64,000 nucleotides of DNA, from positions 1-64,000 of the forward strand of contig SVNP01000001.1 of NCBI GenBank assembly GCA_015066805.1, written 5' to 3'. How positions within the stretch are numbered: position 1 is the first letter of the stretch; each line of letters begins with the position of its first letter. The notes beneath the pieces are model-generated. The model saw only the letters and a list, made by a program, of their open reading frames with translations. It was not told the origin of the DNA and ran no database searches. Position numbers and translations under genes: made by a program. Below are positions 1 through 64,000 of the stretch, one piece after another. Source of the stretch: Ruminococcus sp. (lineage in GTDB: Bacteria > Bacillota > Clostridia > Oscillospirales > Ruminococcaceae).

Positions 1-2
1 TC

Positions 3-284
3 AGAAACAATGAGCAGGAGCTGCCCGAGGACAGCGTTCTGCTGGAAGATGAAGACGGCAACGAGATTCTGTTTACCTTCCTGGCAATCATTCATCACGA
101 AGGCAAGCCCTATGCCATTCTGCTGCCCGAGGAGGACGAAGAGGCAGGCGTGGTCATCGTGGAGATCATTGATCTGGGCAAGGATACGGAGCATTACGAG
201 GCCGTGACCGAGCCTGCACTGGCTGAAAAGCTCTTTGAGCGTTTCCGCACCGAATACGGCGACATTTATGATTTCGAAGATTAA
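3..284 (+). CDS. DUF1292 (YrzB-like) protein, 3' part only
   Basis: The gene enters from the left edge, so its start is missing; 93 residues remain. The visible part is strongly acidic and has the DUF1292 pattern: DEDGNEILFTFL, a short hydrophobic strand ending in YAILLP, an acidic turn, and a C-terminal LFERF helix. DUF1292 proteins are small cytosolic proteins of unknown biochemical function, usually near the Holliday-junction resolvase gene ruvX in Firmicutes. The stop codon lies inside the first codons of the next gene, which suggests translational coupling. The family call is recognition by eye of a short domain; the function is unknown. Confidence 0.75.
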   Translation, partial: RNNEQELPEDSVLLEDEDGNEILFTFLAIIHHEGKPYAILLPEEDEEAGVVIVEIIDLGKDTEHYEAVTEPALAEKLFERFRTEYGDIYDFED

Positions 285-1146
285 ACAGATCAGAACCGCC
301 CTTTCCGAAGGTACTGCTGTGCCCTTTCGGATGTGGCGGTTTTTTCTGCGCCGCACAAAGGAATTTGCCGCCCATCATCTTTCTGCCTACGCCGCCCAGA
401 TGACCTTCTATCTGTTGCTGGCGGTGTTCCCTCTGCTGATGCTTCTGTGTATCCTGACACGTCTGCTGCCCTTCAGCGGAGAAACCATTCAGAATGCCCT
501 TACCATGCTGCTGCCCGATGCTTTGGACGGTCTGGCTGTATCCGTTACGGAAGGCTACCTCAACGAAAATATCTCCGATATGGGCATATGGCTTCTGCTG
601 TTCCTTGTCTGGAGCTGCTCCCGTATGATCCTCGCCCTCATGAACGCCTTCAACAGCATCGGCGGCATTGCCGAAACAAGAGGTCAGCTCCATCTGCGGC
701 TTATTGGCTGCGGCTATACCCTGATCCTCTGTGTGATGCTGGCGGCCATGCTGGGCATGGCAGGTCTGGGCAGCAGGCTGCTTGCCTATGCAGAGGTGCT
801 TTCCGCCGATCTCGCATTTCTCTCGCTGCTGTTCGGGCTGATCCGCAATCTCATCAGCCCCCTGCTGCTTCTGCTGATCTTCTGGTGCTCCTATGTCTTT
901 CTGCCGGGCAGAAAACAAAGCTTTCGCTCCACATTTTTGGGTGCATTGTTCACCGCTCTTTGCTGGAGAGGTGCCGCAAGTCTCTGTGCCGCCTTTTTAC
1001 AGCATTCCATGGAGCGGTATTCCTATATCTACGGCAGTCTGTCGGGCCCCGTTCTGCTGCTGTTATGGGTTTATGCCTGTATGTTCTGCTGGCTGCTGGG
1101 CGCTGAGCTGAACCGCCTGTGGGGAAGCCATCACTCCCGTTCATGA
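268..1146 (+). CDS. YihY/BrkB-family integral membrane protein
   Basis: A 292-residue polytopic membrane protein with about six hydrophobic segments. After a short basic N-terminus comes the typical AAQMTFYLLLAVFPLLM segment, and near the C-terminus the hallmark YIYGSLSGPVLLLLWVYA followed by LLGAELNRLWG. The family was once annotated as ribonuclease BN, which is now known to be wrong; some members are linked to serum resistance and envelope function, but no activity is established. An upstream TTG at 235 would add eleven residues. I prefer ATG 268, which overlaps the end of the DUF1292 gene and begins with MISKIKQI. Family call is secure; function is not. Confidence 0.85.
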   Translation: MISKIKQIRTALSEGTAVPFRMWRFFLRRTKEFAAHHLSAYAAQMTFYLLLAVFPLLMLLCILTRLLPFSGETIQNALTMLLPDALDGLAVSVTEGYLNENISDMGIWLLLFLVWSCSRMILALMNAFNSIGGIAETRGQLHLRLIGCGYTLILCVMLAAMLGMAGLGSRLLAYAEVLSADLAFLSLLFGLIRNLISPLLLLLIFWCSYVFLPGRKQSFRSTFLGALFTALCWRGAASLCAAFLQHSMERYSYIYGSLSGPVLLLLWVYACMFCWLLGAELNRLWGSHHSRS

Positions 1147-1255
1147 TTTATTCATATTTTGTTTACAGGATGTCACTACTTTCGCCATCTGCATCTGCTA
1201 AAATAAACTTGGTGTATTATAATTTACCGAATGCTACAGAAAGGGGGCGAGCCCG

Positions 1256-2398
1256 TTGCAGCAATCAACCAAACCACAATTGCAGGAAACCAAACGCATT
1301 GACGTCGCCGAAGATTTCATCTACAGCAGCCGCAACCCCAAATACAATGAGCAATACCGCAGTTGGCGCAAATCAACGGATTCCCCCTATCTGTTCCGTT
1401 TTGTGCAGGATCCCAGAGAACACGCCTACATGGATGGCACAGGCTTTGCTTCCACCACTGCCTCCGCCACCGAGCAGCGCACCCTGCGGCGGGTGGGCGA
1501 AGTCATCGGCTTTGCCCTGCTGCTGCTGATGCTGGTGCAACTGGGCGGTGGCTCTTTGATGGTCTGGGTGCTGCAAATGCTGGGAATGGATATCCGTCTG
1601 GATTTTCTCACGCTCAGCATGAAAGGCAGCCAATGGCTGGTCATTGCGGTGCGTGTATTGGTCATGCTGCTGCAATATGGCGGTGCGCTGGTCATAGCCA
1701 ACCGTTTTTTCCGTATCCCCACCAAGATCCGCATCCCATTTACCTTCCGCGCCATACCCGAAGCCATTGGTGCCGTGGGCTGTGCCATGCTGTGTGCGGC
1801 AGTTTTCTGTACACTGGATCACTTCAGCGGACACGGTGCGGAATCGGCACAGCAGCTTTTTTCCTATAAAAATGCCACCGCCCTGATGGTCTACGGTATT
1901 TTTGATATGCTGGTAGTCTCCCTGCTGCATGAGCTGCTGATGCGTGGTACGCTGCTGCCCATGCTGCGCCAGTTTGGTGACAGCTTTGCTGTATGCACCG
2001 TTGCCGCCATGGGCTTCCTCTTCCCCAACACCACGCCATGGCGTGTGGGAATGTTCCTTATCGGGCTGGCATCGGGGTATTTTCTGGTAAAGGGCGGATC
2101 ATTCCTCAACTGCGCTATGATGCACACCATTTATCATGCACTGATCTACGCCCGTCTGATTCTGGTTTACCATGATGGTGCCATAGCCACGCCCCTGCAA
2201 TACATATTGATCCTGGCAGCAATGGGCGCACTGGCATTCATCAGCTATGGCATTACACGTTACGGCAGACTGAAAACCGAAAACACCGTGACGTATCTAC
2301 CCCTTTCCAAAAAAATCATGACCCTTTGCGAGAGCTTTACCATGCTGCCCTGGCTGGCGTTTTCCGTACTGCTGGCCGTGGCGCAGCTTCTCCTGTGA
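1256..2398 (+). CDS. CPBP-family (CAAX/Rce1-like) membrane protein with altered catalytic motifs
   Basis: A 380-residue protein with a soluble N-terminal ~80 residues, then about eight membrane segments and the CPBP fold. CPBP enzymes are intramembrane glutamic endopeptidases with three motifs: EExxxR, FxxxH and HxxxN. Here the matching positions read HELLMR (225-230), FLFPN (254-258) and HTIYH (290-294), so one Glu, the middle His and the last Asn are replaced. It may be a non-catalytic member or use a changed active site. The start is TTG at 1256, eight bases after AAGGGGG; no suitable ATG competes. A -10-like TATAAT lies at 1218-1223 with a poor -35. The next gene starts nine bases after its stop. 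Confidence 0.75.
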   Translation: MQQSTKPQLQETKRIDVAEDFIYSSRNPKYNEQYRSWRKSTDSPYLFRFVQDPREHAYMDGTGFASTTASATEQRTLRRVGEVIGFALLLLMLVQLGGGSLMVWVLQMLGMDIRLDFLTLSMKGSQWLVIAVRVLVMLLQYGGALVIANRFFRIPTKIRIPFTFRAIPEAIGAVGCAMLCAAVFCTLDHFSGHGAESAQQLFSYKNATALMVYGIFDMLVVSLLHELLMRGTLLPMLRQFGDSFAVCTVAAMGFLFPNTTPWRVGMFLIGLASGYFLVKGGSFLNCAMMHTIYHALIYARLILVYHDGAIATPLQYILILAAMGALAFISYGITRYGRLKTENTVTYLPLSKKIMTLCESFTMLPWLAFSVLLAVAQLLL

Positions 2399-2407
2399 GG
2401 TGCCTGT

Positions 2408-2863
2408 ATGGACGACTTTGATTATATGCGGCAGGCAATGGCTCTGGCAGAGCTGGCCGCCAAACAGGGAGAAGTACCCGTGGGTGCCCTTGTGGTGGAC
2501 AGAGCCACCGGAGAGATCCTCGGGCAGGGCTATAACCTGCGGGAAACGGGACATTCCCCCTTTGCCCATGCAGAAATCCTTGCCATGGAGGAAGCCGCAA
2601 AAAAACGAGGAAGCTGGCGGCTTTCCGGCTGTACACTGTACGTTACTCTGGAACCCTGTCCCATGTGCAGCGGTGCCATCATCAATGCAAGGGTGGAACG
2701 AGTGGTCTTTGGTGCATATGACCCCAAGGGCGGTGCGATCTGCTCCGTGGAGGAAATGTTCTCGCTGCCCTACAACCATAAGCCCAGAGTAACAGCCGGT
2801 CTGCTGGAAGAACCCTGCACCCTGCAGTTACAGGAATTCTTCCAAAGCCTTCGGCAAAAATAG
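2408..2863 (+). CDS. tadA: tRNA-specific adenosine deaminase TadA
   Basis: TadA converts A34 to inosine in the anticodon of tRNA-Arg(ACG) so one tRNA reads several arginine codons. The 151-residue protein has the full zinc deaminase signature: HAE at 54-56, with the catalytic Glu, and PCPMC at 83-87, which supplies the two zinc cysteines. Length is normal for the bacterial enzyme. GAGG lies seven bases before the ATG. It closes a likely unit with the membrane protein gene just upstream. No structural RNA is evident in the 100 bases after it. Confidence 0.95.
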   Translation: MDDFDYMRQAMALAELAAKQGEVPVGALVVDRATGEILGQGYNLRETGHSPFAHAEILAMEEAAKKRGSWRLSGCTLYVTLEPCPMCSGAIINARVERVVFGAYDPKGGAICSVEEMFSLPYNHKPRVTAGLLEEPCTLQLQEFFQSLRQK

Positions 2864-2965
2864 CTCAATGCTTCGTATCGGTGGCGAATTTTTGTGAAAT
2901 TTGCACGATGCGGAGCCTTCTTTTTTGTAGCAAACGAAAAACTTTGGTAAATTTTGCGCTGTCCC

Positions 2966-2994
2966 TTGCATTTGATGCCCGTTTGTGCTATAAT
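2966..2994 (+). promoter_or_regulatory. sigma-A promoter of the amino-sugar operon
   Basis: TTGCAT at 2966-2971 and a perfect TATAAT at 2989-2994 with a 17-bp spacer. Transcription would start about 60 bases before the epimerase gene. Confidence 0.85.
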
Positions 2995-3063
2995 AATGAT
3001 GTGTGATTATATATTGCGGCAGCTCTGCGCTGTCAGCAACACAGAAAGGAATGCGTGATTCAT

Positions 3064-4017
3064 ATGGCAACCGTTTTAATTACCGGCGGCTGTGGCAGAA
3101 TCGGTGAAAAGGTATGCTCCGGTCTTCTGAAGAAGGGAAATACCGTGATCGCTGTGGATACAGCACCCACCGACTATAACGCGCAAAAGGAAAATTACAT
3201 CTTCCGTCAGGCAGCCCCCAATGAAAAAGGCAAGTACGGCGATATCTTCGATGAGTTTGCCATCGATTATGTGGTACACTTGGCTTGCACCGTCGATAAC
3301 GACTTTGGCCCCATTGTGGGAAAAGAACAAATGGATCTCAGTGCTGCATGCAACAAGTTCCTGTATAAGCTGGCCATCGGTAAGGAGATCAAGAAGTTCA
3401 TCCTGGTCAGCACCACACAGGTGTATAAACAGCCGGAGACCCGTGAGCCGGTCCGTGAGGATGACCCCAAAAAGCCCGTATCCAATTATGGCAAGCTGAA
3501 AGCCGATGCAGAGCAGGCCTTTGCCAACGATGTAGCCCGTACCAAGACCATGGTCTGCTGCATTATGCGGATCCCGCCGGTGTATTCTCTGGATTTCACC
3601 GACAACCTCATGTCCCGCATTACCGACCCCAAGGATAAGACCCTGTTCATTTATCGCACCGGTGAGTACGGCTTCCATATGTGCTGCATCCATAACGTGG
3701 CAGATTTCATCATCTGCTTCCTGCGTCAGGCAGAGGGGCTGACCTATACCGGCAACTACAATGTCGCCGATTCCAGCCTGATTATGGCCTCCGAGATCAT
3801 CAACTTTATGAAGGAAAACCACCGTCTCGGTCCGGTGCTGCAGCGCAACAGCATCAACAACAGCCTGTTCAAGCGCGTCTTCGGCAGCACAACACCTGAG
3901 GAGCGCACCGACTACCGCTACCTGGATTTTGCCACTATCGACAAAAACTTTATGTTCGATATCTCCAAGGCGGCACGGCTCTGCCCCTTCCGCTGGAATA
4001 TCCATAACACAAAGTAA
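3064..4017 (+). CDS. NAD-dependent epimerase/dehydratase (extended SDR)
   Basis: A 317-residue extended short-chain dehydrogenase/reductase. It shows the Rossmann nucleotide motif GGCGRIG (8-14), the active-site serine region LVSTTQVY (about 114-121) and the YGKLK catalytic Tyr/Lys pair (142, 146). Such enzymes act on nucleotide sugars, often as 4-epimerases or dehydratases; the sequence does not settle the substrate. It is the first gene of a unit with a ROK protein and a GlcNAc-6-P deacetylase/kinase fusion, so a role in hexosamine interconversion is a reasonable inference. ATG 3064 gives the canonical N-terminus MATVLITGG but lies 13 bases from AAAGGA; GTG 3055, four bases from the same site, is an alternative adding three residues. 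Confidence 0.85.
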   Translation: MATVLITGGCGRIGEKVCSGLLKKGNTVIAVDTAPTDYNAQKENYIFRQAAPNEKGKYGDIFDEFAIDYVVHLACTVDNDFGPIVGKEQMDLSAACNKFLYKLAIGKEIKKFILVSTTQVYKQPETREPVREDDPKKPVSNYGKLKADAEQAFANDVARTKTMVCCIMRIPPVYSLDFTDNLMSRITDPKDKTLFIYRTGEYGFHMCCIHNVADFIICFLRQAEGLTYTGNYNVADSSLIMASEIINFMKENHRLGPVLQRNSINNSLFKRVFGSTTPEERTDYRYLDFATIDKNFMFDISKAARLCPFRWNIHNTK

Positions 4018-4085
4018 ACCATCCGCATAAGGGCATTTTCCCTGTGCCGATGCATAGAATCAACACGAAGAAAGGATTTCTCCGA

Positions 4086-5426
4086 ATGATCAAACCTATT
4101 CTCGATGACAGCTTTGTTCCTGCGGTGTATTTCAACCGCGAGTTCCTCAGCACCGCAACACGCCCCTTCTCCATTGCAGTGGAGCGCGAGGACGGTCTTG
4201 TGTACCGCCGCGACACCATGCTGGGCGATGATTTCTCGCAAAACTGCCTTTATGCAGAGCGCTTGATCAAAACCATTCTCTGGTGTGCAGGCGGCTGGAA
4301 GGTCATGCTTTCCGGCGACCACGATGTGTACTGCTATATCCGTGATGCCTACACCAAGGAAGGTCTCCGTGCATTTGACGTGGATTTCTGGAGCACCACC
4401 TACGAACGTCCCTTCGTTGTGGAGGAGCTTGCTCTGGAAGATATGCCGCAGAGCAAAACCAACCCCCTTTCCATCGGCAGAAACCTGGGTGGCTGCCGTG
4501 TAGGCTTCGATGCAGGCGGCAGTGATATCAAGGTAGCTGCCGTGGTGGATGGCGAAACCATCTGGGCTGAAGAGATCGTCTGGCTGCCCAAGCTGGCAGA
4601 GGATATTTCCTACCACCAAAAGCATATTAAGGAAGCCATTGAGCTGGCTGCCTCCAAAATGCCCCGCTTCGATGCCGTGGGCGTCAGCACCGCAGGCGTG
4701 CTGGTGGCAAACCGTGCCATGGTTTCTCACCTGTTTCTGAAGGTCCCCAAGGACACCCAGGGTGCCGCCTGCAAAAACATCTATGTGGATGTGCTGGGCG
4801 AAATGGGCGTTCCCTACGCTGTTGCCAATGATGGCGACGTGGCTGCTCTGGCAGCCTCCATGGCTCTGGATGTCAACGGCGTGCTGGGCATTGCCATGGG
4901 CACCAGCCAGGCCGGCGGCTATGTGGATTGCAACGGCAACGTCACCGGCTGGCATAACGAGCTGGCTTTCGTTCCCGTGGATTATAACCCCGATTCTGCC
5001 GTGGATGAGTGGTCCGGCGATTACGGCTGCGGCGTGAAGTATTTCTCCCAGGATGCCGTTATCCGTCTGGCACCCAAGGCAGGTATTACACTGGATGAAT
5101 CCCTGACACTGGCAGAAAAGCTGACCGCTGTGCAGCAGCTTCTGAAGGAAGGTCACGAGGGCGCAAAGGATATCTTCCGCACCATCGGCACCTACTTCGG
5201 CTATGCCATCGCAAACTATGCGGATTTCTACGATATCCGCTACCTGCAGATCTCCGGCCGTGTTACCTCCGGTGAGGGCGGCGATCTGGTCATCAACGGT
5301 GCCAAGGAAGTTCTTAAGACAGAATTCCCCGCCCTGTACGAGCAGATCCAGTTCATCCTGCCCGATGAGATGGACCGTCGTGTGGGTCAGGCGGTGGCTG
5401 CCGCAAGCCTTCCCGGCATTGCATAA
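4086..5426 (+). CDS. ROK-family sugar kinase-like protein with N-terminal extension
   Basis: A 446-residue protein whose second part is a ROK (repressor/ORF/kinase) fold. The phosphate loop FDAGGSDIK starts near residue 141 and the catalytic-base motif NDGD is at 248-251. ROK kinases phosphorylate glucose, GlcNAc, ManNAc and similar sugars at O6. Two things are unusual. About 135 residues precede the ROK core and contain no recognisable helix-turn-helix. The usual zinc motif CxCGxxGC is absent: only WHNE (289-292) and one cysteine (315) remain in that region. Its place beside a GlcNAc-6-P deacetylase suggests an N-acetylhexosamine kinase. The start is ATG 4086, ten bases after AAGAAAGGA; an in-frame GTG at 4044 has no site. 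Confidence 0.8.
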   Translation: MIKPILDDSFVPAVYFNREFLSTATRPFSIAVEREDGLVYRRDTMLGDDFSQNCLYAERLIKTILWCAGGWKVMLSGDHDVYCYIRDAYTKEGLRAFDVDFWSTTYERPFVVEELALEDMPQSKTNPLSIGRNLGGCRVGFDAGGSDIKVAAVVDGETIWAEEIVWLPKLAEDISYHQKHIKEAIELAASKMPRFDAVGVSTAGVLVANRAMVSHLFLKVPKDTQGAACKNIYVDVLGEMGVPYAVANDGDVAALAASMALDVNGVLGIAMGTSQAGGYVDCNGNVTGWHNELAFVPVDYNPDSAVDEWSGDYGCGVKYFSQDAVIRLAPKAGITLDESLTLAEKLTAVQQLLKEGHEGAKDIFRTIGTYFGYAIANYADFYDIRYLQISGRVTSGEGGDLVINGAKEVLKTEFPALYEQIQFILPDEMDRRVGQAVAAASLPGIA

Positions 5427-5490
5427 TTCCCGCAGCGATATTACGATGAAAGGATTTCACGCATATATCACTGCGTGACTGAAGTGCATT

Positions 5491-7680
5491 ATGATTCTGA
5501 AGAACCTGACGCTCAACGGCGTTTTGAGCGATATTACCGTGGAGAACGGCAAGATCACTGCCATTGCTCCCGCCGATGATAAAACCCCCGGCGAATCCTA
5601 CGACGGCATGACTGTCATCCCGGGTCTGGTGGATATTCACACCCATGGCTGTGCAGGCTATGATACCATGGATGCCCACTTTGAGGAGATCAGCAGCTAC
5701 CTGGCACAGAACGGTACCACGTCCTTCCTGCCTACCACCATGACCATGGATTATGAATCCATCCGCCGTGTTACTGCCGCCAACAGAGATGTTTCCGGCG
5801 CACAGATCTTGGGCTTCCATATGGAAGGCCCCTATATTGCCGCACAGTACAAGGGCGCACAGAACGGCAAGTTCATCAAGGAGCCCGATTTGGCTGAGTT
5901 CAAATCTCTGCCCGATATGAAAATGGTCACCATCGCCCCTGAGCTGGCAGGCAGCATGGAGTTCATCAAGGAATGCGGCGCTGTGGTCTCTCTGGGCCAT
6001 ACCGCTGCCGATTACGACACCTGCATCAAGGCCATTGATGCCGGCGCTCTTTGCCTGACCCATACCTTCAATGCCATGCCCGGCATTCACCACCGCAACC
6101 CCGGTCCCATCGGTGCGGCGGTGCAGAAGAACATCTATGTGCAGGCCATTACCGATGGTCTTCACCTGCATCCCTCCATCGTCATGCTGCTGTATAAGGC
6201 CTTCGGCCCCCAGCGCATGGTGATTATCAGCGACAGTATGCGTGCCACCGGTCTGTGCGACGGCACCTATGAGTTCGGCGGCCAGCCCATTGAAGTGAAA
6301 AACAGTGTGGCCCGCACGCTGGATGGCGCCATTGCCGGCTCCACCTCCACCCTGTTCACCTGCATGAAGCAGGCAATCGCATTCGGCGTACCCTTTGAGG
6401 ATGCTGTTACCATGGCAACCCGTACCCCTGCCGATCTCATCGGTGCTTCCAACAAGGGCCGTATTGAGGTGGGTGCCGATGCCGACCTGCTGATTCTGGA
6501 TGAGGAAATGAACCTTGCCCATGTGATGATCGGCGGCGTGTTTATCCATCAGGATAACGAGCAGCATAAGCGCTACATGGAGGAAAAGAACGTTCTCCGC
6601 GAGATCGCCTCCAAGTTTCATGTCACAGGCGAGTTTATCGCCCATGAGATCATCAATCAGGGCAATATCAACACCACCTACCGCGTGGATTACCGCCAGG
6701 AGGACGGCTCTGTCAAGTCCTATATCCTCCAGCGGGTCAACACCTATGTGTTCAAAAACCCCGTGGAGATCATGAAAAACATTGATCTGGTCACCACCCA
6801 CCTGCGAAACAAAGTGCGCCGCCTGAATAAGCCCGCCCTCCACTTCTATCATACCGAGGCGGACAACAACAACTACTATGTTCAGGATGAAGGCGCATTC
6901 TGGCGGCTGCTGAACTATATCAGCTCCGTAACCTTTGATACCTGCGATGATCTGGATACCCTGCGGGGCGCAGGCGAGGCCTTCGGCGAATTCCAGAACC
7001 AGCTTTCCGATTTTGATGCCTCCTTGCTGTTCACAACCATCCCCGATTTCCATAACACCGCAAAGCGTCTGGAGACCTTCTTTGCGGCTGTGGAGGAGGA
7101 TATCTGCGGCAGAGCTGCCGAGATTGCAGAGGAAATCGCATTTATCAAGGAAAACCGTGAGCTGGCTTCCCAGCTTCAGCAGATGCTGGACGAGGGCAAG
7201 CTGCCCCTGCGTGTCACGCACAACGATACTAAAACCAACAACGTGCTGTTTGACCGCCAGACCTTTGCTCCCCTGACCATTATTGATCTGGATACGGTCA
7301 TGCCCGGTCTGCCCATGCACGATTTCGGCGATGCTGTGCGCTTTGCCGCCAGCACCGCTGTGGAGGATGAACCCGATCTCTCCAAGGTTTCCCTGGACCT
7401 GAACAAGTACCGTGCCTTTGCACAGGGCTTCATCGGCAAAATTGCCGATGCACTGACCACCGCCGAGGTAAAGACCATGGCTCTGGGTGCCATTACCATC
7501 ACCATTGAGCTGGCAGTCCGCTTCCTGACGGATTACCTCACCGGTGACAAGTATTTCAAGACCAACTACGAAGGCCATAACCTGGTGCGTGCCCGCTGCC
7601 AGCTTGCACTTGCAAAGGATATGCTTTCCAAGCGTGCCGATATGGAGCGCATCGTCTGCGATGTGGTCGGCGGCATCTGA
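5491..7680 (+). CDS. N-acetylglucosamine-6-phosphate deacetylase fused to APH-fold sugar kinase
   Basis: A 729-residue fusion. Residues 1-~352 are a complete NagA amidohydrolase: HTH (50-52), metal-ligand Glu in HMEGPY (112), GHTAADY (His170), LTHTFNAM (His191) and catalytic Asp in SDSMRATG (248). NagA deacetylates GlcNAc-6-P to GlcN-6-P. Residues ~366-729 are an aminoglycoside-phosphotransferase-fold kinase resembling N-acetylhexosamine 1-kinases (NahK): N-terminal GNINTTYRV, YILQRVN, catalytic loop HNDTKTNN (577-584) and metal-binding IDLD (598-601). Both halves look intact, and the frame is open without a break at the junction. The start is the first ATG after an in-frame stop at 5476; its binding site is weak. 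An AAAGGA 40 bases upstream precedes a ten-codon mini-frame. This is the last gene of the operon. Confidence 0.88.
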   Translation: MILKNLTLNGVLSDITVENGKITAIAPADDKTPGESYDGMTVIPGLVDIHTHGCAGYDTMDAHFEEISSYLAQNGTTSFLPTTMTMDYESIRRVTAANRDVSGAQILGFHMEGPYIAAQYKGAQNGKFIKEPDLAEFKSLPDMKMVTIAPELAGSMEFIKECGAVVSLGHTAADYDTCIKAIDAGALCLTHTFNAMPGIHHRNPGPIGAAVQKNIYVQAITDGLHLHPSIVMLLYKAFGPQRMVIISDSMRATGLCDGTYEFGGQPIEVKNSVARTLDGAIAGSTSTLFTCMKQAIAFGVPFEDAVTMATRTPADLIGASNKGRIEVGADADLLILDEEMNLAHVMIGGVFIHQDNEQHKRYMEEKNVLREIASKFHVTGEFIAHEIINQGNINTTYRVDYRQEDGSVKSYILQRVNTYVFKNPVEIMKNIDLVTTHLRNKVRRLNKPALHFYHTEADNNNYYVQDEGAFWRLLNYISSVTFDTCDDLDTLRGAGEAFGEFQNQLSDFDASLLFTTIPDFHNTAKRLETFFAAVEEDICGRAAEIAEEIAFIKENRELASQLQQMLDEGKLPLRVTHNDTKTNNVLFDRQTFAPLTIIDLDTVMPGLPMHDFGDAVRFAASTAVEDEPDLSKVSLDLNKYRAFAQGFIGKIADALTTAEVKTMALGAITITIELAVRFLTDYLTGDKYFKTNYEGHNLVRARCQLALAKDMLSKRADMERIVCDVVGGI

Positions 7681-7702
7681 TGAACCGTTTTTTTACACAA
7701 AT

Positions 7703-7734
7703 CCCCGCCATCCGCTTACGGGTGACGGGGTTTT
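7703..7734 (+). terminator. terminator after the deacetylase-kinase gene
   Basis: CCCCGCCATCCG pairs with CGGGTGACGGGG (one mismatch and one wobble) around a short loop, followed by TTTT. It separates the amino-sugar operon from ddl. Confidence 0.75.
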
Positions 7735-7766
7735 GTAACGCTGATACATAAAGACTGGAGGCTGTT

Positions 7767-8828
7767 ATGCAAACGATTTGTGTACTGTTCGGCGGTGTTT
7801 CCCCCGAACATGACATCTCTCTGCGCTCCGCAGAGGCCGTACTGCGGAACATGAAAACCGAAAACCGCACCATTCTGCCGGTGGGTATTACCAAGGAGGG
7901 CCAATGGCTGCTCTTTGGCGGCAAAGATTACAGCGAGCTTGGCAACGGAAGCTGGAAGGAGAATCCTGCCAACCGTACCGCTTTTCTTTCTCCCGTTAAG
8001 GGCATGGGTCTGTGCATCGTTAATTCCGAAGGCAAGGCCGAGACTGTGAAAGTAGATGTTGTTTTCCCTGTGCTGCATGGCGAAAACGGTGAGGACGGTA
8101 CCATTCAGGGATTGTTTACGCTGGCAGGTATCCCCTATGTGGGCTGCGGTGTGCTGGCTTCTGCTGCCGCTATGGATAAATCCGCAACCAAGCTGATGGC
8201 TGCCACCACAGGTGTAAAGCAAGCCGATTGGCTGGTACTGCGCCGTCGGGATTTCAAAACCGATGCCGACACCATGTGCAAAGCTGTCACCGAAAAGCTT
8301 TGCTACCCCGTATTCATCAAGCCTTGCAGCACCGGTTCTTCCGTGGGTGTTTCCAAGGCAAAGAACACCGAAGAACTGCTTGCCGCACTGGAAAATGCCT
8401 TCCGCTTTGATGAAAAAGTGCTGGCAGAAGCATTTATCAACGGCAAGGAAGTGGAGGTGGCCGTAATGGGCAACTATGAGCCCGTTGCCGCTACCCCCGG
8501 TGAGATCGACGCAGGTGCAGAGTTTTATGACTTTGAGACCAAATATGTGACAACAACCTCCACGCCCTATATTCCTGCCCGTGTCCCCGCACAGACCCTC
8601 TCTGCCGTGCAGGATTGGGCGGTAAAGATCTACCGTGCACTGGGCTGCAAGGGGCTTTCCCGTGTGGATTTCTTTGTGACCCGTGATACAGGTGAGATCG
8701 TCTTTAACGAGATCAACACCCTGCCCGGATTCACCTCTATCTCCATGTACCCCAAAATGTTTGCTGCCGATGGTGTGGATTTCCCCGAGCTGATCGAACG
8801 GGTCATCGCACTGGCTTTGGAGGACTGA
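7767..8828 (+). CDS. ddl: D-alanine--D-alanine ligase
   Basis: Ddl joins two D-Ala with ATP to make the dipeptide end of the peptidoglycan stem. The 353-residue ATP-grasp protein begins with LFGGVSPEHDISLRSA, contains the glycine-rich loop KPCSTGSSVGVSKA, and ends with the metal-binding EINTLPGFTSISMYPKM. In this last motif FTSISMYP is typical of D-Ala-D-Ala ligases. GGAGG lies five bases before the ATG. murF starts two bases after its stop, so substrate maker and user are coupled. Confidence 0.95.
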   Translation: MQTICVLFGGVSPEHDISLRSAEAVLRNMKTENRTILPVGITKEGQWLLFGGKDYSELGNGSWKENPANRTAFLSPVKGMGLCIVNSEGKAETVKVDVVFPVLHGENGEDGTIQGLFTLAGIPYVGCGVLASAAAMDKSATKLMAATTGVKQADWLVLRRRDFKTDADTMCKAVTEKLCYPVFIKPCSTGSSVGVSKAKNTEELLAALENAFRFDEKVLAEAFINGKEVEVAVMGNYEPVAATPGEIDAGAEFYDFETKYVTTTSTPYIPARVPAQTLSAVQDWAVKIYRALGCKGLSRVDFFVTRDTGEIVFNEINTLPGFTSISMYPKMFAADGVDFPELIERVIALALED

Positions 8829-8830
8829 TC

Positions 8831-10237
8831 ATGGCAATGTGTGCGCCCACGCCTGCAACCGTGCAGGCAAATACCCTGTGCCAATGGCTGCAAATGCCCC
8901 CCTTTGCGGAGGATTTTACGGTGACGGGTTTCAGTACCGATACCCGCACCATTGTACCCGGCAATTGCTTTCTTGCCCTGAAGGGTGAAAACTTTAACGG
9001 CAATCTGTACGCACAGGCTGCCGCAGAGCAAGGGGCCGTGCTGTGCATCCTCTCCCAGCAGCCCACAGAGCCGCTGACTGTGCCCTACCTGCTGGTAGAG
9101 GACTGTGTGCGTGCCTATGGCATCATTGCTGCGGGCTACTTAGAGCAGCTTCGGCAGCAGGGAACTAGGATCATCGGCATTACAGGCAGCAGCGGCAAAA
9201 CCACCGTCAAGGATATGACTGCCCATGTGCTTTCCAAGGGATTTGCTACCTATTGCACCGCAGGCAATCACAATAACCATATCGGCCTGCCCTATACGGC
9301 TCTGCGTGCCCCCAAAGAGGCGGAAATCGTTATTTTGGAAATGGGTATGAATCATACGGGAGAAATCGCCTACCTGACAGGAATCGCCCACCCTGAACTC
9401 AGCATCATCACCAATGTGGGAACGGCTCATATCGGCAATCTGGGTTCTCAGCAAGCCATTTTTGATGCGAAAATGGAGATCACCCAAGGCATGCGGCAGG
9501 AGAGCGGTATTCTGGTGCTGCCTGCCGAAGATGCACATCTGGCACTGGTGCAGCAGCAATCTCCCCTGCCCTGTAACCTGCGTTACAGCAGCCGCACAGG
9601 TTTACCTTTCGCCGCACTGCAGGCTGAAAACATTCGTGAAACAGCTACTGAGACCCGTTTTACCGCATCCTATGCAGGGGCAACTGCCGAGGTCACGCTG
9701 CCTATGACCGGTATTCATAACGTAAGCAACAGCCTGCTTGCCATAGATGCCGCCCTTGCCTGCGGAATGTCTTTACAGGAGGCTGCGGCGGCTTTGGCTG
9801 ATTTTGCACCCGGTGCTATGCGAAGCGAACGTGTGGTTCTGGGGAATCTCACTGTCATTCAGGATTATTACAACGCCAACCCCGAGGCCATGCGGGCTTC
9901 TCTGGCGGCTTTGCAGACCATTGCGTCAGGTGCAAAGCGCATTGCGGTACTGGGCAATATGAATGAACTGGGCACCTACGCCGCCAAGGCACATCGGGAG
10001 CTGGGCGCACTGGTAAAAGCCTCCGCCGATGCTGCTTATTTTTGCGGCGTGAATCATGCGGATTTTGCTTCGGGGCACGGCGCAGGCTGCCATGCCTTTG
10101 AGCAGCAATCCGATCTGATCACGCAGCTTTGTGCAGATCTGGCGGCAGATGATACCAAAGCCGTGCTGCTGATCAAAGGCTCCCGCGGCATGAAGATGGA
10201 AAACGTCTTTGCCGCCATCTCGCAAATCAAATCATAA
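8831..10237 (+). CDS. murF: UDP-N-acetylmuramoyl-tripeptide--D-alanyl-D-alanine ligase MurF
   Basis: MurF adds D-Ala-D-Ala to UDP-MurNAc-tripeptide, the last cytoplasmic step of the precursor. The 468 residues show the Mur ligase layout: an N-terminal substrate domain with FSTDTRT, the P-loop GSSGKTT at 119-125, the central MGMNHTGEI, and the C-terminal DYYNANPEAMRASL. The start is supported by GGAGGA six bases upstream, inside the end of ddl. A perfect 15-bp hairpin follows the stop. Confidence 0.95.
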   Translation: MAMCAPTPATVQANTLCQWLQMPPFAEDFTVTGFSTDTRTIVPGNCFLALKGENFNGNLYAQAAAEQGAVLCILSQQPTEPLTVPYLLVEDCVRAYGIIAAGYLEQLRQQGTRIIGITGSSGKTTVKDMTAHVLSKGFATYCTAGNHNNHIGLPYTALRAPKEAEIVILEMGMNHTGEIAYLTGIAHPELSIITNVGTAHIGNLGSQQAIFDAKMEITQGMRQESGILVLPAEDAHLALVQQQSPLPCNLRYSSRTGLPFAALQAENIRETATETRFTASYAGATAEVTLPMTGIHNVSNSLLAIDAALACGMSLQEAAAALADFAPGAMRSERVVLGNLTVIQDYYNANPEAMRASLAALQTIASGAKRIAVLGNMNELGTYAAKAHRELGALVKASADAAYFCGVNHADFASGHGAGCHAFEQQSDLITQLCADLAADDTKAVLLIKGSRGMKMENVFAAISQIKS

Positions 10238-10248
10238 ATTACCGTTTT

Positions 10249-10285
10249 CAAAGCCATTTTTGATATCCTTTCAAAAATGGCTTTG
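10249..10285 (+). terminator. perfect 15-bp hairpin after murF
   Basis: The arms 10249-10263 and 10271-10285 are exactly complementary around a 7-base loop. There is no U-tract on either side, so it could be a weak or factor-assisted terminator or an mRNA end stabiliser. Confidence 0.5.
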
Positions 10286-10334
10286 CGTTACCTATGTCAC
10301 TGCCGCGCCCCATATGCCCCAAAGCATTTTGCAA

Positions 10335-10350
10335 TCTCCATATATGGAGA
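10335..10350. promoter_or_regulatory. 16-bp perfect palindrome before traX-like gene
   Basis: TCTCCATATATGGAGA is self-complementary and ends four bases before the GGAGG binding site of the next gene. It could be an operator or an RNA hairpin that masks the ribosome binding site. No clear promoter is visible beside it. Confidence 0.4.
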
Positions 10351-10365
10351 GAAAGGAGGCCGATG

Positions 10366-11148
10366 ATGCAGCCCGGTAAAGATCATCTCAAGGTTTTGAC
10401 TCGTGACATGATGAAATACCTTGCATATATTCCCATGTTGATCGGTCATATGATCGCTTGGATCAATCTCATGAATCACCCCGAAAACAATCTCGCATTA
10501 TATGAACTGCCGCTTCCGTTGCTGCTGCTGACGGGTCTATCTCTTTTCTGCCCGCCTGTAATGTTTTTCTTCATTGCAGATGGATACAAATACACAAAAG
10601 ACCGGAAAAAATACGCCCTGAGATTGCTGTTGCTTGCCTGTATCACGCAGCCCTTTCATTGGCTCGTGTTTCAGCCCACAGGGGGATGGTGGTCATTCAA
10701 TGTGATATTTACGCTGTTTTTCGGGCTGCTTTCTGTCTTTGCATGGGAAAGCAGCTACACGCTGTGGCAAAGGCTTCTTCTCGTGATCCTGTGCATCGCC
10801 GCCACTGTTCTGCTCTATTGCGATTGGCTGGTTTTCGGCGTATTATTCATATTGCTGCTGCATATTTTCAGAGAACGGCCCAAAGCACGGCTGATCGCCT
10901 ACAGCTCGCTCGCATTGCTCCACACCGCAATAAATCTTTTCTCGTTGGGTACGGTGCCTGCCTTGCCGCTGATTCTCTATATCTGCGTTATGTTTGCGGC
11001 ATTAATGGCAGCATATCTTTGCATGACCGTGTTCTATAACGGCAAAAAAGGCAGATACCCCAACTTTGCCAAATGGTTTTTCTATGTGTTTTATCCGCTG
11101 CACTACCTGCTGATATGGATGATACAATTGACATTGGAGCAATTCTAA
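10366..11148 (+). CDS. TraX-family integral membrane protein
   Basis: A 260-residue polytopic membrane protein with about eight hydrophobic segments. It fits the TraX family: an early LKVLTRDMMKYLAYIPMLIGH, FFFIADGYKYTKDRKKY, and the ending FFYVFYPLHYLLIWMIQL. TraX acetylates F-pilin in the F plasmid, but chromosomal Firmicute homologues stand alone and are thought to be membrane acyltransferase-like proteins of unknown substrate. No conjugation genes are nearby. ATG 10366 lies six bases after GGAGG; ATG 10363 is one codon earlier at three bases. An upstream frame extension to 10294 has no binding site. Confidence 0.85.
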   Translation: MQPGKDHLKVLTRDMMKYLAYIPMLIGHMIAWINLMNHPENNLALYELPLPLLLLTGLSLFCPPVMFFFIADGYKYTKDRKKYALRLLLLACITQPFHWLVFQPTGGWWSFNVIFTLFFGLLSVFAWESSYTLWQRLLLVILCIAATVLLYCDWLVFGVLFILLLHIFRERPKARLIAYSSLALLHTAINLFSLGTVPALPLILYICVMFAALMAAYLCMTVFYNGKKGRYPNFAKWFFYVFYPLHYLLIWMIQLTLEQF

Positions 11149-11161
11149 CCGTGCAGAAACT

Positions 11162-11206
11162 GATCCCCGCAGAAGAAACACAAGTCTTCTGCGGGGATCG
11201 GTTTTT
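11162..11206 (+). terminator. strong intrinsic terminator after traX-like gene
   Basis: The perfect 15-bp arms 11162-11176 and 11185-11199 are followed by GGTTTTT. It lies between convergent genes. Confidence 0.9.
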
Positions 11207-11226
11207 CATGCTCTTGTTGGCTGTGT

Positions 11227-12543
11227 TTATTTCATGAACACAAAGGCTTGCAGATCGAACAACTGTCGCTGATCAAATGCCTGCGAAGCCCAGCCGTGGT
11301 AGGCGTGATCCATCACAAAATACACGCTATGGCGACCCGTCACAGGCTTTACTCTTGTCTGATAGGTGCCATCATGGGTATCTATCATGCAGACACCGAT
11401 CTCCTCGCCATCTTCGTCATCCAAGCGGATGTGAATCTCTGCCTTGCAGCCGCTGCCCGTAACCTGTGCGGCAAAGGTCATACCATCACCTGTAAAATCA
11501 TCACCGAAATCAAAATACTTGTAGCCGATGACTGCGCCCTTATGGATCGCCATAATACAGCGGGTAAAGACATCCTTTTCGGTGATCATGCAGCCGCCCT
11601 TCAGCACGCAGGCGATCTCTGCGGGAGTAATGCGGTAAGGATTCAGGGCAGTTTCAAAGCCCAGAGAAGTCATCTCCACCTCGGGAATGGTGCCGTCGGA
11701 CAGGATCTCCACACGCTCCACACAGGCACGGCGAGAGGTAATGGTACCATTTGTCATGCGGTGATAGAAAATATACCATTGCCCGTTGATACAGCACAGG
11801 GAGCCATGATCGTTGCCACCGGGGTAATCCTTACTGTTATTGATAATCGTTCCCATGCGCACAAAGGGGCCTTCCGGCCGATGGGCAATGGCATAATTCA
11901 GGCAGCAGCCAAATCTCGGGGAGTAGATCAGATAGTATTTCCCGTTGATCTTTCTGGGAGAGCTGGCCTCAAAGAAATCATCGGGTGCGCTGCCGCGGGG
12001 GATCAGATCTGCCTTGTAGGAGCCTTTCTTCACGGTGATCATATCAGGCTCCAGCGCATTGAAGTGGGAACGCTCAAAGCCATAGTAGATGTAGGCACTG
12101 CCGTCATCATCCACCAGCACACCGGGATCATTGAAAACGCCCTCATCACCGCCATCGGCTTCCTCATACCGATACCGTCCCAGCAGCGTAAAAGGTCCTT
12201 CGGGATGATCACTGACACCCACACAGCCCTTGGAGCCTACAATATAGGCATACAGATAGTATTTGCCGTCCTTTTCCACCACATCGGGTGCATACAGCTC
12301 GCTGTCCGTCCACTCGGCGGTATCCGGCTCTCTGCCGTTTTCCCCTCTGGTGCAAAAGCTGATGCCGTGACAGCTCCAGTTGGTCAGATCATTCACGGGA
12401 GCAGACCAGACCATCAGACGGTAATCGCAGAAAAACTCACAGGCTGCTCTGTCATGAGAGCCGTAAATATACACTCTGTCCCCAAACACACGGGGTTCGC
12501 CATCGGGAATATACTCCCACAAGGGCAAAAAGGGATTTGCCAT
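11227..12543 (-). CDS. glycoside hydrolase family 43 (xylosidase/arabinofuranosidase type)
   Basis: GH43 enzymes release xylose or arabinose from hemicellulose by an inverting mechanism. The three catalytic carboxylates can be placed: Asp14 in YIPDGEPRVF (base), Asp139 in FNDPGVLVDDDG (pKa modulator) and Glu192 in DDFFEASSPRKI (acid). The five-bladed propeller fills residues 1-~310. About 120 further residues form a beta-rich C-terminal region that may be a carbohydrate-binding module. There is no signal peptide, so it probably acts in the cytoplasm on imported oligosaccharides. GAGGAGG is six bases before ATG. It is a single-gene unit with its own promoter; exact subfamily and substrate cannot be fixed by eye. 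Confidence 0.88.
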   Translation of the reverse strand: MANPFLPLWEYIPDGEPRVFGDRVYIYGSHDRAACEFFCDYRLMVWSAPVNDLTNWSCHGISFCTRGENGREPDTAEWTDSELYAPDVVEKDGKYYLYAYIVGSKGCVGVSDHPEGPFTLLGRYRYEEADGGDEGVFNDPGVLVDDDGSAYIYYGFERSHFNALEPDMITVKKGSYKADLIPRGSAPDDFFEASSPRKINGKYYLIYSPRFGCCLNYAIAHRPEGPFVRMGTIINNSKDYPGGNDHGSLCCINGQWYIFYHRMTNGTITSRRACVERVEILSDGTIPEVEMTSLGFETALNPYRITPAEIACVLKGGCMITEKDVFTRCIMAIHKGAVIGYKYFDFGDDFTGDGMTFAAQVTGSGCKAEIHIRLDDEDGEEIGVCMIDTHDGTYQTRVKPVTGRHSVYFVMDHAYHGWASQAFDQRQLFDLQAFVFMK

Positions 12544-12586
12544 ACACTACCTCCTCATTGCAGGCGATTGCTCGCCACATACTGCC

Positions 12587-12615
12587 ATTATAACACAAAA
12601 CACCGCAGCTTGCAA
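12587..12615 (-). promoter_or_regulatory. sigma-A promoter of the GH43 gene
   Basis: On the minus strand, TTGCAA (12615-12610) and TATAAT (12592-12587) have a 17-bp spacer. The -35 box lies in the loop of the preceding terminator hairpin. Confidence 0.8.
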
Positions 12616-12628
12616 TAGTCTGCGGTGT
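12596..12628 (-). terminator. terminator of the DUF2752 gene, overlapping the GH43 promoter
   Basis: On the minus strand ACACCGCAG and CTGCGGTGT form a 9-bp stem followed by TTTTG. Its loop holds the -35 box of the GH43 promoter, so the two elements share DNA. Confidence 0.75.
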
Positions 12629-12648
12629 CATGATATAAGCAGAATCCC

Positions 12649-13065
12649 TCATAATATCAGCGTAACAGGCGGCTGCAGCACCGGAAACAGATTCCGTGCG
12701 GCAGTCCACAGAAGCAGCACGGCAATGGCGATCAGCCAGAACCACAGGCTCCGTGGGATCAGTTTACGGGGCTTGCCAAGGCATTTCAGAACCGCCTCTG
12801 CATACCACAGAAGCAGCACCAGCACAATGCCTGCCACCGTGGGGTTGCATCGCAGGGAAAGCCATAGATCTCCGTGCAGCAAAGCCAGCGTGGCACGGGT
12901 ACCGCCGCAGCCGGGACATAAGATCCCCGTAAAGGCATACATGGGGCAAAACATCCACCGACCCACTGCCGCCGCAGCCGCTAAAATCTCTGCCCGAAAC
13001 AGGAACGCCGCCAACAAAACCATTGGCGGCACCCATATTACGGCATATCTGCCGATGCGTTTCAT
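12649..13065 (-). CDS. DUF2752 small membrane protein
   Basis: A 138-residue membrane protein with three hydrophobic helices and the DUF2752 signature CPGCGGTRA beginning at Cys50. The Cys pair next to a membrane helix is the conserved core of this family, whose function is unknown. Its ATG overlaps the stop of the upstream gene (ATGA), so the two proteins are probably made together; a TTG two codons earlier is possible. This domain often sits beside a small two-helix membrane protein, as here. Confidence 0.85.
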   Translation of the reverse strand: MKRIGRYAVIWVPPMVLLAAFLFRAEILAAAAAVGRWMFCPMYAFTGILCPGCGGTRATLALLHGDLWLSLRCNPTVAGIVLVLLLWYAEAVLKCLGKPRKLIPRSLWFWLIAIAVLLLWTAARNLFPVLQPPVTLIL

Positions 13066-13613
13066 GCCCAAGGAGTCTCGTGAAAATCGGAGTTGAAATT
13101 AAAGCCCTCCATACTGGACAATGCACCCATAATGGCACCAAACACCATGGAGATAGCTCCGGCAACAATGGCAATGATGCAGAGGATCTGACCGGTTTTC
13201 AGGTCCTTCTGTGCCTTTTCGGAAAGGCTGGACATCATGGGCTTAAGGTTATTGGCCTTTACCAGACCCACAATACCGATGATGGGACCGGGCAGTGTAC
13301 AGCAACAGAATCCGATGACAATGCTGATGATCAGACCCACAATACCTAAAGTCAGCACAGTACCGGCACGCTTTTCCAGATCGGGATGCACACCGTTAAA
13401 GCCGTTGTTGGGGTAAGGGTTATTGGGGTAAGGGTTGTTGGGGTAAGGGGGCTGCTGATAGGGTGGCTGACCGTAAGGGGGCTGCTGCTGATAAGGATCA
13501 TAGCCGGGGGCAGCATTGGTACCGGGATCGCCGTCCATCTGTGCCTCCTGCTGCAGCTCCTGAGAAACAAAGTCCTGTTCGTTGTTCAGATTAAAGTTGT
13601 TCTGATCTTCCAT
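13062..13613 (-). CDS. proline-rich two-helix membrane protein (DUF4190/CD225-like)
   Basis: A 183-residue protein. Residues 1-~80 are hydrophilic and low-complexity, acidic and then rich in Pro, Tyr, Gln and Asn, with PYPNN repeated three times in a row near 57-70. Two membrane helices follow at about 85-115 and 140-165, joined by a basic loop (LVKANNL). This layout resembles DUF4190 or CD225/dispanin-type bacterial proteins, which are of unknown function and often neighbour DUF2752. The start is ATG 13613, preceded by AAAGGAAAAGGG. Family assignment is by architecture. Confidence 0.7.
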   Translation of the reverse strand: MEDQNNFNLNNEQDFVSQELQQEAQMDGDPGTNAAPGYDPYQQQPPYGQPPYQQPPYPNNPYPNNPYPNNGFNGVHPDLEKRAGTVLTLGIVGLIISIVIGFCCCTLPGPIIGIVGLVKANNLKPMMSSLSEKAQKDLKTGQILCIIAIVAGAISMVFGAIMGALSSMEGFNFNSDFHETPWA

Positions 13614-13657
13614 ATTTTCCCTTTTCCTTTCTGAGGACAACATCCTCTTTACACTTT

Positions 13658-13663
13658 ATTATA
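13658..13663 (-). promoter_or_regulatory. -10 box of the proline-rich protein operon
   Basis: A perfect TATAAT on the minus strand (13663-13658), about 45 bases before the start codon. The -35 at the right distance (ATTCTT) is poor, so the promoter is only partly supported. Confidence 0.4.
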
Positions 13664-13769
13664 GCACATCGCCAAAGCATAAGAATGTATATTCTGTGTG
13701 CGGTTTGTGTCCGAATTATGAATTTGTGGTAATTTCTGACAGGTTGGTTCTCTTTGCAACAGCATTCCC

Positions 13770-13798
13770 TTGACAAGCACAGCCATCTCTGGTACAAT
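13770..13798 (+). promoter_or_regulatory. sigma-A promoter of the LURP-one-like gene
   Basis: A consensus TTGACA (13770-13775), a 17-bp spacer and TACAAT (13793-13798), about 35 bases before the start codon. Confidence 0.85.
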
Positions 13799-13833
13799 AA
13801 ATTCAACTTAAGATACGGAAAGGAAGATACACT

Positions 13834-14304
13834 ATGCAACTGATTTTTAAGCAGCGGCTTTTTTCTTGGTTTGACAGCTATGATGTCTACGATGCGGAGG
13901 GCAATACTCTTTTTTCGGTAAAAGGACAGCTTTCCTGGGGACATTGTCTGAAAATCTATGATGCCTACGGCCGCGCGGCAGGTATGGTCAAGGAAAAGGT
14001 ACTATCCTTCCTGCCCCGATATGAGATCTACGAGGGCGACCGCTATATGGGCTGCATCAGCAAGGAGCTTACCTTCTTCCTGCCCAAATTCAAGGTGGAT
14101 TTTAACGGCTGGCGTATGGACGGCGATTTCTTTGAATGGGATTACCGTATTCTCCGCCCCAACGGCAGCATTGCCGCAGCAGTTTCCAAACAGATCTGGA
14201 ATCTGACCGACACCTATGTCATCGACATTGCCGACCCCGCCGATGCGCTCCACGCCCTGATGCTGGTCATTGCGATAGATGCGGAAAAATGCAGCCGCAA
14301 TTGA
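13834..14304 (+). CDS. LURP-one-related (YxjI-like) protein
   Basis: A 156-residue beta-rich soluble protein. It has the repeating pattern of the LURP-one/tubby-like family: DSYDVYDAEGNTLFSVKG, then IYDAYGRAAGMVKEKVLSFLPRYEIY, and a later WDYRILRPNGSIAAAVSK. Family members form a barrel around a central helix; bacterial ones such as YxjI have no established function. AAAGGAAG precedes the ATG. It has its own promoter, and no terminator separates it from the ABC-F gene. Confidence 0.8.
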   Translation: MQLIFKQRLFSWFDSYDVYDAEGNTLFSVKGQLSWGHCLKIYDAYGRAAGMVKEKVLSFLPRYEIYEGDRYMGCISKELTFFLPKFKVDFNGWRMDGDFFEWDYRILRPNGSIAAAVSKQIWNLTDTYVIDIADPADALHALMLVIAIDAEKCSRN

Positions 14305-14337
14305 TAAAACAGCTTCACTCTCCCCCACAAAAAAGGA

Positions 14338-14366
14338 TTGCAAAAAAACCGCAGATATGATATAAT
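14338..14366 (+). promoter_or_regulatory. sigma-A promoter of the ABC-F gene
   Basis: TTGCAA (14338-14343), a 17-bp spacer and a perfect TATAAT (14361-14366). The transcript leader is about 25 bases, so there is no room for an attenuating leader of the antibiotic-resistance ABC-F type. Confidence 0.8.
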
Positions 14367-14396
14367 AATCGGGATTACGCTGCAAGGAGTATGTAC

Positions 14397-15950
14397 ATGA
14401 GTATTCTGACTGTTGAAAACGTGACCCATGGTTTTGGTGCCAGACAGATCCTGAACAATGCATCGTTCCGTCTGCTGAAGGGCGAACATATCGGTTTGGT
14501 TGGTGCCAATGGTGAAGGTAAATCCACCTTTTTGAATATTATCACAGGCAAGCTTGCTCCCGATGAGGGCAAAATTGAATGGTGCAGACGCATCACCACC
14601 GGTTATCTGGATCAGTACAGCACATTGGAAGCCGGCAAAACCATCTATGATGTGCTGAAGGATGCTTTTGTACATCTGGAGGAGCTGGAACAGGAAATGC
14701 TGGCTCTTTATGACAAAATGGCAGACTGCTCCGAAGAAGAAATGGCAGAAGCCATGGAGGAAGTGGGCGAGATCCAGAATATTCTGGATTACAGCGGCTA
14801 CTACACCATTGACGCCAAGATCTCCGAATACGCAAATGGTCTGGGGCTGGGCGAGATCGGTCTGGACCGGGATGTTACGGAGCTTTCGGGCGGTCAGCGT
14901 GCCAAGGTTCTGCTGGCAAAGGTACTGCTGGAAAACCCCATGATCCTGATTCTGGATGAGCCTACCAACTTTCTGGATGAAAACCACATTGCATGGCTGA
15001 AAAACTTCCTGCAGAATTATGAGAATGCGTTTATTCTGGTTTCTCACGATATTCCCTTTCTCAATGATGTGGTCAATGTGATCTACCATGTGGAGCAGGC
15101 TGTGCTGACCCGTTATGCAGGCGATTACGACAACTTCCTGCGGATGTATGAGCTGAAAAAACGACAGTTGGAGCAAGCCTACGAAAAACAGCAGAAGGAA
15201 ATTGCTGACCTTGAGGATTTTATTGCCAGAAACAAAGCCCGTGTGGCAACCACCAACATGGCAAAATCCCGCCAGAAAAAGCTGGATAAGATGGATAAAA
15301 TCACCCTTGGCCCACGCAAAGCAGAGCTTTCCTTTGGCTTTACTCCTGCCAGAACCCCCGGCCGTGTGGTCATTGAATGCAATGATCTGGTGCTGGGATA
15401 TGATACTCCCCTGACCCGCCCGGTTTCTCTGAAGCTGGAGTGCGGACAGAAAATCGCCATCAAGGGTGTCAACGGTCTGGGTAAATCCACCTTGCTGAAA
15501 ACATTGCTGAAGCTGATCCCTCCTATTTCCGGCACAGTAGAGCATGATCAGTTTATTGAGGTAGGTTATTTTGAGCAGGAAGAGATCGCTACCTCCGATA
15601 CCGCCCTGCAAACCATCTGGGATGCCTACCCTGCCATGACCAATGGTGAAGTGCGTGCGGCTCTGGCAAGATGCGGTCTGACAACAGAACATATCACCTC
15701 ACAGATGCGTGTACTTTCCGGCGGTGAAAACGCCAAGGTGCGCTTATGCAAGCTGATGCTGCAAAGCATCAATCTGCTGGTGCTGGATGAGCCTACCAAC
15801 CACCTGGATGTAGAAGCCAAGGAAGAATTGAAGCGTGCAGTCAAAGAATTCAAAGGCACGGTGCTGCTGGTCAGCCATGAGCCGGAATTTTACTTCGACG
15901 TAGCGGATGAAGTGTGGAATCTGGAGGACTGGACCACCAAAATCGTATAA
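14397..15950 (+). CDS. ABC-F family ATPase (translation factor type)
   Basis: A 517-residue soluble protein with two ABC ATPase domains and no membrane segment. Domain 1 has GANGEGKST and LSGGQRAKVLLAKVLLENP then LDEPTNFLD. Domain 2 has GVNGLGKST and LSGGENAKVRLCKLMLQ then LDEPTNHLD. A charged helical linker (roughly 240-300) joins them and would reach the peptidyl-transferase centre of the ribosome. ABC-F proteins act on stalled or initiating ribosomes; some protect against antibiotics. Nothing here points to a resistance subclass, and the short leader argues for a housekeeping type. ATG 14397 lies seven bases from AAGGAG; ATG 14391 lies only one base from it. Confidence 0.92.
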   Translation: MSILTVENVTHGFGARQILNNASFRLLKGEHIGLVGANGEGKSTFLNIITGKLAPDEGKIEWCRRITTGYLDQYSTLEAGKTIYDVLKDAFVHLEELEQEMLALYDKMADCSEEEMAEAMEEVGEIQNILDYSGYYTIDAKISEYANGLGLGEIGLDRDVTELSGGQRAKVLLAKVLLENPMILILDEPTNFLDENHIAWLKNFLQNYENAFILVSHDIPFLNDVVNVIYHVEQAVLTRYAGDYDNFLRMYELKKRQLEQAYEKQQKEIADLEDFIARNKARVATTNMAKSRQKKLDKMDKITLGPRKAELSFGFTPARTPGRVVIECNDLVLGYDTPLTRPVSLKLECGQKIAIKGVNGLGKSTLLKTLLKLIPPISGTVEHDQFIEVGYFEQEEIATSDTALQTIWDAYPAMTNGEVRAALARCGLTTEHITSQMRVLSGGENAKVRLCKLMLQSINLLVLDEPTNHLDVEAKEELKRAVKEFKGTVLLVSHEPEFYFDVADEVWNLEDWTTKIV

Positions 15951-15960
15951 ACAGGCATAC

Positions 15961-15998
15961 AAAAGCCCTCCCACGGCATACACCGTGGGAGGGCTTGC
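15961..15998. terminator. bidirectional terminator between ABC-F and GNAT genes
   Basis: A perfect 14-bp stem (15963-15976 with 15983-15996). On the minus strand it is followed by TTTT, and on the plus strand by GCTGTTT, so it mainly serves the GNAT gene. Confidence 0.8.
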
Positions 15999-16022
15999 TG
16001 TTTCATCCAAAGAAAAAGCCGT

Positions 16023-16679
16023 TTACCATGTAACAGCGGAGTGGCTGTGAATGTAAAATTCCTCCTGGGAAGGCTGCCACGCCTTTACCTTAGGTGGGAA
16101 TTGGGCATCAAAGGCCTCTACTGCATCGGCATCCTCGCAGGGGGCATCGGCATCACTGGGATGATACACCCATTTTCTGCCATCCAGAGCATCCTCACGC
16201 AGCACCTTCACCAGCAAGGCAGCCGGAAAAACATCGCCTGCAAAGCACACATTGAACTTTCGGCAGCTTTTGAAGCCTCTTGCCACATAATTATCGGGGT
16301 TGCCAAAAATTACGATGGTGTCGTAGCCCATCTCGGCTACCAAAGCAAAGGTATGCTCCAGCAATGCCTTGCCATAACCCTTGCGCTGATAATCCGGGTG
16401 AATACACAGCGGCCCGAAGGATACAACCGGCTTTTCGCCGCCCTGTTCATCCACCAGCTTTGCCTTGGTGTAAAAGATGCAGCCGATCACCTTGCCCTCT
16501 GTTTCCAGCACATACGCAAGCTCCGGCAGAAAAGAGACATGATCTCTCATCACATGAATGAAGTAATGCTCATTGCAGCCGGGCACACTCAGGTTCCAGA
16601 ACGCCTCACGGGCAAGCTGCTCAACGGTACGGTAATCGCTTGCTGTTTCCAAACGGATGGTGTAGTCATTTGTTTTCAT
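16023..16679 (-). CDS. GNAT-family N-acetyltransferase
   Basis: A 218-residue GCN5-related acetyltransferase. The acetyl-CoA motif is clear in the middle, FGPLCIHPDYQRKGYGKALL, preceded by the strand GKVIGCIFY and followed by VIFGNPDNYVARGF. The C-terminal 60 residues are acidic and form an extension typical of the YhbS-like subgroup. The substrate is unknown. The start is ATG 16679, preceded by AGGAGG at a good distance. The promoter lies far upstream, leaving a ~155-base leader with possible competing hairpins and a small open frame. Confidence 0.85.
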   Translation of the reverse strand: MKTNDYTIRLETASDYRTVEQLAREAFWNLSVPGCNEHYFIHVMRDHVSFLPELAYVLETEGKVIGCIFYTKAKLVDEQGGEKPVVSFGPLCIHPDYQRKGYGKALLEHTFALVAEMGYDTIVIFGNPDNYVARGFKSCRKFNVCFAGDVFPAALLVKVLREDALDGRKWVYHPSDADAPCEDADAVEAFDAQFPPKVKAWQPSQEEFYIHSHSAVTW

Positions 16680-16795
16680 TGTTTTTCCTCCTGAAGATTG
16701 TTGACTGCAATACGGGAGGTTTGTGTGTGAAGATTGTATTCGCAAACCGTCCCGTTTACGCTGCAATCCCCATTTGGTTGTACTGTTTCAAACAA
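16676..16795 (-). other. possible 39-codon leader ORF before GNAT
   Basis: In the GNAT leader a frame opens with TTG (16795-16793), three bases after GGAG, and ends in a TGA that overlaps the GNAT ATG (ATGA). It directly follows an in-frame TAG. The peptide is hydrophilic and matches nothing I know. The stop-start overlap suggests coupling, but the site spacing is short and chance is possible. Confidence 0.25.
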
Positions 16796-16842
16796 TAGCT
16801 CCTATCCTTATAAAATCGCAGGAAAAACCTCACTGCCATTTC

Positions 16843-16871
16843 AGTATAGCACACCTGCCGTTGTTTGTCAA
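16843..16871 (-). promoter_or_regulatory. sigma-A promoter of the GNAT gene
   Basis: On the minus strand, a consensus TTGACA (16871-16866), a 17-bp spacer and TATACT (16848-16843). Transcription starts about 155 bases before the GNAT start codon. Confidence 0.85.
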
Positions 16872-16878
16872 GAACAGT

Positions 16879-17055
16879 TTACCGCATAAGACCCACACGG
16901 TACAGTCCCCACAGCAGCAGGGCATCACCTGTCAGTACCAGAGCCGTGCTGCACTCATTACACATCAGCAGCTTTACGGCACAGCACATAGGCAGCAGAA
17001 TCCCCAGTGCCACACAAATATATCCAAAATACAGACCCATCAAACGTGCATTCAT
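16879..17055 (-). CDS. small two-helix membrane protein, unknown
   Basis: A 58-residue protein made almost entirely of two hydrophobic helices joined by a short turn, MCNECSTA, with two cysteines. I do not recognise the family. ATG 17055 lies nine bases after AAGGAG and is preferred; the ATG three codons earlier abuts that site. It follows the WYL regulator gene on the same strand after about 100 bases and may be read from it. The length and the good binding site support a real gene. Confidence 0.6.
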   Translation of the reverse strand: MNARLMGLYFGYICVALGILLPMCCAVKLLMCNECSTALVLTGDALLLWGLYRVGLMR

Positions 17056-17157
17056 TTCAAACATCTCCTTTTCAGCATTGGGCAGGGAACTTGTGTTCTC
17101 TCCCGTTGATGATGCTATTATAACATATCAGATGTTCAGAATATGCACAACTGAAAA

Positions 17158-18123
17158 TTATTTGTAAAGCTCTGCCACTGCCTGTATACGGTCGGAAAAT
17201 TCTTTGCGGATACTCTTGGGGGCCAGCAGCTCCACATCGCTGCCGTATTTCATCAGCCAGCGGTAAAAGCCATGGCTGATGCCCACACGCACTCTCAGCT
17301 CCACGGTTTTGCCTGCCTGATCATCGCCCAGCACAGTAGCATACTGCCCGAACTGTTCCAGCATATCGTCCAGCAGCACCCTGTTTACCCGCAGATGCAC
17401 CGTGCGGCATTCCTCCGGTTCAAAGATATCTGTGACAGCCGCATCATAAACGGGGAGCTGTGCTTTCTTTTTGGGCTGATCACCGGCAGAGATCCGCCGC
17501 ATACGGTCAATACGATAGGTACGGGGAGCACCGGTGGCTTCATCCACGCACTTCAGATAAAACCGTTCATTGAAGTACACGATCCTGCATGGGATCATCT
17601 CACGTTTTTTGCTGTAATAGCGGACCTGCCTTTCGGTATCGTACTTACCGTACTCAAAGTGGATCTTCCGCTGTTCGGATATCACATTATGCACACGATC
17701 CAGGTTTTCCAGCAAATTCAGAGCTGTGCCGCTTTGTTCGTTCAGGGTAATGCGGCTGATGAGCTTCCGTACATCTTCTTCGGAGCAGAACTGCTCGAAT
17801 TTCTTCACCAGCCGTTTCTTCTGGGCATTGGAGAGAAAACGGTTGATGGAAACCGAATCCACAATAAAACGGATCTCGTTGAAGGTGAATGTGCGCCCTG
17901 TCAGCCGATAATGTGCGGTATTATGGGCACCGTTGGTGATCTCAATGGCATATCCTGCCAGAATCAGACGATCAATATCTCTGCGGATGGTCAGCGGAGA
18001 TACGGAGCTGAGATCGCCGCACTGCTCCAGATATCTGCGGATATCATGGATGGTAACCGTGCGTTTTTCATTGGTATAACGTGTCAGATAATCCAAAAGA
18101 TACAGAATACGTTCATGCTCCAT
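17158..18123 (-). CDS. WYL-domain transcriptional regulator
   Basis: A 321-residue regulator. Residues 1-~75 form a DeoR/HTH_11-type winged helix with recognition helix SPLTIRRDIDRLILAGY. The middle and C-terminal parts form a WYL ligand-sensing domain (strand KIHFEYGKYD, YYSKKREMIPCRIVYFNERFYLKC and RIDRMRRI) and a WCX-like end. WYL regulators sense nucleotides or nucleic-acid ligands and control varied genes. The target is unknown; the small membrane protein gene downstream is the only candidate partner. GGGAGG precedes the ATG. Confidence 0.88.
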   Translation of the reverse strand: MEHERILYLLDYLTRYTNEKRTVTIHDIRRYLEQCGDLSSVSPLTIRRDIDRLILAGYAIEITNGAHNTAHYRLTGRTFTFNEIRFIVDSVSINRFLSNAQKKRLVKKFEQFCSEEDVRKLISRITLNEQSGTALNLLENLDRVHNVISEQRKIHFEYGKYDTERQVRYYSKKREMIPCRIVYFNERFYLKCVDEATGAPRTYRIDRMRRISAGDQPKKKAQLPVYDAAVTDIFEPEECRTVHLRVNRVLLDDMLEQFGQYATVLGDDQAGKTVELRVRVGISHGFYRWLMKYGSDVELLAPKSIRKEFSDRIQAVAELYK

Positions 18124-18153
18124 GACAAGTCCTCCCTTTTTTCTGTTGATTTT

Positions 18154-18182
18154 ATTGTAGCAGTATCCAAAGGATTTGTCAA
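18154..18182 (-). promoter_or_regulatory. sigma-A promoter of the WYL gene
   Basis: On the minus strand, TTGACA (18182-18177), a 17-bp spacer and TACAAT (18159-18154), about 30 bases before the start codon. Confidence 0.85.
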
Positions 18183-18194
18183 GAAGGCAAGATA

Positions 18195-18239
18195 AAGCCC
18201 CACTGTCAAAGCTGTTTTTTCAGCTTTACAATGGGGCTT
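18195..18239 (-). terminator. terminator after spoIVA
   Basis: A long interrupted stem: AAGCCCCA pairs with TGGGGCTT, and inside it CAGCTTT pairs with AAAGCTG. On the minus strand it is followed by TTATCTT. Confidence 0.7.
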
Positions 18240-18254
18240 CTGATAATATTCCGT

Positions 18255-19727
18255 TCAGAGAATAAAGCAGATCAGGCCGCTGCAGCCTTCGTTGATGACC
18301 CGTTCCAGAGTTTCCTGCAGCTTCATACGAGCTTCGGGAGGCATTTTATACAGCTTGTTGTGCAGCCCCTCGTTGACCAGCTCATGCAAGGATTTACCGA
18401 AAATATTGGAATCCCAGATCTTGGCGGGGTTTTCTTCAAACTCCCGCAGCAAATACATGACCAGCTCTTCGCTCTGGCGTTCACTGCCCACAATGGGGCT
18501 TACCGTAGTCTGGATCCCTGCGCGCATAATGTGCATGGAGGGTGCCGATGCCCGCAGACGCACACCGTATCTGCCGCCCTGTTTGATCATTTCCGGCTCC
18601 TCCAGCGTCAGCTCATCGGCCTCCGGCATAATGATACCATAACCGGTTGCCTTAGCTTCTTCCAGTGCAGGGCGGATCTTTTCGTACTCCTTACGCATAC
18701 GGCTCAGCTCCAGCAGAACAGGGAACAGCTCGCTTTCACTGTGGATCTCCAAGCCGGTCTCCTCACCAAGGATCCGATAAAACAGTGCCGGGTCCAGTGT
18801 CAGCCGCAGATCCACACAGCCCACACCGGGGTCTTTCCGGCTGATGACCGCCTCCTGTAAGTATTCGCAATCCTGCAGCCGATGCACCATATTCGCCGCA
18901 TCCCGCATCAGCACCAGATCCGCCGCAGCCTGCCGTACCCGATCAAACACAGCGGTTTTCAGCCAATGTCCCTGCTCCAGAGCAGGCAGCCAGCCTGCTG
19001 TTTCCACATTCACCTGCCGTAAAGGGAACATCTCCAGCAGTGCCGAAAGCATACGCCGGATGGTTTCTTCATCCAGTTCCAGACAATTGACTGCCATGAC
19101 CGGTGCGTGATACTGCTCCTCCAAGGATTTTGCCAAGGCCTGTGCCGAAGCACTCTCGGGACGCACGCAGTTCAGCAGCACGGCAAAGGGCTTGCCCAAA
19201 GCCTGCAGCTCGGAGATGACTCTTTCCTCTGCTGCCGCATATTCCTCTCTGGGGATATCCGTAACGGAGCCATCGGTGGTTACCACAAGTCCCACTGTGG
19301 AATGCTCTGCAATCACCTTGCGGGTACCGAGCTCTGCTGCCATGTTAAAGGGTACCGCTTCATCAAACCACGGCGTTTTTACCATGCGGGGTGCTTCGTC
19401 CTCCAGATAGCCCAGACTGGCAGGTACGATATAGCCTACACAATCAATCAGCCGCACCGCACAGACCGTTTCTTCCGAAAGGCTGACCTGTACCGCTTCT
19501 TCGGGCACGAATTTTGGCTCGGTGGTCATAATGGTTTTGCCACCCGCACTCTGGGGCAGCTCATCAATGGCACGCTCCCGTTTGGCTTCTGCCTGAATAT
19601 TGGGAATGACCAGTGTTTCCATAAAGCGTTTGATCAGTGTGGATTTACCGGTGCGTACAGGCCCTACCACGCCGATGTAGATATTGCCGCCGGTTCGTTG
19701 GGCAATATCACGGTAAATATCATTCAT
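18255..19727 (-). CDS. spoIVA: stage IV sporulation protein A (coat morphogenetic ATPase)
   Basis: SpoIVA is the ATPase that polymerises on the forespore surface and forms the base layer of the spore coat. The 490-residue length and N-terminus (MNDIYRDIAQRTGGNIYIGV) are characteristic. The Walker A loop GPVRTGKST is at 22-30, followed by LIDCVGYIVPASLGY as the G3-like region. The C-terminal end LNEGLHNKLYKMP to CSGLICFIL is the part that anchors it. It sits 18 bases downstream of a SipL-like gene, its known binding partner in Clostridia. Expression in the mother cell from the upstream sigma-E-like promoter is inferred. Confidence 0.95.
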   Translation of the reverse strand: MNDIYRDIAQRTGGNIYIGVVGPVRTGKSTLIKRFMETLVIPNIQAEAKRERAIDELPQSAGGKTIMTTEPKFVPEEAVQVSLSEETVCAVRLIDCVGYIVPASLGYLEDEAPRMVKTPWFDEAVPFNMAAELGTRKVIAEHSTVGLVVTTDGSVTDIPREEYAAAEERVISELQALGKPFAVLLNCVRPESASAQALAKSLEEQYHAPVMAVNCLELDEETIRRMLSALLEMFPLRQVNVETAGWLPALEQGHWLKTAVFDRVRQAAADLVLMRDAANMVHRLQDCEYLQEAVISRKDPGVGCVDLRLTLDPALFYRILGEETGLEIHSESELFPVLLELSRMRKEYEKIRPALEEAKATGYGIIMPEADELTLEEPEMIKQGGRYGVRLRASAPSMHIMRAGIQTTVSPIVGSERQSEELVMYLLREFEENPAKIWDSNIFGKSLHELVNEGLHNKLYKMPPEARMKLQETLERVINEGCSGLICFIL

Positions 19728-19745
19728 CCGAAACCTCTCCTTTGC

Positions 19746-21308
19746 TTACAGTACAATGGGGATCAGCAGCATCTGTGGGGCGGCAAGGGTATCTTCGGGG
19801 CAGTCATTTTCCTCTCGAATAGCCTCCACAGAGGTATGAAAGCCCTTTGCAATCTCCCACAGTGATTCCTGTTCCTGCCCGAAATACAACCGCAGTGCAT
19901 AGCGGTCATCATGAGAAAGCCGCTGCTGCCCGTCGATTTGTGCATCCACAGCCAAGGTATGGAGCTGTTCGCCGGTGCATTGTCCGGAGATCTGCAGCTC
20001 TGCCTGTACAGATACTGTATCTGCCGCAGAAAGATGATAGCTGCAGTTCATGATCTGTACCATGGGGGCACCCATCAGACTGCGGCCGCAGGTATAGGGC
20101 ATTGTCAAAGGCATGGAAAGCTGTTCGGTTTCATGAAGCATAAAGGGTTCACCCGATTCATCGGCAGCCAGAACATAATATTGCAGCTCTCCCAGCAGCA
20201 GCATTTGCTGTGCAGCCGGATCAGCGGTGACCCGCAGCTCACGGGGCTCTGCCCACATGGCATACACCTGATGGATCACTGTATCGGGCCGTGCCATACG
20301 CATACCGCAGCGCAGATTTTCCTGCACAGGCACAGGCAGCCCCCGCAGAGGAATGGTTTCAGTCTGCACAGCAGCAGGGTGCATGGTGGAATACAGATCC
20401 ACCACAGGCTCCGCCATGGAAGCAGCCATAGCCTCACACAGCAGCCGAAGCTGCAGTTCACAGCGCAGCAAACGGATATCGCCGTTGGCATCTGCCTCAG
20501 TATGAACGGTCATAGAAACTGCCTCCGCGTGTGTATGACAGTGCATGGTATCCTCCAGCCCCTCAGGTTCCACGATCTGGCTGAAGGGTACTGCATACTG
20601 CATGGTTTCGGGGCCGCCCTCGGCAGTATACAGCAGTCGGATGAGCGCTTCCCCCTTAACCACCAGCTTGCCAGCCACACAGCGGGTCTCGGTAATCGAA
20701 ACCTGAACGGTATCCCGCAGCAAAGCAAGCATAGGAGAACGAGTTTCCTCCAGCGTAAATTCCTCGGTCAGCGAACACAATTTCTGCGTGCGAATGACAC
20801 GGGAAAGATAAGTAATGGCTTCCTTGCGGCAGCGGGTATGCAGCCCTGTCACATCACACAGAATCGGCTTATTGGTTTCAGCAGTCAGCCGAGCTGTGAT
20901 CCGCACCGCACCCCGCACATCCATACGGCGAGGATTCACCGCACGGCAGTTCAGATATGCCGTTACAGGTGTCAGCCGTACCCCTATGGAAGTACAATCG
21001 CAATCTGCGGGCAGGGGGAGCTGTTTGGTATACTCCAGCCGCTGATTGACACACTGGATGGCAGCGGATTGCTCCGAGCAATACCAGATGCGGAGCCGCA
21101 CGCATACCACATAGGAAAGCATACCTTCATGGCATTCCCATTGCAGAATTGCGGGTTCTGCCTCGCAATGTACCAGCCGAAAGAAATCAGGGAAATAATC
21201 GGGCAGTACATAATCCAGCTCTACGCTCTGCTCCTGTACAGTCTCGGGGATCTGCACAGGGACACAGACAGTTTCATGGGTCAGTTTGCATTCATTGGAT
21301 GTAATCAT
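19746..21308 (-). CDS. SPOCS (DUF3794) and LysM spore protein, SipL-like
   Basis: A 520-residue protein with DUF3794/SPOCS-type segments (ELDYVLPDYFPDFFRLVHCE near the N-terminus; further strands such as LTPVTAYLNCRAVNPRRMDV) and a C-terminal LysM-like domain of about 50 residues (LYFGQEQESLWEIAKGFH, IREENDCP, MLLIPIVL). This is the layout of SipL of Clostridioides difficile, which binds SpoIVA through its LysM domain and fixes the coat to the forespore. Adjacency to spoIVA strongly supports that role. ATG 21308 is chosen because GGAGG lies eight bases upstream; the frame extends 33 codons further without a site. Confidence 0.88.
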   Translation of the reverse strand: MITSNECKLTHETVCVPVQIPETVQEQSVELDYVLPDYFPDFFRLVHCEAEPAILQWECHEGMLSYVVCVRLRIWYCSEQSAAIQCVNQRLEYTKQLPLPADCDCTSIGVRLTPVTAYLNCRAVNPRRMDVRGAVRITARLTAETNKPILCDVTGLHTRCRKEAITYLSRVIRTQKLCSLTEEFTLEETRSPMLALLRDTVQVSITETRCVAGKLVVKGEALIRLLYTAEGGPETMQYAVPFSQIVEPEGLEDTMHCHTHAEAVSMTVHTEADANGDIRLLRCELQLRLLCEAMAASMAEPVVDLYSTMHPAAVQTETIPLRGLPVPVQENLRCGMRMARPDTVIHQVYAMWAEPRELRVTADPAAQQMLLLGELQYYVLAADESGEPFMLHETEQLSMPLTMPYTCGRSLMGAPMVQIMNCSYHLSAADTVSVQAELQISGQCTGEQLHTLAVDAQIDGQQRLSHDDRYALRLYFGQEQESLWEIAKGFHTSVEAIREENDCPEDTLAAPQMLLIPIVL

Positions 21309-21365
21309 ATTATTCGCCTCCAACACACAGCAGTATTTTTCGTTCCGCACTGCCGCGCATGATAC

Positions 21366-21394
21366 AGTGTATGCTTGTTCGGCGGGAAATAGAA
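21366..21394 (-). promoter_or_regulatory. possible sigma-E promoter of the sipL-like/spoIVA operon
   Basis: On the minus strand CATACACT (21373-21366) matches the sigma-E -10 (CATACAnT). TCTATTT about 14 bases upstream is a partial -35. No sigma-A promoter is visible here. Early mother-cell expression is expected for these genes. Confidence 0.45.
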
Positions 21395-21410
21395 CACACC
21401 GCCCCATGCC

Positions 21411-21439
21411 TTGACGGCTTTTGAAAAATATGGTATCAT
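21411..21439 (+). promoter_or_regulatory. sigma-A promoter of the yitT-like gene
   Basis: TTGACG (21411-21416), a 17-bp spacer and TATCAT (21434-21439), giving a leader of about 20 bases. Confidence 0.75.
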
Positions 21440-21464
21440 AATATTAAAAGAAAGGAGAATGCCT

Positions 21465-22364
21465 GTGAAACGGTTTTTTGCGAGTATTGCCGCCACATTC
21501 AAAGAGATCGGCTGGCGTCATTTCCTGATGCTGACAGTATCGGGCATTGTCAATGCCTTTGGTGTCACCATTTTTCTTGCCCCTGTGCAACTATATGACA
21601 GTGGTATTTCGGGAACATCCATGCTGCTTTCCCAGTTATTCCCCGATCTTTCCCTGTCGGTTTTTCTGCTGCTTCTGAATGTACCCCTGTTTTTATACGG
21701 CTGGAAACGCCAGGGAACGGCATTTACTATCTGCGCTATTTTCTGTGTGGGGATCTACTCCCTGTCGGCATGGCTGATCACCGATGTGCTGCCTGTGGAT
21801 GTGACCATTGCTTCGCCGCTGGCAGGTACCGATCTGCTGCTGTGTGCATTGTTCGGCGGATTGATCTCCGGTGCAGGCAGCGGTCTTGCCATACGCTTTG
21901 GCGGTGCCATGGATGGCGTGGAAGTCATGGCGGTTATTTTTGCCAAGCGGCTGGGCATTACCGTGGGCACCTTTGTTATGGCCTATAACATTGTATTGTA
22001 CATCTGCTGCGGTATTGCCATCCATAGCTGGATCTTGCCTCTGTACTCCATTGTGACTTACGCCGCCGCCCTGAAAACCGTAGACTTTATCGTGGAAGGC
22101 TTTGACCGAGCCAAGTGCGCCATGATCATTACCGATAACCCCGACGAGATCTGCTCTTTGCTGACGGAAGCCTTTGAAAGCGGCATGACCCGTATTGAAG
22201 TACAGGGCGGTTATTCAGGTGAAAGCAAAACCATGATCTACTTTATCGTCAACCGGTTTCAGGTGGCAAAATGCAAAGATCTGGTACACCGTGCCGACCC
22301 TGCGGCCTACATTGCCATCTCCGAGGTGGCGGATGTTTACGCTGCCAACCACGGCAAATCCTGA
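21465..22364 (+). CDS. YitT-family membrane protein
   Basis: A 299-residue protein. The first ~200 residues hold five or six membrane helices of the YitT/DUF161 type (TVSGIVNAFGVTIFLAP, FGGAMDGVEVMAVIFAKR). The last ~90 residues are a cytosolic DUF2179 domain (RAKCAMIITDNPDEI, GMTRIEVQGGYSGESKTM). Transport function is suspected for the family but not proved. GTG 21465 lies seven bases after AGGAG; ATG 21459 is one base after it and gives two more residues. Confidence 0.9.
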   Translation: MKRFFASIAATFKEIGWRHFLMLTVSGIVNAFGVTIFLAPVQLYDSGISGTSMLLSQLFPDLSLSVFLLLLNVPLFLYGWKRQGTAFTICAIFCVGIYSLSAWLITDVLPVDVTIASPLAGTDLLLCALFGGLISGAGSGLAIRFGGAMDGVEVMAVIFAKRLGITVGTFVMAYNIVLYICCGIAIHSWILPLYSIVTYAAALKTVDFIVEGFDRAKCAMIITDNPDEICSLLTEAFESGMTRIEVQGGYSGESKTMIYFIVNRFQVAKCKDLVHRADPAAYIAISEVADVYAANHGKS

Positions 22365-22372
22365 AAAACAAA

Positions 22373-22410
22373 AAACGGTTGCCAACCCAAAAGGTTGACA
22401 ACCGTTTGTT
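22373..22410. terminator. bidirectional terminator between yitT-like and aldose epimerase genes
   Basis: AAACGGTTG-CAACC pairs with GGTTG-CAACCGTTT with one mismatch. GTTTGTTT follows on the plus strand and TTTTTTG on the minus strand. Confidence 0.85.
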
Positions 22411-22435
22411 TGTATGGTATGATGAAGCAGGCCTC

Positions 22436-23440
22436 TTACTCGGTAAAGAACCGCTGATTTGCCTCAAAGGTGTCGTGGGGGCGCAGCTCCAGATAGCCCG
22501 TCACATCTGCGGGCAGGCTCAGGTTGGGTGCGTCGATCATAGCAGTCATGGGCTCGGGGCAGAAGTAGCCGTTAAAGCCCTTGTCGTTCCAGATGATCCA
22601 GAACTTGTACTGCTCGCTGACCTGGTAGCAGATCTTTTTGCCGCTTGCCAGATCCTCCACCACGCAGCCGTAGAAGCTCTGATCGCCCAGCAGACCGGTT
22701 TCGGCCTGGTACATATCATTGCTGATATTCTGCAGCACAGGGCATTTGGTGCCGTTTTTGTATTCCAGATCGGAAAGCTTCGGCTCCAGCAGACGCTCGG
22801 TGGGCAGGCAACGATCATTCAGCTCGCAGCGTTTGCCGATGGGCACGGTCAGGCGAAGATCCTCTGCCTTTGCGCCATCCAGGAAAGGTGCCTGAATCGT
22901 AGTGTGAGTCGCTACGGAAATGGGCAGCATTTTCTCGGAGAGATTGGTGATGGAGATATGATGCTCCAGACCGCACTCGCTGAGAGTAAAGGTCAGCTCT
23001 GCCAGAAAACGCAGAGGGAAATGTGCAAAGAAAGGGTCATTTTCATCAAAGCGATACTGTGTCTTTACAACGGCGCAGTTTTCATCTGCGTGCTGCAAGA
23101 CAACGGTATGTACCCGCTTATGCAAAAAGCCGTGGATATGGTTATGGAAGGGCGCAGCCTCATTCACGGGGAGCTGATATACCGCATCAGAGGTTTTCAG
23201 CACGCCGTCTGCCATACGGTTGGGCAGATACAGGGTAGGCAGACCCCAGACCTCGGCAGATGCCAGCAATGTTTCGGCGGTATTTTCTTCGTTCCATCGA
23301 AAAACCTCGATGCCGTTTTCCACATCGCGCAGACGGATAACGTTGGAGCCGATCTCATAGGCGACATAGGCTTCATACTTTCCTGCTGCAAGCTTGATAC
23401 ATGGGGTTCCGTTGAGAATGACCTGCTCTGTGGTATTCAT
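22436..23440 (-). CDS. aldose 1-epimerase family protein
   Basis: A 334-residue beta-sandwich of the GalM-like mutarotase superfamily. Visible signatures are FHNHIHGFLHKRVH (about 98-111, with the catalytic-region His residues), SVATHTTIQAPFL near 175, and CPEPMTAMIDAPNL near 300 with the probable catalytic Glu. Such enzymes interconvert alpha and beta anomers of free sugars or modified hexoses; the exact substrate is unknown. AAGGAGG precedes the ATG. A strong promoter with a 16-bp palindrome just after the start site suggests repressor control. Confidence 0.85.
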   Translation of the reverse strand: MNTTEQVILNGTPCIKLAAGKYEAYVAYEIGSNVIRLRDVENGIEVFRWNEENTAETLLASAEVWGLPTLYLPNRMADGVLKTSDAVYQLPVNEAAPFHNHIHGFLHKRVHTVVLQHADENCAVVKTQYRFDENDPFFAHFPLRFLAELTFTLSECGLEHHISITNLSEKMLPISVATHTTIQAPFLDGAKAEDLRLTVPIGKRCELNDRCLPTERLLEPKLSDLEYKNGTKCPVLQNISNDMYQAETGLLGDQSFYGCVVEDLASGKKICYQVSEQYKFWIIWNDKGFNGYFCPEPMTAMIDAPNLSLPADVTGYLELRPHDTFEANQRFFTE

Positions 23441-23458
23441 GAATTAGCCTCCTTACTG

Positions 23459-23474
23459 GTGCATTCCAATGCAC
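23459..23474. promoter_or_regulatory. 16-bp palindrome, probable operator of aldose epimerase gene
   Basis: GTGCATTCCAATGCAC is a perfect inverted repeat between the -10 box and the ribosome binding site, the usual place for a blocking operator. The regulator is not identified. Confidence 0.5.
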
Positions 23475-23480
23475 TTCCAC

Positions 23481-23509
23481 ATTATACCATATTTTCATGG
23501 AAAAGGCAA
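23481..23509 (-). promoter_or_regulatory. sigma-A promoter of the aldose epimerase gene
   Basis: On the minus strand, TTGCCT (23509-23504), a 17-bp spacer and a perfect TATAAT (23486-23481). Confidence 0.8.
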
Positions 23510-23569
23510 GTGTCCCGAATGTTTTTAGGCATTCTGCACGAATAACCCCCCGGATTTTGGGCATATCGC

Positions 23570-23633
23570 AAAAAGAAAACCGCCCCGGCCGCCCATCTTA
23601 CCTAAGAAAACAGCAGATGGAGCCGAAGCGGTT
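23570..23633 (-). terminator. terminator after the DUF378 gene
   Basis: A long imperfect stem (AACCGC, GGC and CCATCT blocks pairing with AGATGG, GCC and GCGGTT) with about a 15-base loop. TTTTCTTTTT follows on the minus strand. Confidence 0.7.
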
Positions 23634-23646
23634 CCCGCGGGGGAGA

Positions 23647-23856
23647 TCAGGTATCCGAATGCACAAGGCTGCGGCTTCTGAACAGAAAAGTGACGCACCA
23701 GACAGCAGAAAGTGCAACCAGAATATAGATTACTCTGCTGATAATGGATGCTGCGCCACCAAAAAGCCATGCCACCAGATCCAGCTCAAAGATACCAACC
23801 AGTCCCCAGTTGATCCCGCCGATGACCAGCAGGATCAGTGCCAGTTTATCCCACAT
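23647..23856 (-). CDS. DUF378 small membrane protein
   Basis: A 69-residue protein with two membrane helices and the DUF378 pattern: LILLVIGGINWGLVGIFELDLVAWLFGG and then a second helix YILVALSAVW. The function of the family is unknown. A GAGGA site lies eight bases before the ATG. Upstream, instead of a sigma-A promoter, there is a good match to a forespore sigma-F/sigma-G promoter, hinting at expression in sporulation. Confidence 0.88.
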   Translation of the reverse strand: MWDKLALILLVIGGINWGLVGIFELDLVAWLFGGAASIISRVIYILVALSAVWCVTFLFRSRSLVHSDT

Positions 23857-23903
23857 GAAAATGTTCCTCGCTTTGTGGTTTTTGCCGCGAACTGCGGTAT
23901 GAG

Positions 23904-23932
23904 TAGTATGCGCCGTTGCTGCGGCAATATAC
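23904..23932 (-). promoter_or_regulatory. possible sigma-F/sigma-G promoter of the DUF378 gene
   Basis: On the minus strand GTATA (23932-23928), a 17-bp spacer and CATACTA (23910-23904). This fits the sigma-G consensus (GHATR and CATWHTA), and the two boxes lie about 50 bases before the start codon. Sigma-A boxes are absent. Confidence 0.4.
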
Positions 23933-23972
23933 CGCCGGATTCACACAGATCAAAAAGAAAGGTTTGGTTGCA

Positions 23973-24620
23973 ATGTTATATTTTTCCGTTGAATGGAGCA
24001 AGATCTCTGTATGGCTGCTCATTGCCGCAGCGGGATTTGTGCTGTTGGCACTGTTGCTGTTTGCCCTTTTGTGGATGTACAATCGGTACAAAAAGCAAAA
24101 AGGCATTGCGGGAGAACGCCGTGTGGCAAAGGTTCTGCACCGCTTTGCAAGAAAGCGCCATGCCGTATTGATGAACAGCCTGTATCTTCCCCTGTACGAC
24201 GGCTGCACCGAGATCGACCACCTGCTGTGCGGCAGCTTTGGCGTTGTTGTCGTCGAAACCAAAAATGTTGGCGGCACCATCAGCGGCAGCGGAGAATACC
24301 TGACCCAGCAGCTTGGCAGCAAGACCCACAAGCTGCGCCATCCCCAAAAGCAGAACGAAACTCACATCCGCAATGTAGAGCATCATCTGCACAAGGCAGG
24401 CCTGGGAGATGTGCCGGTGCATGGCTTTGTGGTGTTTGCAAATCCCAATATTGTACTGAAAACCAAAGCAGGGCTTACCCTGCCGCAGTTAGAGAGTGCA
24501 TTGCAAAAGCTGCCCAAGGGTCGCTGTGACCGTAAAAAAATCGAAAGGGCATTGCGTACCGTAAAAGTACGCTCGCCCTTCCGCAAGCTGTTTCATGATC
24601 TGGAGCTGTCCCGTCGCTAG
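23973..24620 (+). CDS. membrane-anchored NERD-domain protein
   Basis: A 215-residue protein with one N-terminal membrane helix (about residues 10-35) followed by basic residues and a NERD (nuclease-related) domain: GIAGERRVAKVLHRF, NSLYLPLYDGCTEIDHLL and FGVVVVETKNVGG. These match the PD-(D/E)xK nuclease core, with Asp in EIDHL and the ETK pair. NERD proteins are proposed DNA-processing enzymes, mostly uncharacterised. ATG 23973 is preferred over an upstream TTG at 23916. AAGAAAGG lies ten bases before it. The stop codon lies in the loop of the terminator hairpin. Confidence 0.82.
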   Translation: MLYFSVEWSKISVWLLIAAAGFVLLALLLFALLWMYNRYKKQKGIAGERRVAKVLHRFARKRHAVLMNSLYLPLYDGCTEIDHLLCGSFGVVVVETKNVGGTISGSGEYLTQQLGSKTHKLRHPQKQNETHIRNVEHHLHKAGLGDVPVHGFVVFANPNIVLKTKAGLTLPQLESALQKLPKGRCDRKKIERALRTVKVRSPFRKLFHDLELSRR

Positions 24621-24633
24621 GGGCAGCTTTTTT
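24604..24633 (+). terminator. terminator overlapping the end of the NERD gene
   Basis: AGCTG-CCC pairs with GGG-CAGCT with one mismatch. The loop contains the NERD stop codon, and six T follow. Confidence 0.7.
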
Positions 24634-25510
24634 ATGCAGGGAAGTTCCCTGTACCCAAGTAACTTTCCCCTGCACACAGCGGCACATTTTCTTCCACCAC
24701 AACCTGACCGTAGACATCCGTAACACGGAAGGTAAAGGGACCTTTGCCTGCGCCGGAGCAAGTGAAATAATTATCCGAACGTCGGGTAAGCTGCTTGTAG
24801 GTGCCGTCGGATTGCAGGATCTCCACACTGTAAATGGGGTACACATGGTAACGGATCTGCATGGAGAACCAGGAGGAGGAGCTATCCGGCGAGAATTTAT
24901 AATGCATACCCTCATCGGTGGGATAGGGTATGATCGTCCAGGTGATGTTCAATCTGCCCACGCTCAATGCCGCAATCTGCTCAAAGGCATTGGTATTCAG
25001 ATCCAGATGTCCCTGGCTCTGACCGGAGCTGTCTGTGACGTATACATCAATGGAGTTGCCGTTTTCGGCCAATACCCGCAAATAACCGCCGGCCATCATA
25101 GAACCGTTATAATCGGTACGGTTAATGGCAGCAACATAAATGCCATCGGGAACAGGTGCCAGAGAAGCATGACCGCTGGTGATGCCGCCATCATAGTAAG
25201 TAGCCTGACCGCTATGTACCGTACCCTTAGGCTCCAGCAGCCATTGGGGCGGCGGATCATCATTCAACCCCAGAGAGGTATAGCCCATGAGGTGGCTGTC
25301 GATCATGTACATTTCGATCAGGGCGCTGCTGTCAGGTGCCTCCATGGCATCCCGCTTTTTCAGCACCACATCAAAAGCAGTCAGATTGCTGTCGCCGTCC
25401 ATATCATAGGTAGCAGCAGAAGCGGAAGGCACCAGCAGCATGCCGCTTAACAGCATTGTAATGAGGATACTGCGGCCAAAACGCCGCTTGTGACATCGTG
25501 CAGGGCTCAT
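24632..25510 (-). CDS. secreted expansin with N-terminal dockerin-like EF-hand
   Basis: A 292-residue exported protein. Residues 1-~33 are a signal peptide ending ASA. Next is a dockerin-type calcium loop (36-47, DMDGDSNLTAFD, with Asp36, 38, 40 and 47) and one helix. The rest matches bacterial expansins such as B. subtilis EXLX1: a double-psi barrel with GQATYY, the strand VYVTD (Asp160) and HLDLNTNAF (Asp170), corresponding to EXLX1 Asp71 and Asp82, then a CBM63-like domain with SSSSWFSMQIRYHVYP. Expansins loosen cellulose without hydrolysis. Only one calcium loop is obvious, whereas dockerins normally carry two. The start overlaps the stop of the small membrane protein gene (ATGA), with AAGGAG seven bases upstream. 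Confidence 0.85.
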   Translation of the reverse strand: MSPARCHKRRFGRSILITMLLSGMLLVPSASAATYDMDGDSNLTAFDVVLKKRDAMEAPDSSALIEMYMIDSHLMGYTSLGLNDDPPPQWLLEPKGTVHSGQATYYDGGITSGHASLAPVPDGIYVAAINRTDYNGSMMAGGYLRVLAENGNSIDVYVTDSSGQSQGHLDLNTNAFEQIAALSVGRLNITWTIIPYPTDEGMHYKFSPDSSSSWFSMQIRYHVYPIYSVEILQSDGTYKQLTRRSDNYFTCSGAGKGPFTFRVTDVYGQVVVEENVPLCAGESYLGTGNFPA

Positions 25511-25785
25511 AATTCTTCTCCTTGCTCTTCAGAATTGTGGGTATCATCTGCATCTGTGGCTGCGGAGGGCTCCGCAGGCATATCATAAAGACCCTTTACC
25601 TGAGCGCAGCGGGGGTCTTCCTGTGCTTTTGGGGTATCTTTTTTCATTTTTGCAATGATTTTATCCACCTGCTTTGCCATCCACGGGGTCAGCACTGCCA
25701 GCAGAAAAATAATGGCAAAGATCAAAGCAAACAGCATACCGTACTTCAGCAGTACGGTAAGAAAATCCTGATTGGTGTTCTCCAT
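25507..25785 (-). CDS. small single-helix membrane protein, unknown
   Basis: A 92-residue protein with one membrane helix (about 14-38) after a short N-terminus, then a basic amphipathic stretch (KQVDKIIAKMKK) and an acidic tail rich in Glu, Asp and Ala. The family is not recognised. It starts seven bases after mnmM and overlaps the expansin start, so the three genes are probably co-translated. Its tail is likely cytosolic from the positive residues after the helix. Confidence 0.7.
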   Translation of the reverse strand: MENTNQDFLTVLLKYGMLFALIFAIIFLLAVLTPWMAKQVDKIIAKMKKDTPKAQEDPRCAQVKGLYDMPAEPSAATDADDTHNSEEQGEEL

Positions 25786-25792
25786 AAGGCGT

Positions 25793-26395
25793 TCAGACCT
25801 CCTTTGCGGGGGGCTGTGTATCCTTGGTGATCAGCACAGCAAAGGGCGGGTCGCCGGTGCGGTTGGGGAATCCGCACTGCAGCACCGTGTAATAACGGCT
25901 GTCCAGCGAGGCAATATATGCCAACAGCGCATCGCGCTCCGAATAGCCGTTTGCACCGCCGTAGTAAATGCAAAGGGAAAGCAATCCGCCGACCTTCAGC
26001 AGTGCAAGACTTGCCTCCAGTGCGGCAATGCTGGAATCCGCATGGGTAAAGATCTCGTGATTGCCCTTGGGCAGCCAGCCAAAGTTAAACACAATGGCAG
26101 AAACCGTACCATCCTCGGCATACTGCCGCAGATTGGCGTGAGAATCCAGATGGAGCTGCGCAGAAAGCCCTTTTTCCTCCAGCAGCGCAGCAGTGCTGGC
26201 AATGGCCTCCGGCTGAATATCAAACGCCAGAACCTTGCCCGCTTCACCGGTCAGCTCGCAAAGCAGAGCCGTATCAAAGCCCCGCCCCGCAGTGGCATCA
26301 ATGCAGATATCTCCCGGAGCAATATGCTGCCGCAAAGCCATATGGGTCAGATCCAGTGCGCCAAGCTGACGCTTGCCTTTTGCATTCCGATTCAT
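25793..26395 (-). CDS. mnmM: tRNA (mnm5s2U34)-type methyltransferase MnmM (YtqB)
   Basis: A 200-residue class I SAM methyltransferase. It has the SAM motif CIDATAGRGFDTALL near residue 31 and the signature FNFGWLPKGNHEIFTHADSSIAALEASL, then GGLLSLCIYYGG. This pattern identifies the YtqB/MnmM group, shown in other Firmicutes to methylate nm5s2U34 in tRNA wobble positions. The ATG overlaps the stop of the phosphoesterase gene. Other rRNA-methylase-like annotations of this Pfam family are older. Confidence 0.85.
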   Translation of the reverse strand: MNRNAKGKRQLGALDLTHMALRQHIAPGDICIDATAGRGFDTALLCELTGEAGKVLAFDIQPEAIASTAALLEEKGLSAQLHLDSHANLRQYAEDGTVSAIVFNFGWLPKGNHEIFTHADSSIAALEASLALLKVGGLLSLCIYYGGANGYSERDALLAYIASLDSRYYTVLQCGFPNRTGDPPFAVLITKDTQPPAKEV

Positions 26396-27102
26396 ACATA
26401 AAACACCTTTCGGTCATCCAGCCGCAGACAGGCAAGCCGCCCGCCCGCTCCGGAAAATACAGCGCCGCAATCCACATTAATGTAGCTTTCGGTAAAAAGC
26501 ACCTCTGCCTGTGCGGCGGCAGGCAGAAAAGAAAGCGTTGGCGTATGCCCGAACACCAATACGGCATCGTTGTCATACACCGTATCCACAGAAGGCCTTG
26601 CCTGCAAAAAATCGTCGGGTTCATACTCCTTAAGCGGCTTTCCCTTACGGTAACCGCGGATGCCACTGTGGGTCAGCAAATAGGGTACTCCCTCCACCAC
26701 GCAATGCTCGTGCAGAGAAAATTCCTCCAGATAAGCCAGCACCAACTGCCGTTTGGCGGGAGATAATGCCAGAAACTGCATCAGCGTGACCTCGCCGCCG
26801 TTTTGCAGCCAAGGGGTACATACCTCATGCACAAAGGGGAAATATCCGCTGAAGAAGTTTTCGGGGGTGGCTTGGGGCGAGATCTGCCGGGCACAGCGAA
26901 GAAACAACGCCTCATGGTTGCCCATCAGTGGATATACATTGGGCCGCTGCATACATTCCAGCAGCAGCGGCATCGGCTCCGGACCGCGATCCACCAGATC
27001 TCCCAGCAGAAACAGGTCGTCCTTTTCTTCCAGCCCAATGGTTTCACACATCTGCAAAAACTGCTTGCAGCAGCCATGCAGATCACTCATCACATAGGTC
27101 AT
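26392..27102 (-). CDS. metallophosphoesterase (PrpA/PPP-type Ser/Thr phosphatase-like)
   Basis: A 236-residue calcineurin-like phosphoesterase. The metal motifs are DLHG (about 7-10), GDLVDRGP (34-41), GNHE (about 61-64), and later a His in LTHSG and GHTP. This set is typical of bacterial PPP-family protein phosphatases and of some diadenosine polyphosphate hydrolases; the sequence does not decide between them. It lies 19 bases after rsmE and overlaps mnmM. Confidence 0.88.
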   Translation of the reverse strand: MTYVMSDLHGCCKQFLQMCETIGLEEKDDLFLLGDLVDRGPEPMPLLLECMQRPNVYPLMGNHEALFLRCARQISPQATPENFFSGYFPFVHEVCTPWLQNGGEVTLMQFLALSPAKRQLVLAYLEEFSLHEHCVVEGVPYLLTHSGIRGYRKGKPLKEYEPDDFLQARPSVDTVYDNDAVLVFGHTPTLSFLPAAAQAEVLFTESYINVDCGAVFSGAGGRLACLRLDDRKVFYV

Positions 27103-27121
27103 GGCAGCGTTCCTTTCCCCA

Positions 27122-27841
27122 TCATAGGTTGCCTGTACGATGCATCAGCACCGCCAGAGCAGCCACGGGAGCCGTTTCGCACCGCAGGATCCGTCTGCCC
27201 AGCCAGACAGGTGTTACATGATACCGCTGCAGCAAAGCGATCTCCTCTGCATCAAAGCCGCCCTCACTGCCGATCATCACGGCATACTGCTTTGCATCAC
27301 AGGGGATCTCCGAAAAGCTGACGCCGCCCTCGGCTTCATACAGCACAACGGCAGCCTCTGCCTGCTGCATGGCCTTTGCCGCCTGCTCCAAAGAGCAAAG
27401 GGCACCAATGGCAGGAATCCTGCCTCTGCCCGACTGCATTGCGGCAGCCAAAGCGATTTTTTCATAGCGGCTGCGTTTTTTTTCAAATTCCTTTTGATTC
27501 AGTCTTGCCACACAGCGTCTTGTCATCACGGGCACAATCTCCGTCACGCCCAGCTCCACAGCCTTCTGCACGATCTGCTCCAGCTTATCGGCCTTTGGCA
27601 ATGCCTGATACAGTGTTACGGCAATGGTTGGCTCTGCGGCACAGGGCATCTGCTCCAGAATCTGCAAAGTAACGGTCTCCGGAGTAATGCGGTCAATCTC
27701 GCACAGATAATCCACGCCGCCGGCGCATACCGTAACCGATTCTCCCGCACGCATCCGCAGAGAAAGCCCGATATGTCTGGCGTTTTCCCCTTCCAGATAG
27801 GGATGACCGCTGTTGAATGTATCATCAAAAAAGCGAGGCAT
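27122..27841 (-). CDS. rsmE: 16S rRNA (uracil(1498)-N(3))-methyltransferase
   Basis: RsmE methylates U1498 in helix 44 of 16S rRNA. The 239-residue protein begins MPRFFDDTF, has the PUA-like N-domain, then the SPOUT knot: EIVPVMTRRCVAR, the MIGSEGGFDAEE motif near 195-207 and WLGRRILRCETAPVAAL at the end, which forms the SAM knot. ATG 27841 is chosen for AAAGGAG upstream; the frame extends 33 codons without support. It is the first gene of a five-gene operon that ends with the expansin. Confidence 0.95.
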   Translation of the reverse strand: MPRFFDDTFNSGHPYLEGENARHIGLSLRMRAGESVTVCAGGVDYLCEIDRITPETVTLQILEQMPCAAEPTIAVTLYQALPKADKLEQIVQKAVELGVTEIVPVMTRRCVARLNQKEFEKKRSRYEKIALAAAMQSGRGRIPAIGALCSLEQAAKAMQQAEAAVVLYEAEGGVSFSEIPCDAKQYAVMIGSEGGFDAEEIALLQRYHVTPVWLGRRILRCETAPVAALAVLMHRTGNL

Positions 27842-27879
27842 TCTGCACTCCTTTCGCAAATTACATGAATCCATTTTAT

Positions 27880-27908
27880 AGTATACCATATTTTTCCTCA
27901 AATTGCAA
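27880..27908 (-). promoter_or_regulatory. sigma-A promoter of the rsmE operon
   Basis: On the minus strand, TTGCAA (27908-27903), a 17-bp spacer and TATACT (27885-27880), just after the terminator of the preceding unit. Confidence 0.8.
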
Positions 27909-27915
27909 GTAGCAC

Positions 27916-27952
27916 AAAAACAGGGCGGAAGCGTCTGCATTCCCGCCCTGTT
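27916..27952 (-). terminator. terminator ending the glycan/potassium transcription unit
   Basis: AACAGGGCGG pairs with CCGCCCTGTT around a 14-base loop, with T-runs on both sides (TTTTT on minus, TTTTTT on plus). Confidence 0.85.
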
Positions 27953-27954
27953 TT

Positions 27955-28785
27955 TTATTCAAAGAAAGGCTCGGTAATGGCGTAGTAGCCGTACACCTGA
28001 AACACTTCCGGTACGGGGGCATACACCATATCCGCCAATCGGAAGCCGTTTTTCAGCTTCATGGTGACCCGACACATACCTGTACCCCAAAGCTCCATCG
28101 CCTGCTGATAGGCTGCATCATCGGCAGCTTCAATGGTGCCGTTTTCAATGGTCAGCGCATCGCCTTCGCCGTATTTTTCGATATAGGCATCATAGTAGGC
28201 CTGCGCCTGTCCATCTGCGCCCATATCCTCACCCAAAGCGATGAGCCTGCGGTAAAACAGGGGCAGCTCCTCCTCGGCAAGCTGCCGCAGAATCGCTCCG
28301 TCGGCATCGTAAACGGTCACAGAAAGGATATCCTCTGCAGAAGCAATACCGTATGCGGCGCAAACCTCTGTAATGGATGGCTGCTCGGACAAAGCGGTAA
28401 ATCCCACCAGCTCATAGGGGAACACTTCATCCCCACGCTGCACCAGCAGCACAGGCTCCGCAATGGGATGCGGTTCTGTTTGGGGTGCAAAGGCCTCGCA
28501 ATGCACGGTAACGCCATCTACGGTGAATTGCACCTTGCCCAATGCCGTGCCGCAATCGGCAGCGGTACCGTTCAGCTTCAGGCCATAGGACTCTGCGGCC
28601 AATTGGGCAGTACAGCGGGCATAAATGGCATCCTCATAGATAAAATGGGTATATTGGGTATCGGTCATGGCTTGTTCCATGCGTCTGCCCACAAACCGCC
28701 ATGCCAGCACCCATGCAAGCAGCATCAGCAAAAGCACGGCAGCGATGCATACGTTTCTTTGGGAGATTCTTTTGTTTCCTGCCAT
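27955..28785 (-). CDS. membrane-anchored protein of unknown function
   Basis: A 276-residue protein with a basic N-terminus, one membrane helix (about residues 12-33) and a long soluble domain outside the membrane. The domain is mixed alpha/beta and acidic, and ends YGYYAITEPFFE. I do not recognise a family. It follows ktrA by about 14 bases and is the last gene before a strong terminator, so it may be a partner or sensor of the potassium system, but that is only positional. GTG 28797 would add four residues; neither start has a clear binding site. Confidence 0.65.
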   Translation of the reverse strand: MAGNKRISQRNVCIAAVLLLMLLAWVLAWRFVGRRMEQAMTDTQYTHFIYEDAIYARCTAQLAAESYGLKLNGTAADCGTALGKVQFTVDGVTVHCEAFAPQTEPHPIAEPVLLVQRGDEVFPYELVGFTALSEQPSITEVCAAYGIASAEDILSVTVYDADGAILRQLAEEELPLFYRRLIALGEDMGADGQAQAYYDAYIEKYGEGDALTIENGTIEAADDAAYQQAMELWGTGMCRVTMKLKNGFRLADMVYAPVPEVFQVYGYYAITEPFFE

Positions 28786-28799
28786 AGCCGTATACACCG

Positions 28800-29450
28800 T
28801 CAGATCTTGTCGTTGAGCTTTAACAAAGCACTCTGCTCTCCAATGATGATCATATGATCCTGCACAGCGAACACATAATCCGCCCCGGGAATGGGCTGCA
28901 GCACGCCATCCCGCTTGACACCCACAATATTCACATGATATTTCCGGCGGATATTCAGGCTGCCGATGTCATGCCCCACCCAACCGGCAGGCACGGGAAG
29001 CTCATACAGGGCGTATTGATCGGTCAGCTCAATGCAGTCGAACACATTCTGAGCCGTACAGCGTACCGCCAGCTTTTCGGCAATTTCCCGTTCGGGATAG
29101 ATGATCTGATCTGCCCCGATGGTACGCAGCAGATCCTCCTGAATGGCCTGATTTGCCTTTGCAATGACATAGGGCGCACCATGCTTCTTCAGCAGACTGG
29201 TAATGACCAGTGAAGACTGAAAATCCTCGCCGATGGCCACCATGCAGATATCAAAATTACGCACGCCCAGCGAGATGATCAGATCCTCACGGGTACAGTC
29301 ACCGATGCAGGAATCGGTAAACTCCGCCGCCAGTGAATTGATGATCTCGGCATTACTGTCCACGATCATCACATCATTGTGCAGTGCCAGCAGCTTTTGA
29401 GCAAAATGTCTGCCAAAACGGCCAAGGCCGATGACTAATACAGATTTCAT
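28800..29450 (-). CDS. ktrA: TrkA/KtrA-type potassium uptake regulatory subunit
   Basis: A 216-residue RCK protein that forms the cytosolic gating ring on the KtrB channel. The N-terminal Rossmann half has GLGRFG (8-13) for ATP/ADP or NAD(H) and the acidic ligand in VDSN. The C-terminal ~70 residues form an RCK_C (TrkA_C) domain (ELPVPAGWVGHDIGSLNIRRKYHVNIVGV), which in Firmicutes binds cyclic di-AMP. It lies about 20 bases downstream of ktrB. A c-di-AMP phosphodiesterase gene is also in this window. Confidence 0.93.
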   Translation of the reverse strand: MKSVLVIGLGRFGRHFAQKLLALHNDVMIVDSNAEIINSLAAEFTDSCIGDCTREDLIISLGVRNFDICMVAIGEDFQSSLVITSLLKKHGAPYVIAKANQAIQEDLLRTIGADQIIYPEREIAEKLAVRCTAQNVFDCIELTDQYALYELPVPAGWVGHDIGSLNIRRKYHVNIVGVKRDGVLQPIPGADYVFAVQDHMIIIGEQSALLKLNDKI

Positions 29451-29471
29451 AGCATATCCTCTCTTGTTTGC

Positions 29472-30821
29472 TTATCCTACCAGAACCCGGTCCACAGGGC
29501 GTTCCGGAATGGTCTGGGGCTTTTTGTTCACCAGTACGATCAGCAAGGAAAGCCCGCCGATGCGTCCCGCAAACATCATAAACATCAGTACGATTTTGGA
29601 AAACAGGGACAATGTGGGAGTAATACCTGTGGTCAAACCCACCGTGGCAATCGCCGAAATACATTCATACACCGCCTCTTCTGCGGTAATGGGATCTGCA
29701 ATACACAGCAGAACGGAACCGACCAGCACTGCTGCAATATATGTAACGATCACAGCTAACGCCTGTCGGATGATTTCTGTATCAATTCTGCGGTGCCAGA
29801 TCTGCACGAAATTTCGCTTTTGTATCGTAGACACAGTATGCAGTACCAAAACGGCAAGTGTGGTTGTTTTCATACCGCCTGCCGTGGAACCCGGACTGCC
29901 GCCTACCAGCATCATGCAATTGGTAAGGATCAGGCCACCTTCGGAAAGCCTTGCCTGCCCCAGTGCATCAAAACCGGCGGTACGCACTGTAACCGATTGA
30001 AAGAACGAATTGAGCAACTTGACTCCAAAAGATTCTCCTGCCAGTGCGCCATTGTATTCAGTGATGAAAAAACCGACCCAACCACCCAGCAGCAAAACTG
30101 CCGTGGTAGAGATCACCAGCTTGGTATGCAGTGTCCACTCCGAAAATCTCAGCCTGCAATGGGCAACATCTGTCCACACAAAAAAGCCCAGTCCGCCCAG
30201 AATGATGAGCGCAGCAGAAGTAAGAAGCACCAGAGGATCATCCATATACGGTGTCAGAGAGCCATAGGGTATCAGATCACCTGCAAGGTCAAAGCCTGCA
30301 TTGCAGAATGCCGATACAGAATGAAACACCGCATATGCCAGGCCCTTGCCCAATCCGTACACAGGGCAAAAACGAATGGCAAACAACAGCGCACCCATGC
30401 CTTCAATGGCAAAGGTAGCAACAGTAATGCTCCGCAGCAGCCGCACCACGCCGGAAAGCGTCATGGCGCCGGTATTTTCCGCCAGCATACGCCGCTGATG
30501 CAATGCCATTTTCTTGCCTGTCATCATAGAAAACAAAGACACCACAAACATAAAGCCCAATCCACCCACCTGGATCAGCAGCAGCAAAACCGTTTTGCCA
30601 AAGGCAGTCCAGTGGGTGGCGGTATCAAACATAACCAGACCTGTAACACAGGTTGCACTGACCGATGTGAACAAGGCATCCAGAAACCCTGTTTTCTCGT
30701 AAGATGCCACAGGCAGATACAGCAGCACCGCACCCACCAGAATCAGGCACAAAAAGCTCAGTGCCAGCGTTTGTGTATAATTCAGCGGACGACGCAGCAC
30801 AGCTTTGGTCTTTTTTAACAT
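29472..30821 (-). CDS. ktrB: TrkH/KtrB-type potassium transporter subunit
   Basis: A 449-residue channel subunit with four M1-P-M2 repeats. The selectivity-filter glycines are visible in all four: SATCVTGL, SAFCNAGF, SVTVRTAGF and SAIATVGLTTG. It takes up K+ together with the KtrA ring. The ATG overlaps the stop of the glycosyltransferase gene by seven bases, so it appears to belong to the long polysaccharide operon, an unusual place. No separate promoter is visible. Confidence 0.93.
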   Translation of the reverse strand: MLKKTKAVLRRPLNYTQTLALSFLCLILVGAVLLYLPVASYEKTGFLDALFTSVSATCVTGLVMFDTATHWTAFGKTVLLLLIQVGGLGFMFVVSLFSMMTGKKMALHQRRMLAENTGAMTLSGVVRLLRSITVATFAIEGMGALLFAIRFCPVYGLGKGLAYAVFHSVSAFCNAGFDLAGDLIPYGSLTPYMDDPLVLLTSAALIILGGLGFFVWTDVAHCRLRFSEWTLHTKLVISTTAVLLLGGWVGFFITEYNGALAGESFGVKLLNSFFQSVTVRTAGFDALGQARLSEGGLILTNCMMLVGGSPGSTAGGMKTTTLAVLVLHTVSTIQKRNFVQIWHRRIDTEIIRQALAVIVTYIAAVLVGSVLLCIADPITAEEAVYECISAIATVGLTTGITPTLSLFSKIVLMFMMFAGRIGGLSLLIVLVNKKPQTIPERPVDRVLVG

Positions 30822-33280
30822 CCGAACTCCTTTCCCGTATCCATAGGTAAAGCAACGATCATACAGGGCGTAGTGCCTTGCACGGGCGACTTTTCAGGAT
30901 CGGTGAAGTATTCCAGCACCAGCAGCCCGTTGATGGGCGCAGCAGGTGCAAGCAAAGAAAGCACAACAGGACGGCTCATTTCTGTTTTTTCAAGCAGGAT
31001 CCGCTGCACGGGAGTTATGCTGCCGCCATCGGCGGTTTGCAGCCCGTATTGCAGCACAGCCTGCGGAAGCCGCAACGCTTCCGGAACCTGAACCGTAATG
31101 CGGGAAAGCATTCCACATGGGATTACCGTATATTGCGGCAAAGCAAACCGAACCGCACCTGCTTCATCCTCTGAAAGCATAAATTGTACAGGTATGGCAC
31201 CACAATTTTCGTAAATGGCTTTTGCGGTCTGTTCACTGCCGCGCTGCAATGCAAATCGGCGCAGCAGCCTATGCCATCGGTTCAGCTTCTGTACAGTGAT
31301 CCGGTGTGCGTTTTCCGCATCAAAGGTTACAGGCAGATCTGCAAATACCTGTCCTGCTTCATACAGTATACCATAAAAATTCTCAAAATACAAGTGTTCC
31401 GGCATAACAAACAAAGGCCAGTCAGTCATTGCACCGGGCCAGCCCACCGTACAATACCGCATGGGCTTGAACTGAGCCGCCGCCCTTGCCACACCGTAAT
31501 TGAAATACACGCTCCATTCATCCAGCCCTTGGGTAATAATGTGCGGATATTCCTCCAGCAAAGCCAGATACAAGGAACGATCAATGATCTGGGGCTGATG
31601 CGATGAATACTGCAAGGTGGGAAGCTGTTTTTCCTGTAAAAATGCACAGGTGCGGAACATACTGCTGTCGTAATCGGTATAGCTGCCCTGTGTGCCCTGC
31701 CATTGCCGCAGATCATAGCAATAATACGCACAATAGCGGCCCTCTGTGCGGAACATCTCTTCACCGATGGGCATCAGCGGACGGTAATCGTCATCTGTCA
31801 TGAGGAACACATCATCCAAGGGGGCATATTGCAGCATACGGCAGCGCAGAAAGAAATTCCGCTTGGTGTGATCCTTCGGCAGCGGATCTCCCCGCAGCAG
31901 TTCTTCGTCTGTGCAGAAGCGTAAGTGCAGTCTGCCACGCCATTTTGCCTGTAATTCCGCACGATTGGCAGCCGGACAGCAAACCAGCACCTCCTGTGCA
32001 AAGGGATAGTATGCATCCCAGAAGGGCAGACTTGCCAGCAGATCGGCATTGCGTGCGGTCAGTACGGCGATCTGCCGTAAGGGAGCAGCCTTTGCCGTGC
32101 CGTACAGCGGTGCAGCTTTGCAGATGGCTTCTGTCATGGCAGCGGCAGCAGCATCCCAAGTATAAGGGCGGTACGCCGCAATGCGTGCCCGAAGCTGCTC
32201 ATAGGCGGCAGGATCAGCCAGCAGCCCCCGCACTGCTTCCGTCAGCGCACGGGGGTCATTGTGATCAAAATACACTGCCAGCTCACCACCGGATTCCCGC
32301 AGCACAGGAAGATCTGCTGCCAGCACGGGCGTGCCATAGCAAAAGGCTTCTGCTATGGGCAGCCCGAAGCCCTCGTTTTTGGTGGGGAACACCACCGCCA
32401 GTGCAGAAGCATACAGGGCCTGTATGGTGGCATCATCGGGAGATTCCGCAAAAAAGAAGCTCTTTCCCCTCAAAGGATGCTTCCGCATCTCGGCGGCAAA
32501 GGTCTCCATATTCCAGCCCATGCGCCCCGCAAACACCACACTGATGCCCATTTCCTGCAATTGGGGCAATGCATCCAGCACCAGCCGATGGTTTTTTCTG
32601 GGCTCTATGGTACCCACCATCAGCAGATACCGGTATGGCTGCAGCCGTGCAAGCAAAGAAGCATCCGCCCCATGGCTTTGGCAGCGGGGAACAGTAAAAT
32701 CTCCGCCCAGCGGGATCACCGTGCATGCGGGCGGTTTCACATCAAGCTGACTGCACAGCGTATGCAGCGCATTTTTTGTGGCCTGTGCATTGCAGATCAC
32801 ATGATCCGCATATGCTGCCACCGCAGCCGCCCATGCCCAGAACTGCACCGCTGTATTGCGATGAAAATACTGCGGCTCCGTAACGGGAATGAGATCATAC
32901 ACATGACAGATGACGCAAATTCCGCGCTGCCTGAGCTGTGGATACAGCCATCCCCGATGCATGGGCATATTCCATGCGCTGTCGATCTCAAAAAAGGCAG
33001 AGCCGGATTCCAGATCGGCAGGGGTCAGGATATCACAAGGGGCATCCCCATAGGGTGCTCTGCGGGTGCCGTCGCAAAACGCAAGGAATTCCTTATGCGG
33101 CAGTACCCGCCATGCCGTATGGGAAGGCAGGGCGTTCAGCAAAATCACTTCCGCACGGGGATCCTGCAGCATACGGGTCACAACAGCCTTTGCCACCCGC
33201 TGAATACCGGTGGTAAAGGGAGTCATGCACAAACGGGAAAGATCAATATATACACGGGTGCTGGGAACCGACATACCCAA
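30815..33280 (-). CDS. two-domain glycosyltransferase (GT4 plus GT-A/Stealth-like)
   Basis: An 821-residue protein. The first ~390 residues are a GT4 retaining glycosyltransferase with MVGTIEPRKNHRLVLDAL and the C-terminal nucleotide-sugar motif FPTKNEGFGLPIAEAF. Residues ~400-690 look like a second catalytic unit: LTARNADLLASLPFWDAYYP, an acidic LMTDDDYRPLMP reminiscent of DxD metal sites, then SSHQPQIIDRSLY and EWSVYFNYG, a pattern like Stealth/GT-A sugar-phosphate transferases. The last ~130 residues are a beta-rich domain of unknown role. TTG 33280, eight bases from AAAGGAG, is preferred over ATG 33274 at fourteen. It overlaps ktrB at its end. The second domain's family is my inference. 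Confidence 0.8.
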   Translation of the reverse strand: MGMSVPSTRVYIDLSRLCMTPFTTGIQRVAKAVVTRMLQDPRAEVILLNALPSHTAWRVLPHKEFLAFCDGTRRAPYGDAPCDILTPADLESGSAFFEIDSAWNMPMHRGWLYPQLRQRGICVICHVYDLIPVTEPQYFHRNTAVQFWAWAAAVAAYADHVICNAQATKNALHTLCSQLDVKPPACTVIPLGGDFTVPRCQSHGADASLLARLQPYRYLLMVGTIEPRKNHRLVLDALPQLQEMGISVVFAGRMGWNMETFAAEMRKHPLRGKSFFFAESPDDATIQALYASALAVVFPTKNEGFGLPIAEAFCYGTPVLAADLPVLRESGGELAVYFDHNDPRALTEAVRGLLADPAAYEQLRARIAAYRPYTWDAAAAAMTEAICKAAPLYGTAKAAPLRQIAVLTARNADLLASLPFWDAYYPFAQEVLVCCPAANRAELQAKWRGRLHLRFCTDEELLRGDPLPKDHTKRNFFLRCRMLQYAPLDDVFLMTDDDYRPLMPIGEEMFRTEGRYCAYYCYDLRQWQGTQGSYTDYDSSMFRTCAFLQEKQLPTLQYSSHQPQIIDRSLYLALLEEYPHIITQGLDEWSVYFNYGVARAAAQFKPMRYCTVGWPGAMTDWPLFVMPEHLYFENFYGILYEAGQVFADLPVTFDAENAHRITVQKLNRWHRLLRRFALQRGSEQTAKAIYENCGAIPVQFMLSEDEAGAVRFALPQYTVIPCGMLSRITVQVPEALRLPQAVLQYGLQTADGGSITPVQRILLEKTEMSRPVVLSLLAPAAPINGLLVLEYFTDPEKSPVQGTTPCMIVALPMDTGKEFGC

Positions 33281-33285
33281 AAACG

Positions 33286-33771
33286 CTACTCCTTTCCTGC
33301 AATACGCTTGGCAAGCCGCTGTAAAAAGGGCGGCAGCATACGGTACAGCCGAATCAATCTCGGCGGCAGCCCTTGTACCGAAGCCGCCACAGTAAGCTGC
33401 GGTACAGCCGATGCCACAGGCAGCGGACAATCTGTCAGCAAAACCAAACGGCTGCGGTATTCCGGCGATGCCAGCACCGAATGCAGCAATGCGCTGCGAA
33501 ACACTTCCTTTGGCTCCTGCAAATGCTGCCGCCACCGATGCAGAGCACCTGTATCCACAGGGCGGCCCAGCAGGGTGAGATACACAGCCTGCAAAAAATC
33601 CTCGTTGGAAAGCCTTGCAAGCTGTGTATAGGAAACCTTATCCGGTGCGGAAGCAGCCAACGCACAAAATACATTCTCTGTGCAGAGAGAGGCTTCACCG
33701 GCAGCCTGCAAACGGCTGTCGACAATGCGATAAACCGCCCGCAGCAGCGTATCTTGAGTATGATCATTCAT
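33286..33771 (-). CDS. DUF4214-like protein in glycan operon
   Basis: A 161-residue soluble protein. Its centre carries a DUF4214-like pattern: NEDFLQAVYLTLLGRPVDTG, then WRQHLQ and LLHSVLASPEYRSRL. DUF4214 modules occur in S-layer and glycan-associated proteins and next to glycosyltransferases; their function is unknown. The C-terminus is basic (LPPRLIRLYRMLPPFLQRLAKRI) and could bind membrane or a partner. ATG 33771 is 14 bases after AAAGGAG, a long spacing. Its stop codon lies within the binding site of the next gene. Confidence 0.7.
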   Translation of the reverse strand: MNDHTQDTLLRAVYRIVDSRLQAAGEASLCTENVFCALAASAPDKVSYTQLARLSNEDFLQAVYLTLLGRPVDTGALHRWRQHLQEPKEVFRSALLHSVLASPEYRSRLVLLTDCPLPVASAVPQLTVAASVQGLPPRLIRLYRMLPPFLQRLAKRIAGKE

Positions 33772-33809
33772 GAACGGAAAAGGAACTCCTTTCTTTTGGA
33801 AACAAACGG

Positions 33810-35552
33810 TTACAAAGCGATGCTCACCACAGCCACCCATGCAATCGGCTCACTGCGATGCACACCCGGCACAGAGTACAAGCCCTGCCCCACAGGCAGC
33901 ATTGCTTTTGGGGTCAGGCCGTGATCTGCCAGCTCACGGTAAAAGGATTCCTTTGTGCAGCAGACCTCATACAGCGGATAGCTGCTCCAGCCCTTCTGAT
34001 GCCGACGAGGTACCTCAAACCGCAGATTGGGCACATTCAGCAGCAGCAGACCCTCAGGGACAAGGGCTGCTTTCAACTGCTCCCAGATACGGCTGCGATC
34101 GGTGTATTCATAGTGCCAGATCACATCAAACAGGGTGATCACATCATATTGTCCTTCCACGGTACCGTAAACAGGGTCTGCTTCGGCAGAGCGGCACGTT
34201 CCAAAGGGCTGCAGCAGCGGTACGATCCCCTTTTGCGGACGGCTGAGATCCAGCAAGGAAAGCTGTTTTCTTCCTTGCAGATAATGCTCCAGCAGCCCGA
34301 TGATGCTTTGCTGCTCCATGAGCATACAGCAATTCTGCGGGTAGGGCAGATTCTGCGGCTGTACCGCCCGGGTATCGGTCTGTCGCTGATAATATGCCTT
34401 CAGTGCGGCATACCCCTTGATGAGATGGCGGTTTTCCGCCTTCAGTTGTCTGTCCCACTCACTGACATGCACCAGACCATAGGGCACGGGATTTGCGGCA
34501 CGTTCTTCTGCCAGATATACAAAACGACGGTCATCTCCCATGATATATGGGCTGCGGAAGCCCAGCTTCCGCAGAGCATGGGCAGCTTCCGCAGAATCCA
34601 CACAATAGCCGTGGAGATCATACTCACACAAATGCAGCAGATCCTGCATCAGACTGCCGCCCAGACCACGGCCGGGAGCATCCCCCACCAGCCGCAGCAG
34701 CAGATTTTCCATCAGCAGGCAGCCGCTACCAAGCTGAGCAGCGGCAGTGGCGGTATCGCAAAGGATCACCAAAGCCGCTTTTTTCTCCCGCAGAACAGAA
34801 GAAAGCTGTTTTTCGGGCACCACAAAGCAATCTCCCCCCTGACGGACACCTGTGCCCTCCTTGCAGACAGAAAGCAGCTCCACGGGATAGCGGGATGCCC
34901 TTTGCAGCAGACGATACATCCGGGCCGCTTCGGTTTTTACAGCTTCCTCTGCCTGCTGCAGCTCGGCGCATATGATCAGTATGGGACGATGACGGGGTGC
35001 TTCGGCACACTGCTGCAAAGATTGTGTCAACTGATCGGCATACTGCTGCCGAAGCTGCCCCAAAGCTCCCTCCAGTGCATCGCTGTTTTCAGCGCGTTTG
35101 ACTGCCTGTATCTGCGGAAACAAAGCCTCATGCGAAAGCCCCGCAAGCCGTGTCATAGGCGGTACCCCTGCCAAGGGACGACAGGCAGGATCGGCAGCAC
35201 ACAGGGCACGGTCCAGCTTTTCTTCGGTTTCTGCCAGTGCTTCCTGCCACGCATTGCGGCTGCGTGCCATGGATTCTCTCTGCTCCCGAATGATCTCTGT
35301 CAGGCGGCGTTCGGTTTCCGCAAGTGCAGCCTGCTGTTCCTGCAACTGCGTATGCAGCGCACTGATGGCATCGGCAGCAGCCGTGTTGAAGTCGTTCTGG
35401 GCCTGCCCAAAGGGGCGGATATACCAATCAGTCATTTTTTTGCCCATACGCTTCATCATTTTGCCCTTGCCCTCGGGCTCGGCAGCGGTAAAGCTCTCCT
35501 TACAGGCGTGCATACTGCGGATCTTCTGTTCTCTCATGTCGTCTTGTTTCAT
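33810..35552 (-). CDS. SAM-dependent methyltransferase with coiled-coil region
   Basis: A 580-residue protein. After a basic N-terminus (about 20-45) comes a coiled coil (~50-110, rich in Gln, Glu and Ala, for example QLQEQQAALAETERRLTEI). The middle (~180-340) resembles a Rossmann or glycosyltransferase-like domain. The C-terminal ~200 residues are a methyltransferase with SLLDLSRPQKGI, YDVITLFDVIWHYEY and LVPEGLLLLNVPN. In ABC-exported polysaccharides, a coiled-coil methyltransferase such as WbdD caps the chain and sets its length, and Wzt recognises the cap; that is the inferred role. AAAGGAGG lies eight bases before ATG 35552. Confidence 0.8.
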   Translation of the reverse strand: MKQDDMREQKIRSMHACKESFTAAEPEGKGKMMKRMGKKMTDWYIRPFGQAQNDFNTAAADAISALHTQLQEQQAALAETERRLTEIIREQRESMARSRNAWQEALAETEEKLDRALCAADPACRPLAGVPPMTRLAGLSHEALFPQIQAVKRAENSDALEGALGQLRQQYADQLTQSLQQCAEAPRHRPILIICAELQQAEEAVKTEAARMYRLLQRASRYPVELLSVCKEGTGVRQGGDCFVVPEKQLSSVLREKKAALVILCDTATAAAQLGSGCLLMENLLLRLVGDAPGRGLGGSLMQDLLHLCEYDLHGYCVDSAEAAHALRKLGFRSPYIMGDDRRFVYLAEERAANPVPYGLVHVSEWDRQLKAENRHLIKGYAALKAYYQRQTDTRAVQPQNLPYPQNCCMLMEQQSIIGLLEHYLQGRKQLSLLDLSRPQKGIVPLLQPFGTCRSAEADPVYGTVEGQYDVITLFDVIWHYEYTDRSRIWEQLKAALVPEGLLLLNVPNLRFEVPRRHQKGWSSYPLYEVCCTKESFYRELADHGLTPKAMLPVGQGLYSVPGVHRSEPIAWVAVVSIAL

Positions 35553-35582
35553 TGCAGAAACCTCCTTTTCTTTATACAACCG

Positions 35583-36749
35583 TTATTTCCAGCGGTGGGG
35601 CAGATGCACCACACCTTTCTCTTTTGTGGAATGCTCCACGGAAAACAGCAGCATCCGATGTGCCGCATCCAGCAAAGCATTGGTTTCGGGATGCCGCAAG
35701 GCAGCATCCACCCAGTATTGTCCGTTGGCCAATGGGGCCATATCAATTTCACATTGCAGCATTCCCGTACCATGCAGATCAAATGCAGCCTCTCCCGTCA
35801 GCGTGGTATTGCTGCTCCAGCAAAGCAGTGCATCGGAACGATACACCGCAACGGTTACGGCCGCCTGCACACAGGTATCTTCGGTAGTTTGATAGTGCAG
35901 ACAAAGCGTCAAGGAGGCATCCTCCGTAACGCAGGCAGTGGGCTCACCTTTGGCATCCAACAGTCTTCCGCCGGTAAGATGCACGGGCGATGGCATAAGC
36001 GGCTGCTCACAGGGCTGATTTTGCCGCCCCATCTGCTCCAGATAATAAGGATGCACCATACCGGGCGGGCCATCCATGCAGATTTCTCCCTGCTCCAGCC
36101 AGATGCTTCGGTCACAGATCCGTTCCAGTTGGCTCATACTGTGGGATACAATCACAATGGTAACACCCTGCGCCTTCAATGCCAGCAGACGCTCCATGCA
36201 CTTTGCCTGAAAGGCCGCATCTCCCACCGCAAGGATCTCATCAATGAGCAGAATATCCGCTCCCACATGAATCGCCACCGCAAAGGCAAGGCGCATATAC
36301 ATTCCGGAAGAATATGTGCGTACAGGACGATCAATGGCATCACCCAGCCGTGAAAAATCTATGATCTCCTGCAAGCGGGAACGGATCTCGCCGTGGCTGA
36401 GACCAAACACCGATGCATTGGTGAAAATATTCTCACGGCCGGTCATTTCCGGATGGAATCCTGCGCCCAGCTCCAGCAAAGAGGATACTCTGCCATGCAC
36501 CTGCACACTGCCTGCATCGGGGTACAGAATACGGCTGATGAGCTTCAGAAGTGTGGATTTTCCGCAGCCGTTTCTGCCGATGAGTGCCACGGCTTCTCCT
36601 TTGCGGATCTCCAGAGAAACCCCTCGCAGCACAGGTTGCAGTCTATATTTTCTGCGGTGACGAAACAACAGCCGATCCTTCAGGGTAGAACTGCCGTCCG
36701 CATATACCCGAAAGCTCTTATGCAATTGTGAAACAGAAATGGCAGGCAA
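35583..36749 (-). CDS. polysaccharide ABC exporter ATPase (Wzt/TagH type)
   Basis: A 388-residue protein. The first ~245 residues are an ABC ATPase: GRNGCGKST, a signature that reads TYSSGMYMRL in the Wzt style, and LLIDEILAVGD. The last ~135 residues form a beta-rich domain like the Wzt carbohydrate-binding domain, which recognises the modified chain end. It powers export with the Wzm permease encoded just upstream. GTG 36767 overlaps the wzm stop, but AAAGGAG there sits eight bases before TTG 36749, which I prefer and which gives MPAISVSQLHKSF. Confidence 0.9.
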   Translation of the reverse strand: MPAISVSQLHKSFRVYADGSSTLKDRLLFRHRRKYRLQPVLRGVSLEIRKGEAVALIGRNGCGKSTLLKLISRILYPDAGSVQVHGRVSSLLELGAGFHPEMTGRENIFTNASVFGLSHGEIRSRLQEIIDFSRLGDAIDRPVRTYSSGMYMRLAFAVAIHVGADILLIDEILAVGDAAFQAKCMERLLALKAQGVTIVIVSHSMSQLERICDRSIWLEQGEICMDGPPGMVHPYYLEQMGRQNQPCEQPLMPSPVHLTGGRLLDAKGEPTACVTEDASLTLCLHYQTTEDTCVQAAVTVAVYRSDALLCWSSNTTLTGEAAFDLHGTGMLQCEIDMAPLANGQYWVDAALRHPETNALLDAAHRMLLFSVEHSTKEKGVVHLPHRWK

Positions 36750-36763
36750 AATAAGATCTCCTT

Positions 36764-37543
36764 TCACAGCACCTCCGCAAACCGTTTTTGCAGCCGCCCG
36801 AACAAAAAAGCTCCCATAGGCAGAATGACAGCAGCCATGAGAAATCCCCGCAGCAGCAGCGCAGGAGCAGGCGGCACGCCATCATATAAGATACTGCGGT
36901 AGGCAAGAATCAGCGGTGCCATGGGGTTGAGCAGATACAACTGCCGCCACTGTAGCGGGATCAGATCTATGCTGTACACCACAGGGGTCAGATACATCCA
37001 CGCCATACCGATCACACCCATCATATGCTCCAGATCTCTCCAGTACACCGTAACCGAGGCAGTTATCAGATTCACCCCCAGCACCAGCATCAGTTGGATC
37101 CCCAGCACCACAGGCAGATAGATGACTGCCTCCGCAACGATCCCTCTGCCCGAGAGCAGCAGCACCGCAAAAACAATGACAAAAGCAAACAGCATATTGC
37201 AAAAGCTGCTGAGCGTATAGGCAATGGGCAGCACCGCACGGGGAAAATATATCTTTTTGATCATGTTTTTCTGATCTAGGATCAGTCTGGCACCGGTGGT
37301 CAGTGCAGAGGAAAAAAACATCCATGGCACCAGTGCCGCAAACAAATGCAAAGCGTAATGCTCCACGTTGCTGCGCATAATATGAGAAAACACCACCGTA
37401 TACACGATCAACTGCAGCAGCGGATTAAGAAAAGTCCACAAAAAGCCCAGTACACTGCCTTTGTAGCGTCCCCGCAGATCCTTCCGCACCAGACTGACGA
37501 TCATTTCACGATATTGATACAGCTCCCGCAGATATCCCATCAT
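36764..37543 (-). CDS. polysaccharide ABC exporter permease (Wzm/TagG type)
   Basis: A 259-residue permease with six membrane helices and the ABC-2 hallmarks: REMIVSLVRKDLRGRYKGSVLGFLWTFLNPLLQ near the N-terminus and YLTPVVYSIDLIP with LLNPMAPLILAYRSILY later. It would move an undecaprenyl-linked polymer across the membrane with the ATPase encoded next. The start is ATG 37543, which overlaps the stop of rmd (ATGA); a longer frame to 37720 lies within rmd and is not used. Confidence 0.92.
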   Translation of the reverse strand: MMGYLRELYQYREMIVSLVRKDLRGRYKGSVLGFLWTFLNPLLQLIVYTVVFSHIMRSNVEHYALHLFAALVPWMFFSSALTTGARLILDQKNMIKKIYFPRAVLPIAYTLSSFCNMLFAFVIVFAVLLLSGRGIVAEAVIYLPVVLGIQLMLVLGVNLITASVTVYWRDLEHMMGVIGMAWMYLTPVVYSIDLIPLQWRQLYLLNPMAPLILAYRSILYDGVPPAPALLLRGFLMAAVILPMGAFLFGRLQKRFAEVL

Positions 37544-38487
37544 CCACAGTCCAATGCCTGCCGCTGTGCCTGCAGCAGCTCCTTCAGGCTTCGCCGCAGA
37601 GGAATCTTCGGTGACCAGCCCGTATCCTCCATCAGACGGCGGATATCCGCCTGCTGAAAGGGTACATCCACAGGACGCATACGGGCGGGATCGGTACGGA
37701 GCGTAAAAGGAATCCTGCAAAGACTACGCAGCATTTCCACCACATCCGCCAGCAAAACCGCTTTGCCGCTGCCTACATTGTAGCATCTGCCGCTGATGCC
37801 TTTTTCGGCCAGCAGCCCATAGGCACGCACAACATCGCGCACATCGGTAAAATCTCTCCGCACCTGCAGATTTCCGACCAGCAGCTCCGCAGGCTGCTGA
37901 CCCGCCTCCATGGCGGCAAGCTGCCTGCAAAAGCCGGAAAGCACAAACTCCGCCGATTGTCCCACACCGATATGAGGATATGCCCGTATCGCTACCACAT
38001 CCAGACCATAGGCTTTGTGATAGACCATGGCAAGCTGCTCCCCACAGGTTTTGGTTACCCCATACAGATTGGCAGGCTGCAGCGGTTCATCCTCTGCAGC
38101 ACCGAAAACATTGGAGCGTGGGATCCCATATACCTCCGCAGAGCCAATCAGCATCAGACGTGCCTCGGGGCAGCATCTCCGCATTCCCTCCAGGATTTGC
38201 AATGTACCGCAAATATTCACATCCACCGTATCAAAGGGATGCTCCCACGCAGCGGCAACACCGCTTCGGGCTGCCAGATGATAGACCACCTGCGGCTGCA
38301 CACGCCGCAGCAGCGATGTGACAGCTTCCTCATCCGGCAATACCAGATCATAAACAGCAGCCGCTGCGGAAAGAGAACCGTGATCTCCGGGCTGCCGTGC
38401 AGCATATACGGTATGTCCCGCTTCTGCCAGATATGCCGTCAGGTGCGAACCGACAAAGCCGCCTGCACCCGTAATCAGAATACGCAA
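37540..38487 (-). CDS. rmd: GDP-4-dehydro-6-deoxy-D-mannose reductase (Rmd-like)
   Basis: A 315-residue extended SDR. It has GAGGFVGSH (7-15), the active-site region LIGSAEVYG and YGVTKTCGE (Tyr/Lys pair), and the Rmd-type LLVGNLQVRRDFTDVRDVVRAY then CYNVGSGKAV. Rmd reduces the product of Gmd to GDP-D-rhamnose. Both gmd and manC lie upstream in the same operon, which supports this over other SDR roles. It lies four bases after the preceding glycosyltransferase and overlaps wzm. Confidence 0.88.
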   Translation of the reverse strand: MRILITGAGGFVGSHLTAYLAEAGHTVYAARQPGDHGSLSAAAAVYDLVLPDEEAVTSLLRRVQPQVVYHLAARSGVAAAWEHPFDTVDVNICGTLQILEGMRRCCPEARLMLIGSAEVYGIPRSNVFGAAEDEPLQPANLYGVTKTCGEQLAMVYHKAYGLDVVAIRAYPHIGVGQSAEFVLSGFCRQLAAMEAGQQPAELLVGNLQVRRDFTDVRDVVRAYGLLAEKGISGRCYNVGSGKAVLLADVVEMLRSLCRIPFTLRTDPARMRPVDVPFQQADIRRLMEDTGWSPKIPLRRSLKELLQAQRQALDCG

Positions 38488-38490
38488 GAG

Positions 38491-39668
38491 TTATGCTCCT
38501 TTCCCGAACGCCCTTGGGGGCAGATCGCAAAGCAAAACGGATTTTCGTCTTTCCATTACAGTTTGCAGCGCAAACTCCGATTTTACACGTTCTTTTGCGG
38601 CAGCACCAAATTCTGCACACAGTGCAGGATCACCGATGAGCAGAGAAATGGCATTTGCCATGGCTTCCGCATCTCCCACAGGCACCGTCAGACCGGTTTT
38701 GCCGTGCAGACTCACCCACGGCACACCCGTAGGCAGTGCTGTATTGATAACGGGCTTGCCGCAGGTCATCGCTTCCAACTGCACCAGACCAAAGGCTTCA
38801 CTTTCTGCCACGGAAGGCAGTACAAAAACATCGCAGTCCTTGTAGGCGGCACGCAGCTCGGGTTCCATCCGCCGCCCCATAAAATGCACCCGTTCCCCCA
38901 CTCCCAATTGCTGTGCCAACGCCCGCAGCCCGGGTTCTTCGGGACCTTCCCCCACGATCATCAGCTCGCAGGAGGGCGCAGGCGGCAGCATGGCAAAGGC
39001 ACGCAGTAATACATCTACGCCCTTGTAGTACACCAATCTGCCCGCAAACAGGAGCTTTTTTGCCTTTGGATCACAAAGCTGCCGCTGCAGTACAGGCTGA
39101 TACGGCACGGCATCATACAAAGCAGGCTCCACCCCATAGGGAATGACCACACATTTTTCTTTATAAGGCTGCAAAGAAGGACTGTGCTCCATATGTGCCT
39201 TTGTTGCGGTGATGATCACATCGGCACGGCGCAGCAGGCCATGCATAATGGGACGGTACATGGCTCCCAGCCACTTCTGCCGCACGATCTCACTGTGCCA
39301 TGCCACCACCACTCTGCCACGATACCCCGACAGCAGACAAGCCAGATCCGCTATGGGGAAAGGCAGATGCAGCTCTACCACATCGGCAACCATAACCTTA
39401 CGGCGAAAGGCCGAAAGATACGTTGGCGATATGGGGCAAGACCGCAGCGTGCCAAGACTGCCGCAGCGATATACGGAGATCCCGTTGCAACGTTCCTTGG
39501 TGGCAGAACCGAAGCCATCTCTGCAAGCCAGCACGGAAACCTTGGTGTAAGCACGCATATACGCCGCTTCCTGCTCCATAAAGGTTTCAATGCCGCCGAT
39601 ATGAGGCGCATAGGCCTTGCCTGCCAGCAGCAGACGGGGCTTTCTGGGGGCATCGGCAGCGGAAGGCT

Positions 39669-39672
<4 letters not shown>
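38491..39672 (-). CDS. GT4 family glycosyltransferase
   Basis: A 393-residue GT-B fold retaining glycosyltransferase. The N-domain starts with LLLAGKAYAPHIGGIETFMEQ, with the GG loop that binds the acceptor. The C-domain has LLFAGRLVYYKGVDVLLRAF and the donor-binding PSVAESEAFGLVQLEAMTCGKPV. Mannosyl- or rhamnosyltransferase activity with GDP-sugars is likely from the operon but not shown by sequence. Its ATG overlaps the stop of the preceding glycosyltransferase (ATGA). Confidence 0.9.
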
Positions 39673-41821
<2,149 letters not shown>

Positions 41822-41838
41822 TCACATCCGGCAGCAGC

Positions 41839-42930
41839 TTACAGTAATTCACCGCGCCCCTGTTCTCTCAGCATTTCCGTGATTTTTCTTACATTCTGGG
41901 CTGCATCTGCCGAACAGGCAAGCAGCGCATCCTCGGTATCCACTAAAATGATATTTTCCAGCCCCACCGCAGCAATCAGCCGTTTGCCGCCGTAAAACAC
42001 GCAGTCTCTGGTGCCCACGGTCAGAATATCTCCGCTGCGGTAATTGCCGTTGGTATCGGTTTTTGCCACACGCCCCAGTGCAGGCCAGCTTCCCACATCA
42101 TCCCAGCCAAAGCCTGCGGGAATGGTATATAGCTGCCGCCAATGCTCCAGCACACCGTAATCCACGGAAACCGCAGGCAGCCTTGGAAATTCCTCCCGCA
42201 GGACCGAAGCAAACCTTGGGGTATCGCACACTTGGGTAATGGTATCGGCAAAATCCGCCAATACCGGCAGATGCTCCCGCAGGGCATTGCAATATACCGA
42301 AGTACGCCATGCAAACATACCGCTGTTCCATAAATATCTGCCCGATTGCACATATGCCTTGGCCGTTTCCCCATCGGGCTTTTCCCGAAAGGATGTGACC
42401 CGATAAATACCCTGCCCCGCAGTGTCTTCGGGAGAAAACTCGATATAGCCGTAGCCTGTTTCGGGATAGGTGGGGGTAATGCCGATGGTAACGGGACGGT
42501 CATCCTCCGCAGCCGCTGCCACGGCACGCCGCAGAATATCCGTGCAAAGACTGCGGTGGCGGATCATGTGATCCGCAGGCAGGATCAGCATGACAGCATC
42601 CCCGTGACGTTTGCGGATCACCGCAGCCGCCAGTGCAATACAGGGGGCAGTGTTGCGGGGGGCAGGCTCTGCCAGCAGATTGGCCGCAGGCACAAAGGGA
42701 AGCTGCTCCCGTGCCAGCGGAATATGTTCTTCGGCGGTAACCACATAGATATTTTCATGGGGAACCAGACCCTCCAGTCGGTCGGCAGTTTTCCGTATCA
42801 TGGTTTCACCGTCGTCTGTGAGAGATAAAAACTGTTTGGGCAGATGATTTCTGCTTCTGGGCCAGAAGCGTTCTCCTCTGCCGCCTGCCATGATCACAGC
42901 AGTGACCACAGGCTGCACCGATGCTGCCAT
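41839..42930 (-). CDS. manC: mannose-1-phosphate guanylyltransferase
   Basis: ManC makes GDP-mannose from mannose-1-P and GTP. The 363-residue nucleotidyltransferase has the pyrophosphorylase motif MAGGRGERFWPRSR and LPKQFLSL at the N-terminus, then ILPADHMI (metal-binding Asp), GYGYIEF, FREKPD and the signature WNSGMFAWR. It lacks the C-terminal isomerase domain seen in bifunctional AlgA-type proteins. ATG 42930 follows AAAGGAAGG. It lies 19 bases after the initiating transferase and 83 bases before gmd. Confidence 0.95.
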   Translation of the reverse strand: MAASVQPVVTAVIMAGGRGERFWPRSRNHLPKQFLSLTDDGETMIRKTADRLEGLVPHENIYVVTAEEHIPLAREQLPFVPAANLLAEPAPRNTAPCIALAAAVIRKRHGDAVMLILPADHMIRHRSLCTDILRRAVAAAAEDDRPVTIGITPTYPETGYGYIEFSPEDTAGQGIYRVTSFREKPDGETAKAYVQSGRYLWNSGMFAWRTSVYCNALREHLPVLADFADTITQVCDTPRFASVLREEFPRLPAVSVDYGVLEHWRQLYTIPAGFGWDDVGSWPALGRVAKTDTNGNYRSGDILTVGTRDCVFYGGKRLIAAVGLENIILVDTEDALLACSADAAQNVRKITEMLREQGRGELL

Positions 42931-42949
42931 AGACTGCACCTTCCTTTGC

Positions 42950-44401
42950 TCATAGTTTGGAACAGGGGCCGTTTTTACGCCCCTTTTGCACAGTCCTTTG
43001 TATGTTTTTGCGTGCTGCCTCATTGGTTGCATGAGGCAGCAATGCAGTTTTTACAGTCATCAGCAGGATCCGGAGATCCAGCAGCAGCGAATACTGCTCA
43101 ATATACATCAGATCCATTTTCAGCTTATCGGCAGGGCGGGTATCATAGGTGCCTATGACCTGTGCATAGCCCGTCAGCCCTGCCTTTACCCGCAGCCGAA
43201 AGCCGAACTCCGGGCAGGCTTGGGTATATGCTTCCGCTAGCTGCGGCCGTTCCGGTCTTGGACCGACCAGCGACATATCCCCCTTGAGAATATTCCAGAG
43301 CTGAGGCAGTTCATCCAAACGGAACCGCCGCAGCACTTTACCCACACGCGTAATGCGCTTGTCCTGTTCCGTTGCGGTGACCGCACGGCCTTCCTGCTCC
43401 GCATCGGGTATCATGCTGCGGAATTTCAGCACATCAAAGAGCTTACCGCCCTCGGTAAGCCGCTGCTGCCGATAGATTACGTCGCCGCCGTCCTCCAGCC
43501 GAATGGCAGCGGCACAGATCAGCCACAGCGGAGCAGTTGCCAGCAGCAAGCCCCCTGCAATGACAACATCCATTACCCGCTTGCACAGCCGCTGCCCGGG
43601 AGAAAGCCCCGTATTGCGGCAAAGCAGCAAGGGCGTATCAAACAAACGGATCTCCTCCGCACCACGCAGCATAATATCGGGGATATCGGGGGCGATATAC
43701 ACACGCAGCCCCACAGCGTAGCAATATTCCAGCAGATCATTACGGGCATCCGCAGGCAGCTCACAAAGGATCACGCCCTCATAGCCCCGTATCTGTGTAC
43801 AGACCGCCGCAAAGCCCTCTGCCATATCCACGCTTTCACAGATCATATATTTATCCACACGGCTGCTCATTTTCAACACCAGCTCTGCCGCACGGCGGGA
43901 ACCATACACGATCACCAGCCGCCGCGGCGGATACAGTCGGAAATACAACCCCTTCATGATCGCCGCCCAGCCAAGGATCAACAGGATATCTCCCAGCGTC
44001 AGCAGCAGCAAGGGCAATGTGGAAAGCAATCTTCTGCCAATGACGCTGATCTGGAGATAGGTGATGCCATTGGCGATCCCCACGGCAATGCATTGATTAC
44101 AGATCAGATGCACACCCTTCAGATAGCCGTAGCGCAGGCAATCATATGCACGGAATAAAATCACCAGCAAAACCGCATAGATCCAGATAACTGCCCAGTT
44201 TCCGCGACGGAAAAAGGGCTGTACGATGGTATCGGCATAGCAGCTTTGCCAGATCACGCCAAAGCCCGCAGTCAGAAGAAGCAGCAGCACTGCCGCCGCA
44301 GCCAACGATACCAGATGCCGATGCTCATAGGGGACAGTAGCCTTCACACAAACCACCTTTCGTTTTGCCTTCGGGCAGTCCGCTGTGTGTGAGATTTTCA
44401 C
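42950..44401 (-). CDS. polyprenyl-phosphate sugar-1-phosphate transferase (initiating enzyme)
   Basis: A 483-residue membrane protein that starts the polymer by moving a sugar phosphate onto undecaprenyl phosphate. Four or five N-terminal helices and a CoA-binding-like domain (LVIVYGSRR) precede the catalytic sugar-transferase domain: RLCKRVMDVVIAGGLLL, VIYRQQRLTEGGKLFDVLKFRSM, RFRLDELPQLWNILKGDMSLVGPRPE and GLTGYAQV. The donor sugar cannot be read from sequence. An ATG at 44425 lies inside the -10 box of the promoter and so cannot be the start. GTG 44401, four bases after GGGGGTGA, is preferred. First gene of the glycan operon. Confidence 0.9.
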   Translation of the reverse strand: MKISHTADCPKAKRKVVCVKATVPYEHRHLVSLAAAAVLLLLLTAGFGVIWQSCYADTIVQPFFRRGNWAVIWIYAVLLVILFRAYDCLRYGYLKGVHLICNQCIAVGIANGITYLQISVIGRRLLSTLPLLLLTLGDILLILGWAAIMKGLYFRLYPPRRLVIVYGSRRAAELVLKMSSRVDKYMICESVDMAEGFAAVCTQIRGYEGVILCELPADARNDLLEYCYAVGLRVYIAPDIPDIMLRGAEEIRLFDTPLLLCRNTGLSPGQRLCKRVMDVVIAGGLLLATAPLWLICAAAIRLEDGGDVIYRQQRLTEGGKLFDVLKFRSMIPDAEQEGRAVTATEQDKRITRVGKVLRRFRLDELPQLWNILKGDMSLVGPRPERPQLAEAYTQACPEFGFRLRVKAGLTGYAQVIGTYDTRPADKLKMDLMYIEQYSLLLDLRILLMTVKTALLPHATNEAARKNIQRTVQKGRKNGPCSKL

Positions 44402-44423
44402 TTCACCCCCGTAAGTCAGCTTC

Positions 44424-44452
44424 ATTATAGCAAGTTTTTGATCGTTCGTCAA
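44424..44452 (-). promoter_or_regulatory. sigma-A promoter of the polysaccharide operon
   Basis: On the minus strand, TTGACG (44452-44447), a 17-bp spacer and a perfect TATAAT (44429-44424). The leader to GTG 44401 is only about 15 bases. It is the only promoter I see for the next 16 kb. Confidence 0.88.
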
Positions 44453-44461
44453 GCAAAATAC

Positions 44462-44497
44462 AACGCCTTTGCAATCTTTTCAAAAAGCAAAGGCGTT
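44462..44497 (-). terminator. terminator of the zinc operon
   Basis: The 11-bp arms AACGCCTTTGC and GCAAAGGCGTT around a 14-base loop, followed on the minus strand by GTATTTT. Confidence 0.7.
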
Positions 44498-44512
44498 TGA
44501 TGTCGATTTCTG

Positions 44513-45337
44513 TTAATGCACGGTGAAAATACAGCGAATTTCCGGTGGATTGAACAGGCGCAGCTTACCCAATCCGCCGCTTACGATCATAACAGTCTCT
44601 CCCAGATCATATCTGCCCTTGGAATAGGCAGGAAAAAATTTTCGTTCCGGCGAGAGCACACCGCCCAGCAGCGGCAGCCGCAGCACACCGCCATGTACAT
44701 GGCCGCTCAGTACCAGATCGGCACCCCATGCGGCATAGGCAGTAGCAAACAAGGGGTTATGCACCAGCAAGATCGTGTTAGGCGGACAATCCCCCAGCTT
44801 TGCCTGAATATCACCTGCGGTACAGCGGCGCAGATTGCCGTAACCATGCTCGGTGCGATAGTGGCTGCGGCTCAAAGACAAGCCTGCAAAATGCACATCT
44901 CCCACCCGGATGATCTCGTTTTCCAGCAGCCGTACATGATGTTTCTTCAGGATCCGCCGCAGCTCACTGCGATTTTCGGGATGCAGACCCATCTCATGAT
45001 TGCCCCAGACCATCAGCATCGGCGCAATGGAAGCCAGACCCTTCAGCAGAGCATCTGTTTGGGAGAAATCCTCCATACTGCGGGAAACCAAATCTCCCGT
45101 CAGAATGATCACCTCCGGCTTGGCTGCCGCCACGGCAGCCACCAGCCGTTTGTTGTTTTTGCCGAACTGCCGCTTATGCACGTCGGAGACCATGACCATA
45201 CGAGGAACCCGAAAGCCCATCTCCTCCGTTGTCAGCGGATCCTTCACGGTACGCAGCCACAGCTTGTTTTCTACAAGCGCATAACCTGTCAGCAATGCAG
45301 CGGCACCCAAAAACAGCGTTCGCAGCGGATGTTTCAT
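44513..45337 (-). CDS. membrane-anchored metallophosphoesterase
   Basis: A 274-residue calcineurin-like phosphoesterase with an N-terminal hydrophobic anchor (about 7-25). The motifs are MVSDVHKRQFG (metal Asp and His), ILTGDLVSR, WGNHEM, VHNPL and SGHVHGG. This set is typical of the YkuE/YaeI group, some of which hydrolyse UDP-2,3-diacylglucosamine or phospholipid-like substrates in the membrane. The ATG overlaps the znuB stop (ATGA), so it is the last gene of the zinc operon; a zinc-linked role is possible but unproved. Confidence 0.88.
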   Translation of the reverse strand: MKHPLRTLFLGAAALLTGYALVENKLWLRTVKDPLTTEEMGFRVPRMVMVSDVHKRQFGKNNKRLVAAVAAAKPEVIILTGDLVSRSMEDFSQTDALLKGLASIAPMLMVWGNHEMGLHPENRSELRRILKKHHVRLLENEIIRVGDVHFAGLSLSRSHYRTEHGYGNLRRCTAGDIQAKLGDCPPNTILLVHNPLFATAYAAWGADLVLSGHVHGGVLRLPLLGGVLSPERKFFPAYSKGRYDLGETVMIVSGGLGKLRLFNPPEIRCIFTVH

Positions 45338-46194
45338 ACGCCTGCCTCCTTGCGTTCGGTTTGTCTTCTGCGGCGGTTCTGCAGCAGATGGATCCCCGTT
45401 GCCGCCAGATACACCGTCAGATTTACAATAATAACACTTGCGCCCACTGCCGCATCCAGCCAAAGGGAAAGCAGCAAGCCCAGCAAAAAGCATCCCACAG
45501 ATACGACCACAGCAGTGATCACCACATGGCGGAAGCTCTTGCATAGGCGCATTGCCGTTACTGCCGGAAAGATCATCAGGCTGGAGATCAGCAGCGCACC
45601 CATAAGCATCATGCCAAGCACCACCGTTACGGCAGTCAGCACAGCAATCAGCAGATTGTAGAACCGTACATTCAGCCCCGTGGCACGGGCAAAGTTCTCA
45701 TCAAAGGTCACAGCAAAGATCTTATCATAAAACAGCACATACACCAGCAGCACACAAATGCTGAGGATCACACTGAGGACCACCTCGCTTTTGGACATGG
45801 CAAGGATGCTGCCGAACATATAGTGGCTCACATCGGTAGTCAGATTGGCTTTGGAGGATACCAGAATACCCACTGCCATGGCTGAAGTGGAAAACAGTGC
45901 AATGGCAGTATCGCCCCGCATCCTGCTGCTTTCCGAAAGGCGCAGCAGAACATACGCCGCCGCAATGACCACAGGAATGGTCACCTGCATAGGTGCCCAG
46001 CCCATTGCTACGGCTATGCAGAGGGTACCGTACCCCACATGAGACAAGCCGTCACCGATCATGGAACAGCGTTTCAGCACCAGACTGACACCCAGCAGGC
46101 TGGCGCACAGACTGACTGCCACACCTGCGATCAGAGCAGGCAGCAGAATGGCAGAAAGATATTCGGGCGTGAAAAATACCGAAAGATCATTCAT
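45334..46194 (-). CDS. znuB: zinc ABC transporter permease (ZnuB/AdcB type)
   Basis: A 286-residue permease with about eight membrane helices of the ABC-3 family: LIAGVAVSLCASLLGVSLVLKRCSMIGDGLSHVGYG at the N-terminus and LMGALLISSLMIFPAVTAMR in the second half. It forms the channel for metal delivered by ZnuA. Its start overlaps the znuC stop and its end overlaps the phosphoesterase start. Confidence 0.92.
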   Translation of the reverse strand: MNDLSVFFTPEYLSAILLPALIAGVAVSLCASLLGVSLVLKRCSMIGDGLSHVGYGTLCIAVAMGWAPMQVTIPVVIAAAYVLLRLSESSRMRGDTAIALFSTSAMAVGILVSSKANLTTDVSHYMFGSILAMSKSEVVLSVILSICVLLVYVLFYDKIFAVTFDENFARATGLNVRFYNLLIAVLTAVTVVLGMMLMGALLISSLMIFPAVTAMRLCKSFRHVVITAVVVSVGCFLLGLLLSLWLDAAVGASVIIVNLTVYLAATGIHLLQNRRRRQTERKEAGV

Positions 46195-46937
46195 GAGCAG
46201 GCCACCTCCTCATGGGTACTGTGACAGCCCACACAGCCGTCTGCATCCACAAAGGCCTTGCCTGCCTCGCTTTGCAGATAATCTGTACAGGAGCCGAAAA
46301 AGCTGGTTTTTTTGCCGATGTGCAGAATGGTTTTTGCATGGCGCACCGCACATTCCACATCATGGGTGACCATAATGACCGTAATGCCATGATCCCGATG
46401 CAGATGCTCCAGAATACCGTACAGCTCTGTGGTCACCAGCGGATCCAGACCCGTAGCAGGCTCATCCAGCAGCAGCAGCTTTCCGGTAGCACATAGGGCT
46501 CTTGCCAGCAGCACACGCTGCTGCTGCCCGCCGGAAAGCTCTCGGTAACAGCGGTCGGCCAGCTCGGTGATCCGCATACATTTCATTTGTTCTTCGGCAC
46601 GGGCACGGTCTTTTTTGGTGTAAAAGGGATGCAGCCCATGGCTGTTGAGGCAGCCTGAAAGCACCACCTCTTGCACCGATGCGGGAAAATCCCGCTGGAT
46701 CATGCTTTGCTGGGGCAGGTAACCGATCTCGCTGCGCTTTAAGCCGTCGCCCAGCACCAATCTGCCCTCATCCACCGCCTTCAGTCCCAGCAGACATTTC
46801 ATCAGGGTACTTTTGCCGGAGCCGTTTTCGCCCACAATGCAAAGATAATCTCCCTGCTCCACCTGAAAGCTGAGATGCTCCAGTACCGTAGTGGATTCAT
46901 AGCGCAGGGTCACATTTTCACAGGTCAGATATGCCAT
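46191..46937 (-). CDS. znuC: zinc ABC transporter ATPase (ZnuC/AdcC type)
   Basis: A 248-residue ABC ATPase: GENGSGKST, LSGGQQQRVLLARAL and LLLDEPATGLDP. The last ~20 residues form an unusual Cys/His-rich tail (GCVGCHSTHEEVACS, three Cys and two His), which could bind zinc and sense its level on the inside of the membrane. That is an inference from composition. It lies one base after znuA and overlaps znuB. Confidence 0.92.
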   Translation of the reverse strand: MAYLTCENVTLRYESTTVLEHLSFQVEQGDYLCIVGENGSGKSTLMKCLLGLKAVDEGRLVLGDGLKRSEIGYLPQQSMIQRDFPASVQEVVLSGCLNSHGLHPFYTKKDRARAEEQMKCMRITELADRCYRELSGGQQQRVLLARALCATGKLLLLDEPATGLDPLVTTELYGILEHLHRDHGITVIMVTHDVECAVRHAKTILHIGKKTSFFGSCTDYLQSEAGKAFVDADGCVGCHSTHEEVACS

Positions 46938-46938
46938 A

Positions 46939-47898
46939 TCAGTTCAATGCCTCCCGCATGGCAGCCAGATTTTCTTCCATAAAGGTCTGAAAATGCTTGC
47001 CGCTTTCAAATTCCTCACGGGTCACATTGTTGCAGGAATGCAGCATGGCAGATTCCGCACCCGTTGCCCGACAAATGGCATCTGCGATTTTTTGGGAAGA
47101 GTTTTCCAGATAAAATACCGTGTCGATCTCCTTGGTCTGAACCGTTTCGATCAATGCGGAAAGGGTTGCGGCGGAAGCATCCGTGTCGCTGGTACAGCCG
47201 GTAAATGCGGCTTCATAGGGAAAGCCGTACTCCTCTGCCAGATACAAGAAAGGGAAACGGTCGCCAAAGACCAGAGGCTTGTCCGATGCGGTATCCGCCA
47301 ATACCCGAAAATCCGTATCCAATTGCTTCAGAGCAGTACAAAGGCGTTCCGCATTGGCAGTACAGGTCTGCTCATTTTCCGGAGAGAGCATTCCAAGCTC
47401 CAAAGCCAAGGCTTCCACCATGGCAACGGCATTCAGCGGTGAAGTCCAGATATGCTCGTCATACTCCGCCAACTCCTCATGCTCATGTTCATGGGCTTCG
47501 TCCTCATGATGCTCATGGGTGGTGGCAATGGGAGTCACATGATCCATCATCCGCAGGCTGCGCTTGTTTTTTCTGCTTGTTTCCAGCAGATCTTCCGCCC
47601 AGATCTCCGAAGCACCGCCGATATACAAAAACAGATCACAGCTCTGAATGGCAGCTACATCCGAAGGAGAAGGCTCATAAGAATGGCTTTCACCGCCTGG
47701 GGTCAGCAGCAGCCTGACATCACATTGCAGATCAAAAGCTTCTGTCAGCTGCACCGCAAAATCATAACAGGGGTACACTGTTGCCACAATGGTCAGTGTT
47801 TCCTCATCATTTTGTACACCGCTGCAGCCGCACAAAGCCGTGCTGCCCAGCACCGCCGCACAAAGCACGGCAGTGATTTGTTTGCAAATTCCCATCAT
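46939..47898 (-). CDS. znuA: zinc-binding lipoprotein (ZnuA/AdcA type)
   Basis: A 319-residue cluster A-I solute-binding lipoprotein. The signal peptide ends in a lipobox, LCGC, with lipidated Cys25. A His/Glu-rich loop (THEHHEDEAHEHEHEE, about 126-141) is the mark of zinc rather than manganese binders. Metal ligands appear as SHSYEPSP-type His early and DEHIWTSP later. It collects zinc outside the cell for ZnuBC. Its ATG overlaps the zur stop. Confidence 0.93.
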   Translation of the reverse strand: MMGICKQITAVLCAAVLGSTALCGCSGVQNDEETLTIVATVYPCYDFAVQLTEAFDLQCDVRLLLTPGGESHSYEPSPSDVAAIQSCDLFLYIGGASEIWAEDLLETSRKNKRSLRMMDHVTPIATTHEHHEDEAHEHEHEELAEYDEHIWTSPLNAVAMVEALALELGMLSPENEQTCTANAERLCTALKQLDTDFRVLADTASDKPLVFGDRFPFLYLAEEYGFPYEAAFTGCTSDTDASAATLSALIETVQTKEIDTVFYLENSSQKIADAICRATGAESAMLHSCNNVTREEFESGKHFQTFMEENLAAMREALN

Positions 47899-48350
47899 AC
47901 AAGGGTTCCTTTCTTTTCTTCCGTGTCGGTTGTTTCACATCGGCTGCATATACCGTAGAATGTCGTACGCTCTGCGGCAATGGTAAAGCCGTGATCTTTC
48001 TGTACATGTTGGGTAATTTCTGCCAGATGCGCGCAATCCAGATGGATCAGTGCGCCGCATCGGGTGCACTTCAGGTGAAAATGGGCATGGCAGGTACCTG
48101 CTTTGGCCTCGGCACCGCCATACTGCCAGCAGGCAGAGCCTCGATCATCCAGGGTATACCGCCGCAGCAGACCGCTTTGCTCCAATCGTTCCAGTTGTCG
48201 GTATACGGTTGCGGCTCCTATGGGCGTGCCATCTGCCTGCATCGCCTGCACAAGCTGAGCGGCAGTAAAATGATCGTGGGGATGCGCTTCAAAATAGGAC
48301 AGGATACGGGCTTTTTGTTTGGTGTGGTATCCTGCGGATTTTTCAGTCAT
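47895..48350 (-). CDS. zur: Fur-family zinc uptake repressor (Zur)
   Basis: A 151-residue Fur-family regulator: a winged helix with TAAQLVQAMQADGTPIGAATVYRQLERLE (recognition helix) and a C-terminal metal domain with HAHFHLKCTRCGALIHLD and a second CSRC pair for structural zinc. Its position as first gene of a znuACB operon points to Zur. ATG 48350 is preferred; the frame runs 41 codons further upstream through the promoter. A perfect palindrome right after the -10 box suggests self-repression when zinc is plentiful. Confidence 0.9.
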   Translation of the reverse strand: MTEKSAGYHTKQKARILSYFEAHPHDHFTAAQLVQAMQADGTPIGAATVYRQLERLEQSGLLRRYTLDDRGSACWQYGGAEAKAGTCHAHFHLKCTRCGALIHLDCAHLAEITQHVQKDHGFTIAAERTTFYGICSRCETTDTEEKKGTLV

Positions 48351-48379
48351 GGTGGTCAGCCTTTCTCTCAAAATGAAAA

Positions 48380-48394
48380 TGAGATTCAATCTCA
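48380..48394. promoter_or_regulatory. Zur-box-like 7-1-7 palindrome
   Basis: TGAGATTCAATCTCA is a perfect 7-1-7 inverted repeat, further flanked by AAA and TTT. It lies just downstream of the -10 box of the zur-znu promoter, where a bound Fur-family dimer would block transcription. The arms differ from the B. subtilis Zur and Fur boxes. Confidence 0.7.
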
Positions 48395-48399
48395 ATTTG

Positions 48400-48428
48400 A
48401 TTATACACGATTTTGGCGCAAATGTCAA
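48400..48428 (-). promoter_or_regulatory. sigma-A promoter of the zur-znu operon
   Basis: On the minus strand, a consensus TTGACA (48428-48423), a 17-bp spacer and a perfect TATAAT (48405-48400). Confidence 0.9.
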
Positions 48429-48433
48429 GAACG

Positions 48434-48464
48434 AAAAAAGCCGCCCCCTGGTCAAGGGGCGGCT
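48434..48464 (-). terminator. terminator after the P-type ATPase gene
   Basis: AGCCGCCCC and GGGGCGGCT form a GC-rich stem with an 8-base loop, followed by TTTTTT on the minus strand. It ends a few bases before the zur -35 box. Confidence 0.9.
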
Positions 48465-48479
48465 CTGCATCATAGAAGA

Positions 48480-51125
48480 TCAGTTGTTCTTGAACATAAA
48501 CTTGCGCTCAAAGGCTTTTACAATTTCCACAACGGGAACAATCAATGCTGCCAGACCGATACCGATAAGATACTGTACAGGCTCCAGTGCCACCAGAGAG
48601 AAGATGTTCTGCAGGGCAGGCACAAACAGCAAAGGAAGGGTCAGTGCAACGGAGAAGGCAATGGCAAAGATCATGGTCTTGTTGTGACTGCCCATGGTAA
48701 ATACGGAGCCATACAGGCTTCTCATATTCCATGCATGGAACATCTCGCAGAAGGACAGAGTCAGGAAAGCCATGGTATCGCCTGCTTCGGGGCTGGTTTG
48801 TGCGCCCACTACATAAGCTGCCAGTGTCAACACTGCGATCAGTGCGCCCTGCCACAGCAGATTGATGCCCAGACCATCCGCAAAGATATGCGCCTTGCTG
48901 TCACGGGGCTTGCGGTTCATGATGCCGCGCTCGGCAGGCTCCATGCCCAGCGCAATGGCAGGGAAGGTATCGGAGATCAGGTTGATCCACAGCAGATGCA
49001 CGGGCTGGAAGATGGTAAAGGCACCGCCGGTCAGGCTACCCAGACCAATGGTAGCCACCAGAATACAAAGCACCTCACTGAGGTTGCTGGAAAGCAGGAA
49101 CTGAATTGCCTTACGGATATTGTCGTAGATTCTTCTGCCTTCTTCCACCGCATTGACGATGGTTGCAAAGTTATCATCGGTCAGCACCATATCGGCAACA
49201 TTCTTGGTTACATCGGTACCGGTAATACCCATACCCACACCGATATCTGCGCTCTTGATAGAGGGAGCATCGTTAACACCGTCACCGGTCATAGCAGTGG
49301 TTTTGCCCAGCTTACGCCATGCATTCACGATGCGTACCTTATGCTCGGGCTGTACACGGGCATATACGCTGTATTCGGTGACTTTCTTCTCAAACTCTTC
49401 ATCGGGAATATTGTTCAGCTCGGCACCGGTCAGGGCCTGCTGTCCCTCACTGAGAATACCCAGCTCCTTGGCAATGGCTACGGCAGTATCCTTATGGTCG
49501 CCGGTGATCATCACAGGGCGGATGCCTGCGCTGCGGCAAAGATCAATGGCAGGCTTTACTTCGGGTCGTACTGGGTCGATCATACCGGTCAGACCAATGT
49601 AGATCAGATCCTGCTCCAGTGTTTCGGGCTTGATCTCGGCAGGCAGTGCATCATATTCACGATATGCTGCCAGCAGCACACGCAGCGCATTATCGGCCAT
49701 CGCCTTGTTTTCGCCCAGAATGCGCTGACGGTCGGCATCGGTCATGGGACGTACCGCACCGTTTTCCAGAATACGGGTACAGCAGCGGAGCGCTTCATCG
49801 GGGGCACCCTTGGTGTACTGCACATAGCCGCCGTTTTGCTTTTCATGCACGGTGGACATCATCTTACGCATGGAATCAAAGGGGGCTTCCGCCGCACGAG
49901 GCGTTTGAGCTTCCATTTCATATTTCTTCAGGCCAAGGGTATTGGCATATGCCACCAGAGCAGCCTCAGTGGGCTCGCCTGTGACGGTGCCGTCGGTATT
50001 CAGGGCAGCATCACAGCACAGAGCCATAGCACGACCCAGCAGTTGTTCATCCTCACCGCAGTGCTTGACTACGGTCATCTTGTTCTGGGTCAGGGTACCG
50101 GTTTTATCGCTGCAGATGACCTCGGCACAGCCCAGAGCCTCAACGGCTGTCAGCTTACGGATGATGGCATTGCGCTTGGACATATTGGTCACACCGATGG
50201 AGAGCACCACAGTAACCACAGCGGCCAGACCTTCGGGGATGGCTGCAACAGCCAGACTGACGGAAAGCATAAAGGATTCCAGGAAAGAAGGCAGCGTGAT
50301 CGCATTGGTCTGCACATACTCACGCACCACGTTCAGGCCCAGAATAAAGATACAGATACCCAGCACTGCAAAGGAGAGGATCTTGCTGAGCTGATCCAGC
50401 TTCTTCTGCAAAGGAGTATCGTCATCCTCGGCAGTGGCAATTGCCGTTGCGATCTTACCCATTTCGGTCTGCATACCGGTTGCCACCACAACCGCCTTTG
50501 CACGGCCGTATGCAATGGTGGAGCCCATATACAGCATATTGCGGCGGTCACCCAAAGGCACTTCCTCGCCGCTGAGCACGTCGCTTTCTTTCTCGGAAGG
50601 TACGCTTTCACCGGTCAGAGCAGCTTCCTCCGCCTTCAGTGCGGCACATTCAATGATACGGCAATCGGCGGGAACACTGTCGCCTGCTTCCAGATTTACA
50701 ATATCACCCACCACCAGCTCTGCGCTGGGCACCACCATAGCAACACCGTCACGAACGATCTTGCTCTGGGCAGCACTCATAGCCTGCAAAGCAGCAATGG
50801 CGGCTTCTGCCTTATTCTCCTGATACACACCCAGCACGGCATTGGCGATGACCACAAACAGAATGATAAACACATCCGCTTCCAGCTTGCCTTCGGCGAT
50901 GATACCGGTAATACCCGATACCACTGCCGCAGCGATCAGCACCAGGATCATGGGGTTTTTGAACTGCTCCAGAAAACGCACAAACAGCGATTTCTTAGGC
51001 GGCTCCTCTAACTGATTGGGGCCGTTCTTTTCCAGTCGGGATGCAGCTTCGGCAGCGGTAAGACCCTGCTCGTTGCTGCCCACTTTCCTGAGGACTTCTT
51101 CAGCGGAGACCAGATAATGCTTCAT
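48480..51125 (-). CDS. PMCA-type P-type ATPase (Ca2+/Mn2+ export)
   Basis: An 881-residue P2 ATPase. An N-terminal cation-ATPase domain (SAEEVLRKVGSNEQGLTAAEA) is followed by ten membrane helices, the TGES actuator loop (ALTGESVPSE), the phosphorylation site CSDKTGTLTQN, the hinge MTGDGVNDAPSIK, and ion-site motifs AAIPEGLAA in M4 and WINLISDTFPAIALG in M6. These resemble bacterial calcium pumps such as LMCA1. A yybP-ykoY riboswitch in the leader senses Mn2+, so manganese efflux is an equally good or better assignment. The start ATG has only a weak nearby site; AAAGGA lies 15 bases upstream. Confidence 0.92.
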   Translation of the reverse strand: MKHYLVSAEEVLRKVGSNEQGLTAAEAASRLEKNGPNQLEEPPKKSLFVRFLEQFKNPMILVLIAAAVVSGITGIIAEGKLEADVFIILFVVIANAVLGVYQENKAEAAIAALQAMSAAQSKIVRDGVAMVVPSAELVVGDIVNLEAGDSVPADCRIIECAALKAEEAALTGESVPSEKESDVLSGEEVPLGDRRNMLYMGSTIAYGRAKAVVVATGMQTEMGKIATAIATAEDDDTPLQKKLDQLSKILSFAVLGICIFILGLNVVREYVQTNAITLPSFLESFMLSVSLAVAAIPEGLAAVVTVVLSIGVTNMSKRNAIIRKLTAVEALGCAEVICSDKTGTLTQNKMTVVKHCGEDEQLLGRAMALCCDAALNTDGTVTGEPTEAALVAYANTLGLKKYEMEAQTPRAAEAPFDSMRKMMSTVHEKQNGGYVQYTKGAPDEALRCCTRILENGAVRPMTDADRQRILGENKAMADNALRVLLAAYREYDALPAEIKPETLEQDLIYIGLTGMIDPVRPEVKPAIDLCRSAGIRPVMITGDHKDTAVAIAKELGILSEGQQALTGAELNNIPDEEFEKKVTEYSVYARVQPEHKVRIVNAWRKLGKTTAMTGDGVNDAPSIKSADIGVGMGITGTDVTKNVADMVLTDDNFATIVNAVEEGRRIYDNIRKAIQFLLSSNLSEVLCILVATIGLGSLTGGAFTIFQPVHLLWINLISDTFPAIALGMEPAERGIMNRKPRDSKAHIFADGLGINLLWQGALIAVLTLAAYVVGAQTSPEAGDTMAFLTLSFCEMFHAWNMRSLYGSVFTMGSHNKTMIFAIAFSVALTLPLLFVPALQNIFSLVALEPVQYLIGIGLAALIVPVVEIVKAFERKFMFKNN

Positions 51126-51184
51126 AGTGACTCAAACCATTCCTTTCTCACATACGGTTGGATGGGGAGCAGGTGCGGGCACAT

Positions 51185-51235
51185 AAAAAAGACCCTCGCT
51201 CCGGCTCACCAAATGGAACACAAAGCGAAAGTCTT
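51185..51235 (-). terminator. riboswitch expression-platform terminator
   Basis: On the minus strand AAGACTTTCGCT pairs with AGCGAGGGTCTT (two G-U pairs), followed by TTTTTT. The left arm is also the 3' strand of the riboswitch P1 helix, so aptamer folding and termination exclude each other. Confidence 0.8.
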
Positions 51236-51330
51236 GCCAATTCTATTTCACGCGGCTGTGTGAAAGGCACACAGCGATCTGTCGCAATGAAATCCGACCG
51301 AGGAGCGGTCGGCGGCTACTCCCTTTCCGC
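51225..51330 (-). ncRNA. yybP-ykoY manganese riboswitch
   Basis: The minus-strand leader has the two conserved ends of this class: AAAGGGAGTAGC near 51326-51315 and TTGGCAAGACTTT near 51241-51228, with P1 formed by GCGGAAAG and CTTTCGC. Between them are two further stem-loops (CCGACCGCTCCTCGGTCGG and GCTGTGTGCCTTTCACACAGC). Mn2+ binding would stabilise P1 and free the gene from the terminator, turning the ATPase on. Class assigned from motif memory, not by covariance search. Confidence 0.8.
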
Positions 51331-51340
51331 AATACAAAAA

Positions 51341-51369
51341 AGTATACCACAGTTTTCCGGCGTTGTCAA
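51341..51369 (-). promoter_or_regulatory. sigma-A promoter of the P-type ATPase gene
   Basis: On the minus strand, a consensus TTGACA (51369-51364), a 17-bp spacer and TATACT (51346-51341). The predicted start is a few bases before the riboswitch. Confidence 0.88.
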
Positions 51370-51478
51370 GGGGATTTCTGCCATATACCGCAGTTTTTTA
51401 CACAAGAAACAGTTATCTGCCGTATAGGGGCTTTCTCTTTGGGATATACTGGATACATTACGATAAGGAGGCATCCCC

Positions 51479-52642
51479 ATGACGGACAAGAAAAACAGTA
51501 CACAACAATTGCTGCCGGAAGATGATGGTCTTCTTTCGGGACGGATCCTGCCCGAAACGCTGACGGCACTGGGCAATGGTCTGGCAGAGATCGCAGCACG
51601 CTGCATGATCGGCTTTTCGCCGGATTCTGCCTTTGCAAAGGCAACGGCGTACAGCGTGGCAGGTGCAGCGGCGGCTGCCGGCGGACAGGCGGTTCTGGTG
51701 GCGGATTGTGCGCCGGTGGAACTGGGCATGGCATCGGTTGCGGGTGATTGTGATTGTATTCTGCATATTGACCACAGCAGGCTGCATATCTACGCCAAGG
51801 GTCTGCTGCCTCTGACAGCATCTCAGCAGCAGGCATTGGCACATACCTGCGGCAGCGGATGGCTGCAGCGCAGTGAATACGGTTCTGTTTCCGATGGAGA
51901 AGGGCTGCGGCTGCTGTACCCCGGTGAGATTTTGCGGCGGCTGCCCAAAACATTGAACTGTATGCCTGAGATCAGCACCGGTTCTCAGCGGATGCTGACG
52001 CTGCTGAACCGATTATTCCGCGGCGGAAGAGGCAAGGCAATGACCTTTCAACTGGCACAGGATGGCAGAAGGGTATCTTTGTTTACCGAGGAGCACGGCT
52101 GGATCTTTTACGAACGCCTGCTGATGCTGGTAACGGAACAGTTCTTTGCGGAGGGCAGAGATGTGGCTTTACCCTTCTGGATGCCCCGCAGTGCGGAAAC
52201 ACTTGCAGCACAGTATCATCGCAGAGTATTGCGGTACGCTTCCGCCTCCGACGGTACCGACGGTGAAGCCAGAGCATTGGCACTGCGGCAGGGCATCACC
52301 CTGGATGGTGCCATTCTCTGTGCCGAGGTGCTGCGGCTCTGCAGCGAAAAGGGAGAAGCGGCTGCCGGCTGGCTTGCCTCCGAACCCATGACCCATACCG
52401 TGCGTCGCATCGTGTCTGCACCTGTGGGGCAGATCATGAACGGACAGGAGATCCTTAGCCGCTGTGCAAGCCATTGGGAGCTGACCGATACCCCTGAGGG
52501 CATTGTAGCAGATCGGGGCAGCAGCCACGCCCTGATCCGACCTTCCGCCACAGGGCGCAGTATGACACTTTGGACAGAAGCCGAAAGTATGGAGATGGCA
52601 GCAGAGCTGGCAGGACAGCTTACCGCCCTGCTGGAGCGATAA
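51479..52642 (+). CDS. divergent phosphohexomutase-like protein, probably catalytically inactive
   Basis: A 387-residue soluble protein. Its order of elements follows alpha-D-phosphohexomutases (GlmM/PMM): an early GFSPDSAFAKATAYSVAGAAAAAGGQAVL, then ELGMASVAGDCDCILHIDHSRLHIYAKGL where the enzymes have the ASHNP serine loop, then KAMTFQLAQDGRRVSLFTEEHG where they have DGDxDR. Both catalytic loops are missing their key residues (no phosphoserine motif, no Asp triad). The C-terminal part is also reduced. I infer a pseudoenzyme or a new activity. AAGGAGG lies eight bases before ATG. Promoter unclear: TATACT at 51445-51450 with GTATA 18 bases upstream. Confidence 0.6.
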   Translation: MTDKKNSTQQLLPEDDGLLSGRILPETLTALGNGLAEIAARCMIGFSPDSAFAKATAYSVAGAAAAAGGQAVLVADCAPVELGMASVAGDCDCILHIDHSRLHIYAKGLLPLTASQQQALAHTCGSGWLQRSEYGSVSDGEGLRLLYPGEILRRLPKTLNCMPEISTGSQRMLTLLNRLFRGGRGKAMTFQLAQDGRRVSLFTEEHGWIFYERLLMLVTEQFFAEGRDVALPFWMPRSAETLAAQYHRRVLRYASASDGTDGEARALALRQGITLDGAILCAEVLRLCSEKGEAAAGWLASEPMTHTVRRIVSAPVGQIMNGQEILSRCASHWELTDTPEGIVADRGSSHALIRPSATGRSMTLWTEAESMEMAAELAGQLTALLER

Positions 52643-52721
52643 ATTCAAACAGGAACTGCACTTAAGCATACAAAATGGGGAGAAAACCGCTCCCCCTACA
52701 TAGGTCATCGACAAAATTCCC

Positions 52722-52750
52722 TTGACTTTTTGCGCTAATTGTCGTATACT
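52722..52750 (+). promoter_or_regulatory. sigma-A promoter of the rnj operon
   Basis: TTGACT (52722-52727), a 17-bp spacer and TATACT (52745-52750). The ~100-base leader up to TTG 52860 contains a possible ACCTG...CAGGT stem near 52790-52820; I recognise no known RNA class. Confidence 0.82.
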
Positions 52751-52859
52751 GTTACATGTATGAGTGTGCCTATATGCATTCGGCTTTTACCTGTGGTGCA
52801 GGCTGGCCCGCAGGTTATATAGATCATTCACTATTTTTATTTGCAAGGAGCGTATTGTA

Positions 52860-54734
52860 TTGAACAGAAATCAGAATCACAACGGCAATGGCGGAAGACG
52901 TTCCGGCTTTGTCCCCAAAAGCAGAGGCGGCGTGCCGCTTTCCTCTGTGGGAAGAAAGTTCTTCCCCGTGGAAGCCGCTGCCGAAAAACAAGAGAAAAAA
53001 TCACGGAAGACCGAACAGCTTCCTGTGGTGGCGAAGAAATCCGCAGGCAGCCAGAATACCCATGCAGAGCGTCCCAAAACACCGGTACGCATCATTCCTC
53101 TGGGCGGCCTGGGCGAGATCGGCAAAAACCTGACGGTCATTGAATGCTCCGGTGATATGTTTATCATTGACTGCGGCATGGCCTTCCCCGATGCGGAAAT
53201 GCCCGGTGTGGACTCCGTCATCCCCGATTTTACCTATCTGGAAAAAAATGCAGACCGCTTCCGCGGTGTGGTGCTGACCCACGGCCATGAGGATCACATC
53301 GGCGGTCTGGCCTATCTGCTGAAAAAGATCAACGTACCCGTATACGGCACCCAACTGACACTGGCCTTGGTGGAATCCAAGCTGAAGGAGCATCATCTCA
53401 GCCAGAGCGCAAAGCTGAATGTGGTAAAGCCCCGCCAGACGGTTCGTATGGGCTGCATGGCTGTGGAATTTATCCATGTCAACCACTCTATCCCCGACGC
53501 AGTGGGTCTTGCAGTGCATACACCCGCAGGTGTACTGGTGCATACCGGCGATTTTAAGGTGGATTACTCCCCCATTAACGGCGGCATCATTGATCTGGCA
53601 CGTTTCGGCGAGCTTGGCTCCAAGGGCGTGCTGGCTCTCATGGCGGATTCCACCAACGCAGAGCGTGCCGGCTTTACGCCCACAGAGCGTACCGTGGGCG
53701 AATCCTTTGAAAAGCTGTTTGCCACAGCCGAAGGCAAGCGGATCATCGTGGCAACCTTCTCCTCCAATGTGCATCGTGTGCAGCAGATCATCAACTGTGC
53801 GGAGCGTTACGGCAGAAAAGTCGTGGTGCTGGGCAGAAGTATGATCAATGTGATGAATATTGCCACCAAGCTGGGGCATCTGCAGGTAAAAAAAGGCACC
53901 ATTATTGATGTGGAGCTGATGAATCGTTATTCCGCCAAGGATATTGTGCTCATCACCACCGGCAGCCAGGGCGAGCCTATGTCTGCCCTGACCCGTATGG
54001 CCATGCATGGTCATAAACAGGTTGCCATTACCCCCCAGGATTTCATTATCATCTCCGCAACACCTATTCCCGGCAACGAAAAGTATGTGACCCGCGTGGT
54101 CAATGAGCTGATGAAATCCGGTGCACAGGTAGTTTACGAGAGAATGTACGAGGTACACGTTTCCGGCCACGCCTGCCAGGAAGAGCTGAAGCTCATGCTG
54201 GCACTGACCAAGCCAAAGTTCTTTATCCCCGTGCACGGCGAGTATAAGCACCTGAAAAAACACGCACAACTAGCAGTGGATATGGGCATCCCCAAGGAAA
54301 ATGTACTGATCGCCGAGCTGGGCAACATCATTGAAACCAACGGTGTGCAGATGAAGGTCGTGTCGCAGGCACCCTGCGGCAGCGTTATGGTGGATGGCCT
54401 CGGTGTGGGCGATGTCGGTGCCATTGTGCTGCGTGATCGCAAGCATCTGGCACAGGATGGTCTGATCATTGTGGTGCTGGGTATTGATAAAAACGGTACT
54501 GTGGTTTCCGGCCCCGAGCTGATCTCCAGAGGCTTTGTGTATGTCCGTGAGGCAGAAACCATCATGGAAGGCGCAAAGCAACGTGTCTGCGATGCACTGG
54601 AGGGCTGCTCCGCCAATGAGATCCGTGACTGGAATAACCTGAAGTTGACGCTGCGGGATGTGCTCATTGATTATATCCGCGAGGCCACCCAGCGCAGACC
54701 CATGATCCTGCCGATCATCATGGAAATGGAATGA
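52860..54734 (+). CDS. rnj: ribonuclease J
   Basis: RNase J is the 5'-3' exo- and endoribonuclease of Firmicutes mRNA decay. The 624-residue protein has an extra N-terminal ~75 residues that are basic and low-complexity (rich in Asn, Gly, Arg and Lys). The metallo-beta-lactamase core follows with IIPLGGLGEIGKN, the zinc motif THGHEDHIGG and VNHSIPDAVG, then the beta-CASP segment (MADSTNAERAGFTPTE) and SGHACQEE. The start is TTG 52860, nine bases after AAGGAG; the upstream frame reaches 52764 without a site. First gene of a run shared with gdpP. Confidence 0.93.
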   Translation: MNRNQNHNGNGGRRSGFVPKSRGGVPLSSVGRKFFPVEAAAEKQEKKSRKTEQLPVVAKKSAGSQNTHAERPKTPVRIIPLGGLGEIGKNLTVIECSGDMFIIDCGMAFPDAEMPGVDSVIPDFTYLEKNADRFRGVVLTHGHEDHIGGLAYLLKKINVPVYGTQLTLALVESKLKEHHLSQSAKLNVVKPRQTVRMGCMAVEFIHVNHSIPDAVGLAVHTPAGVLVHTGDFKVDYSPINGGIIDLARFGELGSKGVLALMADSTNAERAGFTPTERTVGESFEKLFATAEGKRIIVATFSSNVHRVQQIINCAERYGRKVVVLGRSMINVMNIATKLGHLQVKKGTIIDVELMNRYSAKDIVLITTGSQGEPMSALTRMAMHGHKQVAITPQDFIIISATPIPGNEKYVTRVVNELMKSGAQVVYERMYEVHVSGHACQEELKLMLALTKPKFFIPVHGEYKHLKKHAQLAVDMGIPKENVLIAELGNIIETNGVQMKVVSQAPCGSVMVDGLGVGDVGAIVLRDRKHLAQDGLIIVVLGIDKNGTVVSGPELISRGFVYVREAETIMEGAKQRVCDALEGCSANEIRDWNNLKLTLRDVLIDYIREATQRRPMILPIIMEME

Positions 54735-54775
54735 CAAACAAACGGCAAAATCAAACAGAAAGCCGGTGAGGGAAT

Positions 54776-56785
54776 ATGCGAAAAAAATCAACATGGCGGC
54801 TGGTGTGTGCCCTGCTGCTGCTGATCGCCTCCGCTGTGGTCATACTTTGTATGATCGGCACAGAGCAAAAACAGGGGTTGTTCTTCTGGGTGGCAGTCAC
54901 CCTGCTGGCAACGGGTGCCCTATGGACCATTGGAGAAGGCGTCCTGCTGCATCGGAATTTCTGGGGGTATATCTCGGAAATGAACAGCACCCTTGCCGAT
55001 ACTGCCGCACAGGTGCCCGAACAAATGCCCATTCCCACAGCCATTCTCAGCGAGGGAAAGGAGCTGCTCTGGTATAACAGCAGCTTCCGCCGTCTGATAG
55101 CAGGCGATACGGACTGCCGCGGAAGAAATATTCAGCACATTATCCCGTTGGATTTCCGCAAGCTGCTGGAAAAAGGCTTCTGCGATCTGGCTCTGCCCGG
55201 CCACGCTTACCGTGTATCCATCAGCGAGCACATGAAGGACGGTACCAAAACCTCCCTGCTGTGCTTCCAGGATATCAGTGCCATGGTGGAACTGCGGAAC
55301 CGTTATTTCAATGCCAAACTTTGCGTCATCCACGTCATGGTGGATAACTACGACGACCTCTTCAGCGGAGCCAGACAAAGCGAACGAGCTTCCCTGATGG
55401 CAGAGCTGGAAAACCTCATCGACCGGTTCTTCCAGCAGTACCACTGCATTACCTGCCCTTTAAGCGACGATCATTTTATGGTGCTGATCGAGGCGCAGTA
55501 TTTCCGTACCATTCAAAACGAGAAATTCCCCATTCTGGATGCCGCAAGAAAGATCCTTGTCAGCGGAAAAACACCCCTCACCCTGTCCATCGGTGCCGGC
55601 TACGACGGCGAGAGCTTTGCACAAAATGAGCTGTACGCCAGACAATCTCTGGATATGGCCATGGGTAGAGGCGGCGATCAGGCTGCTGTCAAGACCCTTT
55701 CGGGCTTTGATTTCTTCGGCGGTGTTTCCAAGGCGGTGGAGCATCGCTCCAAAACCCGCTACCGCTATGTGGCAAAGGCCTTGCAGGAGATCATCCAGAG
55801 CAATGATAAGGTCATTGTCATGGGTCACCGCTATACCGATCTGGATGCAGTGGGTGCTGCCGTAGGTGTGGCATTTATTGCACAGGAGCAGGGCAGACCC
55901 GCTTATGTGGCCATCAATGCAGAGGCGACCCTGGCTGCACCTTTGGTCAAGCGGCTGCAAAAAGAATGCCCCGACCTGCTGATGACCCCCGATGAAGCTG
56001 TGGAGGCCTGTGATGATCACACTGTAGTGGTCATTGTGGATACCGTAAACAAAGAACTGGTGGAAAGCAAAGAGCTGTATCAGAAGGCAAAGCAGGTGGT
56101 GGTCATTGACCATCACCGCAAAATGGCAAACTGCATTGATGATATGCTGCTGCTGCTCCATGATCCGCTGGCATCCTCTGCGGCAGAGCTGGTAACCGAA
56201 ATGCTGGCCTACCTGGAGCTGCACAAGGATCTGCCCGGACTGTATGCGGAATCTCTGCTGGCAGGTATTATGCTGGATACCAAGAATTTCGTTATGCAGA
56301 CCGGCGTACATACCTTTGAAGCCGCTGCACTGCTGCGGGAATGCGGTGCCGATCCCATTGTGGTGAAAACCTTGTTCTCCGCCACCATGAGTGCCTATCG
56401 TCAGCGTTCCCGTATGGTGGTGGATGCAGAGCTGCACGGCCGCTGCGCCATTACCGTTGCAAGAGATGAATGTCAGGATATCCAGATCATTGCCTCCCAG
56501 ACAGCCGATGAGCTGCTGGGTATCGAAGGTGTGGACGCCTCCTTTGTGATATACCCCAACCGGGGAGCCTCCTGTATTTCGGCACGCTCTCTGGGCAAGA
56601 TGAATGTACAGGTCATTATGGAGCAGCTTGGCGGCGGTGGTCATCAGACCATGGCTGCCGCACAGCGCAAGGATTGCTCCCCTACCGAATTACGAACCAA
56701 ACTCATCGGCGTGTTGGATGCCATGGCTGCCGCAGAGCAGGCCATAGGCTCCGCTGCTGCCGAAGAACCATCAACGAAAGGATAA
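54776..56785 (+). CDS. gdpP: cyclic-di-AMP phosphodiesterase GdpP
   Basis: GdpP degrades the second messenger c-di-AMP. The 669-residue protein has two N-terminal membrane helices, a PAS-like domain (about 80-170), a degenerate GGDEF domain (~170-310) and a DHH/DHHA1 phosphodiesterase: [29 protein letters not shown], and [12 protein letters not shown] near the end. The metal-binding Asp and His residues are all present. It is followed within eight bases by rplI, the usual order in Firmicutes. It may tune KtrA activity through c-di-AMP. Confidence 0.95.
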
Positions 56786-56792
56786 GAAAGCT

Positions 56793-57245
56793 ATGAAAGT
56801 TATTTTGCTGCAGGATGTAAAGGGCACCGGTAAAAAAGGTGATGTGAAGAACGTCTCCGACGGCTTTGCCAGAAACTTCCTCATCGGAAAAGGGCTGGCT
56901 GTGGAAGCTACCCCCAAGAATCTCACCGAGCTGCAGGGCAAAAAGGATTCCGCCCAGCATAAGATCGACGTGGCACGGCAGGAGGCACAGGAGCAGGCTG
57001 CCAAGCTGAAGGATCAGACCGTGACCGTGCGTGCAAAGGCAGGTCAGGGCGGCAAGCTCTTCGGTGCGGTAACACCTGCCCATATCGCCGAAGCCGTGGA
57101 AGCACAGTTCGGCTTTGCTGTGGATAAGCGTAAGATCGCTACCACCGTGGAAATCAAGAATGCAGGCACCTATACCGCCGAAGCAAAGCTGTTCAACGGT
57201 GTCAGCGCACAATTCACCGTTTCTGTGGTGGCCGATAATGCCTGA
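56793..57245 (+). CDS. rplI: 50S ribosomal protein L9
   Basis: A 150-residue ribosomal protein of normal length. The N-domain is [40 protein letters not shown], the bL9 signature. A long helix ([25 protein letters not shown]) links it to the C-domain with [17 protein letters not shown]. It binds 23S rRNA near L1 and helps keep the reading frame. Its stop overlaps the dnaB start. Confidence 0.97.
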
Positions 57246-58632
57246 ACGGGATGTAAAAGCCTACGGGGAAGACAGCGGCTTCCGTGAGGATGCAGAACGG
57301 GGTATGCCCCAGAGCATTGACGCAGAGCAATCGGTTTTAGGCTCGGTGCTGCTTGCGCCGGAGTCTATCAGCACCGCATTGGAGTTCATCAAGCCCGAAT
57401 CCTTCTCTGTCCCCCAGCACCGTGAGCTGTTCCGTGTGATGGTTACCATGTTCACAGGCGCACAGGCAGAAAACATGGACGCTGTGGTGATCCTCAACGA
57501 GGCATTGCGGCTGGGCATTTTTGAAACCCCCGCCGAAGGCAGACGATATCTGGCTGCATTGTCCGATTCGGTGCCTTCCGCAGATAATATTGCCAGCTAC
57601 GCAAAGATCGTGGCAGAAAAATACTGCGCCAGAATGCTGGCTGCCGTTGCCCGTGATCTGCTCAATGAGATCGCCGCAGGCACCGAATCCGCACAAACCC
57701 TGCTGGATTCCGCCGAACAGCGTATTTTTGACATCCGTCAGGGCAGAGATGTGCGTGGCCTGATCCCCATTGGCGATGTGCTGGTTTCCACCTATCGCCA
57801 TCTGGTGGATATTTCCGGCCCCGACCGTGCCCAGTTTGTGGGTGCAGGCACAGGCTTCCCCGATCTTGACCGGATTACGGGCGGTATGAATAACTCCGAC
57901 CTGGTGCTGCTGGCTGCCCGACCCGGTATGGGTAAAACCTCCTTTGCACTGAATCTGGCAACCAATGTCAGCCGCAGCTCCGGCAGAACCGTTGCCATCT
58001 ATTCCTTGGAAATGAGTATGGAGCAGCTTGCCTCCAGAATGCTCTCCACTGCCGCACTGGTAGATTCCCACAAGCTGCGTACCGGCCGTCTGGATGCCAA
58101 GGAATGGGGCAGACTGGCGGAAAGTGCCGATATGCTCTCAGGGATGAACATTGTGCTTTCCGAAGCCACCGGCATTACCGTTTCTCAGATGAAGGCGCAG
58201 CTCCGCCGTGTGAAGAATCTGGGCATGGTGGTCATCGACTACCTGCAGCTCATGGATTCTCCCACCAAAAGCGATAACCGTGTGCTGGTCATCTCCGAGA
58301 TCACCAGAGGCCTGAAGCTGATGGCCAAGGAGCTGAATGTTCCCGTGCTGCTGCTTTCCCAGCTCAACCGTGGTGTGGAAAGCCGCCCCGATAAACGCCC
58401 CATGCTCTCGGATCTCCGTGAATCCGGCTCCATTGAGCAGGATGCGGATATCGTTATGTTCCTGTATAACGATTTCTACTATAATCGGGATACCGACAAG
58501 CCCAATATCACCGAATGCATCGTGCAGAAAAACCGTCACGGTGAAACCGCTACGGTCAATCTGATCTGGGATGCACAGTATACACGGTTCTCCTCTCCCG
58601 CAAGAGATGATGCCGTGCCTCCGCCCTCATGA
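57238..58632 (+). CDS. dnaB: replicative DNA helicase DnaB
   Basis: The hexameric replication-fork helicase (called DnaC in B. subtilis). In 464 residues the N-terminal domain ([17 protein letters not shown]) is followed by the RecA-like domain with [17 protein letters not shown] (Walker A), [23 protein letters not shown] (Walker B) and [32 protein letters not shown]. There is no intein. The start ATG 57238 lies inside the last codons of rplI. Confidence 0.96.
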
Positions 58633-59993
58633 GTACATATACCCTTGCCGTGCAGCAAGCTGTGAAAAACAGCGGTCTGCTGCTCACAAATCAAGGTGAT
58701 ACGGTAACGGTTGCCCTCTCCGGAGGGGCCGACAGCGTTGCCTTGCTGCTGGTTTTGCAGCAGCTCCAGCCGGAGCTTGGATTTTCGCTGCAGGCAGTAC
58801 ATATACACCACGGCATCCGCGGTGCGGAAGCTGACCGTGACGCAGCCTTCTGTGAAGCCCTATGCAAGCAGCGGCAGATCCCTTTTCTTTGCGTGGCTGC
58901 GGATGTACCTGCCTATGCCGCTGCCCATAAGCTCTCGCTGGAAACCGCTGCCCGTATCCTGCGCTATGCCGCACTGGAACAGGCTGCCCCAAATGGGCTG
59001 ATCGCCACCGCTCACCACGGAGATGATCAGGCGGAAACGCTGCTGCTGCACCTGACCCGTGGCTGCGGCCTGAAAGGTCTTTGCGGCATTCCCCCAAAGC
59101 GCGGCAGGATCATTCGGCCGCTGCTGACTGTCACACGCAATGATATCCTTGGCTTTTTGGCAGAACAGCAGCAGGATTATGTCACCGACAGTACCAACCT
59201 GACCGACACAGCCAGCAGAAATCTGCTGCGGCACCGTGTTATGCCTCTGCTGCAGCAGCAAAACCCCGCTGTAACCGAGCATCTCATGCGAACCGCAAGG
59301 CTGCTTGCCGAGGATGAAGCCTGTCTTTCCCAACTGGCAGAGGATGCCTTTGCCAAGGCCTACGATCCCTGCTGGGGCGGTCTGCGGCTCAGCAAGGAAC
59401 TGCACAAACCTCTGCGGATGCGCTGCTACCGTAAGCTGCTGGAGCCTTTTGCCATTGATCCCGAATATACACTATTGTGTGCTGTGGATGCACTGGTGAT
59501 GCAAAACCAAGGCAAATGCTGCATCTCCGGCAATGTTTATGCACAGATGTATCGGGGTATGCTGTATATGACAAGACAAACCCCGCCCCTATGCCCTGTA
59601 CTGCCTATGGAAACAGGCGTACATCGGCAGTTTGCAGACCGTATCTGCACAGTCAGCGTAACCAAGCCGGATCTATCACCCAAGATTCACAAAACATTCA
59701 CCAATTATGCGCTGGACTGTGATAGAATAATCGGGAAACCCTGTTTCCGCCTGTGGCAGCGGCAGGACCGCATCATCCTGCCCCATGCAGAGCATTCCCG
59801 CCTGCTGCGGAACTGCATACAGGAAACCGTTCCCGCACCCCTGCGTCGCAGCATCTACGCACTGTATGATGACGAGGGCTGCATCTTCTGTGAAGGCGCA
59901 GGTGTTTCCGGACGTGTTGCGCCCACTCATCAAACCAAACGGCTGCTGGTGCTGCAATGCACCCCAATGCAGACGGAATACAATCATCAATAA
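58629..59993 (+). CDS. tilS: tRNA(Ile)-lysidine synthetase
   Basis: TilS changes C34 of tRNA-Ile(CAU) to lysidine so that it reads AUA. The 454-residue protein has the PP-loop SGGADS at 31-36, VHIHHGIRGAEADRDAAFCEALC, and TAHHGDDQAETLLLHLTRG, followed by TilS-specific and C-terminal domains. The ATG overlaps the dnaB stop (ATGA). ftsH follows within 13 bases, the classic tilS-ftsH order although hpt is absent between them. Confidence 0.95.
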   Translation: MSTYTLAVQQAVKNSGLLLTNQGDTVTVALSGGADSVALLLVLQQLQPELGFSLQAVHIHHGIRGAEADRDAAFCEALCKQRQIPFLCVAADVPAYAAAHKLSLETAARILRYAALEQAAPNGLIATAHHGDDQAETLLLHLTRGCGLKGLCGIPPKRGRIIRPLLTVTRNDILGFLAEQQQDYVTDSTNLTDTASRNLLRHRVMPLLQQQNPAVTEHLMRTARLLAEDEACLSQLAEDAFAKAYDPCWGGLRLSKELHKPLRMRCYRKLLEPFAIDPEYTLLCAVDALVMQNQGKCCISGNVYAQMYRGMLYMTRQTPPLCPVLPMETGVHRQFADRICTVSVTKPDLSPKIHKTFTNYALDCDRIIGKPCFRLWQRQDRIILPHAEHSRLLRNCIQETVPAPLRRSIYALYDDEGCIFCEGAGVSGRVAPTHQTKRLLVLQCTPMQTEYNHQ

Positions 59994-60005
59994 GGAGTGA
60001 ATACA

Positions 60006-61940
60006 TTGCAAGGAAAAAATCGTGGAATCCTGGCGTATGTGGTAATTGCGGTGATGTTCATCGCAGCCATTATGTTCGTGCTGCCCGCCCTTTCCGAAAG
60101 CAAGAACAAAACTACCTATTCCGAGGTCATCGCCCACTTTGACAACTACGAAGTAACAGGGTATACCTTGGACCTGGGCACCGGCGAGCTGAAATATCAA
60201 CTGCGGGGCGAGGAAAAAACCTATACCTACGATGTACCCTATGTGGCATTGTTCGTAGAGGAGACCTACGACTACCGCGAGGAGTACAACGAACGCTACC
60301 CTGATGCCCCTCTGAAACAGGATTACTTTGAGATCAAGGATAATTCCTGGCTGCTGACGGTGATCCCCACCCTGCTGATGCTTGTTCTGGGCATTGCACT
60401 GTTTGTGTTTATGTTCCGTCAGGCAAATGGCGGCGGCAAGATCAATTCCTTCGGCAAGGCAAACATCAAGGCACAGACCCAAAACGGCAAAAAGGCCACC
60501 TTTGCAGATGTGGCAGGTGCCGATGAGGAAAAAGCCGAAATGGCAGAGATCGTGGACTTTTTGAAGAACCCCAAGAAGTATGACGAGATCGGTGCAAGAA
60601 TTCCCAGAGGTGTGCTGCTGCTGGGCCCTCCCGGTACAGGTAAGACCCTGCTGGCAAGAGCTGTAGCAGGCGAAGCAGGCGTGCCCTTCTTCCCCATTTC
60701 CGGCTCCGATTTTGTGGAGATGTTTGTGGGCGTGGGCGCAAGCCGTGTGCGTGATCTGTTTGAACAGGCAAAAAAGCACGCACCTTCCATCATCTTTATT
60801 GATGAAATTGATGCCGTGGGTCGTCACAGAGGTTCCGGTCTGGGCGGCGGACACGATGAGCGTGAGCAGACGCTGAACCAGTTGCTGGTGGAAATGGATG
60901 GCTTTACCGGCAATGAAAGCGTAATCGTCATTGCTGCCACCAACCGCCGTGATATTCTGGATCCTGCGCTGCTGCGTCCCGGTCGTTTCGATCGTCAGAT
61001 CACCGTAAACTACCCCGATGTCAAGGGCAGAGAAGATATCCTGAACGTGCATAAGGGCAAAAAGCCCATCGGCCCCGATGTGGATTTCCGTGAAATCGCA
61101 AGAGATACCCAGGGCTTTACCGGTGCCGATCTCGAAAACCTGCTGAACGAGGCCGCTATTCTGGCTGCACGTTCCAACCGCAAGGCCATTACCAAATCCG
61201 ATATCGAAGAAGCAACCATGAAGGTCATTGCAGGTCCCGAAAAGAAATCCCGCAAGGTCACCCTGCGGGATAAGAAGATCACTGCCTACCATGAGGCAGG
61301 CCACGCCGTTACCGCTTATCATCTGGAAACACAGGATACCGTGCAGCAGGTCAGCGTCATTCAGCGTGGTATGGCTGCCGGTCTCACATGGACCCGTCCC
61401 GATACCGAGGATCACCACATGACACGCAGAAAGCTCAGCGAAAGCATTGTGATGCTGCTGGGCGGCCGTGCTGCCGAGGCTCTGGTGCTGGATGATATCT
61501 GCACAGGTGCTTCCAATGATATGGAGCGTGCAACGCAGATCGCAAAGAACATGGTCACCAAATGGGGCTTCTCCGACGAGCTTGGCCCGGTGGTGTACGG
61601 CTCCGATAACAACGAGGTCTTTATCGGCCGTGATTACGGTCATGTACGGGATTATTCCGAGGAAGTGGCCTCCCGTATTGATGCCGAGGTTCGCAAGCTG
61701 GTAGAAAACGGCTACGAGCAGGCACAGGAGATCCTGAAGGCACACCGTGATCAGTTGGATGCCCTTGCCGAGTACCTCATCGAGTACGAAAAGGCCAGCG
61801 AGGAAGAGTTCGAACAGATCATGAAGGGTGAGCTGACTGTGGCCTCCCGCATGGCAAAGGAAAAGCCTGCGGCGCCTGCAAATGCTGCTCCCGCTGAGGC
61901 TGAAGAAACTGCTTCTGAGCAAGAAGAAACCGCTGATTAA
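60006..61940 (+). CDS. ftsH: ATP-dependent zinc metalloprotease FtsH
   Basis: Membrane AAA protease that removes unassembled or damaged membrane proteins. In 644 residues there are two membrane helices (about 5-27 and 115-137) flanking an extracytoplasmic domain, the Walker A GPPGTGKT (207-214), Walker [16 protein letters not shown], the second region of homology RPGRFDRQ, and the zinc site HEAGH (about 429-433). An Ala/Glu-rich tail ends the protein. TTG 60006, eight bases after AAGGAG, is preferred; the GTG at 59997 overlaps that binding site. Confidence 0.96.
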
Positions 61941-61944
61941 GCAA

Positions 61945-61982
61945 CAAAAAAACCGTCCCGATCGTTTCGGGACGGTTTTTTT
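61945..61982. terminator. bidirectional terminator between ftsH and GH5 gene
   Basis: ACCGTCCCGA pairs with TCGGGACGGT around a small loop, flanked by A-runs and T-runs, so it works for both convergent genes. Confidence 0.92.
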
Positions 61983-61998
61983 GCTGCAAAGACATTTT

Positions 61999-63147
61999 TC
62001 AGCCTGCCATAACGACCTCGCCGACAATATCCAGCAGGGCATTGTTCAGGTCGGAATCATACATCACGCACTTCTCTCTGTCATAGAAGTTGCCGGTGGT
62101 AGACCACAGCACAGGACACATATCACGGGTATAGGCAGCCTCACAGACAGCAGTCACAAAGCGGTTGATGTTCTCACGGGTCTTGTTTTCCACACCAACG
62201 CCGTACTCACCGATGATCACGGGAATGCCTTGATCCACAAACTCGGTTTTCAGCATATCCATGTACTTGTTCAGCTCTGCCACATCCTGATCGCTGCCCC
62301 ATTCGGTTTTGGCTTTGCCCCAATCTGCATCCTCGGTCAGAATACAGAAGGTAGCAGGCGTATAATAATGCACCGATACCGCACAACGCTTGGCAGGATC
62401 CTTGGGCATCTTGAAGAGATCGTCACAGGTCAGCACCACATCGGTATTGTAGCCGGCAATGAGCAGATGCCGCTGTGCATTGTTGCCGCCGGATTTCCGC
62501 ACAACATCCACAAACTTCTGGTTGATCTCGTTCAGCAGACCAAAGGACTCCGCCTTTCCGTCGGAGCTGCCGCTGTAACGGTTCCACAGGCTGTCCCAAC
62601 CGCCTTCCTCATTCAGCGATTCAAACATCAGGTACTCATCATATTCCTCAAAGGCTTCACAGAGCTGCTCCCACACACGGGTGTATTTCTTCATACACTC
62701 GTCCTTTTCCTTGGGGAAATCTGTCCACCAGCCGCTGTCGTAGTGAATATTCAGGATCACATACAGCTCGGCATCCAGTGCCCATCCCACGATTTCCTCC
62801 ACACGAGCAAGGTAATCGGGGTGGATGGTGTAATCGGCCTGCATCATATTAGACCATGCCACAGGCACACGCAGCACGCCAAAGCCCGCTGCACGGTAGC
62901 CCTTGATCATATCCTCGGTGATCACAGGGCTGCCCCAAGCAGTTTCGTAATTGGTTACGCTGCTGCTGTTGATCCATGTGCCGCAGGATTCCATGGTATT
63001 GCCCAGATTGATGCCCATGCCCATATCCTTTACCACTTCCATGGTGGACATCTCACCCATATCCTCGCTACCGCTGTTGCAGGCAGTCATGCCGGAAGCA
63101 CACATAGCTGCGCCCAGCATCATTGCAATGATTTTCTTTGTTTTCAT
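61999..63147 (-). CDS. GH5 family cellulase-like lipoprotein
   Basis: A 382-residue exported glycoside hydrolase. A lipoprotein signal (lipobox MTAC, Cys23) anchors it outside the membrane. The GH5 barrel has MGINLGNTMESCGTW, GFGVLRVPVAWSN, NIHYDSGWW, the acid/base Glu180 in ESLNEEGGW and the nucleophile Glu314 in IIGEYG. The pattern is close to endoglucanase/xyloglucanase subgroups such as GH5_4, but the substrate is not certain. No dockerin is present, so it is membrane-bound rather than cellulosomal. ATG 63147 is preceded by GAAAGGA. Confidence 0.9.
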   Translation of the reverse strand: MKTKKIIAMMLGAAMCASGMTACNSGSEDMGEMSTMEVVKDMGMGINLGNTMESCGTWINSSSVTNYETAWGSPVITEDMIKGYRAAGFGVLRVPVAWSNMMQADYTIHPDYLARVEEIVGWALDAELYVILNIHYDSGWWTDFPKEKDECMKKYTRVWEQLCEAFEEYDEYLMFESLNEEGGWDSLWNRYSGSSDGKAESFGLLNEINQKFVDVVRKSGGNNAQRHLLIAGYNTDVVLTCDDLFKMPKDPAKRCAVSVHYYTPATFCILTEDADWGKAKTEWGSDQDVAELNKYMDMLKTEFVDQGIPVIIGEYGVGVENKTRENINRFVTAVCEAAYTRDMCPVLWSTTGNFYDREKCVMYDSDLNNALLDIVGEVVMAG

Positions 63148-63184
63148 TGGAAACCCCATCCTTTCGGTATTCAAAATCATCTTC

Positions 63185-63213
63185 AGTATAGCACAACCTA
63201 TGACAAATTGCAA
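63185..63213 (-). promoter_or_regulatory. sigma-A promoter of the GH5 gene
   Basis: On the minus strand, TTGCAA (63213-63208), a 17-bp spacer and TATACT (63190-63185). Confidence 0.8.
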
Positions 63214-63266
63214 GTGGATTTCCCCATTCTATGAGGATCTGCAAAAAATAGAACAGGATTTGTCAT

Positions 63267-63307
63267 AAAAAAGCACTGTGTCCGGCAAAGCCGCAAACAC
63301 AGTGCTT
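63267..63307 (-). terminator. terminator after engB
   Basis: AAGCACTGTGT pairs with ACACAGTGCTT around a 15-base loop, followed on the minus strand by TTTTTT. Confidence 0.88.
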
Positions 63308-63318
63308 GATCTTTGACG

Positions 63319-63918
63319 TTACTCCTCGTCGGGCATCTCCACAGTGATCTCTTCAATGAGCTTACGCAGCTCGGGCACGCCTTCTCCGGTCATGGAGGAA
63401 AAAACCGTAACATTCATCTCCTCAAACTGGGGGATCTCATTGGGCAGAGCCGCCAGCCGCTGATTGCGCTGGGTACGGTTCAGCTTATCTGCCTTGGTCA
63501 GCACAATGGCAAAGGGCATTTCCGTATCCATGAGAAAATCCACCATTTGCAGGTCATCCTTGGTGGGCGGATGCCGCATATCAATGAGCAGCAAAACCGC
63601 ACGCAGATCCCGCTGTGCCTGCAAATAACCGTTAATAAGATCGCGCCAGCGGTGCAGCTCGGTTTTGGCAGTTTTGGCATAGCCATAACCGGGCAGGTCC
63701 ACAAAGGTGACTGTATCGCACCGGTAAAAATTGATGGTTGCGGTTTTACCCGGCACTGCACTGACTCTTGCCAGATTTTTGCGGTTGAACAGCTTGTTGA
63801 TCAATGTGGATTTTCCCACATTGGAACGTCCTGCAAAGGCGATCTCAGGGCATTTGCCCTCCGGCAGCTGAGATGCAAGACCATAGGCTGCCGAAAATTC
63901 AGCAATATTCCAGTTCAC
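63319..63918 (-). CDS. engB: ribosome biogenesis GTPase EngB/YsxC
   Basis: An essential GTPase for late 50S subunit assembly. The 199-residue protein has all G motifs: GRSNVGKST (G1), T-rich GKTATINF (G2), DLPGYGYA (G3), TKADKL (G4) and VFSSMTGEG (G5), with the EngB start VNWNIAEF. GTG 63918 lies eight bases after GGAG and overlaps the stop of an upstream frame (GTGA). In Firmicutes it usually follows lon. Confidence 0.95.
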   Translation of the reverse strand: MNWNIAEFSAAYGLASQLPEGKCPEIAFAGRSNVGKSTLINKLFNRKNLARVSAVPGKTATINFYRCDTVTFVDLPGYGYAKTAKTELHRWRDLINGYLQAQRDLRAVLLLIDMRHPPTKDDLQMVDFLMDTEMPFAIVLTKADKLNRTQRNQRLAALPNEIPQFEEMNVTVFSSMTGEGVPELRKLIEEITVEMPDEE

Positions 63919-63998
63919 TGTGTTTTCTCCGTTGTCGATTTGATTTTTGACTTTCTCTGCTTCTGGGGCACATCCCACACAGGCACAGCGGAAATTCC
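63915..63998 (-). CDS. C-terminal end of an upstream gene (partial)
   Basis: The frame enters from the right edge and ends in a TGA that overlaps the engB GTG. The 27 residues visible end in a basic stretch (QKQRKSKIKSTTEKTQ). Position fits the lon gene, which often precedes engB, but the residues seen do not prove it. Other frames are also open here, so the call rests on the stop-start overlap. Confidence 0.35.
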   Translation of the reverse strand, partial: GISAVPVWDVPQKQRKSKIKSTTEKTQ

Positions 63999-64000
63999 AA

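Follow-up and report, generated by a model that had tools for sequence, protein, structure and literature searches.

A conserved NagA-kinase fusion protein of Ruminococcus that may serve two parallel routes of amino-sugar salvage

The window analysed here, a stretch of 64,000 nucleotides from contig SVNP01000001.1 of Ruminococcus sp., carries a gene cluster in which all genes lie on the forward strand. An SDR, a ROK-like protein and a 729-residue fusion follow one another as the earlier note had described, although the start it gave, position 2966, did not hold, as the SDR begins at 3064. The SDR (3064..4017, 317 aa) is an extended protein of the epimerase/dehydratase type (Pfam Epimerase, 69.5 bits), with the motifs GGCGRIG and YGKLK in its translation; with the galE model TIGR01179 it scores 54.1 bits, below the cut-off of 262.3. 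The ROK-like protein (4086..5426, 446 aa; Pfam ROK 30 bits against 22.9) is a probable N-acetylhexosamine kinase, putatively a 6-kinase, in which the ROK part covers residues 139-396 and the N-terminal ~135 residues have no assigned kind. The fusion itself (5491-7680) is a single open frame with two intact domains, a predicted GlcNAc-6-P deacetylase (NagA, residues 1-352, 5491..6546) and a predicted NahK-type N-acetylhexosamine 1-kinase (residues 367-729, 6589..7680), joined by a linker of about 14 residues (353-366, 6547..6588). Downstream lie ddl, for D-alanine--D-alanine ligase (7767..8828; TIGR01205, 362.9 bits, cut-off 245.65), and murF (8831..10237; TIGR01143, 404.3 bits, cut-off 288.6). 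The upstream neighbour, a TadA-like deaminase (2408..2863; NF008113, 141.2 bits, just under the cut-off of 150) whose cluster has 17 members, is not thought to be part of the salvage function. No RNA families were found in the window, and a promoter and terminator scan gave no more than chance.

Both halves of the fusion proved as intact as the earlier note had proposed. The NagA half is a whole domain that scores 268.1 bits with TIGR00221, above the curated cut-off of 225.65, and matches PDB 2vhl with an E-value of 1e-58. Residues H50, H52, E112, H170, H191, H225 and D248, which align with those of 2vhl and 1o12 and which we take to have metal-binding and catalytic roles, are invariant in all 11 fusions found in the genus, as is R202. 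The domain differs from known NagA in carrying a C-terminal kinase and in lying mostly before ddl-murF.

The kinase half has the APH fold (Pfam APH, 66.1 bits), and H577-N578-D579 (the HND loop) and D599/D601 (DLD) are likewise invariant in 11/11. Its best solved relative is B. longum NahK (277 bits, E 2.7e-81, residues 363-726 against 22-375 of the chain), PDB 4ocj and 4wh1 being matched at E ~1e-81. None of the columns that are strictly invariant in B. longum NahK and 34 unfused relatives is altered in the 11 fused kinases, and 71 columns, including D208, N213 and D228 in NahK numbering, are invariant across the fused kinases, the standalone kinases of the genus and B. longum NahK. A further 15 columns separate fused from standalone kinases of the genus; at 7 of them the fused proteins share the B. 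longum NahK residue. In its full-length match and in keeping every family-invariant residue the domain resembles NahK/LnpB of Bifidobacterium and BT4240 of B. theta, from which it differs in being fused behind NagA and in its likely partner, which would be UAP1-like rather than a GalT/GalE cluster. B. longum NahK is reported to phosphorylate O1 and to take both GlcNAc and GalNAc (PMC8106489), and the reported product of BT4240, which favours GalNAc about 275-fold, is GlcNAc-1-P, not 6-P (PMC11992087).

When the refuting test set by the earlier note was run across the genus, 11 of 30 genomes proved to carry the fusion uninterrupted in a single open frame and the other 19 to have NagA alone at the same locus. 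These are draft assemblies in many contigs, only 13 of which reach 90% completeness with no more than 5% contamination (the genome of the window is 79.6% complete). In four pairs of fusions dN/dS was 0.034-0.111 for the NagA half and 0.034-0.107 for the kinase half, with synonymous sites near saturation in some pairs, and for junction residues 351-366 pN was only 0.063-0.076, with synonymous sites saturated. Purifying selection therefore acts on both halves and on the junction and, together with the single frame in 11 genomes, it rules out a sequencing error or assembly artefact: the fusion is real and conserved, and each half looks like an ordinary member of its family. None of 229 matching plasmid records covers 80% of the fusion, and a search of the open-licence literature found no description of a NagA-NahK-type fusion. 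Seven of the matches in long frames were opened (L107-L113), and here separate fusions from other genera of the family were seen in which the kinase is likewise C-terminal but the N-terminal partner is a PglD/hexapeptide acetyltransferase-type domain rather than a deacetylase (L108 and L109 and, by look, L110, L111 and L113). A kinase match also lies inside an 850-aa frame in another genome (G735).

The NagA proteins of the 19 split genomes stop after 352-354 aa, and no credible kinase remnant was found behind them (tblastn E 0.02-0.42). A separate kinase lies at another place in 18 of them; none was found in G003, and the matches in G025 and G028 are only partial. No second kinase was found in any of the 11 fused genomes. 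In the kinase tree 15 standalone kinases from split genomes form another clade than the fused ones, and because these kinases lie elsewhere and group apart, the split relatives do not indicate an error. A tree of the operon from four proteins, in which three genomes fill under half of the columns, places fused and split forms as one evolutionary switch, so that the mutual exclusion of fused and standalone kinases has no independent replicates. The NagA tree (35 of 38 rows, L082, L083 and L005 being dropped as repeats of places already included) roots weakly within the fused forms (79/85); in the ROK tree fused and split forms are intermingled, and it gives no order for the two states. One fused genome, G007, is nested in the split clade by the NagA tree (96/90), but we do not claim a refusion since in the four-protein tree the split genomes form one clade with G007 as its sister (100/99). 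The GlmS tree, with two deep groups, could not serve as a species tree.

The surroundings of these genes were compared by clustering the neighbours, the names of some clusters being checked on one or two members each (UAP, CapD, GlmS, GalE, YihY, DUF1292, ddl, murF, TadA and CAAX-type protease). Of the 27 NagA loci compared, fused and split together, 24 have the SDR cluster; two of the exceptions are cut short (L013, L080) and the third has another gene in that place (L005). Equally, ddl comes after NagA in 24 of 27, the exceptions being the fused genomes G023, G018 and G006, so that three of the 11 fused loci lack ddl-murF behind the fusion. In the ROK-like family the catalytic N248-D249 is invariant in all 23 aligned proteins; the CxCGxxGCxE motif and ExGH histidine, presumably the ROK zinc motif, are absent from this alignment. 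The protein scores 18.9 bits with the GlcNAc kinase NagK model NF009835 (cut-off 380), and its family profile gave no match against the PDB at 0.001. Among 25 loci of ROK relatives in other genera, a GH112 LNB/GNB phosphorylase lies directly upstream in three (L140, L142, L150), an AGE epimerase in one (L131) and a NagA-like gene in two (L130, L132), and L107 has both an AGE and a NagA-like gene. The model for GH112, an enzyme that the bifidobacterial LNB/GNB pathway would call for, does recognise GH112 in those three loci; it matched none of the 30 genus genomes, but none of 14 controls either.

A UAP1/AGX-like UDP-N-acetylhexosamine pyrophosphorylase, a eukaryote-like enzyme, was found in 27 of the 30 genus genomes, with no match in G018 (fused), G022 and G026. 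The genome of the window has its own gene (C8:107589-108782), which matches UAP with an E-value of 4.6e-80, against no better than 1.8e-08 for UGPase. In the fused genomes UAP neither adjoins the NagA-kinase protein nor is fused to it, whereas it often lies next to the standalone kinase: of 15 standalone loci from 14 split genomes, 7 adjoin UAP, 6 adjoin GlmS and 2 neither, and by coordinates, 10 of the 18 split genomes that have a kinase show UAP as its neighbour. No glmS ribozyme was found in 18 GlmS loci. GlmU scored above the cut-off in 24/30 genomes, and the SIS domain PF01380, a general model, matched in 29/30, nearly always in GlmS-sized frames; G029 has short SIS frames only, which leaves some chance of a SIS-type deaminase (NagB-II/GlmD). 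Unlike the NagA-NagB pathway of GlcNAc catabolism, the genus gave no match to the NagB-type GlcN-6-P deaminase in any of the 30 genomes with either TIGR00502 (8 of 14 controls matched) or PF01182 (9 of 14). Outside the genus, one outgroup kinase adjoins a NagB-family gene (L112, 69.1 bits), and catabolic use thus exists elsewhere. In 20 kinase loci hand-picked from other families of the order, a CapD-type gene occurs in 7, a UDP-GlcNAc 2-epimerase-like gene at most two genes from the kinase in 5 (L194-L197 and L210; three confirmed by Pfam), a Wzz gene in one (L203) and a PGM/GlmM-type mutase in one (L206).

Taken together, these data suggest, with a probability of about 0.68, that the fusion is a bifunctional amino-sugar salvage enzyme whose halves serve parallel routes meeting at UDP-GlcNAc rather than consecutive steps. 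The C-terminal domain would phosphorylate free N-acetylhexosamine (GlcNAc and/or GalNAc) at O1, and the HexNAc-1-P would be converted to UDP-HexNAc by the UAP1-like pyrophosphorylase encoded elsewhere. The N-terminal domain would take GlcNAc-6-P, whether formed by the cluster's ROK-like kinase or brought in by uptake, and deacetylate it to GlcN-6-P; GlmM and GlmU could then carry this on to UDP-GlcNAc. Since no NagB-type deaminase was found, both halves would supply the cell wall and nucleotide sugars and not glycolysis, a role that the ddl-murF neighbourhood also fits. The puzzle of two kinases in one cluster would be solved if NagA drew its GlcNAc-6-P from the ROK-like protein and UAP its GlcNAc-1-P from the fused kinase. 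We infer the regiospecificity, the substrate, the 6-kinase role of the ROK-like protein and the importance of physical coupling. The union of two branches of GlcNAc/GalNAc salvage, one of two options raised by the earlier note, finds support in gene content, with no NagB or PF01182 match in 30 genomes and a UAP1-like enzyme in 27. Several points count against the model. Fused versus split is a single switch, and most of the genomes fall short of the quality limits given above; G003 is split yet has no kinase; UAP does not adjoin the fusion and gave no match in the fused G018; ddl-murF is missing behind three fusions, and L005 has another gene in the SDR place; a SIS-type deaminase keeps some chance; the outgroup kinase of L112 adjoins a NagB-family gene; the ROK-like protein lacks the presumed zinc motif and is far under the GlcNAc kinase cut-off; and the model does not account for the keeping of NagA when the kinase-UAP route avoids deacetylation.

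We also considered that the work is divided by sugar, the kinase being mainly a GalNAc 1-kinase leading to UDP-GalNAc, with ROK and NagA taking GlcNAc and the SDR acting as 4-epimerase. UAP1/AGX-type enzymes accept GalNAc-1-P, the GalE cluster adjoins 3 of 15 standalone kinase loci (L056, L061 and L063, the last confirmed by model), and the GalNAc preference of BT4240 points the same way; however, B. longum NahK takes both sugars, the SDR is far under the GalE cut-off and no residue here is known to read out GlcNAc/GalNAc preference, and we regard this division as unlikely. Somewhat more doubtful is a sequential pathway, in which GlcNAc-1-P from the kinase is turned by a phosphohexomutase into GlcNAc-6-P and then deacetylated, the fusion bracketing a missing middle step. 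PGM/PMM family matches do occur in 30/30 genus genomes (21 of them have two, 8 have one and G023 has three), and the mutase of L206 lies two genes from a kinase relative. The two usual matches, however, are by their size presumably GlmM and PGM and the third in G023 is a 197-aa frame, which leaves no clear candidate for a dedicated acetylglucosamine phosphate mutase; moreover, the kinase gene can stand apart from NagA, beside UAP or GlmS, and the ROK protein could give GlcNAc-6-P directly.

The other option of the earlier note, a kinase with altered regiospecificity that supplies the fused NagA directly with GlcNAc-6-P, has only the physical fusion in its favour and is very improbable. The fused kinases keep every family-invariant residue, which speaks strongly against the O6-kinase idea and favours the two-branch option, 7 of the 15 distinguishing columns carry the NahK residue, the reported position is O1 for NahK and the reported product GlcNAc-1-P for BT4240 (PMC8106489, PMC11992087), and 13 of 15 kinase loci in sister genomes with unfused NagA lie beside UAP or GlmS. 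An artefact or a decaying read-through fusion, for which the draft state of the assemblies might speak, has a negligible chance given 11 genomes with one frame, a junction under selection and dN/dS of 0.03-0.11 in both halves.

In line with two parallel routes, the protein could be a branch-point enzyme that unites on one polypeptide the first committed step towards UDP-GlcNAc via GlcNAc-1-P and the committed one via GlcN-6-P. A single ligand such as UDP-GlcNAc or GlcNAc-6-P could then set the split between two parallel anabolic salvage routes in a bacterium without a catabolic exit for amino sugars; this is a speculative proposal with a limited chance of being right.

A conserved two-enzyme protein seems to link two routes of GlcNAc salvage in gut bacteria whose genomes gave no match to a NagB-type GlcN-6-P deaminase, which makes it a testable claim that certain Oscillospiraceae put amino sugars from the host and the cell wall into biosynthesis and not into energy supply, and suggests that an annotated NagA need not imply GlcNAc catabolism. 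With 11 fused and 19 split genomes in much the same gene cluster, the genus offers a natural system for asking what benefit comes from fusing parallel, and not consecutive, enzymes.

The fusion gene (5491-7680, forward strand) is preceded by genes for an SDR (3064-4017, forward) and a ROK-like protein (4086-5426, forward), and is followed on the same strand by ddl (7767-8828) and murF (8831-10237); the SDR, ROK-like and fusion genes are all real. The source genome is a 2.07-Mb draft, 79.6% complete, and the window comprises bases 1-64000 of its contig 8. Near relatives (L002-L013) are MAGs labelled as Oscillospiraceae, Ruminococcus or Clostridiales, 7 of the 12 being labelled as from sheep, horse or water-buffalo gut. 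The reverse strand at 11227-12543 encodes a glycoside hydrolase family 43 protein with a CBM6 match of 28.1 bits, just under the cut-off of 28.9.

The first 352 residues of the fusion are NagA, scoring 268.1 bits against TIGR00221 (cut-off 225.65), and residues 363-726 align to nearly the whole length of a solved N-acetylhexosamine 1-kinase with 277 bits. Alignment of 11 fusions showed no variation at NagA residues H50, H52, E112, H170, H191, R202, H225 and D248 or at H577-N578-D579 and D599/D601 of the kinase, and the earlier note's description of an intact NagA joined to an intact kinase is thus confirmed. A wider kinase alignment (11 fused and 15 standalone sequences of the genus, 19 others and Bifidobacterium longum NahK) contained 71 columns that are invariant in NahK and in the fused and standalone kinases and that differ in no more than one of the 19 others; none of the columns strictly invariant in NahK and the 34 unfused relatives was altered in any fused kinase.

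An assembly or sequencing artefact can be ruled out, since the full-length fusion occupies one open frame in 11 of the 30 genus genomes searched, including its own, dN/dS of the fused genes is low (0.034-0.111 for NagA and 0.034-0.107 for the kinase, four pairs) and the junction is conserved. Over residues 351-366, pN was 0.063-0.076 in four fused pairs while synonymous sites were saturated, indicating that the junction is translated and conserved. The halves do occur separately in relatives, but the 15 kinases of those genomes that were placed on a tree form another clade and do not point to an error; the fusion is real and conserved. The matches listed from 396 sampled family genomes included three full-length rows, all of this genus and none from beyond it, and the source genome alone carried the full-length fusion among 394 sampled order genomes. 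Open-licence literature searched for such a fusion, and for NahK together with NagA and NagB, listed no description of a NagA-kinase fusion, which as far as searched is undescribed so far. Just ahead of the fusion gene (5449-5490), a short inverted repeat separates an SD-like AAAGG from the ATG. Of the 27 loci inspected, three have such a repeat, each with a differing sequence: the source genome G000, G011 and G024 (loci L023 and L029 besides the window). Folding z was -2.66 in G011, the sole one beyond chance, -0.92 in G000 and -0.67 in G024, where the best fold is a different one.

NagA stands alone in the other 19 of the 30 genus genomes, with 69-76% identity, and ends there at 352-354 residues. 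Among 27 tabulated NagA loci (11 fused and 16 split), a ROK gene precedes NagA in 26, the remaining contig ending early, a member of the SDR's homologue cluster is present in 24, and ddl-murF follow in 24, the exceptions being fused (G023, G018 and G006). In 18 of the 19 split genomes a free-standing kinase belonging to the family of the fused one was found elsewhere (only as partial matches in G025 and G028), and none was found in the split genome G003; no second kinase was seen in any of the 11 fused genomes. The 15 standalone kinase loci fetched, from 14 genomes, neighbour a UAP-like gene (encoding a UAP1/AGX-like pyrophosphorylase) in seven cases, GlmS in six and neither in two, and by coordinates alone 10 of the 18 split genomes that have a kinase carry UAP beside it. 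The fused domains make up one clade of the kinase tree (98/89) and the 15 standalone rows another (100/99), which joins first L021 (Clostridia, 97/93) and L018 (Lachnospiraceae, 98/91); the standalone kinase therefore does not derive from the fused one by detachment. As a single branch (100/99) of the ROK, DDL, MurF and SDR tree of 26 genomes also parts fused from split, the pattern is best read as one exchange, of the fused for the free kinase or the reverse, and should not be treated as a series of independent events. DUF1292-type and YihY-family gene clusters lie upstream of the fused operon (3-1146), and the same two border the UAP-kinase pair of four split genomes (L055, L060, L062 and L066), which suggests past rearrangement near the kinase.

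In the available parts of two reports, B. longum NahK phosphorylates O1 (PMC8106489), as does B. theta BT4240, which formed GlcNAc-1-P rather than GlcNAc-6-P and has an about 275-fold preference for GalNAc (PMC11992087). Of the higher-scoring kinase matches in the order's other families, 20 loci were hand-picked; among these, the fetched stretch holds a CapD-type gene in seven, and a gene with a UDP-GlcNAc 2-epimerase start lies at most two genes from the kinase in five (L194-L197 and L210), all three of these submitted to Pfam being Epimerase_2; Wzz occurs in L203 and a PGM/GlmM-type mutase in L206, and none of the query genes was recognised in the remaining loci. These are nucleotide-sugar and polysaccharide neighbourhoods and support the predicted 1-kinase. 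However, in L112 a NahK-type kinase gene adjoins a glucosamine-6-phosphate isomerase-family (NagB-family) gene (PF01182, 69.1 bits), which counts against a purely nucleotide-sugar context, and in other genera the kinase family may have a catabolic use. In five proteins from other genera of the family (527-735 residues as called), a NahK-type kinase is fused to a PglD-like hexapeptide acetyltransferase domain, as assigned by Pfam in L108 and L109 and by length and sequence start in L110, L111 and L113.

The ROK-like protein narrowly clears the Pfam ROK cut-off and keeps the catalytic N-D; the Zn-binding residues of the ROK family are absent from it in the alignment. Sixty of 297 sampled family genomes gave any match, with 39 near full-length rows in 38 genomes outside the genus at 47-55% identity. 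Of 25 such loci outside the genus, three (L140, L142 and L150) show a gene for a GH112 LNB/GNB phosphorylase as the immediate upstream neighbour, one has an AGE epimerase (L131) and two a NagA-like gene (L130 and L132); within about 1.5 kb, none of these was recognised in 19, some neighbours having been put to Pfam. A further locus, L107, has both AGE and a NagA-like gene. Since GH112 enzymes release GlcNAc or GalNAc, the ROK-like protein is probably an N-acetylhexosamine kinase, and its gene's place before NagA suggests phosphorylation at position 6. The available text of a Roseburia model leads GH112-derived HexNAc to GlcNAc-6-P by a kinase that it does not name (PMC7335108).

NagA was present in all 30 genus genomes, and neither nagB (TIGR00502; 8 of 14 controls match) nor PF01182 (9 of 14 controls) was found in any of them. 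SIS-protein matches occurred in 29 of 30; strong ones were GlmS-sized frames (608-646 residues) or, in G015, G025 and G029, shorter frames, of which the two placed (L172 of G015 and L170 of G025) group with GlmS, and two weak ones under the cut-off came from G009 and G019. The GlmS rows (L155-L184) form two deeply separated groups, at odds with the operon tree. GlmU was above cut-off in 24 of 30 genomes, two more having long partial matches, and PGM-family matches were found in all 30 (two in 21, one in eight and three in one). UAP was found in 27 of 30 and not in G018, G022 or G026, and the copy in the source genome is far closer to UAP1/AGX than to UGPase.

Because nagB and PF01182 were not found, the strong SIS matches are mostly GlmS-sized and both GlmU and UAP are widespread, GlcN-6-P from the NagA half would, as far as seen, have one exit, through GlmM-GlmU to UDP-GlcNAc, and HexNAc-1-P from the kinase half would find in UAP a ready acceptor leading to the same product. 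Since both predicted routes end in UDP-GlcNAc, the halves would act in parallel, not consecutively. The pairing of a ROK kinase with the fused kinase in one operon, which the earlier note had considered chemically puzzling, stands, but the puzzle is mostly resolved by this genome context. In mycobacteria, according to the available part of one study, NagA gates the reuse of peptidoglycan GlcNAc and NagB is present (PMC12617635), in contrast to the 30 genomes here, in which it was not found. Judged from sequence, the fusion combines two known enzymes in a new way, and the pathway proposed for it is clear and testable.
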